IMG/VR virus record: IMGVR_UViG_3300001683_000016
Coordinates: 1-64,000 of that record
Reading direction: 5' to 3' (one strand)
Source: a virus
Length of the DNA: 64,000 bases
Below the pieces are notes generated by a model. The model was not told where the DNA came from, ran no database searches, and worked only from the letters and a program-made list of their open reading frames with translations. Below, in pieces: positions 1 through 64,000 of the stretch. Every line of letters begins with the position of its first letter. The first letter of the stretch is position 1. The position numbers were made by a program, and so were the translations under genes.

Positions 1-114
1 ATTGCTTGGTTCGATACTTGGCTTATTGATAACTCACTATCAATGAAAGAATACAACACATTAATGAATGATAAATACTCACCCTTTTGTAGTAGCATCG
101 GGGTGTGGAGTTGA
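1..114 (+). CDS. C-terminal end of an unidentified protein (partial)
   Basis: Frame 1 is open from the first base to TGA at 112-114, giving 37 residues that end in SSIGVWS. The next gene starts 4 bases later with a GGAG ribosome-binding site overlapping this end, which suggests a continuing rightward operon. The fragment is too short to assign. By position it would be the end of the rightward structural block. Confidence 0.5.
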   Translation: MAWFDTWLIDNSLSMKEYNTLMNDKYSPFCSSIGVWS

Positions 115-118
115 TAAA

Positions 119-445
119 ATGGCACTAAAAATTGAATACAATACAAACTACGGTATAACCTGCGAAGATGCAATATGTGTAATTATAGACACACGATGTA
201 ATAAAGAAATACAAAAAGAAACGGATGAAAACGATGAAGAAGTAGTTACTAAAACATTTCCAATAGCCTACAATGGTAAAATATACGCATCACAAACCGC
301 TTATGATGATGCTGCTCCTATTGGTGGCTTCAATGGTCACTTTGAAATGACTGAATCTGCTGCTAAGACTCAGTACAATATAATCAAACAATGCTACCTT
401 GACTTAAAGACGCAAGATGGTTTTACAGACGGCGTAGATTGTTAA
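119..445 (+). CDS. Small hypothetical protein, probable virion component
   Basis: 108 residues starting MALKIEYNTN. ATG at 119 is chosen because GGAG lies 9-12 bases upstream and the preceding partial gene stops at 114; the longer in-frame start at 68 would overlap that gene heavily. The protein is polar, with an acidic stretch near residues 35-45, and has no membrane segment or known motif. It is the last rightward gene before a convergent junction with the leftward block. A tail or head accessory role is inference from position only. Confidence 0.55.
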   Translation: MALKIEYNTNYGITCEDAICVIIDTRCNKEIQKETDENDEEVVTKTFPIAYNGKIYASQTAYDDAAPIGGFNGHFEMTESAAKTQYNIIKQCYLDLKTQDGFTDGVDC

Positions 446-502
446 TCTTCAATATCAACTGTGATAATTGAGTAAAGATACCTCATCCAAAAGGGCATGT
501 CG

Positions 503-784
503 TCATTCATTAGTCTGCCCCTGTAAATTCCTCGACATTTGCACACAATATCTTATTTTCTGTGTGCTGTGTAAAACCCAAAAAGAGTCTTGAGGCAAAT
601 CAAAAGTTTCCTCTACTCTCCGACATAAATCATATCGTGAACTAACCTTTAGGTCATCGTCAATAGGCACGCCGAGAACATTACTGACTTCTTCTTCAGT
701 ATATTTTACCCTTCTATCGAGCCATACATACGCGTTACCCATGATGCTCATAAGTTTGCGAGCGAGCCACGTGAATGCCGACAT
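503..784 (-). CDS. Hypothetical protein, last gene of unit U12
   Basis: 93 residues. An amphipathic N-terminus (MSAFTWLARKLMS) is followed by charged sequence with no recognised motif. It lies 35 bases downstream of the zinc-ribbon gene at 820-984 and ends 57 bases from the convergent rightward gene. Its first residues loosely recall the tag motif of the rightward cassette proteins, but the A-W/F-x-L-L-K spacing is not kept, so I do not count it as a tag. Confidence 0.5.
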   Translation of the reverse strand: MSAFTWLARKLMSIMGNAYVWLDRRVKYTEEEVSNVLGVPIDDDLKVSSRYDLCRRVEETFDLPQDSFWVLHSTQKIRYCVQMSRNLQGQTNE

Positions 785-819
785 GGTGTAAAAAATGCAC
801 CGCTTCTATATTGATGTTG

Positions 820-984
820 TTACTTAAAAACCGAATCTTGCCAAAAATGACCACATTCTTTACACTGCCATAATTGGATTCTTTTTGCAGTTTCGTTATG
901 AAAACGAGCAGATAGGCGATGAGGGATATGCTTGTGCTTACAATTACGGCACTCTACAATTAGCCTATCCATCAATCGTCCCAT
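820..984 (-). CDS. Small zinc-ribbon protein
   Basis: 54 residues read from ATG at 984 to TAA at 820. Two cysteine pairs, CRNC and CKEC, separated by about 31 residues, fit a single zinc ribbon. It starts 5 bases after the chaperonin stop, so it is probably translated from the same message. Partner and role are unknown. Confidence 0.5.
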   Translation of the reverse strand: MGRLMDRLIVECRNCKHKHIPHRLSARFHNETAKRIQLWQCKECGHFWQDSVFK

Positions 985-989
985 CTTTA

Positions 990-2489
990 TCAAGCGCCTT
1001 TCTTTGCTATCATATCATCAATCTTTAAGATTGCAGTAGTAACTTCTGTGGCACTCAAAATTGCTTGTTTAACTAAAGATGAAGGCTCGAATACTCCTAA
1101 GTCCCACATAGATGTAATTCCCCCATTTTCTAAGTCGGGGCCAGCGTGTAAGAAGCCTTGTTGTATCTCATGCCTTAGTGCTAATATACAGTCGAGTGGG
1201 TCTTGTCCACCGTTCTCTGCTATGGTAGCAGGTAGTATCTCTAAAGCGTCTGCAAATGCTTCGATAGCCATTTGACTCCTACCTTGGGTTGATGCCGCTT
1301 GTGAACGTAGGTGAGATGCCATTGCCGCATATGCACTACCCCCACCACTTACGAGTTTGTCACCATTCATACAAAGAGAGACTACCCCAAGAGCGTCATC
1401 AAATCCACGCTCTATTTCTTCTAGTGTAGTTATGGTTGCACCTCGTAGCACTAAAGTAGATTGGTCTGATTCAATAACACCATCTACAAATAGATAGTTT
1501 ACATCATAATGCCTTTGTCTACTTATCTTACCTATTGCAGCACATTCTATGTCAGAAGGTGTTTGTGCGATAGGTATACCAAGAGTAGAGGAAAGTGCCC
1601 TCATGGTACTCTCAGGTAATCTCCTAACCACGCTTATGTTATGTTTGTATAAAAACGCGCATACGTGGTCTAAAGCACCATCTCTTACGAACACTACACC
1701 ACCGTCGTCAGGCATTTGCTCTAAGATTAATTTTGCTTGTTCTAATAAATCATCATTAGCCGAACTCTTGAATTGAGTGTATCCTTGCATGTCTAGTTGT
1801 ACTTGTATATTTTCTTCAGTCTTTTGAGGCTCTAGCCCACTATTCAATAAAACGATGCTATGTTTTCCATCTATCTCTTTTTCAATAGTCAAGTCTTTAT
1901 TTACTATAGCGCCGTTAAATAAATACGAGTCTCTTAACCCGCCACCCGGTAGACTCATCACGCGTACCTTTTCTGCATCACCCGCTTTTTGTACAGATTG
2001 TACGCACAAAGATGCAACCGCATCAAGAGACGCGTCTACTGTTTTACCTGTTATTGCAGTACGTGCAATTGCTTCTAATAACTCATTGCTATCACAATCG
2101 TGACTAAGTGTATCTAGTAGATAGTCTATAGCCATGTTAGCGGCTTCATTGTAGCCTTTACATACCACATTAGGGTGTAATCCCTTATTCATCAATGCTT
2201 CACTATTAGATAATAATTCACCTGCTAATACAACAGCAGACGTAGTACCATCATAGCATAGCGCTTCTTGAGTTTGAGCACATTCTATTACCATTTTACC
2301 AGCAGGGTGAGAAACGTCTAGTTCGCGTAATATGGTAGCACCGTCGTTGGTTACTATGGTGTTTCCACCACCATCAACCATTAACTTATCACGGCCTAGT
2401 GGCCCTAGTGTAGTCTTGACTGTTCTTACTATCGTCTTTACAGCATCTATGTTATTTCTCAATGTTGTTTCACTATCTTTTTCAGTCAT
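990..2489 (-). CDS. Group II chaperonin (thermosome/CCT type)
   Basis: ATP-driven protein-folding chamber subunit of the archaeal/eukaryotic kind; a viral copy would be expected to help fold viral proteins in the cytoplasm. The equatorial ATP site is visible as TLGPLGRDK (27-35), NDGATIL (48-54) and DGTTS (80-84). The C-terminal equatorial part keeps SGGGSAYAA, AFADALEILPATIAENGG and a final run ending ILKIDDMIAKK. At 499 residues it is shorter than the usual ~540-550. The normal GDGTT is YDGTT here, and the GGGAxE motif has lost its acidic residue. Start ATG at 2489 overlaps the stop of the upstream gene by 4 bp. Chaperonin is a known hallmark of magroviruses. Confidence 0.95.
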   Translation of the reverse strand: MTEKDSETTLRNNIDAVKTIVRTVKTTLGPLGRDKLMVDGGGNTIVTNDGATILRELDVSHPAGKMVIECAQTQEALCYDGTTSAVVLAGELLSNSEALMNKGLHPNVVCKGYNEAANMAIDYLLDTLSHDCDSNELLEAIARTAITGKTVDASLDAVASLCVQSVQKAGDAEKVRVMSLPGGGLRDSYLFNGAIVNKDLTIEKEIDGKHSIVLLNSGLEPQKTEENIQVQLDMQGYTQFKSSANDDLLEQAKLILEQMPDDGGVVFVRDGALDHVCAFLYKHNISVVRRLPESTMRALSSTLGIPIAQTPSDIECAAIGKISRQRHYDVNYLFVDGVIESDQSTLVLRGATITTLEEIERGFDDALGVVSLCMNGDKLVSGGGSAYAAMASHLRSQAASTQGRSQMAIEAFADALEILPATIAENGGQDPLDCILALRHEIQQGFLHAGPDLENGGITSMWDLGVFEPSSLVKQAILSATEVTTAILKIDDMIAKKGA

Positions 2490-2692
2490 TCCTCTTCCTC
2501 CACTATATGAGGTGTGAATGGATATTGCACTTGTGACGCTAATCTATTCGCTACTCTTTGTATGTCGGCTAAATTATTACCTCTTTGTAACATACTAAAG
2601 AGCACGTCTAACGCCTTTTTCAATTTCCATATTTCTTCTTCTGTTGTATCATCCACTTTTATTTCTCCTTCTCTTGGGTTATATTCTACCAT
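2486..2692 (-). CDS. Small acidic hypothetical protein
   Basis: 68 residues, starting MVEYNPREGE and ending in four glutamates after VHI-type sequence. The middle (about 20-55) is probably helical. It overlaps the exonuclease gene upstream and the chaperonin gene downstream by a few bases, so translation is probably coupled. No motif indicates a function. Confidence 0.55.
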   Translation of the reverse strand: MVEYNPREGEIKVDDTTEEEIWKLKKALDVLFSMLQRGNNLADIQRVANRLASQVQYPFTPHIVEEEE

Positions 2693-3294
2693 TCTACTTC
2701 TACCTCCACTATGTCTCCGGTCTCAAAAGACCTTGACTTTAATACACCGTGTTCTTTACCGAACTGATATACGTCATATGTGAGTTGTGCATCTTTCACG
2801 CAATAGTCACACACCTCTTCAAATTTACCTGCTCTCCACCCTTTAGGTGCATCTTCGCTCTTCATACTCTTACTCTTTCCTAGAGTGTGTTGTACTAACG
2901 ATTGTAAGTTTGATTCTAATTTCCCATAAGACAACGATGCCTTTTGGAAAAGTAGTTTAGTATCAATAACATTATCGGCCTTTTGCATAATATCACCAAT
3001 AGCATAACAGTCTAAGGATTGCTTCAATACTGGGAAATCAAAACCTATGATGTTATGTCCTAGTATCTTGCCACCTTTTTGTACATGTGCGGTGATATGG
3101 TCTCCAAGCGCACGTGGGTGTAACTCGTGTGTGGTTACACCGTCTATCAACACATCTTCCTTGGTGAATATGTGTGCATCTGAGCCATCCCAAGTAGCGA
3201 CTACGGATACGTCGAATAACGCTTTGTTATTCCATCCGCCTATTTCCCATGAGTAATTACTCGTCTCTATATCTAATGCCATTATGTCCGTCAT
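2686..3294 (-). CDS. DnaQ-like 3'-5' exonuclease (DEDDy)
   Basis: RNase H-fold exonuclease expected to remove nucleotides from 3' ends with two metal ions. Exo I is DIET near residues 8-11, Exo II is GHNIIGFDFP near the middle, and Exo III is YCVKD near residue 164, whose Y-x3-D spacing makes it the DEDDy subclass. At 202 residues it is a stand-alone nuclease domain with no polymerase attached. It sits in the unit with the P-loop ATPase and chaperonin. A role in proofreading, repair or host DNA breakdown is inference. Confidence 0.8.
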   Translation of the reverse strand: MTDIMALDIETSNYSWEIGGWNNKALFDVSVVATWDGSDAHIFTKEDVLIDGVTTHELHPRALGDHITAHVQKGGKILGHNIIGFDFPVLKQSLDCYAIGDIMQKADNVIDTKLLFQKASLSYGKLESNLQSLVQHTLGKSKSMKSEDAPKGWRAGKFEEVCDYCVKDAQLTYDVYQFGKEHGVLKSRSFETGDIVEVEVEW

Positions 3295-3494
3295 TCTTTC
3301 ACCAACTTGTATTCCTTCTCAATGAGTGGTTGTCCGTGTATATTGTATGATTGAAGTTCATTCAAATGCGAGAGTAGTCCAACATAGTTCTGCACTATGG
3401 CGGGGTCATTCGTAATCGTCAATCCACGAAATATCTCCTGACGAATGTTTTGGCACATCTTTGCGATTTCTTCTTGGTGCTCCTTGTCTGTCAT
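3291..3494 (-). CDS. Hypothetical small helical protein
   Basis: 67 residues, charged and probably all-helical. Start ATG at 3494 overlaps the previous stop in an ATGA, and its own stop overlaps the exonuclease start the same way. No recognised motif. Confidence 0.5.
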   Translation of the reverse strand: MTDKEHQEEIAKMCQNIRQEIFRGLTITNDPAIVQNYVGLLSHLNELQSYNIHGQPLIEKEYKLVKE

Positions 3495-3682
3495 TCAAAC
3501 ACCTCAGTATAGTGCTTGAACACAACACCTTCGTCTGTACAACCACAGAAGTCCGGTTCTTCACATTGATATCCATCCCCATCCCAACACTTGGTTGTGC
3601 CTACTATTCCACTACCCCCGCAGATGTAGCAATCGCCATCATCATCCACCGGGTACACATTAGGTTCAAACTTTATCGTCAT
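3491..3682 (-). CDS. Cysteine-rich DnaJ-type zinc-finger-like protein
   Basis: 63 residues with CYICGGSG, CWDGDGYQC and CGC groups, resembling one repeat of a DnaJ central zinc domain. ATG at 3682 is preferred to a GTG at 3694 because it makes a 4-bp ATGA overlap with the upstream small gene. Metal binding is inferred from cysteine spacing. Confidence 0.5.
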   Translation of the reverse strand: MTIKFEPNVYPVDDDGDCYICGGSGIVGTTKCWDGDGYQCEEPDFCGCTDEGVVFKHYTEVFE

Positions 3683-3807
3683 TTGAATCCACACTCCCCG
3701 AAATCACCACATGGACATCTCCATGTACCTCTATTGAGATTAGCGGAAGCATGACCCTTACATGAAGGGCATGGTATGGGCATAACCCACTCTTTGGGTT
3801 TCAGCAT
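3679..3807 (-). CDS. Zinc-ribbon microprotein
   Basis: 42 residues from ATG 3807 to TGA 3679. CPSC and CPCG pairs about 19 residues apart suggest a minimal zinc ribbon. It is linked to both neighbours by overlapping stop/start codons (TGATG upstream, ATGA downstream), which supports translation despite its size. Confidence 0.45.
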   Translation of the reverse strand: MLKPKEWVMPIPCPSCKGHASANLNRGTWRCPCGDFGECGFK

Positions 3808-4001
3808 CACGCCTCACCCCCGTAGCCCTTGCATCCCATCCTGTTCGGTCGGTGCTTCTTGGTAGTGACCTGCTTGCCGCATCTGCGGCATTCATAATCA
3901 CCAGCATTGGGGGCATCGGTATTACCAATCGTGCTGCACCACCATCGGTGTTCGCCCTCCGGCTGATTTCCTAAGTCGTAGTGGTAGGCGAAGGACATCA
4001 C
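3807..4001 (-). CDS. Zinc-ribbon protein
   Basis: 64 residues with WWC, CRRCG and a later single C, plus histidines at both ends. The CxxC and basic C-terminal half (KKHRPNR) fit a nucleic-acid-binding zinc finger. It is translationally coupled to both neighbours. Confidence 0.5.
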   Translation of the reverse strand: MMSFAYHYDLGNQPEGEHRWWCSTIGNTDAPNAGDYECRRCGKQVTTKKHRPNRMGCKGYGGEA

Positions 4002-4339
4002 TCATCACCTTCCACGCCTATCGTACCTGCTTCTACGTCGCAGTCCACATTACCATCTTCTATTGCTTCCCATTCTAGTTGCATATCGTGGAACTTCATC
4101 AGCACATCCCATGCCTTGTCGGTCTTGTCATGCTCCCAGTTGATTCGTTCTAGTTTCCAATAAGGCACGCGCTTTTCATTCATGCACCCTTCTACATACG
4201 TTGCGCCTTCAAGCGTCATTCTCAGATGAGTGATTAGTTCCATCAATTGCAATTCACTCAAACCTGAGTGCGGTAACACCACACCTGATGAGCCAATTAC
4301 ACCTCTCTCGCATTTCCATTCTTCTTCTTCATTTAACAA
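3998..4339 (-). CDS. Hypothetical acidic protein
   Basis: 113 residues with no recognised family. No ATG lies in frame near the start; TTG at 4339, overlapping the end of the upstream small gene, is the most likely start. The C-terminus is strongly acidic. The body (about 25-95) looks helical with several tryptophans. Confidence 0.5.
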   Translation of the reverse strand: MLNEEEEWKCERGVIGSSGVVLPHSGLSELQLMELITHLRMTLEGATYVEGCMNEKRVPYWKLERINWEHDKTDKAWDVLMKFHDMQLEWEAIEDGNVDCDVEAGTIGVEGDE

Positions 4340-4494
4340 TATACATCATCTCCTTCATATTCCTTTACAATAGCCTCGCGTTCTTCTTCTATACACGACA
4401 TACAAGGCTCACAATCATATTCACCATCAGCATTCTGAAAAAATACCGCGCCAGTACCTCTACATTCTAAACAGATTTTTATTTCATTTGACAT
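4333..4494 (-). CDS. Zinc-binding microprotein
   Basis: 53 residues with CLEC and CEPCMSC clusters, followed by an acidic helix. ATG at 4494 overlaps the end of the P-loop ATPase gene by 11 bases. Probable single zinc site; role unknown. Confidence 0.45.
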   Translation of the reverse strand: MSNEIKICLECRGTGAVFFQNADGEYDCEPCMSCIEEEREAIVKEYEGDDVYC

Positions 4495-5890
4495 CTTTCA
4501 CTTCCTCCTTTAGCCTTAGATACGCTATCGTACCATCTTTTGTGTTCTCGAACATTTTTGTTGCCCATTTTCCGAAGTGAGCATACGCTGTACCTCTAGT
4601 AACGCCCGTTTGCTTTCTGTAAACCTGTATTAGTTCTTGCTTCTTTATCCATTTGTCACCCTTGTTACCAAGTTCAAATGTTTCACATGTTTGCATAGAT
4701 ACAACCCATCTGTTTCTTTGTGTTATTCTTTCCGCAATTTTTGGTCCAATCTCCACTTCGCCTTCTAACCATGAGATTAAGTTACGGAATAAATCGAACA
4801 ATATTTCTGTTGCCATAGAAACGTGTTCTCCCGTAATCACCCATTTTTCATCTAACATAGCGAGGTGTGATGCAATAATTACTGTGTAATTTTCCATTGC
4901 AGGTATAAAAGACGCAACTACGTCGCTAATACCCGGTCCTAAACCATGCATTAGTTCATAGTATTCGTCTATTGCTTGAGCAAAAGCAGTATAGAATGTA
5001 TCTTCATCTGCCGTAAACATCTGTGTCATACTGTCTTGTAGCAATGTCTCTTGTTCATCTCTAGACATAGAATCCCATTCCACAAAAGATGTCTCGGTTA
5101 CATCTAATACTTTATCTCTTAATCTCTTCTCTAATTCGGTGAAGTAACTTACAATATTCTCGTATGTAATTTTCATTTTAGGCTTCTTTTTCAATGCTGA
5201 CTCTGAACGTATTAAACTTACATTTTTTCTTCTCTTCATATCCCAGTGCGACCAATACAGGAGCACTCTTTGAAAGATGCCCTTTGTTAATACGTATTCT
5301 TTCACTCCGGCAGGTGGATATGTTGTTATCCATAAAGACACCATCGACTCTATCTCTGCTCTACCACCCCTTTGTTGGAGAACTAACTTGTTGTTATTGC
5401 TCCCTACTGGGTTACAAGAAGATTGGAGATACAAAACGGTCTGCTGACTGTGTGTGCTAGGGTTGAGTATGATTGAACCTTCATCGAAGTTTAATGCTTT
5501 ACGACCTGATAGTAAACCTTCCTTGTGTATGTAATTCTCTTGACCGTTTTCATCTTTTTCTATGTGGAATGAGCCTAATAATCCAGCATCAGTACCTGAT
5601 GTATACATGTCAGATGGAACGTTTATGTCATCTAGTATGTCACCAACGAACTCCCATGCAATGCTCTTCCCTGTTCTACTCGATTGTATCCAAAACGAAT
5701 GTACTCTAGGGTCTAGGTGACTTGCGCCCCACGGTAATCTCACATAAGGGACTGCCAATTGTCCCTGTATGAAGAAAAACGACAACATTGCAGGTATGTC
5801 GTTATCTATAGATACGTTACCAAAATGCTTGATGTAACCATCAAATATCTCAAATTTCTTTATTGCCTCATATTCATTTGCTTGTTTCAT
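4484..5890 (-). CDS. P-loop ATPase, candidate replicative helicase (DUF3987-like)
   Basis: 468 residues. A Walker A-like SSRTGKS lies near residue 72, with Q in place of the usual first G. FDEGSI near residue 136 is a Walker B candidate. The last ~60 residues (KQELIQVYRKQTG... TAYAHFGKWATK) look like a winged helix. This layout recalls DUF3987/primase-associated ATPases. No MCM or DnaB is recognised elsewhere in the window, so a helicase role beside the primase is a reasonable inference, though not proven. It heads U12 and is the only unit-leading gene with a long upstream gap (107 nt after the 22-bp element), which holds a palindromic element. Confidence 0.5.
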   Translation of the reverse strand: MKQANEYEAIKKFEIFDGYIKHFGNVSIDNDIPAMLSFFFIQGQLAVPYVRLPWGASHLDPRVHSFWIQSSRTGKSIAWEFVGDILDDINVPSDMYTSGTDAGLLGSFHIEKDENGQENYIHKEGLLSGRKALNFDEGSIILNPSTHSQQTVLYLQSSCNPVGSNNNKLVLQQRGGRAEIESMVSLWITTYPPAGVKEYVLTKGIFQRVLLYWSHWDMKRRKNVSLIRSESALKKKPKMKITYENIVSYFTELEKRLRDKVLDVTETSFVEWDSMSRDEQETLLQDSMTQMFTADEDTFYTAFAQAIDEYYELMHGLGPGISDVVASFIPAMENYTVIIASHLAMLDEKWVITGEHVSMATEILFDLFRNLISWLEGEVEIGPKIAERITQRNRWVVSMQTCETFELGNKGDKWIKKQELIQVYRKQTGVTRGTAYAHFGKWATKMFENTKDGTIAYLRLKEEVKDVK

Positions 5891-5914
5891 TTTTTCTTCT
5901 CTCCTTTCCTACCC

Positions 5915-5994
5915 TTCCGAGTATTCCTAATGTCCGTCTATACTAAGGTACATAATAGTAACTATGTATAGACAATACATCGGAATAACTGACA
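5915..5994. promoter_or_regulatory. Imperfect palindromic AT-rich element, copy A
   Basis: About 80 bp that align along most of their length with the elements at 55066-55147 and 43190-43305. It holds GTCTATACTAAGG on one side and CTATGTATAGACAATACAT on the other, so GTATAGAC-type sequence occurs on both strands. It fills the gap upstream of the P-loop ATPase gene. Candidate promoter/operator; function inferred from position and recurrence. Confidence 0.5.
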
Positions 5995-5997
5995 TTT

Positions 5998-6019
5998 CAT
6001 TCTTTGTTTAAGTAGTCAA
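5998..6019 (-). promoter_or_regulatory. 22-bp operon-boundary element, copy 12
   Basis: Minus-strand core TTGACTACTTAAACA. It begins directly after the stop of the ERCC4 nuclease gene. Unlike the other copies it lies 107 nt before the next start (5890), with palindromic copy A in between. Confidence 0.65.
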
Positions 6020-6697
6020 TCATCGAAATACCGTCCGTTCAATATGAATCGCATCTTCGCTGGTCAACACTTCTGCAATTTTCTTTGCAGTTTTTCCTCC
6101 TAATCCTTTTACTTTCTTCAGGGAATCCTCATACATCATTTCTTCAATGGAGCCGCAAGTTTTCAATAATCTCTCAGCCATAATATTACCTACACCGGGT
6201 ATTGTGAGTAACACATCTTTACGCACATCGTTAGTGCTAACTCTGCGAATTGCTTGTGCACCATGTAATGATGCTGGCTTGTGTAGTTTGTTATGCAGTT
6301 TAACGACGAATAGAGCCGCTTCACTTACATTAGGGGTAAAGATTACCTGACAGTCAAAATCGGCCATTATACGGGCTATTAAACCCATGAATTTATTTTG
6401 TGTCCTACTATACGAAGTCTTAACCATTTTTACATATTGAGATATACTACCATGTATGAGTAAGAAGAAGCGTTCGTAGTTAGCATCCATATTATCTAAC
6501 TGCTTCCATAAGTGACCGCTATCACATGATTGGAGAAAATCACTAACAGACTTAGCCTCAACACACGCAGCACCTAGTAAGTAATCGCCTACTATTAACG
6601 GTTTTCTATCAACCCTCAATCCTTCTTTCTCGGCCTTACGAATGATTGATTCGCAAAGTTTACCTCTTTCGTTACTATCTATTATTAAATCAATCAT
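6020..6697 (-). CDS. ERCC4/XPF-type structure-specific nuclease with HhH domain
   Basis: Expected to cut branched or flapped DNA near single/double-strand junctions during replication or repair. Nuclease residues: D7 and E10 in IDSNERG, GDY at 37-39 and VEAKSVSD at 46-53, which is the ERKxxxD motif with A replacing R. Residues ~160-212 form a tandem helix-hairpin-helix (IPGVGNIMAERLL, VKGLGGKTAKKI). The 225-residue nuclease+(HhH)2 plan matches archaeal XPF without the helicase part. It is the last gene of the replication operon U11. ERCC4 nucleases are typical of magroviruses. Confidence 0.9.
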   Translation of the reverse strand: MIDLIIDSNERGKLCESIIRKAEKEGLRVDRKPLIVGDYLLGAACVEAKSVSDFLQSCDSGHLWKQLDNMDANYERFFLLIHGSISQYVKMVKTSYSRTQNKFMGLIARIMADFDCQVIFTPNVSEAALFVVKLHNKLHKPASLHGAQAIRRVSTNDVRKDVLLTIPGVGNIMAERLLKTCGSIEEMMYEDSLKKVKGLGGKTAKKIAEVLTSEDAIHIERTVFR

Positions 6698-6926
6698 CTA
6701 TAATACTCCTCTTCGTTGAATGCATGGCACAATACTCACTACCATTTAATTTTCTCATTTTACATTTTCTTTTTTGATTCGTAAGAGATATACACTTATC
6801 TTCATCTTTGGGTTTGGAGTAACAAATGTGACAAAAATGTGTTATTTTACTTCCTCTTGAAGTATAATTTCTCGTTCCTAGTTTTCTTCCGCATTGTAAA
6901 CAATTTTCTATATATTTTTGTGTCAT
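6690..6926 (-). CDS. Cysteine-rich zinc-finger protein
   Basis: 78 residues, basic, with CLQCG, CHIC, a middle C, KCK and CAMH groups, enough for two zinc sites. It lies between primase and ERCC4 nuclease and overlaps both by 4-8 bp. A DNA-binding partner role in replication is plausible but rests only on context. Confidence 0.55.
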   Translation of the reverse strand: MTQKYIENCLQCGRKLGTRNYTSRGSKITHFCHICYSKPKDEDKCISLTNQKRKCKMRKLNGSEYCAMHSTKRSIIDD

Positions 6927-8020
6927 AATAATTTATCCCCCGTTCCGTCATAGAATCTACATTTACCTGTGCATAATCCTTCTTCCATGAGCGTGCTACA
7001 TCTAGCATGTGCATAGCCTTTGTATACTATACTCTCAACTTGTACTGTCGTAACATCTTCATTATAATCAGCCCATCCTTGCTCTGAACATATCTGTACA
7101 ATTTGCTCTACGTGCTTTTCTAGTTCCTCTTCGGGAACTCTTTCAACAGGGAAGAACCATCTGAGTCTATCCGCTAGATAAGATGCTAGATGATATCTAG
7201 CCCTGTGAATAGGATTGCCTTCGCCTAGAGCCGCTTGCGCTAAACAAGGCAACACCTGTATTTTACCAAGAGAGACAGTTGGTAAATCTGCAACCTTCTT
7301 TTTATTTACTGCGAACACACCACCCCTTCTTTCAGGTAATGTGAGTTTAATTGGGATATTACCAAGTTGTAAATATCCGCCTCTTGGTTCTTGTGCTAAG
7401 TCTAAATAATCCTCATGTTCAAGAGTCATAATTTCTTCTGATGTAAGGGGTATAGACCAACACCCTCTTTTCATATTGTAAGAGTTAGGTATACGTATCA
7501 TACCCGCTAAGTCAAATGCTACGGTAGGGTCATTACATGATAAGTCCAAAGCATCGTGCCAATTCATCATAAGCATTTTACCAGCGCTCTTTAGTCTAGT
7601 TACTTCTAATCCATCTGTGGGTAGAAAAGTATCAGCAAAAGGAATCCATATATGAAAACCTCCGCCTGAAAAATACACATAGTGATGATAGTCGTTATCA
7701 AGTAAATGTCGATGCAGTCTTTTTACTTGACCATGCATGAAAGGAAAATCCACTCCAATACCTTTTTGTTTGAAGTCCTTACAATCGAAATCCATGACAA
7801 AGTGTCGTACTATCGCTGTGTTATATTCAGCCCTATGATGTCTAGGTGCTTGAGTACGTCTATATCCATAGGCTGTAAAATAAGCATTCCCTCTGCCGTT
7901 TTTACTTTCCCAATATTTTTCTAATTCATCCCAATTCTTGACAAGGTATCGACCGCCATGCCCGCCGTGAGCACTTAGTTCTAAGACTTCCCTAGGGAAA
8001 TCAAGAGGGATAAATGGCAC
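6923..8020 (-). CDS. Archaeo-eukaryotic primase (AEP/PriS-like)
   Basis: Synthesises primers for the viral polymerase. The three AEP motifs are visible: DFD at 77-79 (MDFDCKDF), SGGGFH at 118-123 (YFSGGGFHIWIPF), and a later basic segment around KRGCWSIPL. The C-terminus carries a Cys cluster (HARC, GLCTGKC) that could bind zinc or an Fe-S cluster, as in some primase accessory domains. At 365 residues it fits a catalytic small subunit with an added C-terminal domain; no separate PriL was recognised. It overlaps the downstream zinc protein in an ATGA. Confidence 0.88.
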   Translation of the reverse strand: MPFIPLDFPREVLELSAHGGHGGRYLVKNWDELEKYWESKNGRGNAYFTAYGYRRTQAPRHHRAEYNTAIVRHFVMDFDCKDFKQKGIGVDFPFMHGQVKRLHRHLLDNDYHHYVYFSGGGFHIWIPFADTFLPTDGLEVTRLKSAGKMLMMNWHDALDLSCNDPTVAFDLAGMIRIPNSYNMKRGCWSIPLTSEEIMTLEHEDYLDLAQEPRGGYLQLGNIPIKLTLPERRGGVFAVNKKKVADLPTVSLGKIQVLPCLAQAALGEGNPIHRARYHLASYLADRLRWFFPVERVPEEELEKHVEQIVQICSEQGWADYNEDVTTVQVESIVYKGYAHARCSTLMEEGLCTGKCRFYDGTGDKLL

Positions 8021-8024
8021 GTAA

Positions 8025-8357
8025 TCACCCTAATTTATTTTTTATTGAATCATTATATATCGCTCGCGGAAATAACCATGAGTATATGTCTCCTTCTTTC
8101 GCTTCCCATTCTACTATTTCCTTTAGTTTATGTTTACTTATTGTAACAATAATAACAGGAAAGGATTGCACGCCGTCTTCTGTGGTATACGCCCTCAAAG
8201 TCATCTGTTCTCCCACATAAACTCTATATCTTTCATCCCCAATCATACCACATTCGACCTTTAACTCTAAGTCAGGTTTATCTATTAATTTCGTTAGGCT
8301 CGTCTTTATATCTCTTAATATCCGCTTGTGTTCATCACTCACTCTTTTAACTCTCAT
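8025..8357 (-). CDS. Hypothetical protein in replication operon
   Basis: 110 residues, alpha/beta, with no cysteine clusters or catalytic motif. It sits directly between the PD-(D/E)XK nuclease (starting where that gene ends) and the primase, so a replication accessory role is possible. No family recognised. Confidence 0.55.
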   Translation of the reverse strand: MRVKRVSDEHKRILRDIKTSLTKLIDKPDLELKVECGMIGDERYRVYVGEQMTLRAYTTEDGVQSFPVIIVTISKHKLKEIVEWEAKEGDIYSWLFPRAIYNDSIKNKLG

Positions 8358-9368
8358 TTATTTGTCCTCCAATTTTATTTCTGTTTGACTGTCTATATTG
8401 TTGCCCCAAGCGGGGCATAGTTCCATGAAACTACACCATTGGCAACTAGATACTACGTTTCCTTGCCAGTCTGTGTAGTTAAACGGTTCAGGCTCAAAAG
8501 AGTCTGTTATGTGGGCTTTTACTAATTTTTTCAAATTATTTTGTACAGTCTTAGGTGCATACCTAGTTATCTTTGTACCTACTTCTTCTAATTCCCATTC
8601 GGCTTTTACTCCACCGTTTACCCAACCTCTAGGGAACTCCCAAGCCCAATGTGTAACGGGTAACCAGTCTGAAAACTCACCCTCATCTAACATTAATTTA
8701 TAGAACTGCATTTCTTCTCTCAACTTTTTAGCGGTCTTTTTTGGTTGCCACTTACCTGTCTTTAATTCCATTAAGACAAACCCTCCTTCCCCATCAGCGA
8801 AGATAGTATCTATGTACCCACGCAAGTGTACAGGGTAATCTACGCCATCCACATTAACATTAATCTTAGCATGAGCAGAAACCTCGTTACCCACCGCTGC
8901 CCAATTTACTCCTTTCGTTAATAAGAATCTATTCCATTGCCAATCAAACCATTGGCGTATAACTTCTTCTTCTCCTAGAAGATAAGACATAGGTGGTGTT
9001 GGTATTACACTATACATCAATTCTTTTGCTAGGATTAATTTATCATCTGCTATAAGCGTCAGGGTTTCATCAATCCGTGAAGGTGCTTCATCCCAAAAGT
9101 ATTCTACGATGTTATGTACATTAGTACCTCTTACCATATCATCAGTTTCTTCTTGCGAAAGTCTATACAGGTACTGCATTTTGTAAGAATAACCACACCA
9201 ACCGTGTGCATTAAGGGATGATTTACTGACTCTCAAATATTTATCCATACCCGGTTGCCATGCGTATGTGCTATTGTTATAGGACTCTAATAGTTCAGGA
9301 GTATGAGCCTCTGCCCCTCTATCTTGTAGACTCTCCTTGTTAGGATTAAACTTCATAAACTCGCTCAT
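8358..9368 (-). CDS. PD-(D/E)XK nuclease with Fe-S-type cysteines (Cas4/RecB-like)
   Basis: Predicted DNA exonuclease. The core reads RGTNVHNIVEYF, then GYIDTIF, then FVLMELKTGKW, giving the H, D and E-x-K residues of the RecB/Cas4 family, and QFYKLML supplies the usual Q-x3-Y-type helix. One Cys early (HGWCGYSYK) and three late (CQWCSFMELC) match the arrangement that holds a 4Fe-4S cluster in Cas4/AddB-type enzymes. ATG at 9368 (MSEFMK) overlaps the upstream stop in ATGA; an ATG 9 bases earlier is possible. There is no CRISPR context, so DNA-end processing for replication or recombination is more likely. Confidence 0.82.
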   Translation of the reverse strand: MSEFMKFNPNKESLQDRGAEAHTPELLESYNNSTYAWQPGMDKYLRVSKSSLNAHGWCGYSYKMQYLYRLSQEETDDMVRGTNVHNIVEYFWDEAPSRIDETLTLIADDKLILAKELMYSVIPTPPMSYLLGEEEVIRQWFDWQWNRFLLTKGVNWAAVGNEVSAHAKINVNVDGVDYPVHLRGYIDTIFADGEGGFVLMELKTGKWQPKKTAKKLREEMQFYKLMLDEGEFSDWLPVTHWAWEFPRGWVNGGVKAEWELEEVGTKITRYAPKTVQNNLKKLVKAHITDSFEPEPFNYTDWQGNVVSSCQWCSFMELCPAWGNNIDSQTEIKLEDK

Positions 9369-9490
9369 GATGAACATCCATCACATTTCAATTGAGATAA
9401 TTTACGACCACAAGCAGGACACACCGGATAACCTGATTCAATCATAGTTGATTTTAATCCTTGCCAGCCACAGAAACATTCAGCAATCAT
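9365..9490 (-). CDS. Zinc-ribbon microprotein
   Basis: 41 residues with CFCG, CPACG and CDGC. It starts 11 bases inside the end of the MazG-like gene and its stop overlaps the nuclease start in ATGA. A minimal rubredoxin/zinc-ribbon fold is likely. Confidence 0.5.
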   Translation of the reverse strand: MIAECFCGWQGLKSTMIESGYPVCPACGRKLSQLKCDGCSS

Positions 9491-9674
9491 TCTCTTCCTC
9501 CACCGTTATTACTTTTTCAATATAAACTAGAGCGTCCATTAGTTCCTCAGATAGATGTGTCATCCACTCTTTGAATGATAGGTCGCCTCTTTCCATTGTA
9601 ACACCATATTTTTTCTTTCCTACTTTCGTTCTCATCATAATTTTCTTGCACACGCTTTCTTCAATCTTACTCAT
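9480..9674 (-). CDS. MazG-like nucleotide pyrophosphohydrolase fragment
   Basis: 64 residues with KKYGVTMERGDLSFKEW followed by EELMDALVYIEK. The E-E-x2-D-A-x2-Y helix is the metal-binding pattern of all-alpha NTP pyrophosphatases of MazG/dUTPase-2 type, and many tailed phages carry this short version. Possible role: cleaning the nucleotide pool next to the polymerase genes. Whether this short form is active cannot be judged from sequence alone. Confidence 0.5.
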   Translation of the reverse strand: MSKIEESVCKKIMMRTKVGKKKYGVTMERGDLSFKEWMTHLSEELMDALVYIEKVITVEEENDC

Positions 9675-10108
9675 TATACTTCACCTCTACATTTGATACA
9701 GGAGGCGCAATCCTCTTCGGCTGTCCATAGGTCATCCCAAGTAACATAATCCGATTGGTCATCACATCCAACACAGAAGGCATATTCTTCATAACTTGCC
9801 CAATCGTTGTGTGTTTGGTGCGTCTTTCCGACCAACCCCCACTTACGGTTTTCTTCGTTATCTACGAACTTTTTCGTGCAACCCGGAGAGCCAGTATTCC
9901 TGTAAGTTTTCCAGTCTTCAAAGACAGTCCTTTTGGTTACATTATCCCAGTTTATTTTTCTACCTTCTTGTCTTGATAAGTCTATTTCTACGCCTACGCA
10001 ATGTTGACATGCCGCACACGGACTATACTTATTGATACATTCAGGTCCGACACCTCGTTTGACGCTTTTTTCTGCGGTTAATTTAGCATTACAATATTTA
10101 CATTTCAT
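9674..10108 (-). CDS. Multi-cysteine zinc-finger protein (DUF6011-like N-terminus)
   Basis: 144 residues. The N-terminal CKYCNAKL...GVGPEC recalls the small DUF6011 zinc domain of phages. Further CAACQHC, FCVGC and CASCIKC groups suggest at least two more metal sites. It lies 4 bases after PolB and is linked to the MazG-like gene by TAATG. Probably nucleic-acid binding. Confidence 0.55.
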   Translation of the reverse strand: MKCKYCNAKLTAEKSVKRGVGPECINKYSPCAACQHCVGVEIDLSRQEGRKINWDNVTKRTVFEDWKTYRNTGSPGCTKKFVDNEENRKWGLVGKTHQTHNDWASYEEYAFCVGCDDQSDYVTWDDLWTAEEDCASCIKCRGEV

Positions 10109-10112
10109 TTTA

Positions 10113-12542
10113 TCACCAATGCTTTTTGGGTATAGCCGCTCCTATGGCTGCTTCAATATCCCAATCTAATACGCTATATATGTTCTTAATTTTTCTTGTG
10201 ATGAATTTATCGACACATGTATGGTGGTCAATGACAAAATCATCAATCTCATCTACTGACCTAAAGCCCACTACGTTAGTATGAACCATACCGTCAGGTG
10301 ATGCTTTCGTGTAGACCCATTGTAGACTATCTCCCACCTTGAAAGGCTCTCTAGGGTTGATGTACTCGTTGTAATAGTAAGCACCTCTCACCGCCATAGG
10401 AGGTACACGTACGTAATCTTTCTTGCCTATACGACCATATGGTGCTAGTTCATCAACGCCTCTTTCGCCTTTCATTACGGAAAGTGCAATTGGTCTAATG
10501 AATGATGTAACTTCTTCTTCTTCAGAACCTGTACCTATCATCTTGAATATCTGTCCCTGTACTTCCTTTGTGATTGGAGAGACGCTTGACGCTTTATATG
10601 AAAAGCCAGTAACCTTCAACTGTCCCTTCTTTTCTTCAGGCCACACAAATATACCAAAGTTCTGATTCTTTACATCTGCGGTTAACCAATAGTCGAAATA
10701 TGCCTCTAGTTCAATTTCCATACTTGGTAAATCGTATTTATTACGTATCAGTTTATTCAGATTATCAATATGAGTTTCTGCTTCATCAAAAGGAATTTGA
10801 ATATAGCCTGAATCTGTATGTCCAGCAAGTGCTCTATAACCCGCTTTCTCGCTCTCAAGTAGTAGCGTGTTAATACACTCCCTACCATAATATGTAATTG
10901 TTGAGCCTATGTCGGGGTCAATCCAACCCCCACCAATTTTCTTTTGGGATACATACCCGTACGCGGCGTTGGTCGCCACTTTGATGGCAGTTTGCATCAT
11001 ATCATATTGCAATTTTTCTTCATCAGTTTTGGCTGCTTTTAATAGCCTTTTATATTCTGCTCTAAGTTCCAACATACTTGAAATGATAGTTGGTAACACC
11101 CCTTTCTCTCTAGTCCAATGTGTACCATTGGGGACACTACGAATATCATCACCACCATGTCTACGTTTGGTAGTAGGACATAGATTCCCGTCTACGATAA
11201 TTATAGGATACATGGCCTTAAAATCCACACAAGCCACACCTTTGTGCCTTCCACCAACAGTATCGGGTACAGTAGCAGCCTTGTAGTCGTCTCTTTGTCT
11301 ATGAAAAGTTGTTAGTGCCTTCAAATCAGTTTCACGTGAAATTAAACCTCTAATATAATTAGATACATTACACGTACTCCTGAAAGATACACCGCAATGT
11401 TTCTGCATAGCAAGATGATATGGTATTGCTTTTACCTTCTCAGTACATCTACGAAGAAGGGTAGTATCTCGTACACAGTAATCAACAAACTCATCGAAGT
11501 TATCAACCCACCAAGTAAATACATCAGCATCCATCTTAGAGCCTTCTTCACCAAACTCTTTGTCTAATTCCAAATCTTCTGCGATAGTAGCCAACTTCTT
11601 GTTTCTGAATTGCCCCCTACCGCTCTTTTGCCACATGGCTTCTAAGCCACTACCTTTCTCCCAAGAGAGTGCAGTATCGTAGCATAATCTACCTAGTATT
11701 GGCTGACTGTTCTCCCTGTATCCATTTTTCTTATGAGGTCTTATTACTTGTCTGACAGGACTAAGCCTCTCGGAATCATTACCCAACCTTCTAATTAACT
11801 GCGGTAAGTCAGCCCACATTAAGGCATGAGCAACTAACATATCGGGGTCACATTTCTCCAAGTGCTCTAGGAATCCAGTGAGCATGTCCTCCTCATTGCT
11901 GTAGACATAGAGCATGTATCCGCCTTCTCTATCTATGTGGTTGACGAAGGGATGCAAGTCTGTGTATTCTACACCATCCCGTTGGAGCACTTTACAAACA
12001 TCGTGGTTATTTTTAGACCAAGCGAAAATAACAGGTTCATCTGCATGAGTGTCGTCTATTGCAATCATGGTGATTGCACCTTCATGGGGACACCCTTCGG
12101 GTTGCCACTCCATATCGAAGTACCAAATTCTCGGCTCAAACAAAGGTATCTTGCTAGTATCAGGATACATATGTCTGATTAACACATCATTGTAATTTAT
12201 ATCGGCTTCATAAGTCTTTATTTCATTCCTAATATCGTACAATTGTGCAGGGTTAGGAACATCGAAGCGCATTAACTCGATACCGTCTAAACCGGTAGCG
12301 GTAATATCGTACCTGACTCTAGTGCCCGGATATCTAGCAGTAACTCTACTTAATCTTCTAGGATGTGTGTGGGCATTAACCCAACAATGAGACGTTATGT
12401 ATGTATTAAAATCAATATCTGTATCATTAGGGTCTATTGTTAATTCAACTAAAGCACCGTCAGCGCCTCTATGCCTCATATAGACATGAGGTTTGCCTAC
12501 TCCCTCCCATTCATCTTCAGGATAGTAGTAGTCGATTATCAT
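10113..12542 (-). CDS. polB: Family B DNA polymerase
   Basis: Replicative polymerase with proofreading. Exo I FDMEW at 142-146, Exo II region VAHALMWADLP at ~237-247, Exo III YCVRD near 355. Polymerase motif A is DFKAMYPIII (D440), motif B KVATNAAYG (521-529), motif C GHTDS (574-578); GGRH (430-433) links the domains. Canonical motif C is YGDTDS, so the first Asp is His here. ATG at 12542 (MIIDYYYPED, 809 aa) is preferred because it overlaps the upstream stop in ATGA; an upstream ATG at 12590 would overlap that gene by 52 bp. Clamp and clamp-loader genes lie just upstream in the same unit. Confidence 0.95.
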   Translation of the reverse strand: MIIDYYYPEDEWEGVGKPHVYMRHRGADGALVELTIDPNDTDIDFNTYITSHCWVNAHTHPRRLSRVTARYPGTRVRYDITATGLDGIELMRFDVPNPAQLYDIRNEIKTYEADINYNDVLIRHMYPDTSKIPLFEPRIWYFDMEWQPEGCPHEGAITMIAIDDTHADEPVIFAWSKNNHDVCKVLQRDGVEYTDLHPFVNHIDREGGYMLYVYSNEEDMLTGFLEHLEKCDPDMLVAHALMWADLPQLIRRLGNDSERLSPVRQVIRPHKKNGYRENSQPILGRLCYDTALSWEKGSGLEAMWQKSGRGQFRNKKLATIAEDLELDKEFGEEGSKMDADVFTWWVDNFDEFVDYCVRDTTLLRRCTEKVKAIPYHLAMQKHCGVSFRSTCNVSNYIRGLISRETDLKALTTFHRQRDDYKAATVPDTVGGRHKGVACVDFKAMYPIIIVDGNLCPTTKRRHGGDDIRSVPNGTHWTREKGVLPTIISSMLELRAEYKRLLKAAKTDEEKLQYDMMQTAIKVATNAAYGYVSQKKIGGGWIDPDIGSTITYYGRECINTLLLESEKAGYRALAGHTDSGYIQIPFDEAETHIDNLNKLIRNKYDLPSMEIELEAYFDYWLTADVKNQNFGIFVWPEEKKGQLKVTGFSYKASSVSPITKEVQGQIFKMIGTGSEEEEVTSFIRPIALSVMKGERGVDELAPYGRIGKKDYVRVPPMAVRGAYYYNEYINPREPFKVGDSLQWVYTKASPDGMVHTNVVGFRSVDEIDDFVIDHHTCVDKFITRKIKNIYSVLDWDIEAAIGAAIPKKHW

Positions 12543-12709
12543 GCCAATCCACCAGCCATGTATTCTTCGCAAAGCATTTCTTTCACCCATTCGTATTGTT
12601 CCATCACTGTTTCTGCCTCATCGTGTTCGTTGTTATCAGTCAAACGCTCATACTGTTTTCCAAGTTTGAACAACCGCTTTAGTGCCATGCTAAACGCTTG
12701 AGGTTTCAT
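12539..12709 (-). CDS. Small helical protein between PCNA and PolB
   Basis: 56 residues, all-helical in appearance, charged, starting MKPQAFSMALKRLFK. It begins 6 bases after the clamp stop and overlaps PolB by 4 bp. The position suggests a small polymerase-associated factor, but nothing in the sequence proves it. Its start faintly resembles the cassette tag; treated as chance. Confidence 0.45.
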   Translation of the reverse strand: MKPQAFSMALKRLFKLGKQYERLTDNNEHDEAETVMEQYEWVKEMLCEEYMAGGLA

Positions 12710-12714
12710 TCATC

Positions 12715-13482
12715 TCACTCCTGTTGGTCTATGATTATCAATAGTCGCTTTACCATGTTATCTGATTGTATTACTACTAGCCCTGTGGAATCACCAAAGT
12801 GTATCTTAGATACCATTTTTTGATTTACCAAGCCTAGACATGGTAGTAACCAAGCGCCGAAACTAGACGATACTGAATGTTTTGGCCCCTCGGTGTCTCT
12901 CATGCTACTTGTTGCAAATAACTTCACATCGTGTGCTTTACCTACAGATATCGTGAGTTCAGATGAGTCTGCATCAGCCGTCATCTTGAAGTCAGAATCT
13001 TTATTGATTATTGACTTTAATGTTGCTAATTTTAGTATGTCCGTCATTTGTGTCTTACCTTCAAACGTAAAGGTATCTTGACCAAAAGATTTCCAATCAG
13101 CCTCTTCTGCCTTCACTACTAACTTTTCAAAGGTAGGTACTAATTGACTACTTTTCATATCGGTAACAGGCAGATTCATTTTCATGTTACCACTTGTTAC
13201 ATACAGAGTCTTGCCACCTTTTACTTGCTTAATGGTGACGAGACCTGCACACTTGTTTATGAAAGCACAAGTCTTGCCTAAATCAGAGACATTTAGCATA
13301 CCTGCTTTTGCAGGTGCATCGGGATATTGATAATACACTTTCAAGAAATGTGTTTGATATGCGCTACTATAGCCTATACACGTAGGCTTCTCCATGATAT
13401 TAATACTCAAATCATTGATGTTAGCATCAAACTGACTCAAATGGGTTAACCATTCTTTCTTGTCAAGTGTAATCTGTGCCAT
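12715..13482 (-). CDS. pcn: PCNA-like sliding clamp
   Basis: Ring-shaped processivity factor that tethers PolB to DNA. 255 residues is the usual PCNA length. Alternating strands and the C-terminal LGLVNQKMVSKIHFGDSTGLVVI...VKRLLIIID match the second PCNA-fold domain and its terminal strand. Sequence is highly diverged, so the call also rests on its place between clamp loader and PolB in one operon. Start ATG 13482 overlaps the upstream stop by 1 base. Confidence 0.82.
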   Translation of the reverse strand: MAQITLDKKEWLTHLSQFDANINDLSINIMEKPTCIGYSSAYQTHFLKVYYQYPDAPAKAGMLNVSDLGKTCAFINKCAGLVTIKQVKGGKTLYVTSGNMKMNLPVTDMKSSQLVPTFEKLVVKAEEADWKSFGQDTFTFEGKTQMTDILKLATLKSIINKDSDFKMTADADSSELTISVGKAHDVKLFATSSMRDTEGPKHSVSSSFGAWLLPCLGLVNQKMVSKIHFGDSTGLVVIQSDNMVKRLLIIIDQQE

Positions 13483-13739
13483 TATTTATTCACTTCCTTC
13501 AACTTTAGCAATTCACGGTAATATTTTGTGGATATTCGGTGCCTTTCGCTTATGGCTCGGCGGGTGATGTTATTCCACAAAGCCCCGCACTCAATACAAA
13601 GGATAGCGGTTGATAACTCACGTTCAAGTCTATCATAAACAGGGTATTCTTCAACCATTTCAGAAGCACAATTGAAACAATTATCCATGCCCTCATCAAT
13701 GTTATTCTCTACATACAGATATTCCATTTTATCACTCAT
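13482..13739 (-). CDS. Zinc-finger protein
   Basis: 85 residues with CFNC and CIECG separated by about 26 residues, followed by a basic helical tail (RRAISERHRISTKYYRELLKLKE). Probably one zinc site and DNA/RNA contact through the tail. It lies between the RecA-like ATPase and the clamp. Confidence 0.55.
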   Translation of the reverse strand: MSDKMEYLYVENNIDEGMDNCFNCASEMVEEYPVYDRLERELSTAILCIECGALWNNITRRAISERHRISTKYYRELLKLKEVNK

Positions 13740-13743
13740 TCAA

Positions 13744-14469
13744 TCACAGCCTTTGTAGTTCAGGTAATCCAATCCAAGATGGTGCTTTACCTTGTTCTGT
13801 AATTAGTATAGTACTACGCTGTCCTTGTAATGTAGCATCCGTCTTAGACTTCTCAAAGGTAGCCGTAAACTCAGAACGTGTTGGTCTGCCATTATCGTCA
13901 AACGTATCCTCTCGCCTACAATGTACAATCTGATACATGTAGCCTGCACTAGTTTTCTCCCATGCAGGTTGCCCTTCACTAGATGTAATCTTACCATCTT
14001 TGCCGTATACGTCTTTCAAATGTGTTTCCCAAAAGACATTCACCCCTCTCTTTACAAGAGCACGTGATAATGCGGTTAGTTGATGGAATCTTGTTGCTCG
14101 TATACTCCAGTCCCATTTCGATTGAACTCTTTTGTTAACTCCTTGTCCGCGATTGTCTGCCGCTTCGATACCGTCTTTAGATAATCCCAAATCGCTGATA
14201 CGCATACAGTTGGTCGCCACGGAATCCCACAAATCTATACCTGTTACCAATACACCCCACAGTTCCTCATGAGAGTCTAAAGCGAATTGCATAATCTTAA
14301 TTGTACGGTCATGTGTAGCCGGATAATCATAGGCTGTTCTATCGCTTTTGTTCATCACCCAAGGTTCCCAACACTTGATATTATCATTATCAGGATAATA
14401 TGCTGACTTGGTAGCAGAGCCACCTGTATCAAAATCCACTATCCATAATTGTTTAGGCTTATCACTCAT
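13744..14469 (-). CDS. RecA-like (Sak4-type) ATPase, C-terminal part of a split protein
   Basis: 241 residues that begin with a second RecA-core strand, LWIVDFDTGG, and carry a Walker B-like GVLVTGIDLWD near residue 84, but no Walker A. The Walker A is in the gene directly upstream (14466-14726). Together they equal one RecA-core ATPase like the Sak4 single-strand-annealing/recombination family of phages. Start ATG 14469 overlaps the upstream stop in ATGA with a GGGGTGAAAG leader, so the two parts are probably made together and pair. Confidence 0.6.
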   Translation of the reverse strand: MSDKPKQLWIVDFDTGGSATKSAYYPDNDNIKCWEPWVMNKSDRTAYDYPATHDRTIKIMQFALDSHEELWGVLVTGIDLWDSVATNCMRISDLGLSKDGIEAADNRGQGVNKRVQSKWDWSIRATRFHQLTALSRALVKRGVNVFWETHLKDVYGKDGKITSSEGQPAWEKTSAGYMYQIVHCRREDTFDDNGRPTRSEFTATFEKSKTDATLQGQRSTILITEQGKAPSWIGLPELQRL

Positions 14470-14726
14470 TCTTTCACCCCTGTAAAGTCTGTTAATTTCG
14501 TCTGTTTACTTGTTTCAAAAGTATCGCAGTATCTCTGATAGAAATCAAAAATTATTGCACTCTTACCGGTATTTTCATGACCTATTAAGGCCATGAATAT
14601 ATGTGTCTTAGGTTGATTAGCGTTCACATCAGCCAATTCAGTCCTTAAGTCAGCAAACGGGTCAGCCGCAGGGGCTTCCGCTAACTTCTCAACTTTCTTA
14701 CTCTCTCCAAATCCAGCCATACTCAA
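14466..14726 (-). CDS. RecA-like ATPase, N-terminal Walker A part of a split protein
   Basis: 86 residues. After a low-complexity lead of ~38 residues comes HIFMALIGHENTGKS, a strand plus Walker A (GHENTGKS), then one helix and the stop. A P-loop domain cannot fold from this alone; the missing strands and Walker B start at once in the next gene. The clean ATGA junction looks like that of its neighbours rather than a sequencing frameshift. Confidence 0.6.
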   Translation of the reverse strand: MSMAGFGESKKVEKLAEAPAADPFADLRTELADVNANQPKTHIFMALIGHENTGKSAIIFDFYQRYCDTFETSKQTKLTDFTGVKE

Positions 14727-15004
14727 ACTTCCTCTTCAGCCGCATCTGCTTCTGCTTGTGCTTCTGATTGTGTAGACCTGTTAACTTCGGCTACATCACT
14801 ACGCAATTTGTTTAGAGCCATATTAACTTCGTTAGCAAATGACTCTAGTAGTCTAATACTAACTAATCTCTCACTCGACACCTTTTGTACCTGCATAGCC
14901 TCTGCGTAAAGCGTATTGTATTGCTCTACAAGGCTCACATTGTTCGATGTAACTGTCTCCAATTCTTCTTCTAATTCTTTTTTCGTTTTCTTTTTATCTG
15001 TCAT
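14723..15004 (-). CDS. Coiled-coil protein
   Basis: 93 residues: a Lys/Glu-rich start, heptad-like helices through residues 8-75, and a Glu/Ala tail. Probably an oligomerising accessory factor for the adjacent ATPase or SSB candidate. No enzyme motif. Confidence 0.55.
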   Translation of the reverse strand: MTDKKKTKKELEEELETVTSNNVSLVEQYNTLYAEAMQVQKVSSERLVSIRLLESFANEVNMALNKLRSDVAEVNRSTQSEAQAEADAAEEEV

Positions 15005-15015
15005 TTTTATTCACC

Positions 15016-16341
15016 TTATTCAAATTGTGAAGAATCGGTATCCCCACCACCGACTCTTCTAATTGCTCTTGATGGATTTGTATATACTCCGAATACACTG
15101 AGTTGCGGTTGACTTATTCCGTCTTGCACTCTCATCTTCAATCGTCCATATACTAATACAGAACTCTTTTCTCCGTATCCCCATAATTCATCATCTATAT
15201 CCTTGAAGTGGAAAGGGCTTGCTATATCATTACAAGAGCCGCTAACCCAACATGGAATTTCACTCATTCTTCCTTTACCGTGTTGATTTTGTAGGTTTAA
15301 GGAAGAAACTGCGAGGCTAAAGTTCCGTCCAGTCTCATCCCAATCACTAGGTTTACCTTCAGTAGACATTCTCATCACGCTTCCACGTACAATTATATCA
15401 GGTCCAACCGTACCATCATTACCATCTCTACCTGTGAAGTGTCTCTTACCAGCATTGTATGCTTCTTCTAGGTCTGTTAGGTTAACATATGCATCGCCCA
15501 TGTAGTCTTCATTAGTCCACATTTTGAAAGGTTGTAGATGATGTCTAAGATGTTCAGGACACCAATCATCGGTGTATTTAATCGTCTCAGAAAAATTGTA
15601 GTTAGTGCTGAGTACATCTTGGAATGCTTCACTCTTGGTATTAGGTAGTCTTACTTGTATAGATACAGGTACACCCACGTTTATCTTCATATTTCTATTA
15701 TCATTAGTTAGGTCTACTCTCCAAAATTGTAAGTCACCATCTAAGAACTTCTTTGGTTCGTTACCGAAGAATCTGTAATATCTACCAATTCTTTCAGGTG
15801 GATAAGGTCTACCTGCTTTACTTAGTAAACAAATCCAGTCGTCTCCTACTTCAATACCCATAGTTGGGTCTTCGTCAGCCTTATCTGTTGTCACTAAAGC
15901 GCCATTAGACGTATTGATTGCCCACACGCCATCTTCTGTGTAATAATGTCCTACAACGCCGTCTGACATAGCGGAATTAGGGTCTTCTGTCCATTTTGAG
16001 GTTGCATTTCTAACCGACCAGCCGTTTCTGTCTGCTGATTTATCTTCTACACCCATCCAGTGCCCTACTAAAGTAACTGTATCTCCGCCACCACCGCTTA
16101 TGTTTGTACTCCTATCTTCAATGTACATTCCTTCTGCCCAATCCACGAGTAAGTCTGCATCTTCAGCAGTCCAATCAGTACAACTCCATGTGTCAGCAAT
16201 GTGTTTGATGTATGCTTCAATAACTTTCTCCACAGTTTCACCGGTTCTCTTCGCTTGCATTTTGAAGCGTAACATTACTTCCTCAGGCCATTCGTCTTTC
16301 TTTTCTTCCCGTTTCTTAAACGGATTTTGTTCTTCATTCAT
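15016..16341 (-). CDS. Candidate single-stranded DNA-binding protein (OB-fold)
   Basis: 441 residues. The C-terminal third has alternating strands (SSVLVYGRLKMRVQ, QPQLSVFGVYTN) and the end is GGGDTDSSQFE, an acidic tail ending in Phe, as SSBs use to recruit partners. The middle has several tryptophans. It sits between clamp loader and the RecA-like ATPase, where an SSB/RPA is expected, and no other SSB was seen in the window. Family membership was not shown, so the call is mainly by context. Confidence 0.4.
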   Translation of the reverse strand: MNEEQNPFKKREEKKDEWPEEVMLRFKMQAKRTGETVEKVIEAYIKHIADTWSCTDWTAEDADLLVDWAEGMYIEDRSTNISGGGGDTVTLVGHWMGVEDKSADRNGWSVRNATSKWTEDPNSAMSDGVVGHYYTEDGVWAINTSNGALVTTDKADEDPTMGIEVGDDWICLLSKAGRPYPPERIGRYYRFFGNEPKKFLDGDLQFWRVDLTNDNRNMKINVGVPVSIQVRLPNTKSEAFQDVLSTNYNFSETIKYTDDWCPEHLRHHLQPFKMWTNEDYMGDAYVNLTDLEEAYNAGKRHFTGRDGNDGTVGPDIIVRGSVMRMSTEGKPSDWDETGRNFSLAVSSLNLQNQHGKGRMSEIPCWVSGSCNDIASPFHFKDIDDELWGYGEKSSVLVYGRLKMRVQDGISQPQLSVFGVYTNPSRAIRRVGGGDTDSSQFE

Positions 16342-17362
16342 TTTTATTACCTCTGTTTACTTGTTTTCTCATTTTTGATACCATCCAATCTAGGAAGGAG
16401 TAATCGTCACCCGGCCATGTGTATCTGTGTGTCATAGAATCTCCGTATACCGCCATGATGTCCCATATCATTTCCAATGTATCCTCATCTTCAAAATGAG
16501 AATAAATGTTGCTATAAAAGCCATTGAGTACTGCTGGGAGTGTTCTGCCGGATTTGAGTTGTCCATGAAGGTTTCGTCTTAAATTGAACCATTCGTTGTT
16601 AATTGCATATGCTATCGAATCTTCTGCACTAGATGCTTCAAATATGTTCACACGCTCTTCTAGGTCAGCGAGGTCTATTGAATCGAGGAACATGATAGTC
16701 GCTCTCATATCACCGTTCATGAGTTCGACAAGGGTTTCTAACAACGGCATTAGTGCTTCATCGTGGGGAACTATTCCTATTGTCAGTCTATACTTAGGCG
16801 CGAATATCGCTCGTAATCTATTTGCAGCGGCTTCCGGTGACACAGGGGGGAATGCATAGACGGTACATCGTGAGCGTATAGCAGGTCGTATCTTCTCAAT
16901 CTCATTACACGTGAGTATGACCATTGCATTGTCAGCATACTTCTCTATCAACTGGCGCATAGCATCTTGTGCTGCCGGTGTAAGGCCGTCTGCCTCATCT
17001 AGTAGGATTATCTTCCTATTAGCACCTATTCCAGCACTAGTTAAATTTTTAGTTCTCATAGCAGTCTTGAACGAGCCTCTAATGAAATCAATACCTCTAT
17101 CATCACTTGCATTACTTTCAATAAAGTTATGACAGTTGAAGTCGTTACCAAGAAATGTGCGTGCTATTACATAAGCAGCACTAGTCTTACCTGTACCGGG
17201 AGGTCCATGAAACAATAATGCCTGTGGTAATGCAGCCTGCGGCTGACCCGATTGCCCAGTTTGGTATTCGTGGGAATACCAAGAATTTATATCTGCCTTG
17301 AGGTCATCTAGCCCCACCATCTCGTCCATTGTTGTTGGTCGAGCCGACTCTACGAATTTCAT
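16334..17362 (-). CDS. rfcS: Clamp loader, RFC small subunit
   Basis: AAA+ ATPase that opens the sliding clamp and places it at primers. Walker A GPPGTGKT at 53-60, Walker B LLDEAD near 121, and IRSRC near 165, the SRC arginine finger. The C-terminal ~110 residues are the helical collar. Only one RFC subunit is seen, so it may act as a homo-oligomer or use a host large subunit. It is the first gene of the replication unit U11; ATG 17362 lies 11 nt after the 22-bp element. Confidence 0.93.
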   Translation of the reverse strand: MKFVESARPTTMDEMVGLDDLKADINSWYSHEYQTGQSGQPQAALPQALLFHGPPGTGKTSAAYVIARTFLGNDFNCHNFIESNASDDRGIDFIRGSFKTAMRTKNLTSAGIGANRKIILLDEADGLTPAAQDAMRQLIEKYADNAMVILTCNEIEKIRPAIRSRCTVYAFPPVSPEAAANRLRAIFAPKYRLTIGIVPHDEALMPLLETLVELMNGDMRATIMFLDSIDLADLEERVNIFEASSAEDSIAYAINNEWFNLRRNLHGQLKSGRTLPAVLNGFYSNIYSHFEDEDTLEMIWDIMAVYGDSMTHRYTWPGDDYSFLDWMVSKMRKQVNRGNKNE

Positions 17363-17373
17363 GGCTCATATTT

Positions 17374-17395
17374 CATTCTTTGTTTAAGTAGTCAA
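17374..17395 (-). promoter_or_regulatory. 22-bp operon-boundary element, copy 11
   Basis: Core TTGACTACTTAAACA on the minus strand. It overlaps the TGA stop of the 17392-17829 gene and lies 11 nt before the RFC start, so any message starting here would have almost no leader. Confidence 0.7.
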
Positions 17396-17829
17396 TCCGT
17401 TTTATCGTACGAGAGCATGTCTCTTTCTGTATCATAAGCCTCTACCCACAATAGAAAATTATCCCAATCCTTAGGTAACGTATTATCAACAACCCAAGAC
17501 AGCATATGCCAGCCCATGCGGTCAGACAGTGCAGAACGTATACCATACATATTCTCTAATTTATCTAATAGAACTAGCCACTTGAAAATATCATCTTGAC
17601 TGTAATAATTTTCCTTTAGTTCCATACCAAAGGGAGAAAGAAACTTCTCCACACAAGATTGTTGGATGTATGTACCGCTAGAGAATAGAGAGCGCCAACC
17701 TATTTGTTTCTTCACTCGCATACCTAATTTAGAATCACTTCTATTTTCCACCCACGTTTTCATACGTAGTTCAGATACTATAATGCCTAAACCCATCCAC
17801 TCTTCTCTTCTATCCACTTCACTATTCAT
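17392..17829 (-). CDS. Hypothetical protein
   Basis: 145 residues, helical, rich in tryptophan (about 8). No recognised domain. Last gene of U10; its stop codon lies inside the next 22-bp element. Confidence 0.55.
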   Translation of the reverse strand: MNSEVDRREEWMGLGIIVSELRMKTWVENRSDSKLGMRVKKQIGWRSLFSSGTYIQQSCVEKFLSPFGMELKENYYSQDDIFKWLVLLDKLENMYGIRSALSDRMGWHMLSWVVDNTLPKDWDNFLLWVEAYDTERDMLSYDKTD

Positions 17830-19090
17830 TTACTACACCTACCAAATCTACATACTGTGCTATATCCGATATACCCATATCGTTATCTATTTCTACAAAC
17901 GATGAGGCGCTTAAAGTATCAGTACGTCTGTCCATAAATGGTGAAGATACACGTATAACTATACAAATATCTTCAGGTATTTCTTTCCACCTATTTACTT
18001 CTTCTGTATTAGCACCAAGTATTCTTTCAATATCGTATGTTATAGAACCTTTTTCTGAGGGTATATGAACTCCACAGAAACCTACGTCCACAAACTCGTC
18101 TATTCCATCTATTGCTTGTAGTTTTATATCTAATACATCACCATGCCTATACGCCGCTAACCTAAGATTATGAATGTGAGATTGTTTTACTAAAACATAA
18201 CCTCCGTATTCTGTTGGAGAGAAAGCGCCGGTATTTGGAAAGCGTACAGTATCCTTCTGTTTGATTATTGCATCCCAAGATGGGGTAGTCATAGGCCACG
18301 CCATTTCGTCGCTATGCGTTTCAGCATACTTACTGAATCTTTTCTTTAGAGACAGTTGCGGGTGATTCGGATAGGCAACATCGGTTATGACATTACCTGC
18401 CCTTTCTATTATGATGTTTTCTTCTTTATTATATTCAACACTCACCGCGCCGCCGTTAGGTATAGATTGGTAAACTTCTATGTCTACGGATTTATGTTTA
18501 CTCCATGGTATCCATCTACGTTTCCTTAACGCTGCCGTAGGTTTCTGATACCACAACTTAGGATTATACAATAGATTCTCGTCAGTATATATCGCATTAA
18601 TGATTTCTCTATCAGTAAGGAATCTTCTACTCGCCGCTATGATGTCGGGACTAATATTAGTGTCTAAATTTTTTAGAAACTTAAGAGTGGATATGGGGTA
18701 CTGCTCACCTATAGTAGATGCCCAAAAGAGTTTAGCGTCTATCTCACTCATCTGTTTACTCAACGCTAAGAAAGAATAATCACCCGCTATAACAGCGTCT
18801 CGCGTCTTGAGTATATCTTCTAAACTCCACAAACATGGATTAGATGCACTACTCTCTGATGCTAACAGTAGTGACACCCTTCTGTCTAATAATTCTAAAA
18901 GAATCTCATAAGGCACTTCTAATTCAATTGCCACTTTAGATAATACTTTTCTTTCGGTCAAGGTTTCTTTAGGGAATAACACATCATATGCTTGTTGTGC
19001 GGTCGCTTTGTCCTCAAACTGTAAAGCACTTAGGCATCTATTTCCTAAGCGACTTCTTTCCCAAGCGTTCGCTAAATCCGTATACCGCAT
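17822..19090 (-). CDS. Large hypothetical protein, possible degenerate ATP-dependent DNA ligase
   Basis: 422 residues from ATG 19090, which joins the upstream stop as TAATG. The N-terminal half is helical (DLANAWERSRLGNRC...). The middle has SVEYNKEENIIIERAGNVITDV, which recalls the strand pair around the ligase motif but lacks the catalytic K-x-D-G lysine. The C-terminal part (KLQAIDGIDEFVDVGF ... VIRVSSPFMDRR) resembles a ligase OB domain. If related, it is probably inactive or works as a DNA clamp. This is a weak reading; hypothetical protein is the safe call. Confidence 0.3.
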   Translation of the reverse strand: MRYTDLANAWERSRLGNRCLSALQFEDKATAQQAYDVLFPKETLTERKVLSKVAIELEVPYEILLELLDRRVSLLLASESSASNPCLWSLEDILKTRDAVIAGDYSFLALSKQMSEIDAKLFWASTIGEQYPISTLKFLKNLDTNISPDIIAASRRFLTDREIINAIYTDENLLYNPKLWYQKPTAALRKRRWIPWSKHKSVDIEVYQSIPNGGAVSVEYNKEENIIIERAGNVITDVAYPNHPQLSLKKRFSKYAETHSDEMAWPMTTPSWDAIIKQKDTVRFPNTGAFSPTEYGGYVLVKQSHIHNLRLAAYRHGDVLDIKLQAIDGIDEFVDVGFCGVHIPSEKGSITYDIERILGANTEEVNRWKEIPEDICIVIRVSSPFMDRRTDTLSASSFVEIDNDMGISDIAQYVDLVGVVNE

Positions 19091-19383
19091 TAAACCAGTA
19101 AGTGACCGTGGGCGGCTATCCACTTATTTGGGTTTGGTTTTGTGCCAACGCCAAATAACTCCATAGTTATCTTTTCTACTTTCTCCACGCTGATACCTGT
19201 GTGTCCTTTCTTGGCATACAAATAGAGGCAGTCGATAATCAATCTTTTATCTCCTCTGACATTAGACCAATCAGAGTCTAATCTTATTTTAGTATAAGAA
19301 ATAATTGCTTTGTTTATGTCTAAAGGTTTCATTCCAAATGATATTCCGAGAGCAAATATGTCTTTCTCTCTCATTCCACTCAC
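19090..19383 (-). CDS. Hypothetical protein
   Basis: 97 residues. Residues ~30-80 look like a small helical DNA-binding fold (RLIIDCLYLYAKKGHTGISVEKVEKI), possibly a helix-turn-helix, but the match is not strong. It overlaps its upstream neighbour in ATGA and the ligase-like gene in TAATG. Confidence 0.5.
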   Translation of the reverse strand: MSGMREKDIFALGISFGMKPLDINKAIISYTKIRLDSDWSNVRGDKRLIIDCLYLYAKKGHTGISVEKVEKITMELFGVGTKPNPNKWIAAHGHLLV

Positions 19384-19694
19384 CTTTCATCATAAAAGAA
19401 ATGGTATACTTCACTCCATATGTTTGTATATACGCTATGTAATTTTTTATCTACTACCGAGTTTTTGAAATTAGGATAACTAATTTCCATTAATCTTTCT
19501 GATATCACGTTTGCTACATGTTCTCTTTCTATGTAAGCACGATAAGGATAATCTGCTGTCTCAATCTTAAATAAATCACATTCAGGAAACACATTCAACA
19601 GATGCTTCTCTGACCTAGCCCTCACTAACAGCGTTTCCTCATCGTTCAAATTCTCTACTATACTTAACCATCCATCGTTAAATGCTATCCACAT
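19380..19694 (-). CDS. Conserved phage-type hypothetical protein
   Basis: 104 residues starting MWIAFNDGWLSIVENLNDEETLLVRAR, a pattern seen in small conserved proteins of many tailed phages. ATG 19694 is chosen because GAGGAAGTG lies just upstream; an earlier ATG falls inside the 22-bp element. Role unknown. Confidence 0.6.
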   Translation of the reverse strand: MWIAFNDGWLSIVENLNDEETLLVRARSEKHLLNVFPECDLFKIETADYPYRAYIEREHVANVISERLMEISYPNFKNSVVDKKLHSVYTNIWSEVYHFFYDER

Positions 19695-19718
19695 TTTATT
19701 CACTTCCTCTTCCTTTTT

Positions 19719-19740
19719 CATTCTTTGTTTAAGTAGTCAA
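19719..19740 (-). promoter_or_regulatory. 22-bp operon-boundary element, copy 10
   Basis: Lies between the kinase stop (19748) and the first gene of U10, 24 nt before its start. Full match to the core. Confidence 0.7.
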
Positions 19741-19747
19741 GTTGCTT

Positions 19748-20416
19748 TTACGCCACTTGTCTAGCAACATCGCCTATTCGTTGTTGCATGATATCTCTTG
19801 TTTGATTGTTCCTAAGCACAGACAGGGCTGCATTCATAGCATCGCTACCACCGTGTTTATCGTATGACTGTCCCATTTCTTCAGGTGTCATCTGCCCATA
19901 GACTTCTTCTGTATGTGGCGGCTTATATTGCATTGATTGTAATTCAGACACTTCCGACCCCCAACCTTGTCCTTTAGGTGCTCCTTGTGCTCTATACGGT
20001 CCAGCGCCACCTACATCAACATAGGTGGGTGTTCCATCAGGTCTCATCAATACGTTGTCCATATCCGCACCTAACGCATCCCAATTACCAATCAACGCCT
20101 GAGGTACGAAATCTTCTCTTAGCCTCTTCTTATCATCATAAGATACATTTCTAGCCCCTTCTTCAAAATCTGTGAGCATAGTGGGTCTACCTCTTTCTTC
20201 TACCATTTCAGCATTAGGTACGGCCAAACCTAATTTATTCAGGTAGCGATTCATATCGAACTCATTATTGATATGTGCTGCGGGGTTACCGCCAGCAAAC
20301 CCTCCTCGCTTTACCACAACTCTCTTTCCGTTAGGTAATGTGCGTAAACCTGCACCAGTAGAGCCTCTGAGTCTGACTTCTTCTTTAAGAAAAGCCCATG
20401 CATCATGTATTGTCAT
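19748..20416 (-). CDS. HipA/PI3K-like kinase with cassette-type N-terminal tag
   Basis: 222 residues. Kinase features: VVVKRGG with K36, E52 in NNEF, a hinge-like LTDFEEG at 81-87, the catalytic segment NWDALGADMDNVL (111-123) with D120/N121, and VDVGG (133-137) with metal-binding D134. This order fits atypical kinases of the HipA/PI3K-like group. Residues 1-12 (MTIHDAWAFLKE) match the A-W-x-L/F-L-K tag of the rightward virion cassettes, although this gene is on the opposite strand among non-structural genes. I infer a packaged kinase acting early in the host. The substrate cannot be inferred. Confidence 0.6.
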   Translation of the reverse strand: MTIHDAWAFLKEEVRLRGSTGAGLRTLPNGKRVVVKRGGFAGGNPAAHINNEFDMNRYLNKLGLAVPNAEMVEERGRPTMLTDFEEGARNVSYDDKKRLREDFVPQALIGNWDALGADMDNVLMRPDGTPTYVDVGGAGPYRAQGAPKGQGWGSEVSELQSMQYKPPHTEEVYGQMTPEEMGQSYDKHGGSDAMNAALSVLRNNQTRDIMQQRIGDVARQVA

Positions 20417-20933
20417 TCTTTTTGCTCCGTTGTTTAAGATATTTAGTGAATACTTCTAACCCCTTTAACCTGTTCTTCTTAATTACGCTTGCAAAGTTCT
20501 TAACTAATAAATTAATCTCTGTATCCAACCTAAACATACGGGTATTCAGTATCGCTAACTGTGTGGTAAATTTAACATTCAATTTATCAAACTCACTTGA
20601 TACATGTTCTTCCACATTTTTCTCTATATTAATATAAGCCTTATCAATAACATCAGTTATTGCCTTTCCTATAGTTATAGCCATTTCTTCTTTCATAGTT
20701 TCGCCCATAGTTTCAATGTAAGTATCAAAAATATGTTTTAAATCTTTTAAATCTTCTTCGATTGTACGTATTCTCATTTCTTCCAAACTTTCATCTTTCC
20801 GTTTTGTTCTATTGTATATGTTCTTCCTGTTAATCCCGTATGTCCAGCAACTGTCACAATATGACTTAGAGTCTTTCATACTAAATTTTGTAAAATTGCT
20901 TTTACACTTTAAACAAACAGATACATAACTCAC
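20403..20933 (-). CDS. Zinc-finger plus long coiled-coil protein
   Basis: 176 residues. CLKC and CDSC (7-31) form a zinc site. From ~45 to 165 the protein is a nearly continuous charged helix with heptad spacing, broken once near residue 85. It overlaps the kinase start by 14 bases. Structural or scaffold-like function is inferred. Confidence 0.55.
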   Translation of the reverse strand: MSYVSVCLKCKSNFTKFSMKDSKSYCDSCWTYGINRKNIYNRTKRKDESLEEMRIRTIEEDLKDLKHIFDTYIETMGETMKEEMAITIGKAITDVIDKAYINIEKNVEEHVSSEFDKLNVKFTTQLAILNTRMFRLDTEINLLVKNFASVIKKNRLKGLEVFTKYLKQRSKKNDNT

Positions 20934-21659
20934 TCACTCACCTAACATTGATTTCCACATATCTATTGCATCTTTTTGTTCTTGACTTAAGGTTTCAAGT
21001 AACTCTTGAGCAGCACTCTTGGTCTTTGGTGTAGGCTTACTCACACAATCAGTACATTGAACTCGTAGTTTTCCTCTCCCCTCTTGCTCGTGTTCTTTCT
21101 CACACAGCCTACAAGTAAACTTTCTAACTACGGGTTTGTAGTTTGTCTTAGCGGATTCTCTAGCAATCTTAGCGTGATTCTTTTTCTGACATTCAACACA
21201 ACGTAGTTTCATCTTACCTCTACCAGTCATAGTTTCTAATTGACAATTACAATCTATACATGCCCCTACTCTCTGTAAAGGTACGAAAGTTTTAGCCCTG
21301 TACTCTGCATTTTGTTTTTGTCTGAGTATAACTTGACAATCTTCACAGCGTGTAATAGTTCTCCCTTTACCTTTCTGCACAATAACATTCTCACATTCAT
21401 TGCCTGCACAAACATTCGTACGGATTACTTTCGGTTTAGGTTTCCTTATGTTTCGTCTATGTGTCTTTCTACATTCTTCTGATTGACAAAGAGTCGGTGC
21501 TTTACCCTTCTTTACTTCGTAAGTAAACTCTTCTTCACATATTCTACATGTGGATTGTTTATGTGTCTCTTTCTTTTTCTTCTCTTTAACAATCAATATG
21601 CTATCGTCTCCGAGCATCTTCGCTAACATTTTCCTTGCATCTTCATCTGTTATATTCAT
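20934..21659 (-). CDS. Protein of four tandem zinc fingers
   Basis: 241 residues with four repeats of about 42-45 residues, each a CxxC-type pair, a basic G-K/R-G-K turn, and a second Cys pair: CRIC...CQSEEC, CAGNEC...CEDC, CIDCNC...CVEC, CRLC...CTDC. Linkers are Lys/Arg-rich, fitting nucleic-acid binding. The final ~40 residues are helical (AAQELLETLSQEQKDAIDMW). The repeats suggest growth by internal duplication. Confidence 0.65.
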   Translation of the reverse strand: MNITDEDARKMLAKMLGDDSILIVKEKKKKETHKQSTCRICEEEFTYEVKKGKAPTLCQSEECRKTHRRNIRKPKPKVIRTNVCAGNECENVIVQKGKGRTITRCEDCQVILRQKQNAEYRAKTFVPLQRVGACIDCNCQLETMTGRGKMKLRCVECQKKNHAKIARESAKTNYKPVVRKFTCRLCEKEHEQEGRGKLRVQCTDCVSKPTPKTKSAAQELLETLSQEQKDAIDMWKSMLGE

Positions 21660-21898
21660 ATTTTCCTTCTCCTTCTTATGTCGTCTAAGTATTCAAACAT
21701 CATACCCATACCTGCGAATGACCAAAACCAATCACTATCTATATCTGCGTAACCTAGTACGTTTGCTAGGCTTCCGCTTGTAATTAATATACCTGCCACG
21801 AATAACCATTCGTGTCTAACAAGCAAGAATCTAATATCGTCTAGGTCTAGTTCGCCATCGTTATTGGCATCTAATATTTTCACTAGAGTACGCTTCAT
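21656..21898 (-). CDS. Small membrane protein with EF-hand-like calcium loop
   Basis: 80 residues. D10-A-N-N-D-G-E-L-D-L-D-D21 has acidic or Asn groups at loop positions 1, 3, 5, 7, 9 and 12, as in an EF-hand. A hydrophobic stretch (WLFVAGILITSGSLANVLGYA, about 31-51) and a second weaker one (WFWSFAGMGMMF) follow, then a basic tail. Possible membrane protein sensing calcium; a holin-like role is another option. Confidence 0.5.
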   Translation of the reverse strand: MKRTLVKILDANNDGELDLDDIRFLLVRHEWLFVAGILITSGSLANVLGYADIDSDWFWSFAGMGMMFEYLDDIRRRRKI

Positions 21899-21923
21899 TC
21901 ATTCATCTCCTTGTTTGTTCTTC

Positions 21924-22364
21924 TCATAATAAGTCCGCCATTTCATCCCATGCATGTTCGTTCATAGTAAAGGAATCCTTTGTATATTGTTCATTTCGTA
22001 TTCTAATAGGTGTGTAGAATGTAAAATATATTACCTTCAATTCATCTCCTAATTTATAGGTTAAATCTGACGGCATAGTTGTTAATAATTCTTCAGTAAT
22101 ATCAATAATTTTACTGCGATATGAAACATCACAATCCATATATTGACCACCACTGATTATAATAGCATTATGTCGAAACAAATCATTCTCATGTTCTTTC
22201 TTAAGTAATAACATCTCATCACAGCACCATTCTAACCAATCACTATATATTGTATGTTCTTCAATTATCATTAGTGGTTTTTCATATTGATGTGGACAAG
22301 TTGCCCAATCACCTTTGCGATAAGCATCATTATCTGTTAAATTCCAATTACACCATGAACTCAT
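21924..22364 (-). CDS. Hypothetical protein
   Basis: 146 residues from ATG 22364, which makes an ATGA overlap with the upstream small gene; an earlier in-frame ATG at 22421 would lie inside that gene. Mixed alpha/beta with several Trp and Cys but no clear metal site. No family recognised. Confidence 0.5.
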   Translation of the reverse strand: MSSWCNWNLTDNDAYRKGDWATCPHQYEKPLMIIEEHTIYSDWLEWCCDEMLLLKKEHENDLFRHNAIIISGGQYMDCDVSYRSKIIDITEELLTTMPSDLTYKLGDELKVIYFTFYTPIRIRNEQYTKDSFTMNEHAWDEMADLL

Positions 22365-22510
22365 GCTGTCAACTCCACGCCTTTGTGGAACACACGGTAT
22401 AGTGTACCGTTGATTGTCCAATGAGGAATTGCTACCATTTCTGTTTCATCACAAACATATACTTTTTGACCTTTTATCATTTCCATTCTCCATCCTTTGT
22501 AATTTTTCAT
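22361..22510 (-). CDS. Small hypothetical protein
   Basis: 49 residues (MKNYKGWRME...), probably a small beta-rich domain. It starts one base after the stop of the upstream gene and ends in ATGA with the next, which supports it being real. Confidence 0.4.
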   Translation of the reverse strand: MKNYKGWRMEMIKGQKVYVCDETEMVAIPHWTINGTLYRVFHKGVELTA

Positions 22511-22750
22511 TCAATCCACCCTAGTCTCCCACGCTAATACTTGGGTAGTATCCCGACACTCTTTTGCCAAGTAGTCATACGCATCAGTCCACGCTTCTAT
22601 GTAATGCCGACAAGTCTCCATTCGTCTTTTCAAATCCCTAATGGTCTCCTTCTTCGAGTGTTCTTCGCCTTTCTTATAGTGGTAAATCTCATCACTATCT
22701 GTAATTCCTGATGTATGATGTTCTTCGCCTTTCTTATATTCGAGATTCAT
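22511..22750 (-). CDS. Small hypothetical protein with internal YKKGEEH repeat
   Basis: 79 residues. YKKGEEH occurs at about 5-11 and 25-31 and is also repeated in the DNA, pointing to a short internal duplication. The second half is a charged helix with two cysteines. Function unknown. Confidence 0.5.
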   Translation of the reverse strand: MNLEYKKGEEHHTSGITDSDEIYHYKKGEEHSKKETIRDLKRRMETCRHYIEAWTDAYDYLAKECRDTTQVLAWETRVD

Positions 22751-22751
22751 T

Positions 22752-23048
22752 CTAATTCACCATTTCTTTCAGAACCGATGTTTCATGTGCATCCCACGCT
22801 ATAGTACCGCTTGGGTCTATTTGTCCTGAATCTAAAAGTCCATTACATCTTGTACATAATAAACTAATAGTCCACACATTCCATAAGTCTGAGCCGACCG
22901 TAGTTAAAGTCCAAACGTGCCCATCCTCTGCACAGGATTTGAGACTTTTCTCCACATCTTTCATCCTTACTAGGTCATTCATTCTTGCTGCTAACTTCGC
23001 TCTTTGCTCGGTTATATCTTCAATCTCTTGTTCATATTTTGTCTTCAT
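22752..23048 (-). CDS. Coiled coil plus zinc-binding protein
   Basis: 98 residues: an N-terminal helix of ~35 residues, then C-x4-H, and CTRC near residue 71. It is the first gene of U9, with AAGGAGTG upstream of its ATG. Probable single zinc site. Confidence 0.55.
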   Translation of the reverse strand: MKTKYEQEIEDITEQRAKLAARMNDLVRMKDVEKSLKSCAEDGHVWTLTTVGSDLWNVWTISLLCTRCNGLLDSGQIDPSGTIAWDAHETSVLKEMVN

Positions 23049-23067
23049 TTTAATTCACTCCTTCTTT

Positions 23068-23089
23068 CATTCTTTGTTTAAGTAGTCAA
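23068..23089 (-). promoter_or_regulatory. 22-bp operon-boundary element, copy 9
   Basis: The upstream gene's TAA stop falls inside the element (ACT-ACT-TAA). The first U9 start is 19 nt downstream, with AAGGAG between. Confidence 0.7.
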
Positions 23090-23338
23090 GTAGTCTTTCA
23101 GGTACAGTCCCTCGGCATTACCCCTCTCAAGATGACTATCATCTATAGAAACCGCATCACCCTTTGCAATTACTCTTGCTTTCCTAATATAAGCCATCAA
23201 CGTGTTCCTTCTATACTGCTCTTTCCACATCATATTAACACAATCATCGCACAGCCTACCATCTTTCGCAGCCTTCTTGCTAGGCTCGGTGTACTCTGCA
23301 CCACACAGGGTATCATCACGTATACGAAAGTGAATCAT
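23078..23338 (-). CDS. Small cysteine-containing hypothetical protein
   Basis: 86 residues with one early Cys (LCGAEYTEPS) and CDDC at ~30-33, fitting a small zinc finger, then a basic helix. Last gene of U8; it reads into the 22-bp element. Confidence 0.5.
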   Translation of the reverse strand: MIHFRIRDDTLCGAEYTEPSKKAAKDGRLCDDCVNMMWKEQYRRNTLMAYIRKARVIAKGDAVSIDDSHLERGNAEGLYLKDYLTT

Positions 23339-23568
23339 AACCCGTACACCTCATTGTAGACATCACCTTCAGCAATTGACGATTTCATTTCCTTAATACT
23401 CAACTGATATGTTTCAGGTGAGCAGTGTTTTTTTACAACCCAACTTTCATACTCAGAAACACAACAAGAACTCACAAATGGAGTCCAACCTTCTCCTTTA
23501 CCAATCACAACATGACGACGCTTCACAGAAGTAAAGCGACCACAACTCAGACACCTGTGTTCACTCAT
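23335..23568 (-). CDS. Zinc-finger protein
   Basis: 77 residues with CLSCG at the start and SSCC at about 34-35, bracketing a basic strand, so one zinc site is likely. Overlaps both neighbours by 4-8 bp. Confidence 0.5.
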   Translation of the reverse strand: MSEHRCLSCGRFTSVKRRHVVIGKGEGWTPFVSSCCVSEYESWVVKKHCSPETYQLSIKEMKSSIAEGDVYNEVYGL

Positions 23569-23758
23569 TCAGTCGCCCCCGTAATTTCTTTTCTGCTGGT
23601 GAATCTGAGCCTCTCATTTCTATCTCCCATCCACAATTAACACAGACAAAAGAAACAATCACGACAGTGCGGGGTATCTGACCCATTTTTCGCTGAATAT
23701 ATTGAGGTTGTTGAAAGTTATGTTTAGCAATATCACAACCATAGAACTCAAGTTTCAT
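23561..23758 (-). CDS. Small zinc-binding protein
   Basis: 65 residues with H-x-F and CVNCGWEIE near 39-45; a lone early Cys may complete the site. Basic overall. No family recognised. Confidence 0.45.
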   Translation of the reverse strand: MKLEFYGCDIAKHNFQQPQYIQRKMGQIPRTVVIVSFVCVNCGWEIEMRGSDSPAEKKLRGRLNE

Positions 23759-23965
23759 TCAAACCCACTCCACTTCACCATTATTCCAATGAATAACATG
23801 CTCAACTCTAATCTCCTTACATCCATGTTCATTTGAGTGTGATTCACACCACTCATGAACTTCTTGGATGGTGGTTAGTTCAACGCTTCCATCAATGTGT
23901 TTACATTGAGGGTAGTAAGCGTGTGAGAACCAATACTCACCATTATGTGCAACAGGAACACTCAT
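23759..23965 (-). CDS. Small hypothetical protein rich in His and Trp
   Basis: 68 residues with eight or more histidines and several tryptophans, such as HEWCESHSNEHGC. It could bind a metal through His/Cys but shows no standard motif. Confidence 0.45.
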   Translation of the reverse strand: MSVPVAHNGEYWFSHAYYPQCKHIDGSVELTTIQEVHEWCESHSNEHGCKEIRVEHVIHWNNGEVEWV

Positions 23966-24207
23966 GCCTTCACCTCATATTCAACATGGTCTTTTGGTAG
24001 AAAACGTCTACGTGTTTCCATTTTATTATGTAACATCTCGGCTATATTATCAGCAGCGCTATCGAATCTCTTAGCGGCATACTTCGCCGCTTTAGCATCC
24101 TTACCTATTACCATTTGTTCCCTTAGCGATTTCAAATTTATATCACTCATTATATGCCAAAGTATTTCATACTCAGCATGTTGTTTATTCTTTGCTCTTC
24201 CTTTCAT
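23962..24207 (-). CDS. Small basic helical protein
   Basis: 81 residues, strongly basic and helical, with no cysteine. It overlaps the upstream gene's end by 23 bases. Nucleic-acid binding is possible from charge alone. Confidence 0.45.
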   Translation of the reverse strand: MKGRAKNKQHAEYEILWHIMSDINLKSLREQMVIGKDAKAAKYAAKRFDSAADNIAEMLHNKMETRRRFLPKDHVEYEVKA

Positions 24208-24454
24208 CTTCTTCCCTCTTGTTTTTCATGTCCACTAACATGTCTCTCAGTATAGGTAACAACTCTTCCAACTGTTGCTCATTCAACCTTATACCGTGTC
24301 TAGTAAAATTAGGTGGAGTGTTAGACATATTCATGATTCGCATGTCTATCCAGTCCTTACCGTAATACTCAATAGCGCGTAGGTGAATAACGCCCTTACC
24401 GTCCTTCCACTTACCTTCCATGCTAGGAGATTGCCACTTGATTTCATCACTCAT
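24185..24454 (-). CDS. Possible PC4-like single-stranded DNA-binding protein
   Basis: 89 residues from ATG 24454 (MSDEIKW), which overlaps the upstream stop in ATGA. The core GVIHLRAIEYYGKDWIDMRI, then FTRHGIRLNEQQLEELLPIL, follows the strand-strand-helix plan of the PC4/p15 domain, where a K/R-x-G-I-x-L strand leads into the last helix. PC4 proteins bind ssDNA and affect transcription. The match is short and by eye. Confidence 0.35.
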   Translation of the reverse strand: MSDEIKWQSPSMEGKWKDGKGVIHLRAIEYYGKDWIDMRIMNMSNTPPNFTRHGIRLNEQQLEELLPILRDMLVDMKNKREEDERKSKE

Positions 24455-24585
24455 CTCTTCACCGCCCCTCGTAATGTTGCATTGCATTTTTTACATCGAA
24501 ATTTTAACGTACTAGTTTGAATTATATCCTTCGCACTTTCAATTTGTTCAAGTTCCCAATCATGGCTTGGTGGGTTACACAACAT
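24451..24585 (-). CDS. Microprotein with CxxC
   Basis: 44 residues, starting inside the end of the previous gene (11-base overlap) and ending in ATGA with the PC4-like gene. CKKC near residue 33 and an early C and H may hold zinc. Confidence 0.4.
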   Translation of the reverse strand: MLCNPPSHDWELEQIESAKDIIQTSTLKFRCKKCNATLRGAVKR

Positions 24586-25198
24586 TTTCTTTCACCTTCT
24601 CTAAGTCTAATTCTGCATAATCGAAAGGTGCAAGTAATTGTTTGACTTTCTCATCGTCTGTAGTTTCAAGTATCCGAGAGACTACGGAATGTAAGTTTAA
24701 TAATTCTGCACATAATTTAGGTATCATCGTTATCACTTTACCTTCAGCAGTTAGTAATAACTTATCGCAATCAATTTTACTATGAATACCGGATTCCACT
24801 CTCATCTGTATAGTTATGGATTTAGTATCAACAGTCCCAATAGTTAATCCTTTAATGTCAGTTGATAACGGGTGAGGTTCTAATGTTTTTATATTCTTTA
24901 ATATCTCTACACCACCGACCGGATTCCACTCTCTAGTATAGGGAGTTGTCGTTAAAGGGTCGAAACCAGTAGCACCATGTTTTTCTGCTAACATGGGTAA
25001 CATTAATGTATATTTTAGAGCATTCATTTTATCTAAAAAATACATACCTGTATCAATCTGAGTTTCCTTCTCTATTATTGGAAATAAATCACCAGTGAGA
25101 GATAGGCCACTGTTTGTAAAAGACCAACTCTTATCTGTGATATAACTTGTAGATACGGCCTTTATTATATCTAACTCATCCTTACTTAGTGCATTCAT
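24575..25198 (-). CDS. Hypothetical protein
   Basis: 207 residues, alternating hydrophobic strands with no cysteine pairs except isolated ones. Segments such as SITIQMRVESGIH and KLLLTAEGKVITM suggest a beta-rich domain, perhaps a clamp- or capsid-like fold, but I recognise no family. Confidence 0.5.
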   Translation of the reverse strand: MNALSKDELDIIKAVSTSYITDKSWSFTNSGLSLTGDLFPIIEKETQIDTGMYFLDKMNALKYTLMLPMLAEKHGATGFDPLTTTPYTREWNPVGGVEILKNIKTLEPHPLSTDIKGLTIGTVDTKSITIQMRVESGIHSKIDCDKLLLTAEGKVITMIPKLCAELLNLHSVVSRILETTDDEKVKQLLAPFDYAELDLEKVKENVV

Positions 25199-25470
25199 AA
25201 TGTCACATCCTTATGCGCTCTCATACTACTGCTAATTATTCTCAGTACATCTTCTTTTGAGAACATCATCTCTTCATTCATTTTATTACATCTATCCTGA
25301 CATTCTTTTCTTGTTGTACCCCAATAGTACGGAAGTGAACCCGCTTTCTCTCCACTTTTACATAGGGTATACCCATGAATATTCTCAAAAACAATAACTG
25401 GAATATAATGATTTACTCCATCTATAACGTCATACTCATTTACGTCTGTATATACAAAAATATTACTCAT
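25195..25470 (-). CDS. Hypothetical protein
   Basis: 91 residues. The N-terminal half is beta-rich (IFVYTDVNEYDVIDGVNHYIPVIVF); the second half has a Cys before a helix. Overlaps neighbours by 4 bp each. Function unknown. Confidence 0.5.
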   Translation of the reverse strand: MSNIFVYTDVNEYDVIDGVNHYIPVIVFENIHGYTLCKSGEKAGSLPYYWGTTRKECQDRCNKMNEEMMFSKEDVLRIISSSMRAHKDVTL

Positions 25471-26240
25471 TCTTCTTCGCTCCTATCAGTAAACATACAG
25501 TATGTACCCCACATCCATGGAGGTATTCTTACAGGTATAGTTCCGTCATTTGTATGCAACTTATCACCAAGTCCTTGAATGGACGTGCTACCTACTGCAC
25601 AACCTTGGTCAGTACCTATGTTAGAGTCTACGTATTCTATCATTTCTTCACGACTCAATGCATGATATTCATAATTCATCTCGCTTTCGTTAAACTTACT
25701 GGAACGTAATCTAAATCGCATGAAGTATTTGTCACCCATAAGTAGGTGGTAATCATCGGGGTCTATGCTAATCTCCTCATCATTATTTGGATTTGTAAGA
25801 ACGTAAGCCCACACTTCTAGAGTAGTAGTGTCACCGTTGTCGAGTAGTATCTCTCTATCTTCTATGTAACTAGGCCATATATCTTCTAGCCCCATGTCTT
25901 TGAGTAATGTGCCATCACTAGCAGCCCAATTCTGTGCTATGTCTCGCTTCATGTGTATCTCCATCATCCTTGCTTCTTCTGCGCTTGTAGGTTCAGGTAA
26001 TACTTGGGTGGTGTCCTCTAAGAGAGTAAAACCAACATCAAACATTAATACTTTCATACGTTGAAGATTATCTTCTGCTTCCGCGTTCTCCACTTTAGAC
26101 TTCAAAGACCAAGTGTTCTCACTTACCTTTACGAAAGTTAATCCGCTACCATCAGGCATCCATATTCCACCTATTTGCATCTCTGCAAAATGTTTCATTG
26201 CCCACTCTTTTAATTTTCTATCAGGTTTCCATTCATTCAT
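25467..26240 (-). CDS. Hypothetical acidic protein
   Basis: 257 residues, acidic, alpha/beta, ending SEEE. It starts with a helical EWAMKHFAEMQIGG and has an extended Asp/Glu-rich middle. No catalytic motif or membrane segment. It is coupled to the zinc protein upstream by an 8-bp overlap. Confidence 0.55.
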   Translation of the reverse strand: MNEWKPDRKLKEWAMKHFAEMQIGGIWMPDGSGLTFVKVSENTWSLKSKVENAEAEDNLQRMKVLMFDVGFTLLEDTTQVLPEPTSAEEARMMEIHMKRDIAQNWAASDGTLLKDMGLEDIWPSYIEDREILLDNGDTTTLEVWAYVLTNPNNDEEISIDPDDYHLLMGDKYFMRFRLRSSKFNESEMNYEYHALSREEMIEYVDSNIGTDQGCAVGSTSIQGLGDKLHTNDGTIPVRIPPWMWGTYCMFTDRSEEE

Positions 26241-26529
26241 TTTTTATATCTCCATTTATTTCTATATCATCTGCATACATAACGTACTTATCACAATTTA
26301 TACAAGCAAATACATCTCCGGTGTCCGTCTTTAACACAAGACAACTCTTACACCCTTGGTTACACATAGGACAGACTATATTAGTACCGCTAGACCACAG
26401 CAGGACTTCAGCATCTCCCCATGCAAATGTAAATGTCCTACCCTCTATATTTACAGTGTTTGCCTCCGCTATTACTGACATCATATAAGGTGTAATTGAT
26501 ACCTCATCCGGTAACAATTTTTTCCACAT
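26233..26529 (-). CDS. Zinc-ribbon protein
   Basis: 98 residues. CPMC, CKSC and CINC between residues ~57 and 81 make a double or nested zinc site. Overlaps its upstream neighbour by 26 bases. Confidence 0.55.
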   Translation of the reverse strand: MWKKLLPDEVSITPYMMSVIAEANTVNIEGRTFTFAWGDAEVLLWSSGTNIVCPMCNQGCKSCLVLKTDTGDVFACINCDKYVMYADDIEINGDIKNE

Positions 26530-28156
26530 CCTCTTTAGTTTCTTCTTGATTCAAAATTTGAGGTCTTTTGTAAAATTTCGCTGTTTTCTCATTCAGATAA
26601 GCAATATGTTTGTCATAGTCTTGTGGTGTGCCCCAAAAGAGCGCATGTAGAACTTCCTTTGGTGTAGGTATTATTTCAGGTTCTTTATCCGCATCCATTT
26701 CTAAAATATGTGTTGTAGTTGTTAATTTCATGTTTTCCGAAGGTTCTATTGAATCTAAACCTGCTGTAGCATCCCACGTTCTACCATCTTTATTTACTGC
26801 ACCTAGTTTACACGCTAGTTGATTAGCCATATTTTTGAAATTTGCTGCTGATTTCAAATCAGGAAATCTATATGGTAATGTTACTCCGTCTCGCCATCCA
26901 TATTTTTGTTTTATGTGATAAGTTTTTATTGATTCTTTGTCACAATATGACTTAGGTACTGTATTATTATTATCCACATGATAATCCGTATTCTCTTTAC
27001 CCGGAATCCATTTGAATTTAGCAATCTCGTGTCCAAAAGATTTGCGTGATTCATATTTTGTATATTTCCAACCATTGACTAAATCATGCTCTTTCCTATT
27101 TTTCTTACTAGTTTGTGTTATCCAATTTTGTAAACTAAATAACCAATCCCAATTCTTCCAAGTGTATCTAGCCTTATTCCTCAAACCTTCCTTGCGTACA
27201 ACATTAAAGTTCCTAGCAGACATACGCCTCAAAGCACCATTAATCTCTTTGATGACTCTCTTTTCTTCCATAATATTACCAAGACTTCTAGCATTTTTAT
27301 TCCATAAAATAACTCTTTCAGGTGAGATATTTTTGTAACCGTTGTATCCAAAATAACCTTGAATTTGGTCGATATGCCACCCATTTTCTACAACTGCCTC
27401 TCCTCTTTCTCTGCTCCACAATTGTGTGAATCCGTCTCCATTTTCTGTTTTTACCATTACCCAGTCTGTAATATACGACCCATCATGATGTCCACACTTT
27501 TGTTCAGGGTCGTCTTTCCACCCACATACACCTTGAGTATTTTTCATCTCGTATAGGTTGGCGCTAGAGTTAGATGGTGTAGCCCATTTGGTGCTACCTA
27601 ATTTCTTCTCAATTGCCAACCTAAGAGGCTTGTATTTATTACTCAATAGCATACCTATAAGGGCAGAAATATCATTATTAATGAGTGTAGCATAATGGCT
27701 GGTAGTTCTAAATTTTCCATACGAATCAAGTCCTGTGATTTTGTTTTTCATTAACCAATTTACTAAAGTAGTCTTACCTTCCATGTAGATTATATCATTA
27801 ACTAGTATAGGGGCTTTAAACGTACAAACCAAACCATTAACCATATCTTTTTCACATGATTTAGTTTCAGGGTTAGGCACTTTACCATATGCAACTGTCT
27901 GCGACATCATCGCTGTTGCTGCTCTTGTATATTGATTAACTAAATCTTTAGCGCTCAAGTCTGCATTTGGTCCAGCGGATGCTAATGAATAAGCAACTGC
28001 GGCATCAATAGGATAACACTTACCTATTGTTTGTTTAGTCTTTCCAATTGCGTGGTCTATTATAATTTGATTATCTGTAAACATTATCGTGTCATCTACT
28101 ATACCTGCTTTCATGTATCTATTCCATGTATTCCATCCTTGTCTTTCTGCCGCCAT
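26504..28156 (-). CDS. Large hypothetical protein
   Basis: 550 residues, basic, unusually rich in Trp, Asn and Lys (for example RYTWKNWDWLFSLQNWI). A GKTT sequence in MEGKTTLVNW lacks the glycine-rich lead of a real Walker A. A C-G-x8-C-G-H-H segment near 213-223 might bind metal. No family recognised. A large conserved-looking protein of unknown role in U8. Confidence 0.55.
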   Translation of the reverse strand: MAAERQGWNTWNRYMKAGIVDDTIMFTDNQIIIDHAIGKTKQTIGKCYPIDAAVAYSLASAGPNADLSAKDLVNQYTRAATAMMSQTVAYGKVPNPETKSCEKDMVNGLVCTFKAPILVNDIIYMEGKTTLVNWLMKNKITGLDSYGKFRTTSHYATLINNDISALIGMLLSNKYKPLRLAIEKKLGSTKWATPSNSSANLYEMKNTQGVCGWKDDPEQKCGHHDGSYITDWVMVKTENGDGFTQLWSRERGEAVVENGWHIDQIQGYFGYNGYKNISPERVILWNKNARSLGNIMEEKRVIKEINGALRRMSARNFNVVRKEGLRNKARYTWKNWDWLFSLQNWITQTSKKNRKEHDLVNGWKYTKYESRKSFGHEIAKFKWIPGKENTDYHVDNNNTVPKSYCDKESIKTYHIKQKYGWRDGVTLPYRFPDLKSAANFKNMANQLACKLGAVNKDGRTWDATAGLDSIEPSENMKLTTTTHILEMDADKEPEIIPTPKEVLHALFWGTPQDYDKHIAYLNEKTAKFYKRPQILNQEETKEDVEKIVTG

Positions 28157-28157
28157 C

Positions 28158-28775
28158 TCATACCACCTCTATTTTTATTTCTTTCACTTTATTTTCTACT
28201 TCAACATTATTTGATATACCTTCTATATTCTCGGTCAAAACATATATCTGTTTAACACAATTTAATTGGGTACGTGACAACGGTGATGGACCCATATAAT
28301 TCACAGTATAATTACCACAATTACCGGTAAAATATGGTAAACTGCGCAGTTTATCTGATAATTCTATCACCACTAGATTATAGTCACCTAGATTCTTACG
28401 AAACCTAGTTTTCAAAGCATGTTTAATATAACCAATACTGTAAGCAGTCCATGTTTGTGATATATATCCCTTCATAACACTAGTATCAAAATATTTTACT
28501 GATTCTGATATTTTAAAAGTATTATAATATCCTGTGTAAGGATACAGACTTATACAATGTAACTCATTTGTTTCTTTGTCTTGTAGGGCATAATAACCGG
28601 TATGCTCTTGGGGATATAATTTAGTACCATCTGCTAATGTTACTGCCTGATTGTGGCTCCCATACTGGTATTCATCACTCAAAAAGTATCTATTTGATAA
28701 TCCCATTGGCTTTCGATACCCTGATATTTGCACACTTTCTCCGTTTAGTATTGTCATTTTATCTTCTTCTGTCAT
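28158..28775 (-). CDS. Hypothetical protein, first gene of U8
   Basis: 205 residues from ATG 28775. The leader between the 22-bp element and this ATG reads GAAGGAGAGAGAAAT, an evident ribosome-binding site; the in-frame MKEGERN codons before it are therefore probably untranslated. Rich in Tyr, with a repeated YTGYY-like pattern (HTGYYALQ, PYTGYYNTF). No known domain. Confidence 0.55.
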   Translation of the reverse strand: MTEEDKMTILNGESVQISGYRKPMGLSNRYFLSDEYQYGSHNQAVTLADGTKLYPQEHTGYYALQDKETNELHCISLYPYTGYYNTFKISESVKYFDTSVMKGYISQTWTAYSIGYIKHALKTRFRKNLGDYNLVVIELSDKLRSLPYFTGNCGNYTVNYMGPSPLSRTQLNCVKQIYVLTENIEGISNNVEVENKVKEIKIEVV

Positions 28776-28793
28776 ATTTCTCTCTCCTTCTTT

Positions 28794-28815
28794 CATTCTT
28801 TGTTTAAGTAGTCAA
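28794..28815 (-). promoter_or_regulatory. 22-bp operon-boundary element, copy 8
   Basis: 9 nt after the 28824 stop and 18 nt before the U8 first start. The downstream leader is the same as that of copy 6. Confidence 0.7.
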
Positions 28816-28823
28816 TCATTCTT

Positions 28824-29396
28824 CTACGCGAACTCGACCTCTATCCCTACTCGTTCTGCATGTTTAAGCGCAATTTCAGGGGAATAGTTTACTGTTTTTG
28901 GTAACATCATTATCGCCTCAACGTCCCAGTAATTGCCTGATAATGCACCATCCCATGCCGCTCTCATGAGTGAAGGTGTTGAGTAAACAGCCTCGTCTAA
29001 ATTTATTGTAGGGCATCCACTTTTATCTATTAAGAAAGGGTCAAAACCTCTTATTCTGATGTCCATAAACGATGGGTCTGTACGTATGTAATATACTAGA
29101 CTAGAAAAGAATCCAACAGGTACGTCGTGCATTTCTGATAACTCTTTCCATAGAGAGAGCATAATCGGCGTATCTAAAATATCGCAAGGTGCGAGCGATG
29201 CCCAACCTGTATGATTAACGAGACTATCATCAATTAGCATTGTGTGTGCCTGAGTTAGTTTTCTCCTCTCAGATATCATTGCTGCTGTACGAGATGGTAT
29301 AGGAAATGTAGTACCTATCTCACTTATGAGTAAACTAAGAGTACCCCAAATATCATTCAACACATGTTCCGCAGGCTTAAACGGTAACTTATTCAT
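28824..29396 (-). CDS. Hypothetical protein
   Basis: 190 residues from ATG 29396 (MNKLPFKPAEH), which overlaps the upstream stop in ATGA. Predominantly helical with a hydrophobic middle (IMLSLWKELSEM...VGFFSSLVYYI) that is probably buried core rather than membrane. No family recognised. Confidence 0.5.
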   Translation of the reverse strand: MNKLPFKPAEHVLNDIWGTLSLLISEIGTTFPIPSRTAAMISERRKLTQAHTMLIDDSLVNHTGWASLAPCDILDTPIMLSLWKELSEMHDVPVGFFSSLVYYIRTDPSFMDIRIRGFDPFLIDKSGCPTINLDEAVYSTPSLMRAAWDGALSGNYWDVEAIMMLPKTVNYSPEIALKHAERVGIEVEFA

Positions 29397-29671
29397 AATT
29401 CCACCATCTTTCCATCGTGAATGTACCCCGGTGAACCCTTCCAATTCTCTCGGTTGAACATTTCCCACATATTCATCATGGCTTTGAAGTTCGACTCACT
29501 GTAATCTAAGACAACGAATATTGAGCCGCTCTTCATGTGTATGTCCACGTTGACGTTCTTATACGCACTTCTTTTCATTGCCTTGTTGTGAGGACGGCGA
29601 ACAATCGCTACTACCTCGGTCATTACTATGTATGCTTCTCCTGTCTGTGTGTTACATCTCATGTATGTCAT
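29393..29671 (-). CDS. Hypothetical protein
   Basis: 92 residues, beta-rich (EAYIVMTEVVAIVRR, VDIHMKSGSIFVVLDY) then a helix. It looks like a small PH- or OB-like domain but is unassigned. Basic. Confidence 0.5.
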   Translation of the reverse strand: MTYMRCNTQTGEAYIVMTEVVAIVRRPHNKAMKRSAYKNVNVDIHMKSGSIFVVLDYSESNFKAMMNMWEMFNRENWKGSPGYIHDGKMVEL

Positions 29672-30063
29672 ACTTTCACCCCATCTGTAGTGTAAGGTTC
29701 TTCGTCTGAATCTTCTATGAAGCCTGCTTTTTCAGCAAACAGAAGTAGATTTTTGACTCCAACAGAAAGAGGGTGCATGTTTAGCACAGCCCCGCTTGGG
29801 TGATTTCCGGGCGTACCGGGGATGAATATCTGAGGCACTTTATTTGTGTATCTAATAATCTGAAATGGTGTGTAAGCAAGTGTATTAGATGCCGCAGATA
29901 GATTCACAGCCGGCTGCTCTCTCAACCACATGCTAACTTCGGTAGTAGTACGTACCTTTGTAGCAAAGCCATATTCTCGACCTTGATTTACACTCTTAGA
30001 TACACCTTGTATGTGCATCACCCCTTCGTCATAATTGCATTTTACTTGTAATCTTTCTTCCAT
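29668..30063 (-). CDS. Hypothetical protein
   Basis: 131 residues, mixed strands. Pro/Gly-rich FIPGTPGNHPSG near the middle; acidic end. No motif recognised. Lies between the phosphatase and a small beta protein. Confidence 0.5.
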   Translation of the reverse strand: MEERLQVKCNYDEGVMHIQGVSKSVNQGREYGFATKVRTTTEVSMWLREQPAVNLSAASNTLAYTPFQIIRYTNKVPQIFIPGTPGNHPSGAVLNMHPLSVGVKNLLLFAEKAGFIEDSDEEPYTTDGVKV

Positions 30064-30065
30064 AT

Positions 30066-31259
30066 TTATTTCTCCATGTTTATTTTTCTTTGCCCCGTAA
30101 ATTCTATACCTTGTATTGCACTACGGGATTGTTTATACGCTGGAGATTTCATAGAAACTATTTCATCTCCTATAGTTTTTAGTAAATGAACGGGTATGTA
30201 TCTGTTACCTATCTTTATCGTTTCATAACCATTCTTATCTCTTCTAATGTTCATCTCTCTTCTCATTGCTTCACCTACATAAGATACATTTTCATCATAC
30301 ATTTCTATTTGATGATACATATCATTTGTTACTAAACAGTATTTTGTTTTATTACCATTGAGAAATTCTTGGTCTACTTGTAGAAAACCATTATCACAGT
30401 CACATATACCACACGGTGTAGTAAATGTATGAGCATTTGCTTTACGCCATTGTTGGTGGTAGCAATCACTACACTCTATAATAGTCCAACCTTTTTCTAT
30501 AGGTGTGTTAATCTTGGGTACTTCCTTTCCAAACGGTGTAAAATCATCTAGTGTATGTTTCTTTGGTTTACCGTTCTTTCTATCATTAGCCTTACGCCTA
30601 GACTTGGATTTCTTCTCTTCTTTAATCATCAATATTTCTTCTGCTTTTAGTTCATCATCTGTGAGTAAACTTTCATCATTATAATCAAAGTTAGACCACT
30701 GTGTTTGTGTTACTGCTATAACAGACTCTCCCACAGGTATACCACATATATCAGCAACATATGTTTGCTGTGATTTAGCCTCTACTGCATGGTTACAAAA
30801 ATTATCACGTACCCATGTAATAAGTTCAGCAGCAGTAGTCCATGTGTGTTGTTTTTTAGGTATTAATAAGTGTGCTAATATAGCCAACTGAACGCCAGTA
30901 CGACCATGACCACCCATACATTGTGTTGATATTGTTTTGATATTGTTATCCTTTATGTCTTGTATTAATGCCTTCCACCAAGATGAGCCTAAGTTACTAG
31001 GTATACTATAATCAGGCCAATCTATTTCTATAACAGTAGGTGTGTTGCCACCTATAATAGACGATGATGACTTCCAACCTACGGGTAAAATATCAATCAT
31101 TCTAGCACTTTGTATAACGCCTATTGGACCCATAGCCAAGTCAGGCACAGGCTTCATTTTATGCCACCCACCTTTTCTATTCGTTCCGCCAGCATATACT
31201 TTTATTTTACCAGTGTCAAACACTAGTGGGTTTCCTTCGTGACATCCTTGTTTGTTCAT
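30066..31259 (-). CDS. Protein tyrosine phosphatase-like enzyme with C-terminal zinc region
   Basis: 397 residues. The phosphatase signature C-x5-R-T is present as C114-MGGHG-R120-T, preceded by a canonical general-acid loop WPD at 81-83. A later NHAVEAKSQQTYV supplies a Q-loop-like segment. Expected to remove phosphate from Tyr, or from Ser/Thr if of dual-specificity type. Residues ~205-235 are highly basic (KKSKSRRKANDRKNGKPKKH), and CSDC...CGICDC follows as a zinc site. With the tagged kinase at 19748 it gives the virus both halves of a phosphorylation switch. It overlaps the large PEP-utiliser-like gene by 4 bp. Confidence 0.7.
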   Translation of the reverse strand: MNKQGCHEGNPLVFDTGKIKVYAGGTNRKGGWHKMKPVPDLAMGPIGVIQSARMIDILPVGWKSSSSIIGGNTPTVIEIDWPDYSIPSNLGSSWWKALIQDIKDNNIKTISTQCMGGHGRTGVQLAILAHLLIPKKQHTWTTAAELITWVRDNFCNHAVEAKSQQTYVADICGIPVGESVIAVTQTQWSNFDYNDESLLTDDELKAEEILMIKEEKKSKSRRKANDRKNGKPKKHTLDDFTPFGKEVPKINTPIEKGWTIIECSDCYHQQWRKANAHTFTTPCGICDCDNGFLQVDQEFLNGNKTKYCLVTNDMYHQIEMYDENVSYVGEAMRREMNIRRDKNGYETIKIGNRYIPVHLLKTIGDEIVSMKSPAYKQSRSAIQGIEFTGQRKINMEK

Positions 31260-33793
31260 TGTACTTCCTCTTTTAATACTTTTAATACTTCATCTGTCCA
31301 AGTGTTATTATCAGACATTTGATTTCGCAAAAACTTTTGAAGTAATTCAGATAATAACGGGTATGTGACATCTAATTTATTTAATCCATTCCACCCATTT
31401 ATCCACATCTGAGGTGTTACATCTTGATACTTCTTCTCTCTTAATAATGATGCTACTGCATAACTTTCTAATGAAGAGACATCCTTACCGCTTGCCATAA
31501 ACACCTCAGGGTATGAATTAGTTAGTAGTTGAGAACTAACACTACCATACTTTAAGTCCATTACAAGCACATCATTCTCTTTACATAACTTACATGTAGA
31601 CATTCCACAAGGTATGAATCCTTCGGCGGTTGAGTATTTATTATTCCAGTGCATATATTTAGGTCCACACGCAACTGCTGCATCCCTAAGAGCCTCAGGT
31701 ATTTCGAGACTATTTGCTATAAATTGTTGACGAAAATAACTCGCCCCTTTACCTCTCAAGAAGTTGAACAAAGTTATCCAGTCTGCATTGGGTACTGCAT
31801 TTTTCTCATTTACATCTCCATCCATAAACTCAGATGCTAACTCATATGTTCTAAACATATATGCTAATGAATCAGGTGAGTGAGAAAATAGACCTTTCTG
31901 ATTATCTGTACCGCTTGAATGTAGGCTACTATAATCAAACGCTTTTTGTGAAAGGAACTTATCGTATAAGAAGCCCCCGTTATGCTCAAGATTCTTTGCA
32001 AGATTTACTTCCCCTATCAATTCATTTAATGTTTCTTGATTTGGATTTACTAAAAAGGCATTAACTGATTTACATACGTTAGCGCCTCTTGATGCACACT
32101 CAGCCCAATTAGTACCACCAAAACTAGTGCTAGTACCCCAACCAGTAGAGAATTGCTTCTTACACCATGTGAGAGCAAGAGCAATTTCTATTGTATCTAC
32201 ATTCATTTGTTCGACTAAAGCATAGTAATGTTGACGAACAGTACTAGCGTGTTTATTACCACTCACTTCTCTCCACTTAGTTTCACCCATCATTGTTGTT
32301 AATGTAGGCCACAAATCCACCATCATATTCTTTTTATAATCTTTACAATATCTCATCTCACCTAGTGAGACAGCGAGGATTGCTTTAGTCATCCAACCAA
32401 CAAAAGCCCCTGATAAGTAAGCATCGTTTATACCATTGTAATTCATGCCACCTGCCCATTGATGAAAGAAGTGGGCAAACCATCCTTGCTGTCTCTGCCA
32501 GTGTGTTTGTGAACGTAGTAAACCAGCCTTGAACGCCTCTATATATTCAGGGGCACAAGCATTGTATGGTTGTGGTATAATATCCCAATTAGGGTCAAGT
32601 GCAAGCCATGTGGGTGTGCCTTCTGTAAATCTATCCCCAACATTAACTTCACCAACCACGTAGGGTATACCGTGTTGTCTAGCATGAGCGCAAATATGAG
32701 ACATCAGAGAACCTGTTGGATGTGATATAACAAAACCTTTAGGACACTTCTCTCTTGTAATATTCTCTTCTAACCACGCTACTTCTTCTAATCCTGATGC
32801 TACCCATACTGCACCTAGTGATGCTATACCCGACGTGCTTAGGAACTCTGTCATATCTTTTACTTCACATCGACCAGTTGTGCCAGCACTACCAGTAATT
32901 TTTGCTACTTTCAAACAGGTATTATCAGGACAATCAAGTTCTTCGTTTACGTTTTCGACCTTATAGTTAGGACAACTCACATTTGTGTGCCATGTAAAAG
33001 GGGACGCTCTAGGTGGATTAGGTGGTGAAGCACGTATCTGTGTGATATATGGTTCATTACCACCGCCCATTTTCTTCTTGTATTCTTCATCTCTTTTGTA
33101 TACAAACTCTAACTCGTAATTAGTTGTACCAGTTTTAATATCAAATTCATGACTATTATTTATCATGTTAATATCATTACTCATGTAAGTTTGAGTAGGA
33201 TTCAAAGCGAAGTATAGTGTTCTTTCATTACCTGCTGTGATACCATCGTGTCCTTTACCGATAGTAGCAAACTGCTGGGGTGCTAGTACAGCACTAGATG
33301 TCGCATGAACAAAGGGTTGTAATATCATACAACCTCTTGGGTCTTCTTTCTTCATAGTCTCAGTCAATGAAATCCAATTTTCTTGTAGGTTTTCTTTAGT
33401 AACTTTGATTGATTCAAGCACACCATGCCTAGCAAACTCAGGGCAAGCACGAAGGAAGGCAGTTTCTCCATCTTCACATTCAGGTAGTATTCTACCGAAC
33501 GCTGCATTCACTACATCAATTGTATCATCTAATAGAATTAGTTCTAAGGGTAAAGGTTTCCATCGTATTGAACCTCCCTTATACGCCATATCAACTTTTA
33601 TTAAATCATCTGCTTTCTGTGCACTTACAAACGACAAGCGTTCTTTTTGTGTCGTTGATTGTTTGTATGCACCATCTTTTATTATTGCGTCCTTCTCGTC
33701 TGTTAATTCATTATATATGTTTGCAAATAAATCTTCGGCGGTTAACTCACCTATGTCATCGTAAGATTTACTGTCGTCTTTAGTTATAGTCAT
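31256..33793 (-). CDS. Large protein with PEP-utiliser mobile-domain-like segment
   Basis: 845 residues, the second largest product of the leftward block. Near residues 355-395, KGFVISHPTGSLMSHICAHA followed by RQHGIPYVVG resembles the swivelling phosphohistidine domain of PEP synthase, PPDK and rifampin phosphotransferase (pattern G-x-x-S-H-x2-I-x-A-R-x3-I-P). SH would carry the phosphorylated His. Upstream, CMILQPFVHATSSAV near residue 157 recalls the end of the matching ATP-grasp domain. The C-terminal half is novel, with a CxxC (STCKLC). Either an unusual phosphotransferase or a protein that reuses the fold. First gene of U7. Confidence 0.4.
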   Translation of the reverse strand: MTITKDDSKSYDDIGELTAEDLFANIYNELTDEKDAIIKDGAYKQSTTQKERLSFVSAQKADDLIKVDMAYKGGSIRWKPLPLELILLDDTIDVVNAAFGRILPECEDGETAFLRACPEFARHGVLESIKVTKENLQENWISLTETMKKEDPRGCMILQPFVHATSSAVLAPQQFATIGKGHDGITAGNERTLYFALNPTQTYMSNDINMINNSHEFDIKTGTTNYELEFVYKRDEEYKKKMGGGNEPYITQIRASPPNPPRASPFTWHTNVSCPNYKVENVNEELDCPDNTCLKVAKITGSAGTTGRCEVKDMTEFLSTSGIASLGAVWVASGLEEVAWLEENITREKCPKGFVISHPTGSLMSHICAHARQHGIPYVVGEVNVGDRFTEGTPTWLALDPNWDIIPQPYNACAPEYIEAFKAGLLRSQTHWQRQQGWFAHFFHQWAGGMNYNGINDAYLSGAFVGWMTKAILAVSLGEMRYCKDYKKNMMVDLWPTLTTMMGETKWREVSGNKHASTVRQHYYALVEQMNVDTIEIALALTWCKKQFSTGWGTSTSFGGTNWAECASRGANVCKSVNAFLVNPNQETLNELIGEVNLAKNLEHNGGFLYDKFLSQKAFDYSSLHSSGTDNQKGLFSHSPDSLAYMFRTYELASEFMDGDVNEKNAVPNADWITLFNFLRGKGASYFRQQFIANSLEIPEALRDAAVACGPKYMHWNNKYSTAEGFIPCGMSTCKLCKENDVLVMDLKYGSVSSQLLTNSYPEVFMASGKDVSSLESYAVASLLREKKYQDVTPQMWINGWNGLNKLDVTYPLLSELLQKFLRNQMSDNNTWTDEVLKVLKEEVQ

Positions 33794-33812
33794 TTTAATT
33801 CCTTCCTTCTTT

Positions 33813-33834
33813 CATTCTTTGTTTAAGTAGTCAA
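33813..33834 (-). promoter_or_regulatory. 22-bp operon-boundary element, copy 7
   Basis: 19 nt before the start of the 845-residue gene, with GAAGGAAGGA between. The preceding gene stops 25 nt upstream. Confidence 0.7.
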
Positions 33835-33859
33835 TAGGTTTCATCTCGTCTGTATACAT

Positions 33860-34045
33860 TCAGTCCTCTTGGACTTGACCGCTAAAAGTAGTTCCGCACT
33901 TCTTACATTCAATTACTATATCAAATTGACATTGATAAGTATTGTAATGATACTCATTAATACAAACATCTTCGTGTTCACAATCCGGCGCACCATCAAG
34001 GTATGCGTGGTCTGCCGCCGTCATACTGTCAGGGTAGTTGTTCAT
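33860..34045 (-). CDS. Zinc-finger microprotein
   Basis: 61 residues with CEHEDVC, a Cys in YQCQF and CKKCG near the end, fitting one zinc ribbon. Last gene of U6. Confidence 0.5.
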   Translation of the reverse strand: MNNYPDSMTAADHAYLDGAPDCEHEDVCINEYHYNTYQCQFDIVIECKKCGTTFSGQVQED

Positions 34046-34209
34046 TCAACCAACTCCTTTTCCTTCCTCAACCTGACTGTTTCATAGATAGCAACTTCTG
34101 CCTTTATTGCATCGAAGGCCGCTACTAAATCACCGATATTTGCGGCTTCCTTTTTGTCAAATCTCTTGATGATATTTCTAATTCTTCGCATTCTATAATC
34201 CACGCTCAT
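34042..34209 (-). CDS. Small helical basic protein
   Basis: 55 residues (MSVDYRMRRIRNII...), one or two charged helices. Joined to both neighbours by ATGA overlaps. No motif. Confidence 0.45.
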   Translation of the reverse strand: MSVDYRMRRIRNIIKRFDKKEAANIGDLVAAFDAIKAEVAIYETVRLRKEKELVE

Positions 34210-34403
34210 GCTCTCACCTTCTCCAATTCAGTATCGGAAAAATCACTACTTCTTTTTAGACTACATTTCTCACAAGTTATTTCAACGCAGATAGTATCTC
34301 CATGTGGGTTTTCATATCCCGCATAGAGATATGCTTCAGTTATTTTCCAAATGTGGTAAGCCTCACCTATCGCTGGCACTCTTGCTGGACATTCCTCGGT
34401 CAC
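34206..34403 (-). CDS. Small zinc-binding protein
   Basis: 65 residues. TCEKCSLKR near 48-56 plus earlier C and H residues suggest a single metal site. Overlaps both neighbours by 4 bp. Confidence 0.45.
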   Translation of the reverse strand: MTEECPARVPAIGEAYHIWKITEAYLYAGYENPHGDTICVEITCEKCSLKRSSDFSDTELEKVRA

Positions 34404-34561
34404 TTGCTCACCTCTAAGTGGTCGGTGTATTGTTGATATGCTTCAGTAAAGGATTCACCACACAGATTACATCTCCATTTCACAGATGCTATATTTTCTT
34501 CAAAGTTCACCCTTCCGGCAATTGGTTGAAAATTGTGCTCGTATATTGAACTACAACTCAT
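34400..34561 (-). CDS. Microprotein with C2H2-like finger
   Basis: 53 residues. CNLCGESFTEAYQQYTDH resembles the first half and helix of a C2H2 finger. ATG 34561 and TGA 34400 both sit in ATGA overlaps. Confidence 0.45.
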   Translation of the reverse strand: MSCSSIYEHNFQPIAGRVNFEENIASVKWRCNLCGESFTEAYQQYTDHLEVSK

Positions 34562-35046
34562 TCAATCGCCTCATCTGTTTTTACTAAGCCTATATGCTGA
34601 CGAATTGATATTGGTTTATCTTTGGCATGAAATTCAACCACTCCTAACCAACCACAATCGTAGCATTCTCCTTGTAAATATACTTCTAATTTGGATAAAT
34701 AAAACTCAAAATCAACACCACTTGCGCTAAAGTGTATAGTGTTTTTACAGTTAGGACAATCGTGGTTTAATGTAGTATCTATAATCTCGTAGTTTTCATG
34801 TTCTTTGTTCACATAATCCCAAGCCATTTCAAGTCTTTCATAGTCTTGACTTCTGAGTTTTTGTCCTTCAAACATATACTCAAATGTTCCACCTACATTA
34901 TCATCCCATACATCTTCAAACTGCTGTGTATCTATCAAGGGGTCGTTTTTAGCGCACTCAATGAGCGCATCTGCTACTCTCCCCATCGCGTCATAGAAAG
35001 CCTTCAAGTCTCTCTCTGTTACAACATATAATTTCTCTTCACTCAT
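34558..35046 (-). CDS. Hypothetical protein with zinc ribbon
   Basis: 162 residues from ATG 35046 (MSEEKLYVV), overlapping the upstream stop in ATGA. The first ~95 residues are helical; CPNCKNTI and CYDCGW at about 107-140 form a zinc ribbon. Unknown role. Confidence 0.55.
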   Translation of the reverse strand: MSEEKLYVVTERDLKAFYDAMGRVADALIECAKNDPLIDTQQFEDVWDDNVGGTFEYMFEGQKLRSQDYERLEMAWDYVNKEHENYEIIDTTLNHDCPNCKNTIHFSASGVDFEFYLSKLEVYLQGECYDCGWLGVVEFHAKDKPISIRQHIGLVKTDEAIE

Positions 35047-35330
35047 TCCTCTTCCTCCGTTACTATCCATTCACCTAAGATACCCATACATTGGAAACAA
35101 TGAACAGTCTTTGTCAACTGATTGTGGGTGATGTGATTGTATATGTGCCAGCCCAAACTGAGTGATGTTTCAGGACAATGCCATGTCCTCATGCCCTTTG
35201 AATTAGGACAGGCTATTCCCCTACCATTCTCATGTTTCTCACCATTGGGTAATAACAAGTAACCTGTTTTATCAGGGTACTTTGCATAATACTCACTACC
35301 GCTTACGCCGGGTGTTATGCTCTCGCTCAT
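35043..35330 (-). CDS. Small Cys/His-containing protein
   Basis: 95 residues with CPNSKGMRTWHC and H-C-F-Q-C near the C-terminus, giving four possible metal ligands. Stop overlaps the next start in ATGA. Confidence 0.5.
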   Translation of the reverse strand: MSESITPGVSGSEYYAKYPDKTGYLLLPNGEKHENGRGIACPNSKGMRTWHCPETSLSLGWHIYNHITHNQLTKTVHCFQCMGILGEWIVTEEEE

Positions 35331-35519
35331 TCACTCTTCCTCCTGTTTTGCTAGTATCATATCAATATCATATAATTTACCTACAAATTGCACACCATCT
35401 AGTGTCATATCTATTAGTAATTCACCTGCTTCTTCATCTAACTTACATTTAATAATTCTACCCTTACCTATTGGTGGGCTACTATACCTTGCAAAATTAA
35501 TCCAACTCTTTTGTTTCAT
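35331..35519 (-). CDS. Small hypothetical protein, first gene of U6
   Basis: 62 residues from ATG 35519, preceded by GAAGGAGAGAGAAAT as at 28775. Beta-rich and acidic at the end. Function unknown. Confidence 0.5.
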   Translation of the reverse strand: MKQKSWINFARYSSPPIGKGRIIKCKLDEEAGELLIDMTLDGVQFVGKLYDIDMILAKQEEE

Positions 35520-35537
35520 ATTTCTCTCTCCTTCTTT

Positions 35538-35559
35538 CATTCTTTGTTTAAGTAGTCAA
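35538..35559 (-). promoter_or_regulatory. 22-bp operon-boundary element, copy 6
   Basis: 18 nt before the start of U6. About 65 bases separate it from the last clear gene of U5; only ORFs of ~14 codons are seen in between. Confidence 0.7.
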
Positions 35560-35624
35560 TCATTCTTTATTGTACACTCTCATATATTCAACGACTATCA
35601 TCATTACGCATGAGAACATATAAA

Positions 35625-35777
35625 CTAATCATGGTATACACCTAACCTCGCAGGTATTACCTTCGTAAAATTGCATTTATCACAACATTTATCAGGCAAA
35701 TTCCCCAAAGGCGCAGGGTTATTTCCCCATTCTTTTATGTCTTTTTTACCACATAATATGCAATCAAACGGACTCAT
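35625..35777 (-). CDS. Zinc-binding microprotein
   Basis: 50 residues with CILCGKKD and CCDKC about 27 residues apart. Overlaps the next upstream gene in ATGA. Last clear gene of U5. Confidence 0.45.
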   Translation of the reverse strand: MSPFDCILCGKKDIKEWGNNPAPLGNLPDKCCDKCNFTKVIPARLGVYHD

Positions 35778-35983
35778 AACATCACCATTCTATTTCGATG
35801 ATGTATTAAATCATGACCCACATAGTATGCTGACACGAAGAATACCAATGAATGTAGTGAGACTAAAACCATTGTACTGAAAGCCTCTTCAGTATATGCT
35901 ACACCTATTTCTGTTAAATGTAGTAAGCCCTCACCTAGTAAGAATAACTGTGTTAATCTGCCTGTATTATTTCTAATCTTCAT
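35774..35983 (-). CDS. Small membrane protein
   Basis: 69 residues with hydrophobic stretches at about 12-30 (weak) and 37-57 (MVLVSLHSLVFFVSAYYVG), then His/Arg-rich DLIHHRNRM. One or two membrane passes. A holin-like or membrane-remodelling role is possible but unproven. Confidence 0.5.
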   Translation of the reverse strand: MKIRNNTGRLTQLFLLGEGLLHLTEIGVAYTEEAFSTMVLVSLHSLVFFVSAYYVGHDLIHHRNRMVML

Positions 35984-36177
35984 TCAATCACACCCTCAAC
36001 GCAAGTTCTGATACATTCCCATTGACTTTGACATCCTTCATCACATACACAAGCACAAGGGATTCCACAGGTATTCATGTGTCCTAAGAATGGGTCAATA
36101 TCAGGCTCACACACTAAACATCTATCGCATTTTTCACAGTAGCGACAACGCTCTGCTACGGGAACATACTGACTCAT
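35980..36177 (-). CDS. Very cysteine-rich protein
   Basis: 65 residues with 13 Cys arranged as CRYCEKCDRCLVC, CGIPCACVC, then single Cys every 4-6 residues. The density suggests a metal-cluster or metallothionein-like fold rather than one zinc ribbon. Stop overlaps the membrane protein start by 4 bp. Confidence 0.5.
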   Translation of the reverse strand: MSQYVPVAERCRYCEKCDRCLVCEPDIDPFLGHMNTCGIPCACVCDEGCQSQWECIRTCVEGVIE

Positions 36178-36247
36178 TCATCATCGCCCCTTTCATATTC
36201 TAACAGAACATCGCCATCATTTCTTTTTTCATTCTTCTTCACTTCCT

Positions 36248-36439
36248 TTAGCCGAAGTAAATACTTCGGGTGGGATTTCTCCAATTTACCGTATAAGATT
36301 TGGCTTTTACCTTTCTTTGTTCGGAAGGCTTCTTGATACTATCAATCTGCGCTTCGCACTTCTTACAAGTCCAAATAGAACTAAACTTGGTGGGGTGGTT
36401 TCCCCACCATGTTTTCTCCCAATTGTGTTCGCAATTCAT
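36248..36439 (-). CDS. Zinc-ribbon protein
   Basis: 63 residues: CEHNWEKTWW, then WTCKKCEAQI and a basic C-terminus, a common phage zinc-ribbon layout (C-x2-H...C-x2-C). Probably nucleic-acid binding. The ~70 bases after it show no convincing gene beyond a 23-codon GTG-start frame. Confidence 0.5.
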   Translation of the reverse strand: MNCEHNWEKTWWGNHPTKFSSIWTCKKCEAQIDSIKKPSEQRKVKAKSYTVNWRNPTRSIYFG

Positions 36440-36796
36440 TCAATCATCTCCAAATGGGCAACCGCCCGTAACATCATTTTCTGTATGGTATCGAATATGT
36501 TCTTCAATACTCAATCCGCATTCATAACAAATTAGGAAATCAATCTTCTTCTGCACTTCACGCAACCGCTTGACTTCTGCTAAGAGAAGTGGTGAGTCTG
36601 CTATGAGTTTAGTATCAGGCATATCATCAGTCAATTCACCAACCCACAATGGCCCAAGTATTCGCTCACCATCTGTATATCCAAAATTACTTTCATCTTC
36701 ATCATTCACTACACATGACCCTTCCACTTGAGGGTGGTTGAACAATGCCTTCCACGGTGCAGGTGTGTGTCCTTCATAGTCGTCTGTGTCAATCAT
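36440..36796 (-). CDS. Ea22-like hypothetical protein, paralogue 1
   Basis: 118 residues. Starts MIDTDDYEGHTPAPWKA and contains LIADSPLLLAEVKRLR, a pattern common in small phage early proteins (x-PGPW...LIAxAPxLLxE). The C-terminal part adds CYECGLSIEEH...C, a zinc site absent from its neighbour. Start and LIADSP segments match the next gene nearly exactly. Confidence 0.55.
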   Translation of the reverse strand: MIDTDDYEGHTPAPWKALFNHPQVEGSCVVNDEDESNFGYTDGERILGPLWVGELTDDMPDTKLIADSPLLLAEVKRLREVQKKIDFLICYECGLSIEEHIRYHTENDVTGGCPFGDD

Positions 36797-37125
36797 TCAC
36801 CCACCACCTCATGTATGTTAAGGAGAGCCTCATTACCCCGTTCCTCGCTCTCAACCACTTCATAGGCAAGGTCGGAAATACGGGTGAGTTTGTCTTGCAA
36901 TCGTTTGACTTCTGCTAAGAGAAGTGGTGAGTCTGCTATGAGTTGTGCGTCTGCTTCATTCTTGAAGTAGCAACTACCTTCCAATTGCCTCATAGGTAGG
37001 GGTCTTACTTGCCATAGATGAAGTCGTTTGCCTCTGCGGATTCCCCAATATGCACCATTATTAAACAAATCTTCTGCCTTCCACGGCCCTTCTGTGTGTC
37101 CTTCATAGTCGTCTGTATCAATCAT
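36793..37125 (-). CDS. Ea22-like hypothetical protein, paralogue 2
   Basis: 110 residues, sharing MIDTDDYEGHT, PWKA, EGSC and LIADSPLLLAEVKRL with the adjacent 36440-36796 gene. Tandem duplication followed by divergence of the C-terminal half, which here is a charged helix without cysteines. Confidence 0.55.
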   Translation of the reverse strand: MIDTDDYEGHTEGPWKAEDLFNNGAYWGIRRGKRLHLWQVRPLPMRQLEGSCYFKNEADAQLIADSPLLLAEVKRLQDKLTRISDLAYEVVESEERGNEALLNIHEVVGE

Positions 37126-37346
37126 TCAATCACCAAATCATCACCATACACATTACATTCGTATCGCTCTCTACAAAACCCGTCGTGGTCTGCACCTTGA
37201 TAGCCTAAGTGTTCAAGTGCTATGTTCAAAGCACCGTCATATTTATCTCTCTCTTGACGTAGGTTGTCTAATTTCTTCTGTAAGTCCTTGATTTCGTCTT
37301 CCAATTCTTCTAATCTTTCTAATTTATTTTTTATTTCTTCAATCAT
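37122..37346 (-). CDS. Coiled-coil protein
   Basis: 74 residues. Residues 1-40 are a clear heptad coiled coil (IKNKLERLEELEDEIKDLQ). The second half has two Cys in a short Tyr/Asp-rich tail. Overlaps both neighbours by 4 bp. Confidence 0.5.
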   Translation of the reverse strand: MIEEIKNKLERLEELEDEIKDLQKKLDNLRQERDKYDGALNIALEHLGYQGADHDGFCRERYECNVYGDDLVIE

Positions 37347-40054
37347 TCTTCATCTTCTCCTGTGTGTGTCTTAGGTTTGGCTACACCTATATCATTCATC
37401 ATACCTGCTGGTATATCTCCGGCATCCACCATCGCTTGTAGTAGTGCCTTTGCTACACCTGATTTCGTTCCCTCTTCATGTGTAGTACCATCTAAGATAG
37501 CACTCACTACCTCTCTCTTTTCTTCCACTATTCTATCGAACTTCTCATCAATAGTACCAACAACTGATAGATATACTGCGTGAACTAAATCTGCATCCTG
37601 TCCTATACGATTGACTCTATCTTCTGCTTGTTCTTCCCAACCTGATACCCACTCTCTTTCTATGAACACTACTGTGTCCGCTTCTGTAAGAGTCAAGCCT
37701 TCTTTCGCTGCTATTGTTGAGCAGATTAAACCATCTAACTCACCTGCTTGGAATGCCTCAACCCTTGCAAACCTCTTCTCTGCTGATACAGAACCGTTGA
37801 TTGTACCCCATTTCTTACCTTGAAACCTCTTGTCGGTGCGTAATAGTTTAACTAATTCTTCTCCTACATCTCGGTGATGGTGGAATACTATGATAGGTTT
37901 GTCTGTGTTTTGGTCTTGATATTCTGCTATCCAATTAGCAGCAGCAGGTACTTTCATTTGTCCGGCAGCGTGTCTTAATGCTGTTAGCATATTCAATACA
38001 AATCCAGCGGGCATCCCGCCTGTGGTCTTGTAGTAATCATACTCACTGAGCCATTGTCTCGCCATTCTTCTATAATCTGCTAAGTATTTTGTGCTAGGTA
38101 CTATCGGTATGAATTGCCTAATCTTATCAGGCAACTCGTCTAACACATCTTTCTTCATTCTGCGTATCATGGTATCCCTTAATTTCTCATGTAGTTCTTC
38201 CACATTAGAAGAGCCGGTAAAATCCCAACCCCAACCATTGTTATGTGCGTCACAATATCTCTTAGCATAAGGAAAGAAGTTACCCTTGTATTCAGCAGGT
38301 TTTATCATTTCTAATGTAGTAAATAATTCGATAGGTCTGTTAGTAATAGGTGTACCACTAAGACACAAGACTGACTCTACATGCTCTGCTAACTCTACAC
38401 AGGCTACTGTTCTCTTGATTGGTTTGCTTGTTGTACCCTTATTCTTTAGGTAATGTGATTCATCAAAGATGATTAGGTTAGCATCAAGAGCATGAAGATT
38501 ATCTTGCTGTTTTGCTACTAAATCATAGTTAATCACAGTAAAATCACAGCCTTCTAAGTCAACTTTACCATTCTTTACTACTTGAAGTGTTGATTTAGGT
38601 AGCCAAGTGCTTATCTCTCTGCCCCAATTGTATTTTACATTTGCAGGTGTTACTACTAACACAGGCCAATACTCTTGATGAAGTGCGGCGTATGCGATGG
38701 CTTGGATAGTCTTGCCCACACCCATGTCATCACCTATGAGGGCACGACCTTCTGCTAACTCAGCAAACCTTACACCAGCATACTGAAAGGGATACAACTC
38801 ATGACCTGCTGGGAACATTACTGCTAATCTCTCCTTCATATCATCCACTAATTCATCATCATGTAGTGCAGTAGCATCGCTGATTGCTATTCTCTCAGCC
38901 TTACCAAGTAAGTATGTCTTAACCTTCTCAATCTTGTTTATTTCTGTGAGTAGTGATGCACATTTCTCATCTCCTTGTTCAGTATTTGCAACAAAGTTTG
39001 TTAATTTCTTAATCAATGAACTTGCTTCTGATATGGGTACAGACCATGCCTTATCATCAGGTTGCCACTTTCTTCCATTGACTTGCTTAATTACATACCT
39101 TGAATCAGTATCATCATATGGAACTTTGAGCATTATAGCATCTGCTTTTAATGTGGCACTATAACCACTACTGTTAGTTGTTACAGGTGCGCTCTTCTTG
39201 AGTGTCTCTAGGTATGCGTCTATGTTTTGTGTGTAGTAACCCTCGTCCTGTAAGATAACTATTGCATCTTGAATAACCCTTTCATCAATAGATATAGACA
39301 TACGAGTACCATCCCATTTGAATGAAGGGAATGATATACTATTTTTGAGTCTATTATACAATCCTCTATTCCTTGAACCCCAATCTAATGCTAATCTCTT
39401 ACTTTTTCGCGGGTATCTTTGTGAAGGGTCATTCCTGCTGAACCACACCTCTTCATACTCTTCTATTTTGACTACCTTACTGTTATTATCAGAGACTATC
39501 ATCCGTGTGTACTTGTTTAGCCATTCAATAACTAGAGCCATGGCTTCCGCCTTATCCATTCCGAGTTCTTCTAGGCTATTCCATATCAAAGACGCATCCC
39601 CGTCAGGTAATGTTTTTCCATACTTTTCATCAAAGATGGGGTTTGCATTTATGTATAATTTCTTAAACATAGCACGAAACTTGGCCTCTATTACATTTCT
39701 TTGCCGCCTAAACTCTGCTAGTATAACTGCGGCTTTATCCTTCTCTTCTCTTGCTTTCATACCTACTTCTTTCAATAGTATTAGAGCCTGTGACCAGTCA
39801 GTTTCAGGTGGATAACCTGCTATGTGTTGAATAAGAGGTAACTGTGTTCTTGTGTATTTGTGAAATCTATCAGTCATCTCTATGTAATCTTCTTCATCAA
39901 CTTCATCTGCTTCAGCCATCTTTACAAAGAATGGTGCGTCGGGCTTATTTGGGCCGATGTCATCTAATGCACCATCAACATGCACAGAGGCAAAGGCTTT
40001 GATGAGTTTGTGCATATCTTCTTTGGTTGGTATAAACTTACTACTACCTATCAT
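37343..40054 (-). CDS. SNF2-family helicase with HARP-like domain (SMARCAL1 type)
   Basis: 903 residues. Two-lobed SF2 motor: Q-motif-like LYPFQYAGVRF, motif I GDDMGVGKT near 436, motif II DESH near 527, SGTPITN (motif III), INGSVSAEKR (motif IV-V region) and EDRVNRIGQ (motif VI). Before the motor, VIKQVNGRKWQPDDKAWSVPI resembles the HARP domain of SMARCAL1/HepA proteins that anneal or remodel forked DNA. ~300 N-terminal residues are helical and unassigned. Expected role: remodelling replication forks or stripping proteins from DNA. SNF2 helicases are common in large phages. Confidence 0.9.
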   Translation of the reverse strand: MIGSSKFIPTKEDMHKLIKAFASVHVDGALDDIGPNKPDAPFFVKMAEADEVDEEDYIEMTDRFHKYTRTQLPLIQHIAGYPPETDWSQALILLKEVGMKAREEKDKAAVILAEFRRQRNVIEAKFRAMFKKLYINANPIFDEKYGKTLPDGDASLIWNSLEELGMDKAEAMALVIEWLNKYTRMIVSDNNSKVVKIEEYEEVWFSRNDPSQRYPRKSKRLALDWGSRNRGLYNRLKNSISFPSFKWDGTRMSISIDERVIQDAIVILQDEGYYTQNIDAYLETLKKSAPVTTNSSGYSATLKADAIMLKVPYDDTDSRYVIKQVNGRKWQPDDKAWSVPISEASSLIKKLTNFVANTEQGDEKCASLLTEINKIEKVKTYLLGKAERIAISDATALHDDELVDDMKERLAVMFPAGHELYPFQYAGVRFAELAEGRALIGDDMGVGKTIQAIAYAALHQEYWPVLVVTPANVKYNWGREISTWLPKSTLQVVKNGKVDLEGCDFTVINYDLVAKQQDNLHALDANLIIFDESHYLKNKGTTSKPIKRTVACVELAEHVESVLCLSGTPITNRPIELFTTLEMIKPAEYKGNFFPYAKRYCDAHNNGWGWDFTGSSNVEELHEKLRDTMIRRMKKDVLDELPDKIRQFIPIVPSTKYLADYRRMARQWLSEYDYYKTTGGMPAGFVLNMLTALRHAAGQMKVPAAANWIAEYQDQNTDKPIIVFHHHRDVGEELVKLLRTDKRFQGKKWGTINGSVSAEKRFARVEAFQAGELDGLICSTIAAKEGLTLTEADTVVFIEREWVSGWEEQAEDRVNRIGQDADLVHAVYLSVVGTIDEKFDRIVEEKREVVSAILDGTTHEEGTKSGVAKALLQAMVDAGDIPAGMMNDIGVAKPKTHTGEDEE

Positions 40055-40365
40055 TCAACCATCTCCTTTAGGTGAGTTTCTTTCCACACTATCCTTAAAG
40101 CAGTAACAATAGCATCGTGGTATGATTTCTTACCCGTCAATTCCATTAAGAAACTGATGAGGTCATCCCCTTCACAGGGTTCACACACACCACATTCAAC
40201 ACATTTCATTACTACACAATCAATCGTGTGATGCTCAGGTTCAGCCCAAGGCTGGTGCATTCTTCCCATCTCTAAAGCCATACCTTTCTCACCACAAAAC
40301 TCACAAGTAAATAGCATACCACTCACTGTCTCGTCATCATTGTTTTCATTATCAATACTATTCAT
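40051..40365 (-). CDS. Zinc-finger protein, first gene of U5
   Basis: 104 residues with CEFCGEKG and CVECGVCEP about 35 residues apart, plus His between them. Overlaps the SNF2 start by 4 bp, so it may be a partner. GGGAGATG precedes the ATG. Confidence 0.55.
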   Translation of the reverse strand: MNSIDNENNDDETVSGMLFTCEFCGEKGMALEMGRMHQPWAEPEHHTIDCVVMKCVECGVCEPCEGDDLISFLMELTGKKSYHDAIVTALRIVWKETHLKEMVE

Positions 40366-40393
40366 TTCATTTCATCTCCCTTACTACTTCGTT

Positions 40394-40410
40394 CATTGTT
40401 TAAGTAGTCA
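40394..40410 (-). promoter_or_regulatory. 22-bp operon-boundary element, copy 5 (shorter match)
   Basis: Minus-strand TGACTACTTAAACAATG. The first TGA is the stop of the 40408-40593 gene. It lies 28 nt before the U5 first start. The end diverges (ACGAAG in place of the usual GAAA). Confidence 0.65.
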
Positions 40411-40593
40411 TGCGCTCACTTCCTCGTAGTGTGATTCAGAATAGAGTCCGAGCATGATTTGGTCGCCGTTATCCACGGTGATACCACCATCGGGTTCAAG
40501 GATGGGGCGCGAAAGTTCGTGCTTGTTCCAATCAGGGAAGAGCGCATCGCGTATCATCTCAAACAATTCATCAGGGATGACAATGTCAGTCAT
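40408..40593 (-). CDS. Small hypothetical protein after ArdC
   Basis: 61 residues, acidic, with no cysteine. Start overlaps the ArdC stop by 4 bp. Could be an ArdC partner or unrelated; unassigned. Confidence 0.5.
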   Translation of the reverse strand: MTDIVIPDELFEMIRDALFPDWNKHELSRPILEPDGGITVDNGDQIMLGLYSESHYEEVSA

Positions 40594-41528
40594 GCGTCCA
40601 CCCCCATGAGGGATTTGAGTATGTAATCTGCGGCTGTCTGAGCACTACTAAACGCTTGACTGAGAGCCTTATCTTTATCTTTACACGCAGCCAACCATGA
40701 CTTAAGGTAGGCTTGACTGTTAGCATTATCCTCAACTACTGAGTCAGGTTTGAACTCTCCGCCTAGTGTGAGTGTCACGATTAACTGCCCCATTTCAGCA
40801 ATCAATTCTTCATAGGCATACTCAGGTGAACCAAAGGCAGACTTGAGTGGCCTCTCAACTCTGTTGACATGACCTGTACTATGAATAGCCTCATGGAATG
40901 CGGTCATTACTTCACCAATAGGTGAGATGAATGATTCATGTGGTGGCATTACAATATCATCTTTCTCTGACGAGTAGTATGCACGTACACCTTTGCGATG
41001 CAGGACAAGTGTATCCTGTGATGCTATGTAATCGTTGAAGTGAACCATCATCTCAGACTCAGGCACTACCTCAACCTCTTCTACATCAGGTGCTACATAA
41101 TCGACACATTGTTCAACACAAAATACAGTGTACCATCGTGTTAGCCATCTGCTGCGTGTCTCTTCTTCTCCGTCATCGTTCTCAACAATGAACTTACTAC
41201 GCTTGAAGAACTGTATGTTCACGCCATCACCATTAGTCAAGCCTTCTATTGAGTAACCTTTGCTTAATAATTGTTTACGAGTAGCAAAACGAAGGTCAGT
41301 CCATCCTCGTACCATACCCTCTATCCATAGTTGTACTATATTTCCACCTCGATATGCTTTCTTGCTAACCAAGTTATGTGGCATACTACCTGTACCACCA
41401 ACCCAAGGCTTGCGCCAAGGTAAGTTGTTGTCCGTTATAGCAGTGCTTAGGTTAGCAAACCATCGCTCTTGATTTTCCTGCTGCTTCATCTCTCCGTATG
41501 CCCTTTTCTGTTCTTTGTTCATTGTCAT
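40590..41528 (-). CDS. ardC: ArdC-like antirestriction protein / metallopeptidase
   Basis: 312 residues. The N-terminal ArdC domain begins WFANLSTAI..LPWRKPW and includes NLVSKKAYRGGNIVQL, the ssDNA-binding part. The C-terminal domain has the zinc site HEAIHSTGH near 209-217 and the downstream YAYEELIAEMGQ with its glutamate. ArdC proteins protect incoming DNA from restriction and are found on plasmids and phages. Here it would protect viral DNA or disable a host factor. It heads U4. Confidence 0.88.
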   Translation of the reverse strand: MTMNKEQKRAYGEMKQQENQERWFANLSTAITDNNLPWRKPWVGGTGSMPHNLVSKKAYRGGNIVQLWIEGMVRGWTDLRFATRKQLLSKGYSIEGLTNGDGVNIQFFKRSKFIVENDDGEEETRSRWLTRWYTVFCVEQCVDYVAPDVEEVEVVPESEMMVHFNDYIASQDTLVLHRKGVRAYYSSEKDDIVMPPHESFISPIGEVMTAFHEAIHSTGHVNRVERPLKSAFGSPEYAYEELIAEMGQLIVTLTLGGEFKPDSVVEDNANSQAYLKSWLAACKDKDKALSQAFSSAQTAADYILKSLMGVDA

Positions 41529-41550
41529 CTTTTCATCTCCCTTCTTATTT

Positions 41551-41571
41551 CATTCATTGTTTAAGTAGTCA
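41551..41571 (-). promoter_or_regulatory. 22-bp operon-boundary element, copy 4
   Basis: TGACTACTTAAACAATGAATG, 22 nt before the ArdC start with GGGAGATG between; directly after the 41573 stop. Confidence 0.7.
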
Positions 41572-41572
41572 T

Positions 41573-41665
41573 TTATTTAACGACTATCATATCATCTACT
41601 CGTAGTCGTTTAATTTCTGCAATCAACAAACTGCTTAGGTATCTTATTGCATCTTTTACTCTCAT
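41573..41665 (-). CDS. Very small hypothetical protein
   Basis: 30 residues (MRVKDAIRYL...VVK). Supported only by the ATGA overlap with the upstream gene and its stop just before the 22-bp element. Could be spurious. Confidence 0.3.
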   Translation of the reverse strand: MRVKDAIRYLSSLLIAEIKRLRVDDMIVVK

Positions 41666-41862
41666 TCAATCACCTCGTAGTCTGTTGAGTCAAGTAAGAA
41701 ACCTAACTCAGTAGTGTCACCTTCTGCATTTTGTATGAACACAAGTCCTCTACTCTCCCAATTTGGTTGGTTAGTAGCATGAACAGCATCGTATATTTTA
41801 TCCTTAGACACCTGTATTCCTGAGCCTAGCATCTTGAAATCATTCAATGGTCTTACTCTCAT
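41662..41862 (-). CDS. Small hypothetical protein
   Basis: 66 residues, beta-rich, beginning MRVRPLNDFK, like the start of the next small ORF (MRVKD). SH3-like size, with no motif. Confidence 0.45.
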   Translation of the reverse strand: MRVRPLNDFKMLGSGIQVSKDKIYDAVHATNQPNWESRGLVFIQNAEGDTTELGFLLDSTDYEVIE

Positions 41863-42287
41863 TCAATCATCTCCTTCTCATATACTTGAGGGTACTTTGG
41901 ATGTGTACTATACAACATCACTCTGTTGTCATTGTGAATCCAATACACATCACCGAAAGGATATACTGTTGCTTCATCAGCATTTGTATTCATATCCTGT
42001 ATGAACCATTCCCAATTCTTTTGGAACACATAGAATCCTTGTGGTAAGTGTTCATTCAGTCGTGCCTTCGTGGTGACTGTTCTCCAACCACCATCCAACA
42101 GTTCAATCCTATCTTTGTGGATAATCATAATCAAATTACCATGTAACCTGATTTCATAGGCACAGTAACAGATGTTTCCAATATATGTGCACGTGCCTCT
42201 ATGCAACCGTGTGTTGTTTCCAATGGGCTTACCCTTCTTCTTGTCTCTCGCTGTTTCCATCAGTCTTTGTGCTGTATTCCAATTCAT
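41859..42287 (-). CDS. Hypothetical protein, first gene of U3
   Basis: 142 residues, mostly beta strands with several Tyr/Trp. ATG 42287 follows GGAAAGGAGTGATG. No family recognised. Confidence 0.5.
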   Translation of the reverse strand: MNWNTAQRLMETARDKKKGKPIGNNTRLHRGTCTYIGNICYCAYEIRLHGNLIMIIHKDRIELLDGGWRTVTTKARLNEHLPQGFYVFQKNWEWFIQDMNTNADEATVYPFGDVYWIHNDNRVMLYSTHPKYPQVYEKEMIE

Positions 42288-42310
42288 TCATCATCACTCC
42301 TTTCCTATTT

Positions 42311-42332
42311 CATTCTTTGTTTAAGTAGTCAA
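42311..42332 (-). promoter_or_regulatory. 22-bp operon-boundary element, copy 3
   Basis: 23 nt before the 42287 start, with an AAAGGAG site between; 17 nt after the 42350 stop. Confidence 0.7.
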
Positions 42333-42349
42333 TGTTTATTCTCCGATGG

Positions 42350-42523
42350 TTATGCGTTCCATGCTAACATTCGTAGTCCATCTATCTCATCACAAAGACT
42401 GATGATTTCATCTTCATGTGTTTGTTTGTATTCATCCGTGAGAGCGATAGCATCCTTGAGGGCTTGCTTAAGCGCATGGTTCTCCTTCTTCAATCTCCAA
42501 TATCCTGCTTGAAACTTATTCAT
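42350..42523 (-). CDS. Coiled-coil microprotein
   Basis: 57 residues (MNKFQAGYWRLKKENHALKQ...), one long amphipathic helix. Overlaps its neighbour in ATGA. Last gene of U2. Confidence 0.45.
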   Translation of the reverse strand: MNKFQAGYWRLKKENHALKQALKDAIALTDEYKQTHEDEIISLCDEIDGLRMLAWNA

Positions 42524-42672
42524 TCATCATCACCTATCTCTCGACCTCTAATCCAGTCACCAGTGTCGCTACATTCAAAACATACATTACATTCACCGTG
42601 TATTGTATGGTCGTGCCATCCTTCATCATCACCATCTACTAATCTATTACATTCATCACATCTTTCAATCAT
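42520..42672 (-). CDS. Zinc-binding microprotein
   Basis: 50 residues with CDEC, H-D-H, CNVCFEC: up to six or seven metal ligands. Very acidic. Both ends are in ATGA overlaps. Confidence 0.45.
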   Translation of the reverse strand: MIERCDECNRLVDGDDEGWHDHTIHGECNVCFECSDTGDWIRGREIGDDE

Positions 42673-42896
42673 TCATCATCACCTGCAATCATCTTGTAAA
42701 CATCAGGTGCAAATTCACGCATCCATGTTTTGTATCTTTGTAGTTCATGTACTTCTGTGAGCAGGTCATCGTAAATCTCTAAGTTGCGTTTCCATTGAGG
42801 CTCATCTTCTCCTATGTCTATGAAGTCAAGGAATAGTTGCCTCATGTTTTGCGCGGGAGAAAGCATCCATTCGTATATACCGCCTTCAACTAACAT
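42669..42896 (-). CDS. Small hypothetical protein
   Basis: 75 residues, acidic and helical, with MRQLFLDFIDIG and YDDLLTEVHEL segments. No motif recognised. Confidence 0.45.
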   Translation of the reverse strand: MLVEGGIYEWMLSPAQNMRQLFLDFIDIGEDEPQWKRNLEIYDDLLTEVHELQRYKTWMREFAPDVYKMIAGDDE

Positions 42897-43111
42897 GACG
42901 ACACCACCGTAAGCACAAGGTTAGGCACATCACCCTCGTGTATTTCACAGTCACATTGAATGTTGAAGTTGGCAATCGGTATGCCATTATCACGCCCCGT
43001 CCATAAGTAGGACAAGTCAATGGGGCAGCAGCACGTTAAGCACTCCACACCAACATTGGCTAGAATGTCGTTCGTCGTTATGGCAAAGTCTGAGGTTACT
43101 ATTTCAGTCAT
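42890..43111 (-). CDS. Small cysteine-containing hypothetical protein, first gene of U2
   Basis: 73 residues, beta-rich, with CLTCCCPID and CDCEIH, plus a final C. Likely one zinc site. ATG 43111 lies 11 nt after the 22-bp element, so a leaderless message is possible. Confidence 0.5.
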   Translation of the reverse strand: MTEIVTSDFAITTNDILANVGVECLTCCCPIDLSYLWTGRDNGIPIANFNIQCDCEIHEGDVPNLVLTVVSSC

Positions 43112-43122
43112 GGTACTACATT

Positions 43123-43144
43123 CATTCTTTGTTTAAGTAGTCAA
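43123..43144 (-). promoter_or_regulatory. 22-bp operon-boundary element, copy 2
   Basis: The only copy that faces a large upstream non-coding stretch (43145-43713). 11 nt before the start at 43111. Confidence 0.7.
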
Positions 43145-43189
43145 TGTTTATTCTATCGCTCCTGTGAGAGCATGAGGGTAAAGGGTTGC

Positions 43190-43305
43190 TGTCCGAAGAT
43201 TCCGATTATTCGTTTATACGATTAGACAATTGTATTAGTACGGTAGTCTCTCTTCTATATATAATATTCTTAATGTATAGATAATACATTAGACAAGTCG
43301 GAATA
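43190..43305. promoter_or_regulatory. Palindromic AT-rich element, copy B
   Basis: Starts TGTCCGAAGATTCCGATTAT and ends AATACATTAGACAAGTCGGA, the same outer sequences as copies A and C, with about 35 extra bases in the middle (CTATATATAATATTC). It lies in the non-coding part between U1 and U2. A small ORF across it on the minus strand (43206-43388) looks accidental. Confidence 0.5.
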
Positions 43306-43595
43306 TTGCTTTCAATTATGTGAATCTGTTCTGTCCTCACGTGTGTATGTGCATATGAGCAGAATCCATACAGACTGTGCAGATTCACGGTGTGTGAATT
43401 GAAACCACCAAAATCAGTAGGCTCGCTTATGTGTGAGTGGACTGGTTGGCTGTCGCTCTCGTAGAAGAAGCAGTTTATTTTCTGAGTAGCACAGACTTAC
43501 CACCCGTATGGTTGGAGAGGATTCCGAGAGATACGCAAGGCGTATTCGAGATAAAGAATCCGAATCCAAGCCACGCGTAACGCTTACGCTAGACC
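43306..43595. other. Non-coding stretch upstream of U2
   Basis: No convincing gene on either strand. It contains TTCCGAGAGATACGCAAGG and its partial mirror, and a CGCGTAACGCTTACGCT segment related to the CATTACGC repeats at 44577-45060. Otherwise nothing recognised. Confidence 0.4.
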
Positions 43596-43627
43596 AAAAA
43601 AAATGCCCACCCCGCGAGTGCAGGGTG
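43596..43627 (-). terminator. Intrinsic-type terminator after U1
   Basis: On the minus strand CACCCTGC-ACTC-GCGGGGTG forms an 8-bp stem with one G-T pair, followed after GGCA by eight T. This is about 90 bases after the 43714 stop. A stem plus T-run is classical for bacteria; archaea terminate mainly on T-runs, so it could work either way. Confidence 0.65.
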
Positions 43628-43644
43628 AGCGTAATGGGTGCTGA

Positions 43645-43670
43645 CCCCCTGCGAGTGTACCCGCAGAGGG
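43645..43670. other. Second GC-rich hairpin near the U1 terminator
   Basis: CCCCCTGCG (43645-43653) pairs with CGCAGAGGG (43662-43670) as a 9-bp stem with one wobble. It lies between the U1 stop and the terminator. It might stabilise the 3' end. Confidence 0.5.
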
Positions 43671-43713
43671 CTTGTGTAATGCTACGAATCTCGTGTACTC
43701 GTGTGCTACTTGT

Positions 43714-44496
43714 TCACGATAGGAACTTAGCCATGTACGCCTTAGCGCCCTTGACTGTGCTTGCTTTGCTACCTAGTTGACGAGCCGCCGCGATGATTGC
43801 GTCGTCTGCACTCATGGCTGCATCACTTGTGATGGTGGTGTCTGCATCCACTTTCACGTATGTGCCTTGATACACGATTGCAAGTGCTAGTCTCTTTGCT
43901 TTCGTTTCTTTGTTCATCTTAAGGGTTGGCTGTCCGGTGTTCCACCAGTTAGCGCCAAAGTTGCATTTCTGAGCGCACCATAACTTTCGTGCTTTCTTCT
44001 CAGATACACATGCTCGACCTGCTCCTTCTTTGTCGGTTACGCCCTCTGCAAACCATACTCCGCCGTCTGCTTGTGCCTTAGCCAAGTCAACCTCACGCTT
44101 TGCGCTTTTGATGGCACGCTTGTCCTCTCTGCGTGCTCTGTTCAACCCGTATGCAAAGACGTTCACTTCGTTGCCTTTGTTCTTGCCACTCGTTAGAATG
44201 TGGGTCAGTTCCATGCCGTGAGCACTAGGTGTAAGACCTGATGCCGGTGACCAACCTGTACCTATGGTAGTTTGGCAAAAGCGTGCTAGTATGGCTAATG
44301 CTTGCTTAGGTGTGAGCGTGGTGTCTGCCACCTTCTCATCGTAGATGGGGTTAGGGTATGCACCTGTTACATCCCATCGCCCTATGCTCACCTTGGCTTT
44401 GCCTTTTCCTTTGCTGACAGCCATTAGGCTGCGCAAGAGCGTGGCAATACGCTCAATCATCGTTGTTTTCGCTACTGTATCATCAGTTGTCGTCAT
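43714..44496 (-). CDS. Hypothetical basic protein next to the intermodular repeats
   Basis: 260 residues from ATG 44496 (MTTTDDTVAK), with GTGGAGG upstream; an in-frame ATG inside the 22-bp element is less likely. Lys/Ala-rich, with ARREDKRAIKSAKREVDLAKAQ as a strongly basic helix and SADDAIIAAARQLGSKASTVKGAKAYMAKFLS as a possible C-terminal DNA-binding helix pair. No family recognised. Its place alone in U1 beside the CATTACGC repeats makes it a candidate origin-binding or regulatory protein. Base use is noticeably more GC-rich than in its neighbours. Confidence 0.55.
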   Translation of the reverse strand: MTTTDDTVAKTTMIERIATLLRSLMAVSKGKGKAKVSIGRWDVTGAYPNPIYDEKVADTTLTPKQALAILARFCQTTIGTGWSPASGLTPSAHGMELTHILTSGKNKGNEVNVFAYGLNRARREDKRAIKSAKREVDLAKAQADGGVWFAEGVTDKEGAGRACVSEKKARKLWCAQKCNFGANWWNTGQPTLKMNKETKAKRLALAIVYQGTYVKVDADTTITSDAAMSADDAIIAAARQLGSKASTVKGAKAYMAKFLS

Positions 44497-44520
44497 TTCA
44501 GATTCCTCCACACCCTCTTT

Positions 44521-44542
44521 CATTCATTGTTTAAGTAGTCAA
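44521..44542 (-). promoter_or_regulatory. 22-bp operon-boundary element, copy 1
   Basis: First copy, 24 nt before the U1 start. No gene precedes it on the minus strand, which argues that the element is a promoter-type signal and not only a 3'-end signal. Confidence 0.7.
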
Positions 44543-44576
44543 TGTGGATTGAAGCCAAGAAAGAAAGAAATGGTTA

Positions 44577-45060
44577 GCATTACGCGGGTGTGCATTATGC
44601 AAAGCATTACGCCTTGTGTATAAGAAGAGGCATTTTTGCCCCAACCATACGGGTGGGGAATCCAAAGCGGTGCAAAGGGCTGGCGCTAAAGCGTGCTAAG
44701 TGTGAGGCGCGTTATGCCTAGCAGTACAGCGTTTATAGTGCCGCGACTTAGGTGCTTACGTGCATAGGTAAACGTACAAGCGTTACGCAAGGCGTAACGT
44801 GCGTTAGTCAAGCATTACGCTAGATTAACATGGCATTACGCTAAGAGCGTAATGTCCGACAGGCTCGCAGTACCCCATTACGCTAGAGCATTACGCTGGC
44901 TTAGCCGGAGCATTAGCATTACGCTATTAGCATTACGCTCTTATAGCCACACACAGCGCTTGAGCAAAAAAAATATTTTTGGTAAAAAAGCCCCTGCGTG
45001 TCTCATATATACAACAGTCAAGGTTTTAACATTACGCCAACTAAATATAACATTACGCTG
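44577..45060. repeat. Iteron-like array of CATTACGC repeats in the intermodular region
   Basis: About a dozen copies of (A/G/C)CATTACGC(T) or close variants, at 44577, 44592 (CATTATGC), 44604, 44811, 44833, ~44876, 44888, ~44915, ~44929, ~45029 and ~45049, plus inverted AGCGTAATG at 44846 and GCGTTACGC/GCGTAACG at 44780-44799. No real gene is seen from 44543 to 45070. The array lies between the leftward and rightward blocks. Candidate replication origin or binding array for a switch regulator. Confidence 0.6.
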
Positions 45061-45070
45061 TCCGCTAATC

Positions 45071-45451
45071 ATGTCGGCGGCATTCGGTAATGCATGGAAT
45101 GTGCTCAAAGCGTTACCAAATCAGCAAGTTGAGATACCCGGTGCACGATATACTTCTCATGGGCCGCAGCCAGTAAAAACTATGCATCCGGGGATTGCTT
45201 CGTTGTTGGCGAGGAAGCCGGGTGCCAATATACAAAATCCTGATATGATTGATTCGCAAAATATGGAAATGCACATGAGTGGGGAAGAAAGGGGTGGTCC
45301 AGCGCAACTTTGGGACCCCGTTAATGAAAAAATGATAACATTACCTATGAGTGAATCGTCTATGTCTGATGTTCATATGAATGATTATGGCAAAAAGCCA
45401 AATTGGGCGCTTAACTCAGTAGGAAGATTGGCTAACGATGGTCAATCATAA
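45071..45451 (+). CDS. Tagged cassette protein 1, cargo unknown
   Basis: 126 residues, first rightward gene. Tag: MSAAFGNAWNVLKALP (F-x-x-A-W-x-x-L-K). Start ATG 45071 is chosen because it places the tag at the N-terminus, as in the next genes; the frame stays open further upstream into the repeat array, without support. The rest is Met/Pro/Asn-rich with no known domain. No strong ribosome-binding site is seen. Confidence 0.55.
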   Translation: MSAAFGNAWNVLKALPNQQVEIPGARYTSHGPQPVKTMHPGIASLLARKPGANIQNPDMIDSQNMEMHMSGEERGGPAQLWDPVNEKMITLPMSESSMSDVHMNDYGKKPNWALNSVGRLANDGQS

Positions 45452-45539
45452 GGTCCTAGATTCATTGGCGACTCATTTTTGTTCCATGTTAAAGAGTAAC
45501 GGGCGGCAGTTCAAAATAGAGTAACGCTATGTGAGGAGC

Positions 45540-46286
45540 ATGGTGGCAGCGTTCGACCAAGCGTGGGCTTTGCTGAAGGCAGTAGAGTTCGACCCTTATG
45601 CTAAGGACATAAAGGAGGCTCGCCCCTTCAAAGCATATCGTAGTATTCCGACGAAGTTCCTCGATGAGGTGCTTTCCGAAGGCATACAGCCAAGAAGTGT
45701 AGAGCCATGGACGGAAAGGATGCAGAGAAGCGGCCTCAAGCCTGAAACGAGCGCCAGCAAAGCCCATGTTTGGTCACCGAGTGACAAAGGAGTGTGGTCG
45801 TTCATGCATAAAAGAGGTGCTTTACCCAATACCAAAGGGCAACAAGAACTGAGAGAATCATGGCCTTATGCCCCTGTGAGTCATCCTGCTCTGTCTGCGC
45901 GGTATTTTGCTGATAACTTTAGTCGTCGGGCGGCAGAAATAGCAGAGACACCTGAACATATTAAAAGCAAAAAAATGCTTGATGGGGTAAAATCATCATC
46001 GACTATGCCCCCTCAGTCATTTTGGGACGAATATGCGAAACTGAATGACAATCTCCAACACTCGATAGTAGGTTCCACTATATTACCTCCGGGCAAGAGA
46101 TTCGAGGACTTGGATTGGCACAAGGGTCGTGACTATGCGACAAAACCTATACTAACGACAGACCCAATACCAGCGAGATATTTAGATGAGGCTATCCCGT
46201 TAGACTTTCAAGGAAACGAAATCCGTTATACACAAGGTAGTCGCATACCAGATAATTTTCGTAATGAATGGGGGTTTAACGAATGA
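45540..46286 (+). CDS. Tagged cassette protein 2, ADP-ribosyltransferase-like cargo
   Basis: 248 residues from ATG 45540, with GAGGAG just upstream. Tag: MVAAFDQAWALLKAVE. Cargo begins FKAYRSIPTKFLDEVLSEGIQP, which resembles the first strand and helix of ART-fold proteins (Y-R-x-x-P/T...I-x-x-x-G-I/L), and ends ILTTDPIPARYLDEAIPLDF, like the last ART strands. The catalytic residues are not certain. T4 packages ART enzymes (Alt) with an N-terminal targeting peptide, which is the model here; the comparison is inference. Confidence 0.4.
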   Translation: MVAAFDQAWALLKAVEFDPYAKDIKEARPFKAYRSIPTKFLDEVLSEGIQPRSVEPWTERMQRSGLKPETSASKAHVWSPSDKGVWSFMHKRGALPNTKGQQELRESWPYAPVSHPALSARYFADNFSRRAAEIAETPEHIKSKKMLDGVKSSSTMPPQSFWDEYAKLNDNLQHSIVGSTILPPGKRFEDLDWHKGRDYATKPILTTDPIPARYLDEAIPLDFQGNEIRYTQGSRIPDNFRNEWGFNE

Positions 46287-46927
46287 ACCCCTTCAACCAA
46301 GCGTGGCTTTTGCTGAAGTCCGAAATGCTGTTGTGGCCCAAACAACTCAACAATTACCGCAGCCCCGACTCTGCCAAGAGCAAGCCTGAATTGAGAATGC
46401 CGGGGCAGTTCAAGAAGCCGAGCGCAGCCGGATTCACTCAATTGTATCAGAAACCCGGTTTGGCTCGTTCATACGTGTCTCTTCCCAATATGGAACAACC
46501 GGGAAGTAGGATTGGTCTGAATAGCACTCTTAATGACCCCGCTATATCGGATAAGGACAAGGCAGGAGTCCAAGGAAGATATGATGAGCGTTTAGCCCAC
46601 AATGTGATGGGAACTGATGTACACGAGGATACGCATGTTGCGATGGATAGGATTGGGGAGACTTCGGACAATCCTTACCACAATGAGTTACCAGCCCACA
46701 TAGCAGAGACGCTTCAATTCACGAGAAGGCCGAGAGAAACGATAAACTCCAATGATGTGGTGCTTCAAGACCTCGATAGCGGCATGTCCCCTACTGAAGT
46801 CGCAGTCAAACGTGGAAAACAAGGAGCGATGATGCATCAACAGGTTAGTGGAACTGGACCCGATAATGGGATGTACACAACTGTAGGGCCGCAGAAGTTC
46901 ACCTATACGGGGGAACAGGGACAATGA
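46283..46927 (+). CDS. Tagged cassette protein 3, HExxH metallopeptidase-like cargo
   Basis: 214 residues. Tag MNPFNQAWLLLKSE at 1-14. HEDTH at 114-118 is a HExxH zinc motif, and NELPAHIAETL at 134-144 gives an acidic third ligand at usual gluzincin distance. A small zinc protease or toxin domain is likely. Start overlaps the preceding stop in ATGA. If packaged, it could act on host proteins on entry or on capsid precursors. Confidence 0.5.
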   Translation: MNPFNQAWLLLKSEMLLWPKQLNNYRSPDSAKSKPELRMPGQFKKPSAAGFTQLYQKPGLARSYVSLPNMEQPGSRIGLNSTLNDPAISDKDKAGVQGRYDERLAHNVMGTDVHEDTHVAMDRIGETSDNPYHNELPAHIAETLQFTRRPRETINSNDVVLQDLDSGMSPTEVAVKRGKQGAMMHQQVSGTGPDNGMYTTVGPQKFTYTGEQGQ

Positions 46928-47982
46928 ACCCCTTCGACCAAGCGTGGGTTTTGCTGAAACAAGAAGATAATAGAGATGAGATGATTGAAGGTGCATACCC
47001 TCACGAAACTCATTTGTGCAAACATTGTGGCTATCCCATCTATCACCATTGGCAACAAGGGCAAGGTGATGGAAGTCACCCACCGCAAGAGGTGTGGAGT
47101 GGTGAAGATGATGAAGGCGGAAACTGTTCAAGCCCAAGTGGATTTTGTGAGCCGGGAGAATCTCTCGGTAGGACATATCAAAGTGGTGAACCAATTGAGG
47201 CCACACCCGAATCGCACCCGAATCAAATCTACTTGAATGGGCGATTGGTTGATGCGAATGATTGGACAGACGAGCATGAAGCAGAAGTGAATGCTAACAA
47301 AGACCCGGAATCGGGCCAGCCGCTAGTCAATTGGAATGATACTTGGGATTGGAATAAGGATATTCAAACAGGCGAACCTATGGAAGTCGCTATGCGGTTG
47401 TTGAAGGATGATGACCCTCTGCAACATGTTGGGACATTTCTCAATCAATTAACACCGGATGATACGGGGGTTGAAAGATTAGGCGACCATACTGTTCACT
47501 TTGAAGGATTTACTGATATGTGCAATCTGTCAATCACACCTAATTGCCCTGCTGAACAATTACACCAAGAAGTGTGGGATGACTTTGATAAGCGACAAGG
47601 GCAAGAAGCCATCCATAGAGGTAAATGGGGTACGGAAGAAAACCCTACTATTTATTCTGTATATCATACACCGCAAGATGAGGTCAAAACAGGCGAACCT
47701 ATGGACATCGCCATGCGGTTGTTGAAGGGGCGTAACCTTTCACCAGCAGCACGTAAACACAAGTTGGAATACGATACAAAATACGAGTCTAACCCTAAAA
47801 GGGTCAAATATAGAGTTGACCTGAATCGTGAAAGACGGCGCAGGGGCATCTATGGTTCGGGCAACCGTAAAGATGTGAGTCATACCGAAGGTGGTAAACT
47901 CACCTTAGAAAACGAACACGATAATAGGGCTAGGCACTTTAAGGGTAAAGGCACACTTCGCAGAGTTAAGGTGAAGAAATGA
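46924..47982 (+). CDS. Tagged cassette protein 4 with two internal tags and HNH-like end
   Basis: 352 residues. N-terminal tag MNPFDQAWVLLKQE. CKHCGYPIYHHW at ~38-49 with later Cys suggests a zinc site. Internal copies GEPMEVAMRLLK (~151-162) and GEPMDIAMRLLK (~258-269) follow. The last ~75 residues (KRVKYRVDLNRERRRRGIYG, then DVSHTEGGKLTLENEHDNRA) are nearly the same as the end of the 960-residue protein at 51813; the conserved D, H, N and H residues give it an HNH-like look, though this is unproven. Looks like three cassettes fused into one frame. Confidence 0.6.
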   Translation: MNPFDQAWVLLKQEDNRDEMIEGAYPHETHLCKHCGYPIYHHWQQGQGDGSHPPQEVWSGEDDEGGNCSSPSGFCEPGESLGRTYQSGEPIEATPESHPNQIYLNGRLVDANDWTDEHEAEVNANKDPESGQPLVNWNDTWDWNKDIQTGEPMEVAMRLLKDDDPLQHVGTFLNQLTPDDTGVERLGDHTVHFEGFTDMCNLSITPNCPAEQLHQEVWDDFDKRQGQEAIHRGKWGTEENPTIYSVYHTPQDEVKTGEPMDIAMRLLKGRNLSPAARKHKLEYDTKYESNPKRVKYRVDLNRERRRRGIYGSGNRKDVSHTEGGKLTLENEHDNRARHFKGKGTLRRVKVKK

Positions 47983-48476
47983 ACCCCTTCAACCAAGCGT
48001 GGCTTTTGCTGAAGGCACCCATTTATGAAACAGGTATTCCCAACATCAATTTTGTTACACAAGGCCCATTTCCAGACCCTTTTTGGAGGGAAGAGGAAAA
48101 TGTATACGGCTACGTTCCTGATGACCCAAAAGGGAATGCGTATGGCTATTATGATGAAGGAAATGAGGTTGGGGAGATTCAACATATGACACCCGGTGAA
48201 TACGGAAAAATGACTACTGGTGAGGAAAAGGGTGGTATGTATGTTGACGCATTGGGAAGAAAAAAGTCTCCAAGAGAGTCAGATGACACTTTCTATCAAG
48301 AGTTGATGGATAGGGCACAAGCGGGAGAGAACGTCAAGTTCGGTATGCCGTATGTTTTTCCCGATTTTGAGCCTGAAACATATCATGATGGGAGACATAG
48401 AATGGCTGAACTCTTCGCTCGTGGTCATGGTGATACACCCTTACCAGTCAAAGTCATGAGGGGGACTCACGGATGA
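47979..48476 (+). CDS. Tagged cassette protein 5, ParB/sulfiredoxin-like cargo
   Basis: 165 residues. Tag MNPFNQAWLLLKAP. Near the C-terminus YHDGRHRMAELFARGHGDTP followed by LPVKVMRG matches the D-G-x-H-R-x2-A-x4-G core of the ParB/Srx fold used by ParB nuclease-like domains of phage polyvalent proteins. The fold can bind nucleotide; the activity is unknown. The middle is polar and unassigned. Confidence 0.45.
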   Translation: MNPFNQAWLLLKAPIYETGIPNINFVTQGPFPDPFWREEENVYGYVPDDPKGNAYGYYDEGNEVGEIQHMTPGEYGKMTTGEEKGGMYVDALGRKKSPRESDDTFYQELMDRAQAGENVKFGMPYVFPDFEPETYHDGRHRMAELFARGHGDTPLPVKVMRGTHG

Positions 48477-48946
48477 ACCCCTTTGACCGAGCGTGGGCTT
48501 TGCTCAAACAAGATACGCGTCAAAGTACGTTAGGTGAGTATCATCCTGATTTTCCTTCCCCATATGGCGATGTGAAGTATTACCATGGGACAACAGTAGA
48601 GCCAGCGTCGAGAATTAACTTTGAAGGGTTGAAGCCGACGGAACCTTCCACGCTAGGGTGGAATCGAAAACTAAGTGGAATGTTTCCTAAAGGTGTATAT
48701 GCAACCGATAATAAAGATGTAGCAGCCGATTATGCCCACACGAGAGGGCAAAATAGGAATCAACAGGGTCGAATATTTGGAATAAGGGAAGGGGCACCCC
48801 AACAAGCAAATCCTACAACGCCGTTAACGCCGAATGCGCCCGATAACGTATTTCGATATGACGAAAAAATACCGAGACAGTATCTTACTCCGGTAGATTA
48901 CCCAAGTGAGAAACTTGTCCCATATTTTAGGTACGGAGATGAGTGA
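48473..48946 (+). CDS. Tagged cassette protein 6, ADP-ribosyltransferase/PT-like cargo
   Basis: 157 residues. Tag MNPFDRAWALLKQD followed by TRQSTL, also found after an internal tag in the 960-residue protein. YYHGTT at 36-41, then EGLKP, and GVYATDN...AADYA at 74-87 follow the H-Y-[EQ]-like ART/phosphotransferase pattern (Y-H-G-T...G-x-Y-x-T...A-x-x-Y-A). Likely an ART-superfamily domain modifying a host target. An acidic catalytic residue could not be placed with certainty. Confidence 0.55.
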   Translation: MNPFDRAWALLKQDTRQSTLGEYHPDFPSPYGDVKYYHGTTVEPASRINFEGLKPTEPSTLGWNRKLSGMFPKGVYATDNKDVAADYAHTRGQNRNQQGRIFGIREGAPQQANPTTPLTPNAPDNVFRYDEKIPRQYLTPVDYPSEKLVPYFRYGDE

Positions 48947-49795
48947 ATGAGTGACTTCTCCATTTACGAAGTTGGTCCACGCGACGGTCTACAGAGCGCC
49001 GACACAATAACATCAACATATGACAAAGTAACCCTGATACGAAAAATTGCTAAGGCCGGTATCAAAAATATCGAAGTTGGCTCAATGGTCAATCCTGACA
49101 GAGTTCCTAATATGGCCGATAGCGATGTGGTTTTTCTCAAGGTTCAAGATTTAGCGCCTGAGCACAATCTCGGTGTCTTAGTGCCTAATCGCAGGGGAGT
49201 TGAGAGAGGAAAGGCTGTAGGTGTGGAAAAGTTCAATATTTTTTTCTCGCCGTCCAACTTTTTCAATGTCAATAACTTCGGAAAGAGCCTAAATACGATT
49301 TTTGCTGAATATTGTGGTGCATTAGACGGAATCCGACCCGAAAACGTTAGAGTATACCTTTCTACAGCCTTTGGATGTCCCATAATAGGTGAAATACCGC
49401 AAGAAGATATGTTAAAAACCATGGAATGGGCTAATACGCTGGGTGATACTATCGTTTTGTCTGATACAATTGGCAATGCTAACCCGTCCTTAATTCGTAA
49501 AGTGATGCGTTTAACTGACAGAAAAATAGATGCTAAGATAGCACTACATCTACATCATGGATTTAGAGAGGGTAGAATGTATGATAACTTGTCTGCTGGC
49601 TTTGATTGTGGGATAACTCAGTTCGATTCAAGCATTGGTGGGATGGGCGGATGTCCGTTTATACCGGGTTCAGGGGGCAATTTAGCCACTGAACAATTAG
49701 TACGCTGGGGTAGTAAAGAGAATCTTGATTGTGGTGTTACGATTAAAGATTTAGAACCGCTAATGAAGTTTGTAAATACTAGAATAAAAGTATAG
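48947..49795 (+). CDS. HMG-CoA lyase-like DRE-TIM metallolyase
   Basis: 282 residues, the usual length. HMG-CoA lyase splits 3-hydroxy-3-methylglutaryl-CoA into acetyl-CoA and acetoacetate. Visible residues: EVGPRDGLQ (8-16) with catalytic R and D, STAFGCPIIGEI, SDTIGNANPS, the metal HLHH in IALHLHH, and GGMGGCPFIPG followed by SGGNLATE, which holds the active-site Cys loop. It starts right after cassette 6 with GAGTGAATG and has no tag. Archaeal lipids are built from HMG-CoA through mevalonate, so this enzyme could drain that pathway or feed acetyl-CoA; both are inference. Other DRE-TIM aldolases are less likely because of the GGCPFxPG loop. Confidence 0.85.
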   Translation: MSDFSIYEVGPRDGLQSADTITSTYDKVTLIRKIAKAGIKNIEVGSMVNPDRVPNMADSDVVFLKVQDLAPEHNLGVLVPNRRGVERGKAVGVEKFNIFFSPSNFFNVNNFGKSLNTIFAEYCGALDGIRPENVRVYLSTAFGCPIIGEIPQEDMLKTMEWANTLGDTIVLSDTIGNANPSLIRKVMRLTDRKIDAKIALHLHHGFREGRMYDNLSAGFDCGITQFDSSIGGMGGCPFIPGSGGNLATEQLVRWGSKENLDCGVTIKDLEPLMKFVNTRIKV

Positions 49796-49807
49796 CGTTA
49801 ATAGCAA

Positions 49808-50629
49808 TCATGCTACGGCGACCTGCCCGCCAGTTCCTGTACTGGCTTTTGCTCGACCTGCTGATGACAAATCTTCAATTCTTTTCATTTCGGCTTGTTG
49901 TTTGGCTTGATTTTGCTGTTTATGCTGTTCTAGTTGATTAAAACCGTATGCGCCTGTTGCTGACGCTACGCCAATTGGAGTGTTAGTTTTTTGACTATCG
50001 TCGTAATTTTTCTGCGCATCTTGCAATTTTTCATTCATTTTATCGCTTTGTGATTGAGCGGCATTGACATTTTGTTGAGCGATATTTTCGGTTTCATAAG
50101 CATCCATTACTTCGGGTGTAAAAGAGGTTTGACCAGTATCAAAGCCTGTACCTTCTGTTAGTTTGGTAGTTTCCATACTCGGTGTTTCTGTCGCTGCATC
50201 TTCTGCTCTTTGTGATAATTGTCCAAACGGATTATTTTCACCCGATTGAGATTCAAAGCCTGTACCACCATATTGTGTTAAGTCTGCATCTTCACCGGGC
50301 AAATCCGCAAATCTTTTCTTTGCTGCTCCACTTTTATAATTAGGACCGCGAGAATAGGAAACACGCCCTGCTTGTCCAGTCGTCATTGATGCTGTTTGTG
50401 CAGCCTTACTTGCATCGCGTGCAGCCTTCAAACCTTTCCCCGCTTGCGCTGCTTTTCTCCCAGCCAATAATGCTCTACCACCTTGAACTCCGACCATAGC
50501 ACCTCTTGCCGCAGCACCTGCTGCTAGTGAAGCGCCACCCGTAAAAGGTGCAGCCAGTATAGAGGCTGCTGTTAATGCAGTTCCTAATTTACCTTTCACC
50601 ACTAAAACAGAAGGTGTGGCGGCTCCCAT
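49808..50629 (-). CDS. Lone leftward Ala/Gly/Gln-rich protein within the rightward block
   Basis: 273 residues from ATG 50629 (MGAATPSVL), with GGTGGGAGT just upstream; a GTG start at 50713 is possible. A hydrophobic Ala/Gly stretch (LGTALTAASILAAPFTGGASLAAGAAAR, about 13-40) could cross a membrane. Later parts are Gln/Ser/Lys-rich helices (QQNVNAAQSQSDKMNEKLQD). Typical of a minor virion or pore-forming protein. It lies opposite to all surrounding genes, convergent with the HMG-CoA lyase. Confidence 0.55.
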   Translation of the reverse strand: MGAATPSVLVVKGKLGTALTAASILAAPFTGGASLAAGAAARGAMVGVQGGRALLAGRKAAQAGKGLKAARDASKAAQTASMTTGQAGRVSYSRGPNYKSGAAKKRFADLPGEDADLTQYGGTGFESQSGENNPFGQLSQRAEDAATETPSMETTKLTEGTGFDTGQTSFTPEVMDAYETENIAQQNVNAAQSQSDKMNEKLQDAQKNYDDSQKTNTPIGVASATGAYGFNQLEQHKQQNQAKQQAEMKRIEDLSSAGRAKASTGTGGQVAVA

Positions 50630-50789
50630 ACTCCCACCTGTATTGCGGTGATGATGAGTGGTATGGAAAGAAGAAGTTGCAACAACTTGAACCTGCGGAA
50701 AGGGAACCACCACGAATACAGCACGAAGCGTAACATATTAGAAGTATCGCACTAGTAGAGAAGGTGTTAGCAGTACGGCGGAGAGCAAA

Positions 50790-51053
50790 ATGAAACCAAT
50801 AGATGCAGCAATAAAACTTCTAAAATCTACCCCTTCTTCTCAAGTCGCTATGCAACACGATATGCCTTCTTACATGGAAGAAGCGCTAAATCAAAGCGGT
50901 AAAACTCGTTCTGATAGCCGAAAAAAGAAAGACAAGGCTACAAAGTTACGTCAAAAAATAGACGACCATGAAGAAGATTCGCAAATAATTGATTTCTATA
51001 GACAGAATCACCCTGAGTGGTTTGATTCATTTAGAGGTGGCGAAGGTGAGTAA
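50790..51053 (+). CDS. Tagged cassette protein 7, small
   Basis: 87 residues. Tag MKPIDAAIKLLKST, with I for F/M and W. The rest is charged and helical (KTRSDSRKKKDKATKLRQK) with an acidic end. No enzyme motif. Confidence 0.55.
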   Translation: MKPIDAAIKLLKSTPSSQVAMQHDMPSYMEEALNQSGKTRSDSRKKKDKATKLRQKIDDHEEDSQIIDFYRQNHPEWFDSFRGGEGE

Positions 51054-51579
51054 ATTGAATAAAAGACCAAAGAAAGGTGTTGCAGTAGTTATTAGCATCG
51101 GTCCTAAAATGAAAACTAAGCCAACGGATGCTGCTACTCCTGAAATGCCAATAAAGAAGTATGGTTCAATGCCAATGAAAAAGGCAATGGCTGTTCTAAA
51201 ACAAAGGGGTAAATATGTACCCACAACTGCTGAAGATGAATATGTTGCATCAAATTCTGAAAATCGACATCATCCTATGAGTAATAGAGAAAAGGATGAG
51301 GCGTGGAAAGAGGCGCAGTTAGATGGAAGATATGATGAAGATTACTATCCCGATGAGGATGAAACACCTATATGGAATGATAATCGACAACCAATCGGTA
51401 AACCTGAGTTTGGTAATGAAGGTGCACGTGAAGCAGAAATGAATCAAGCAGAGCGTGCTGCAATAATGGCAGAAGGTATGCCTGAGGGGCGTAGACCTCG
51501 TATTCCACCTCGAACAGAAGGTTTTGACCCTAATAAGCAAGGTCGAGTGCCAAGAGATATTTTTCAAAATAGAAGGTAA
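51046..51579 (+). CDS. Hypothetical protein with tag-like motif
   Basis: 177 residues from GTG 51046 (VSKLNKRPKKG), overlapping the previous stop by 8 bases; the frame is open further upstream but inside the previous gene. MPMKKAMAVLKQ at ~42-53 resembles the internal tag. A polar, acidic and Pro-rich remainder suggests a disordered virion or scaffold protein. Confidence 0.5.
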   Translation: MSKLNKRPKKGVAVVISIGPKMKTKPTDAATPEMPIKKYGSMPMKKAMAVLKQRGKYVPTTAEDEYVASNSENRHHPMSNREKDEAWKEAQLDGRYDEDYYPDEDETPIWNDNRQPIGKPEFGNEGAREAEMNQAERAAIMAEGMPEGRRPRIPPRTEGFDPNKQGRVPRDIFQNRR

Positions 51580-51583
51580 GTGA

Positions 51584-51811
51584 ATGAGTGCTTTCACAAA
51601 ATCTTGGCTATTTCTCAAAACCGAGCCAATTGATATGCAGCAAGGCTCAGATGGAACTTGGCGTGCACCTCAGGAAGATATAACACCAGAAAAAAAATTG
51701 TGGCAACAAATCCAAGCAAGAAACGCACAGGCTAGGCAAAACTTGCAGAAACCTGCACAAGTAGCACAACCTAAACCTACACCACAACCGGGGTATTCAG
51801 GATGGATGTAA
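51584..51811 (+). CDS. Tagged cassette protein 8, small
   Basis: 75 residues. Tag MSAFTKSWLFLKTE. The remainder is Gln/Pro/Ala-rich and probably disordered. Starts 4 bases after the previous stop, with AAGGTAAGTGA upstream. Confidence 0.55.
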   Translation: MSAFTKSWLFLKTEPIDMQQGSDGTWRAPQEDITPEKKLWQQIQARNAQARQNLQKPAQVAQPKPTPQPGYSGWM

Positions 51812-51812
51812 A

Positions 51813-54695
51813 ATGGTATTCAATAAATCTTGGAACTATTTGAAATCAATAAGCGATTGGTCGTCTACTGATAGTTTATATGGTAATGAGTATGAAGATG
51901 AACCTAGTATAGAAAGAAGAAATACTCCAACTATGGATAACTCGTATCAAAAAATCTTACCTCAAGATGACCCAAGATTAGATTATAGAACTGGTTGGAA
52001 AGGTGTAGAACCCGTTAGGGCTATTCGTGTACAATCAAATCATCGAAAGGCAGGTCAACCCGTACCTCAAGACGGCTCTAATATAAATTATGAACAAGGT
52101 GACCCAAAGTTACCGCCAAAGATTCCTGAGATACCTGATGACGATGACCCTGTTTGGGATGACCCCGACTCACGATGGAGTAAAGACCCCAAATCGGGTT
52201 CAAGATATTATATGTCGGGTAAATATGAAGATGGTAAGTATATTTCTCGTAAAAACAAGCATTTTGTTGATTTGAAAAATGCAAAGGCTGGAACTTGGGC
52301 TGCAAACAATACTGTTGGGGATATTAATAATTTATATACTCATAACCAACCTGATAAGTTGGTCTATATTCGTGGGAGTCCCGATAAATATGGTAAAGTA
52401 CACAGAAGGGATAGTGACGAAGCGGATGAAGGTTTAGCAGAAATGTTTATCGAACATAAAAAAGATATTTCACCTGAAAACCTTGTTGAAGTACCGTTAA
52501 AGACTCATTATAGAAACCAAACAAAAGATATGGGTACTCCTGACCTTGGGCATAATAGACGCTCAAAAAGTGATAAAAGCGGGCGAGTTAGTCGTTGGAG
52601 TGATAAACCTGTACCTTGGGGCTACAGCCACAAGAAAAAGGGCGAACCAATGGACATAGCCTTCCAGTTGCTCAAGATGTCTGCTGATGAAGCAGATGAG
52701 TTGGAAGAGCAAATGCTTTCTGATATGGAAAGAGGGACCAGTAATCCACGCTCACGAAGAAAACAGCGAAGTATGGGCGAAAGGGAATCAAAGGCATCTA
52801 TCCATAATTTTCCCGGTTCATCATCTCGTAGAGAAATGTGGGATGAAAAGCAGAAAGAAAGAGACTGGGAACGATGGGGAAAGAGACATGCTGAAGATAA
52901 AGCAATTGCAGGAAAAGACCTACCCTCATATCATGGGTTTGGTAGCGATAGGCTAAGAGAAATCCATCCGGGTGATAGAGGGAACGATTTCTCATCTATG
53001 AAACCGGGAAAATATGAGTTTGACGGTGTAGGTAGGGAAGAAAGACCCATACCTTTTGAGCCGGGTGATAACCTTATGGAGTGGTTACAGCCCGGATACA
53101 ACGAATCTAACAACCTAAGACTATTCAGGGATAAGGATGACTCTAAACATGAGTGGCAACCAAAACCGTGGACAACAAGTGGCCCTATCAATCATGTTCC
53201 CGAAACCCAAGAATGGGTAAACAACCCTTTTGATGAAGAACCAACTTTTCACGGGATACCATTCAATGAAGATACGGGTTTCACAACAGGTGAACCAATG
53301 GACATAGCCTTCCAGTTGCTCAAGGGAAAGACAAGGCAATCTACTCTTTGGGGTTACGACCCAAAAATGGTAGAGAACTTACTCGCAGAAGATAACAGTA
53401 ATATTTTCATCGCCGCTAAACCCGGAAACGATGATATGCCCGATGATGAACAAAATGAGCGTTCGGATAAAATGCTACAAGACCTCGCCGCACTCAAAGA
53501 GGAACATGGTCACTTCGATATAACCAGTGCCACAGGTAGAGCGCAGTGGGACGCAGAACCATCTTTCATGCTCACTAACGTGCCTGATAGTGCAAGGGAT
53601 TCCATTAATGAGATAGCGGAAAGATACGGTCAGGAATCCATGGGAATCTCGGAAAAGGGGGAGAAAGGGGTGAACTACGTTACACCGGAGGGGGAGGTAA
53701 AGGACAAGTTCAGTAGTATGGAGATGCAGGAAAAACCGGAGTACTCTACAGATTTTCCGAGTAGTCAGAGGCTGGCTTTTACGGGTTGGCAGGAAGCAAA
53801 TAAGGCTAATCCAATGCACATAGCCTTCCAGTTGCTCAAGGGTTGGGCAGGTGGTGTTAGAGGTATAGGTAATAATGCCACGGACAACATTTATCATTAT
53901 CCACACGAATTAGATTACGGCGCGATAGACGAATATATGGGTGAGAATCCTGATGCTACTCTCGGTAGTATGGTAACGCCGTATCTACAAGGACAGTTTA
54001 CAAATAATCCTCCTCTCTTTCCAGAATTAAGCACAAATCCGCCAACCTATCAAAGTGAAAGACCTACTCAATTACAAAGCACAGTTCCGGCACCTTTTCC
54101 ACAAACCCCCGAACAATCTAAAGGTGTTCAAAATCTCATTGATGATGGATTTGAAAACTATGAATCTAGAGATAGAACGAGAAAACCCCATTACGATAGC
54201 ATGAATAATGCAGTCAGAGTATTATCTAGAAATTTAAGAAGAAACCCTGCATACAATTTTACGCCGCCGGGACGATTACGAGGCACTAAGGGACAGGGCG
54301 GTAGAAGTAGGCAAATGCAGAACATGAAACTAAGAAGTTTGTTAGATACTCCTGTATCTCAAAGTATGGCAGAGATGAACATACCGAAACAAGGAATACC
54401 AATTGCGGCAGGCGAACCAATGAACATAGCCTTCCAATTGCTCAAAGAGCGCAAGTCACCAGCAGCATTTGCTCACAAGTTAGAGTATGACAAGCAATAT
54501 CAAAAGACACCTAAGCGCGTAAAGTACCGTGAGCAATTAAACGCAGAGCGTAGGAAGCGTGGCATATACGGTAAGGGTGGTGCGGATGTTAGCCACACAC
54601 AAGGTGGTAAACTCACTCTTGAAAGCGCACATGCTAATAGAGCAAGACATTTCAAAAACAAAGGCACTCTCCGCAGGGTCAAGGTGAAAAAATGA
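51813..54695 (+). CDS. 960-residue multi-tag protein with HNH-like end
   Basis: Starts with the tag MVFNKSWNYLKS and carries four internal tags at about residues 276, 493, 665 and 867, dividing it into segments of roughly 95-275 residues. Segment 1 has KYISRKNKHFVDLKNA and a possible ART-like YIRGSPDKYG; segment 3 follows its tag with TRQSTLWGYDP, like cassette 6. The last ~75 residues are the HNH-like module shared with the 46924 gene. No membrane segment. Reads as several cassettes fused in one frame; it may be cut at or near the tags in the virion. Confidence 0.6.
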   Translation: MVFNKSWNYLKSISDWSSTDSLYGNEYEDEPSIERRNTPTMDNSYQKILPQDDPRLDYRTGWKGVEPVRAIRVQSNHRKAGQPVPQDGSNINYEQGDPKLPPKIPEIPDDDDPVWDDPDSRWSKDPKSGSRYYMSGKYEDGKYISRKNKHFVDLKNAKAGTWAANNTVGDINNLYTHNQPDKLVYIRGSPDKYGKVHRRDSDEADEGLAEMFIEHKKDISPENLVEVPLKTHYRNQTKDMGTPDLGHNRRSKSDKSGRVSRWSDKPVPWGYSHKKKGEPMDIAFQLLKMSADEADELEEQMLSDMERGTSNPRSRRKQRSMGERESKASIHNFPGSSSRREMWDEKQKERDWERWGKRHAEDKAIAGKDLPSYHGFGSDRLREIHPGDRGNDFSSMKPGKYEFDGVGREERPIPFEPGDNLMEWLQPGYNESNNLRLFRDKDDSKHEWQPKPWTTSGPINHVPETQEWVNNPFDEEPTFHGIPFNEDTGFTTGEPMDIAFQLLKGKTRQSTLWGYDPKMVENLLAEDNSNIFIAAKPGNDDMPDDEQNERSDKMLQDLAALKEEHGHFDITSATGRAQWDAEPSFMLTNVPDSARDSINEIAERYGQESMGISEKGEKGVNYVTPEGEVKDKFSSMEMQEKPEYSTDFPSSQRLAFTGWQEANKANPMHIAFQLLKGWAGGVRGIGNNATDNIYHYPHELDYGAIDEYMGENPDATLGSMVTPYLQGQFTNNPPLFPELSTNPPTYQSERPTQLQSTVPAPFPQTPEQSKGVQNLIDDGFENYESRDRTRKPHYDSMNNAVRVLSRNLRRNPAYNFTPPGRLRGTKGQGGRSRQMQNMKLRSLLDTPVSQSMAEMNIPKQGIPIAAGEPMNIAFQLLKERKSPAAFAHKLEYDKQYQKTPKRVKYREQLNAERRKRGIYGKGGADVSHTQGGKLTLESAHANRARHFKNKGTLRRVKVKK

Positions 54696-55063
54696 GTAAT
54701 TATCCGTCATACCCAACGACACCTCCTAAAAAATGTGAATATTGTAATGGTGCTGGAATTATTGACCCTTATGGTGATGAAGAGGATGTGGCTCAGGCTG
54801 ACCCAAGATATCCACATGAAACATGTTGGAAGTGCAAAGGAACAGGTATACAGACAGAATGGTCATTTAACCCATATATGCCTTCTTTCCACCCCCCTTC
54901 TTTCCCCCCCCCTTCTTTCCACCCCCCTTCTTACCACGCCCCTCCCCCGTCCAAAATGGAATTAGGAGAGCCAACAATTAATTTTGACCCTGAATGGCAA
55001 GAAATGAATAAAAGTTCTAGTGTTGCATTTTCATTAGCGTGGAACTTACTTAAATCAGAATAA
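54692..55063 (+). CDS. Zinc-finger/Pro-rich protein with C-terminal tag
   Basis: 123 residues. CEYCNGAGI and CWKCKGTG form a DnaJ-type zinc knuckle (~13-50). Residues ~65-88 are repeats of P-S-F-H-P-P. The last 14 residues, VAFSLAWNLLKSE, match the tag but at the C-terminus, unlike all other proteins. Overlaps the previous stop in ATGA. Confidence 0.6.
   Translation: MSNYPSYPTTPPKKCEYCNGAGIIDPYGDEEDVAQADPRYPHETCWKCKGTGIQTEWSFNPYMPSFHPPSFPPPSFHPPSYHAPPPSKMELGEPTINFDPEWQEMNKSSSVAFSLAWNLLKSE
54889..54947 (+). repeat. Low-complexity CCTTCTTTCCACCCC repeat
   Basis: Four imperfect copies of a ~15-bp C-rich unit, with runs of up to nine C, inside the 54692 gene. It encodes the Pro/Ser/Phe/His repeat. 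Prone to slippage, so length may vary between isolates or assemblies. Confidence 0.7.
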
Positions 55064-55065
55064 AC

Positions 55066-55147
55066 TGTCCGATAATTCCGATTGTACGTCTATACAAATA
55101 TACATAATATTACTTGTATATAGACAATACATTAGATTATTCGGACA
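55066..55147. promoter_or_regulatory. Palindromic AT-rich element, copy C
   Basis: Bounded by TGTCCGA (55066) and TCGGACA (to 55147). The two arms mirror each other imperfectly: GTCTATACAA on one side and the complement of TTGTATATAGAC on the other. TATA-box-like sequence points both ways. It fills the gap before the second rightward gene group (55196 onward), which makes promoter function likely. Confidence 0.6.
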
Positions 55148-55195
55148 GCCAACCCTTAAGATGACCCCCACTGTGGGCTAACACGAGGTCACAGC

Positions 55196-55852
55196 ATGAG
55201 CAGAGATGTAGGGGATACAAACGAAATGAAAATGACAGGGTTGATTTTATCTCAATCGGCCTTAGTTGGATTAGCAATAGGAGTATATAGTTCGGGTTTA
55301 TGGATGCCCGCAGGTTCAAGTGCAAGTTCAACAATAGATGGTATGACTTATGCGATGGGTGCGCTTGCAGTTCAAACAATAGCATATTATTTGTTTAAGA
55401 TGTTCTTTGAACAGTCTATGAAAGAGAAAGTGGAAGTTGCAGAATTACAAAGAAACAGGCAGAATATGTATAGACAGCAGCAAATGGGCTTTGACCAACG
55501 TAGAGTAGATTTAGAATTGAGACAAATGGAACTGCAATTAGAAAACGAATTACGTATGATGCATGAAGACCCTAACAGAGTATTAGATAATAATTTTAAT
55601 AGCGGTGCAGTTAGTGCTGGTGTTCAAGGTGACTATCATAATACCTTCAACCCCGGACTTGTACCTGTGCATGGTGCAAAAAATGAGGTACCAATGAATC
55701 TTGGACTTACTAGTACACAGGAAGCAGTTGACTCAATGGCTCACTCCAATTTACCGCCACGCAGTTTACCTATACCGCCAAGAGACGGACAACCTACAAC
55801 ACAGCGTTTGAAGAAAGATGGTACGCCGGATTTAAGATATAGAGCATCGTGA
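55196..55852 (+). CDS. Membrane protein with helical Gln-rich cytoplasmic region
   Basis: 218 residues. Two likely membrane segments: LILSQSALVGLAIGVYSSGL (~12-31) and YAMGALAVQTIAYYLFKMFF (~48-67). Then a coiled coil rich in Gln/Met/Arg (~75-125) and a Pro-rich polar tail. First gene after palindromic copy C. Candidate virion or lysis-related membrane protein; no family recognised. Confidence 0.6.
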   Translation: MSRDVGDTNEMKMTGLILSQSALVGLAIGVYSSGLWMPAGSSASSTIDGMTYAMGALAVQTIAYYLFKMFFEQSMKEKVEVAELQRNRQNMYRQQQMGFDQRRVDLELRQMELQLENELRMMHEDPNRVLDNNFNSGAVSAGVQGDYHNTFNPGLVPVHGAKNEVPMNLGLTSTQEAVDSMAHSNLPPRSLPIPPRDGQPTTQRLKKDGTPDLRYRAS

Positions 55853-55863
55853 GGTAGACCGAT

Positions 55864-56151
55864 ATGGTACTACCCGGACAACTAATTCCCTCTCCGTTGC
55901 GTATATTTCGTAATATTGGTGATGATTCGGTCGAAGAAACTCTTAGAGCAATGCATTTAGCAAATACTGTAGATAATACTTATGAATGGGGACTTGGTTG
56001 GATTAGAACAATAGTCGTATCTATTGTTGCTGTTATGTCTGTGTCTGCTATGGAAGCGAACTCAGATTGGAATCTTTGGGAATTAACAGTAGAATGGTGG
56101 TATCAAAAAGTAGCAGATTTTGGTTCTTGGATTACTAATAAGTTTAGTTGA
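55864..56151 (+). CDS. Small membrane protein
   Basis: 95 residues with one membrane segment (WIRTIVVSIVAVMSVSAM, ~46-63) and a Trp-rich C-terminus (WNLWELTVEWWYQKV). ATG 55864 follows AGGTAGACC. Function unknown; it groups with the other small membrane proteins. Confidence 0.55.
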   Translation: MVLPGQLIPSPLRIFRNIGDDSVEETLRAMHLANTVDNTYEWGLGWIRTIVVSIVAVMSVSAMEANSDWNLWELTVEWWYQKVADFGSWITNKFS

Positions 56152-56162
56152 GTTGATGCTTA

Positions 56163-56879
56163 GTGGTCGCTGCGAGTGGTAGTGTATTAGTAGGCGTGGC
56201 CTTGTATGGTAAACAAGCATACAATAATTGGAAATCTCGAAGAGTAGGGATTTATGGTGCAACTATGGTTGGTAAGACAACTTTAGACAAATATATGACT
56301 ACTCCGGGCGAAATGGAAGAAATACCTGAACATGAAAGAACCACGCATTTTAAGTTGGTTACTCGCTATATACTTCCTAAACCTACTCGTAAAAGAGTTC
56401 GCTGGGAAGGTGAAAGGAGGGTTATTCATTCTGCCGACATAGGTGGCGAAGAGCGTTTTTGGAATCTTTGGATTGATGATATGGTAACTAGACAATGTGA
56501 ATACGTTATATTCATGTTTGATGATAGAGCGTTTCAAGGAGGGGATGAGGCTTTACAGCAAGTAGGAGGTTTTAGATTCTTAGTTGATAGTATAATAAAT
56601 AGAAATTATAGGTATAGAAACTGGAAGAGTTGGAGAAGGGGTAAGAGGTATGTGCCTAAGATGATATTACTAGTTGCAAATAAAGCAGATAGATATTTTG
56701 ATGCTAAAGCGGCACAGTTATGGAGAGAGGGTAGAATTGGAGAACATAAGATATTTGACCCTTTTAGAGAAGACCTAATTAGATTACAAAAAGCAGGTGT
56801 ACCAACGCGCCGTTCATTCATGGCAACACGTATAGGGTGGAACGTTGAGAACACATTATTAGAGATGATAGATTACTGA
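56163..56879 (+). CDS. Ras-like small GTPase with N-terminal hydrophobic segment
   Basis: 238 residues from GTG 56163. G1 is GATMVGKT (32-39), G3 DIGGEER (92-98), G4 NKAD (173-176), so the GTPase pocket looks complete; G3 matches the D-x-G-G-x-E form of Arf/Rab-like proteins. Residues 4-20 (ASGSVLVGVALYGKQAY) are hydrophobic and may anchor it to membrane. An inserted basic stretch (YRYRNWKSWRRGKRY, ~149-163) precedes G4. Could act in virion assembly at membranes or in host control. Viral Ras-like GTPases are uncommon. Confidence 0.75.
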   Translation: MVAASGSVLVGVALYGKQAYNNWKSRRVGIYGATMVGKTTLDKYMTTPGEMEEIPEHERTTHFKLVTRYILPKPTRKRVRWEGERRVIHSADIGGEERFWNLWIDDMVTRQCEYVIFMFDDRAFQGGDEALQQVGGFRFLVDSIINRNYRYRNWKSWRRGKRYVPKMILLVANKADRYFDAKAAQLWREGRIGEHKIFDPFREDLIRLQKAGVPTRRSFMATRIGWNVENTLLEMIDY

Positions 56880-56922
56880 CCTCAAAAGTGACCTTTTTAA
56901 TGTGGTAGGGTGTGGGAACGAC

Positions 56923-57102
56923 ATGGCGAAGGGGGCGACGACGACTGCATTAGTTTCCACAGGAGGCTCTAGTAATTCACTTAGAACTACTATACCTATG
57001 TGGATTGTGGAACAATTTGGTTTGTCTGCTGGCTCTAAAATAGAATGGACTTTAGAAGTTAAAAATGGGGAAATGTCTATTTCAGTATGCCCACAGGAGT
57101 GA
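56923..57102 (+). CDS. AbrB/MazE-like DNA-binding protein
   Basis: 59 residues from ATG 56923 (MAKGAT). SLRTTIPMWIVEQFGLSAGSKIEWTLE follows the swapped-hairpin AbrB core (S-x-R-x-T/V-x-I-P-x2-I-x3-x-G-L-x2-G-x-x-I/V-x-W). Such proteins are small dimeric regulators or antitoxins; no toxin gene is adjacent. An upstream ATG at 56902 is less likely. Candidate regulator of late genes. Confidence 0.6.
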   Translation: MAKGATTTALVSTGGSSNSLRTTIPMWIVEQFGLSAGSKIEWTLEVKNGEMSISVCPQE

Positions 57103-57107
57103 TATAT

Positions 57108-58076
57108 ATGGTAATGGGTATGAATCCTTTTAATAATTCGCAACAACCAAATCTTGGGCAAGTAAACGACGCTACATTAATGGCATTATCTCAACAAGGA
57201 AATCCGAATTTCTCTCATGCTGCCCTATTAGAACAAGCATCAGCACAACAGCAAATGCAAAGGATGGCAACAGAAAAAAATATAGAAGTACCTAAGGTAA
57301 ACTTTTATCCTTCTCGTCATGCTAATCCATATAAAGCAAGAAAACAAGATATTAATCAAGCATACAAACTCTTGGCTCCTACAAAACGTGCTTTTTTTGA
57401 CCCTAGGAGATTATTTCGCCATAGTAAATATATGTATAATAAAGATACTGCTGTGTGTTGTGTAGATGGTTGTAATGTAAAACAATTAATACAACACGAT
57501 AATCTGTATGCTAGAATAACTGATGAAGAAAGTGGTAGAACACTTTGGGATATGTATTGGCAGAATCCAGTTACTGGAGAGCCTGAAGCGTTTATTGCTA
57601 GAGAGGGCGTAACTAGCGGTCGTAAAATGAGGGCTACATATTGTCCTGAGCATTTACATTTGTATCATTTGTTATGTAGGTGGGAGGACCAACAAGATGT
57701 TGAAGATGAAATGAAACCTAGTCGCTTCCGTGATAAAATAAAAAGAGGAGTTAGTATAGTCACAGTACCGATATCCACTGTCACTGGTGTTGATACAGGA
57801 CCATCTCACCCCATGATTACAAAATACGAAAGTTTCTTTGCTGAAATATCAGCAGATGCTAGAGGTAGTAACGGTATTAGTATGCAACATTATACTAATC
57901 CGGTTACTGGAGATAACGATATAACAACTATAACATTTGATATGAGAATGTTCCAAAAAGAATTAATGGAAATGAATCAGCCAAATCCAGCGTTTCAGGA
58001 TATTCTAAACCAACAGGCTCAAGTTCTCGCCCCCGCTCCGACGATACCGGAAGCAGTAATGGAGGGTATGCAATGA
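57108..58076 (+). CDS. Hypothetical probable virion protein with Cys/His site
   Basis: 322 residues from ATG 57108 (MVMGMNPF), with GGAGTGAT upstream. CCVDGC near 120 and YCPEHLHLYHLLC near 183-195 offer a metal site. Gln/Asn-rich N-terminus; Pro/Ala-rich C-terminus. MNPFNNSQQP at the start shares only the first residues of the tag. Overlaps the next gene in ATGA. Confidence 0.55.
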   Translation: MVMGMNPFNNSQQPNLGQVNDATLMALSQQGNPNFSHAALLEQASAQQQMQRMATEKNIEVPKVNFYPSRHANPYKARKQDINQAYKLLAPTKRAFFDPRRLFRHSKYMYNKDTAVCCVDGCNVKQLIQHDNLYARITDEESGRTLWDMYWQNPVTGEPEAFIAREGVTSGRKMRATYCPEHLHLYHLLCRWEDQQDVEDEMKPSRFRDKIKRGVSIVTVPISTVTGVDTGPSHPMITKYESFFAEISADARGSNGISMQHYTNPVTGDNDITTITFDMRMFQKELMEMNQPNPAFQDILNQQAQVLAPAPTIPEAVMEGMQ

Positions 58077-58726
58077 CTATGGGATGGAACAATCAACAAC
58101 CTGCTTCTAATGCATTAAATCTTAGTCAAACGGGTGCACCGAGTATGCAATATGGTAGTCCACAACCTAATTATTTACCGCCACAACAAGGTTGGTATGG
58201 TCAACAACAACAACCTTCATTTTTTAATTCTATGTTTGCTGGTGCTACTGGACAAGACCCATATAATCAACAAGCGATATTACCTCCGAGTGAAACTGAG
58301 ATTTTGATGACTATGTTGAATACCTCTTATCCGGTAGAAAGATTTCTTCAAAGTTCAATCTTCCCTATGTTATTAGAGGTTATTAGTCAAATTACTACAT
58401 TTTCATTACTGAATGTAATTAAAAATGCAAGTTATAACTTTGATGAAGAGAATGGTGTTTTTACATTAGATACTGCTAGTTTACCAACTGAATTACAAAC
58501 TATGAGTTCAGAAAATATAATGTCACAAATGAACTCTATGACTAATATGATTAATCAAACAGTTTCAAATGCAGATACACAAAGACAGCAAACAATGCAA
58601 AATGCTCAACAAAGTATGTTACAAAGTCAATTGACTAATGCGCTTGCTGACCCCGGTATGTTAAATAATGTAGCACAAGGTAGTGGTACTTTCTTCCGTA
58701 ATTTTATAACTGGGGGTAGAACATAA
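58073..58726 (+). CDS. Gln/Asn-rich probable virion protein
   Basis: 217 residues. Low-complexity Gln/Asn/Pro-rich start (1-65), then a hydrophobic helical middle (VERFLQSSIFPMLLEVISQI) and a Gln/Met-rich helix (RQQTMQNAQQSMLQSQ). No cysteine. Structural role inferred from composition and position. Confidence 0.55.
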   Translation: MTMGWNNQQPASNALNLSQTGAPSMQYGSPQPNYLPPQQGWYGQQQQPSFFNSMFAGATGQDPYNQQAILPPSETEILMTMLNTSYPVERFLQSSIFPMLLEVISQITTFSLLNVIKNASYNFDEENGVFTLDTASLPTELQTMSSENIMSQMNSMTNMINQTVSNADTQRQQTMQNAQQSMLQSQLTNALADPGMLNNVAQGSGTFFRNFITGGRT

Positions 58727-58995
58727 TGTTAGGTAGTAATGGTTCTAGTAATTTTGGTATGCCTGTACCAAAACAATTAGCAGATATGTCAATACATATG
58801 CTTGCTCCAAAGAGAGAAGTAATTGTAGATATGGTGATGGTACAATTAATTAGCGCTATACTTATTTTTATGGGTATTCTAATATTCAAAAATAACGATA
58901 TTAACCAAGGGGAAATGTCTATGTATATGGTAGGAGTATTTTTATCCTTTATTCTCTTGACATCTATATATCAGCGAATAACGCGGTTTGTATAA
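58726..58995 (+). CDS. Two-pass small membrane protein
   Basis: 89 residues with membrane segments at ~32-52 (VMVQLISAILIFMGILIF) and ~65-84 (MYMVGVFLSFILLTSIY), with a short polar loop. The size and topology fit a holin, but nothing more specific is visible. Start overlaps the preceding stop by 1 base. Confidence 0.55.
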   Translation: MLGSNGSSNFGMPVPKQLADMSIHMLAPKREVIVDMVMVQLISAILIFMGILIFKNNDINQGEMSMYMVGVFLSFILLTSIYQRITRFV

Positions 58996-59013
58996 GCAAG
59001 GCTGATTAACCAT

Positions 59014-64000: not shown

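Follow-up and report, generated by a model that had tools for sequence, protein, structure and literature searches.

In phage T4, the capsid targeting sequence (CTS) is a sequence of 10 residues carried by the internal proteins IPI-III and by the packaged ADP-ribosyltransferase (ART) Alt, and these proteins are processed by gp21 (PMC9026906). Proteins inside the head, some of which are cut by the prohead protease, have also been described in P1 (DarA and Hdf) and in SPN3US, with propeptides that are mostly long; a shared short tag is not described in the available portions of these papers (PMC12810830, PMC10052503). The polyvalent proteins (Iyer et al. 2017, PMC5512222) are multidomain virus effectors with ART, peptidase, ParB-like and other domains that are thought to be packaged in the head. 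In HK97, the capsid protein is cleaved after Lys103, at the site K103/S104 (PMC10275583). Magroviruses infect marine group II archaea, and the Magrovirales are characterized, in the available text of two papers, by genomes of ~90-110 kb, PolB, an ERCC4-type nuclease, an S78 protease, opposed replication and morphogenesis modules and a major capsid protein (MCP) related to that of the Druskaviridae (PMC10160649, PMC12999244).

The window analysed here, a stretch of 64 kb, is the first part of a 115,554-bp virus record, and the genome has all of these traits, as judged from the published descriptions. The base skews shift near 44 kb, where the gene strand changes from minus to plus. The minus-strand half contains genes for a group II chaperonin, PolB, an ERCC4 nuclease and a helicase, while the plus-strand half contains genes for TerL, the portal, an S78 prohead protease and an SU10-type capsid protein, followed by long tail-like genes. 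The S78 prohead protease/scaffold (L002:15968-17332) was identified with Pfam PF04586 (E 2.4e-9, 38 bits as compared to a curated cut-off of 21), and the closest isolates by capsid protein are Druskaviridae. A LAGLIDADG-like gene is located between the genes for TerL and the portal (L002:6115-7257).

The genome encodes a tag of 10 residues, [PA]-[FM]-[DEN]-x-A-[WFM]-x-[LV]-L-K, which is present in 17 copies in 11 genes in the interval 45071-55063 and in 19 copies in 13 genes in the entire 115.5-kb genome. The tag is found at N-terminal, internal (GEPMDIAFQLLK) or C-terminal positions, with six internal copies and one C-terminal copy in the interval. A preliminary description had listed nine gene starts in this interval with a shared N-terminal tag, and all nine carry one. 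The N-terminal position holds for these starts, but internal and C-terminal copies are common, also among relatives, and ten copies had been missed: two in the gene at 46924, four in the gene at 51813, one near 51169, and those at 55025-55054, 60529-60558 and 20384-20413. With one exception, the tags are confined to the stretch from the early/late switch to the packaging genes, and the tail genes in this genome have none.

The tagged genes of the interval are all encoded on the plus strand, and those within 45531-48946 overlap by 4 bp at four junctions, indicative of tight coupling. The first gene (45071-45451, 126 aa) has the N-terminal tag AFGNAWNVLK (45080-45109) and a downstream module without an assigned family. 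The next (45540-46286) has the N-terminal tag AFDQAWALLK (45549-45578) and a module without a family match, in which an ART-like stretch is recognizable by eye only. In the third (46283-46927), the N-terminal tag PFNQAWLLLK (46289-46318) precedes a metallopeptidase-like module with an HExxH motif (HEDTH), and the residues that are invariant among its relatives are mainly those of the tag plus H114, E115 and H118. The gene at 46924-47982 has three tags, of which one is N-terminal (46930-46959) and two are internal and of the GEPM type (47377-47406, 47698-47727), and its last module matches phrog_6437. An N-terminal tag (47985-48014) is also found in the gene at 47979-48476, where a ParB/sulfiredoxin-like motif, HDGRHRMAEL, was seen by eye only; this module gave no convincing match in Pfam and no match in PDB. 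The gene at 48473-48946 combines the N-terminal tag PFDRAWALLK (48479-48508) with a module assigned to the ADP-ribosyltransferase fold by profile and fold comparisons. It is followed by an untagged gene for an HMGL-like enzyme (48947-49795, plus strand), which provides context within the array only.

Further downstream, three genes have N-terminal tags: PIDAAIKLLK (50796-50825) in the gene at 50790-51053, PMKKAMAVLK (51172-51201) in the gene at 51169-51579, for which the start was inferred at the ATG at 51169 inside the ORF 50989-51579, and AFTKSWLFLK (51590-51619) in the gene at 51584-51811. The largest product of the array (51813-54695, 960 aa) is modular, with an N-terminal tag at 51816-51845, four further tags at 52647-52676, 53295-53324, 53811-53840 and 54417-54446, and phrog_6437 as its last module. 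In the gene at 54692-55063, a cysteine-rich N-terminal part with a weak match to a DnaJ-type zinc domain is followed by the C-terminal tag AFSLAWNLLK (55025-55054), two residues from the stop. Two tagged genes are located outside of the interval. A conserved gene upstream of TerL (60088-61509, plus strand) has the internal tag PMNIAFQLLK (60529-60558) followed by a basic module, and an early-strand gene (19748-20416, minus strand) has the N-terminal tag TIHDAWAFLK (20384-20413) and kinase-like motifs seen by eye only, with no match in Pfam and no homologue in the loci that were fetched.

A tag profile applied to all 10-mers of the predicted proteins gave a bimodal distribution, with scores of 10.5-32.6 for the tags and of 7.0 and 2.7 for the sequences ranked next. 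Because the training set consisted of tags selected by regular expression, including those of this genome, the gap is informative and the absolute score is not. The ORF at 50790 was outside the list of scored genes, and its tag was established separately. Among 2557 ORF proteins from related loci, the strict motif P[MFIL]xxA[WFIMYL]x[LFM][LM]K was found 265 times, as compared to 0 times in reversed and 0 times in shuffled sequences. For the N-terminal form, 378 occurrences start in the first 20 residues, as compared to 6 at any position in the reversed proteins. Of 32 large related records, 31 were matched by one of two DNA patterns for the tag and 0 by the backward control patterns; some loci were fetched with the tag patterns and their tag frequencies are thus seeded, which is partly offset by whole-record scans that include records fetched by the capsid protein only. 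The information content starts to climb a few residues ahead of the Pro, remains high up to the Lys and is near background directly thereafter. When each position was freed in turn, the Ala, the Leu-Leu and the Lys were nearly fixed, a value that is inflated because some sites were seeded by the pattern. The final residue is Lys in 556 cases and Arg in 2. Ala is enriched 3.8-fold after N-terminal tags and Met 3.9-fold directly after them, as if tags had been placed before old start codons. These results confirm that the tag is discrete and real, and larger in extent than first described.

The pattern for internal tags matched 117 IMG/VR stretches and that for N-terminal tags 101. An S78 protease relative, with 39-97% identity, was identified in 47 of 49 tag-bearing records, and the remaining two have a related PolB; all 49 records tested are magrovirus relatives. 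Conservation of the motif in related viruses had been suggested beforehand as a check, and the tag was found across the whole virus group with varied domains behind it. In a divergent clade with ~40% protease identity (G086, G088, G090-G092), each record has 3-16 N-terminal tags and 0 internal tags of the GEPM type. With the two DNA patterns, no tag was found in the related haloviruses HVTV-1, HCTV-1 and HCTV-5, which are Druskaviridae. The available text of openly licensed papers on magroviruses does not describe the tag. In the relatives, 377 tags are N-terminal, 238 are internal and 34 are C-terminal, the last ending mostly 2-7 residues before the stop.

Like the T4 CTS, the tag is a peptide of about 10 residues that is common to otherwise unrelated proteins, in viruses that encode a maturation protease. 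The T4 propeptides are N-terminal, removable and limited to a handful of proteins, whereas the tag is present in hundreds of proteins, ends in Lys and also occurs at internal and C-terminal positions. Because of these additional positions, the tag would work like the CTS without being a member of that class, and we regard the CTS as its closest functional analogue, likened by length and predicted use.

Modules are exchanged at the tag, since the tag is a self-contained boundary. In the relatives, 534 distinct tagged proteins were divided into 743 modules, which form ~385 single-linkage clusters, a number that depends on the cut-offs. At tags other than N-terminal ones, at least two downstream clusters are found behind each of 26 upstream clusters (44 upstream clusters have at least two members), and 28 downstream clusters are joined to at least two upstream clusters (41 have at least two members), with a single downstream module found behind 22 different upstream contexts. 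For 86 modules with N-terminal tags, homologues were identified behind internal tags, and the alignment usually begins at the first residue after the Lys. In 406 pairs with unrelated upstream parts, many of them from the phrog_6437 family, the identity is ~5% upstream, near 100% at the key residues of the tag and high afterwards; since the pairs were chosen from alignments that start near the Lys, the evidence lies in the constant 5% upstream and in the abrupt increase on reaching the tag. Unrelated modules are thus swapped exactly at the final Lys, between viruses and between tag positions, which makes the tag a clear example of how modules are exchanged at a constant peptide boundary.

Such swapping would also be expected if the tag were a by-product of recombination, that is, a short DNA repeat without a role of its own, and the codon use in the tags is less varied than in the genome as a whole, with a preference for CCA, GCT, TTG and CTC. 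However, all synonymous codons are found while the residues stay fixed, the N-terminal and internal forms differ in sequence and yet retain the A, LL and K, and hundreds of proteins with a single module have kept their tags. We disfavour this explanation, which we consider very improbable.

We compared the modules to Pfam, PHROGs and NCBIfam. Most modules match nothing, and the matches, mostly with one member each, include DUF5872, DUF6321, HD/RelA-SpoT, SLOG, GNAT, DnaJ-type zinc, HTH, ParB-like domains and phrog_6437, in addition to which there are basic proteins. The phrog_6437 module is found near structural genes in Synechococcus phages; a module that had been called HNH-like in the preliminary description matches this family. 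A YHGT-type ART motif is present in 34 modules as compared to 1 in reversed sequences, and HExxH in 48 modules as compared to 6. For the module at 48473, profile matches were obtained to Tpt1, exotoxin A and PARP chains, and the best Foldseek match was to Tpt1/KptA (E 5.7e-4). The support for an ADP-ribosyltransferase fold is moderate, because the TM-scores are ~0.40-0.45 and the pLDDT of the model is 75. This model places the tag in a helix of its own (residues 3-14), with a linker of low confidence behind it. No named PolyVal domain reached its gathering score, with ART-PolyVal at E 0.093 and 13.9 bits as compared to 31.2.

The diversity of the modules also bears on the idea that the tag is merely the visible part of a larger shared fold, in favour of which no point was found. 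As stated in the preliminary description, the sequences differ completely behind the tag: 99 tagged proteins align in the tag alone, with a mean column identity of 4%, and the clusters match different families. A shared fold of this kind is extremely improbable.

The tagged set resembles the polyvalent proteins in its domains, which in magroviruses are encoded by separate tagged genes or are modules with a tag in between. Large proteins without the tag are encoded in the head operon of HVTV-1 and include HExxH, zeta and ART-like regions, the last recognized by eye, which suggests that magroviruses carry effectors of the HVTV-1 type as tagged, exchangeable units. The HVTV-1 proteins gp113, gp115 and gp116 (L353:10230-19018) have a repeated VY[VI]xSPxEAPE-like stretch in common; gp113 contains HEMGH, and in gp115, annotated as a zeta toxin, the C-terminus looks ART-like by eye.

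We propose, with a probability of roughly 60%, that the tag is a portable head-targeting signal of magroviruses, whether cleaved or not, and the packaging of cargo suggested in the preliminary description is thus plausibly correct. This reading is preferred because the tagged genes are located on the head-gene strand, the tag co-occurs with the S78 protease, the modules are of the types found in such cargo, the size is like that of the T4 signal and the final Lys is like that in HK97. It is also in line with the separate helix and the weakly defined linker of the ART model. As a short helix, the tag would dock in the head during assembly, with the shell, the scaffold part of the S78 protease or the core as candidate partners, and would thereby draw the attached domains into the head. 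The cargo, with ADP-ribosyltransferase-fold, HExxH, nucleotide-acting and basic proteins, would then be ejected along with the DNA and serve to seize control of the host or to disarm it. The early-strand tag at 20384-20413 counts against head targeting and is more easily explained if the tag helix serves to dock proteins onto a hub that collects effectors in the infected cell and is unrelated to the head, such as the virus-encoded group II chaperonin, a replication/transcription complex or a host protein. Tags at either end of and inside proteins are also typical of docking motifs, and a chaperonin is indeed encoded in the genome. However, the tagged genes are nearly all on the late, head-gene strand (25 of 25 tags were on the strand of the capsid gene in 13 records fetched by the capsid protein), the types of cargo match known head-packaged effectors, and docking as such needs no sharp Lys end with modules starting behind it. 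We consider a hub outside of the virion unlikely.

If the tag targets proteins to the head, N-terminal and internal tags are probably cleaved behind their final Lys by the S78 prohead protease, which would free the downstream module and split proteins with several tags into single effectors. Cleavage is favoured because of the nearly invariant Lys, the enrichment of Ala after it and the start of the modules exactly there. HK97 and magroviruses both have a protease of the S78 family, and the MCP of the magrovirus group keeps LLK|AD, with the K|AD site of the capsid protein retained from magroviruses to HVTV-1 at ~35% identity. We know of no tagged cargo packaged by HK97. Head targeting in combination with cleavage after Lys is possible but falls short of being the probable outcome. 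Equally tentative is the broader suggestion that a whole order of archaeal viruses has plug-in cargo, in which the tag loads hundreds of swappable effectors and doubles as the cut site of polyproteins.

The C-terminal tags, so close to the stop, do not fit a simple cleaved leader and instead fit a docking signal. They would be accounted for by a head-targeting signal that is never cleaved and in which the Lys belongs to the surface used for binding, as would the finding that the sites in the MCP and the protease have just LLK in common with the tag. The three features of the Lys boundary named above resemble a cut site and speak against this version of head targeting, which we find rather unlikely. 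The LLK sites of the MCP and the protease were tried as full tags, and their profile scores were too low, with only (L/I)LK shared; the Lys at these sites in the protease may be structural in the S78 family. The AlphaFold model of the MCP, made to place K34, has a pLDDT of 32.

Taken as an address label, which it most likely is, the tag resembles the packaging signal of T4, but its use is far wider and more modular. If this is correct, hundreds of genes that lack annotation in abundant marine viruses can be read directly from sequence as a predicted set of effectors, and the tag would be a portable peptide with which to load proteins into HK97-type shells. To our knowledge, no cargo-loading signal has previously been reported in archaeal tailed viruses. 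The tag also makes the identity of the proteins injected by a marine archaeal virus directly testable.

The tag was also searched for in cellular genomes, where the genome collection gave 23 matches as compared to ~15 expected by our own arithmetic from the degeneracy of the pattern, most of which were unconvincing as tags. One contig of a Maricaulis MAG (L334:93-125) carries SEPMDIAFQLLK and is probably a magrovirus contig that was mis-binned. Mimicry by the tag of the scaffold C-terminal peptide MSWDEVHxLA was rejected, since this peptide ranks 5635 of 36690 10-mers under the tag profile. The C-terminal peptide MSW[DE][DE][VI]HxxA is common to the protease/scaffold (L002:15968-17335) and a small upstream gene (L002:9426-9776) in many relatives, and is perhaps shell-binding.
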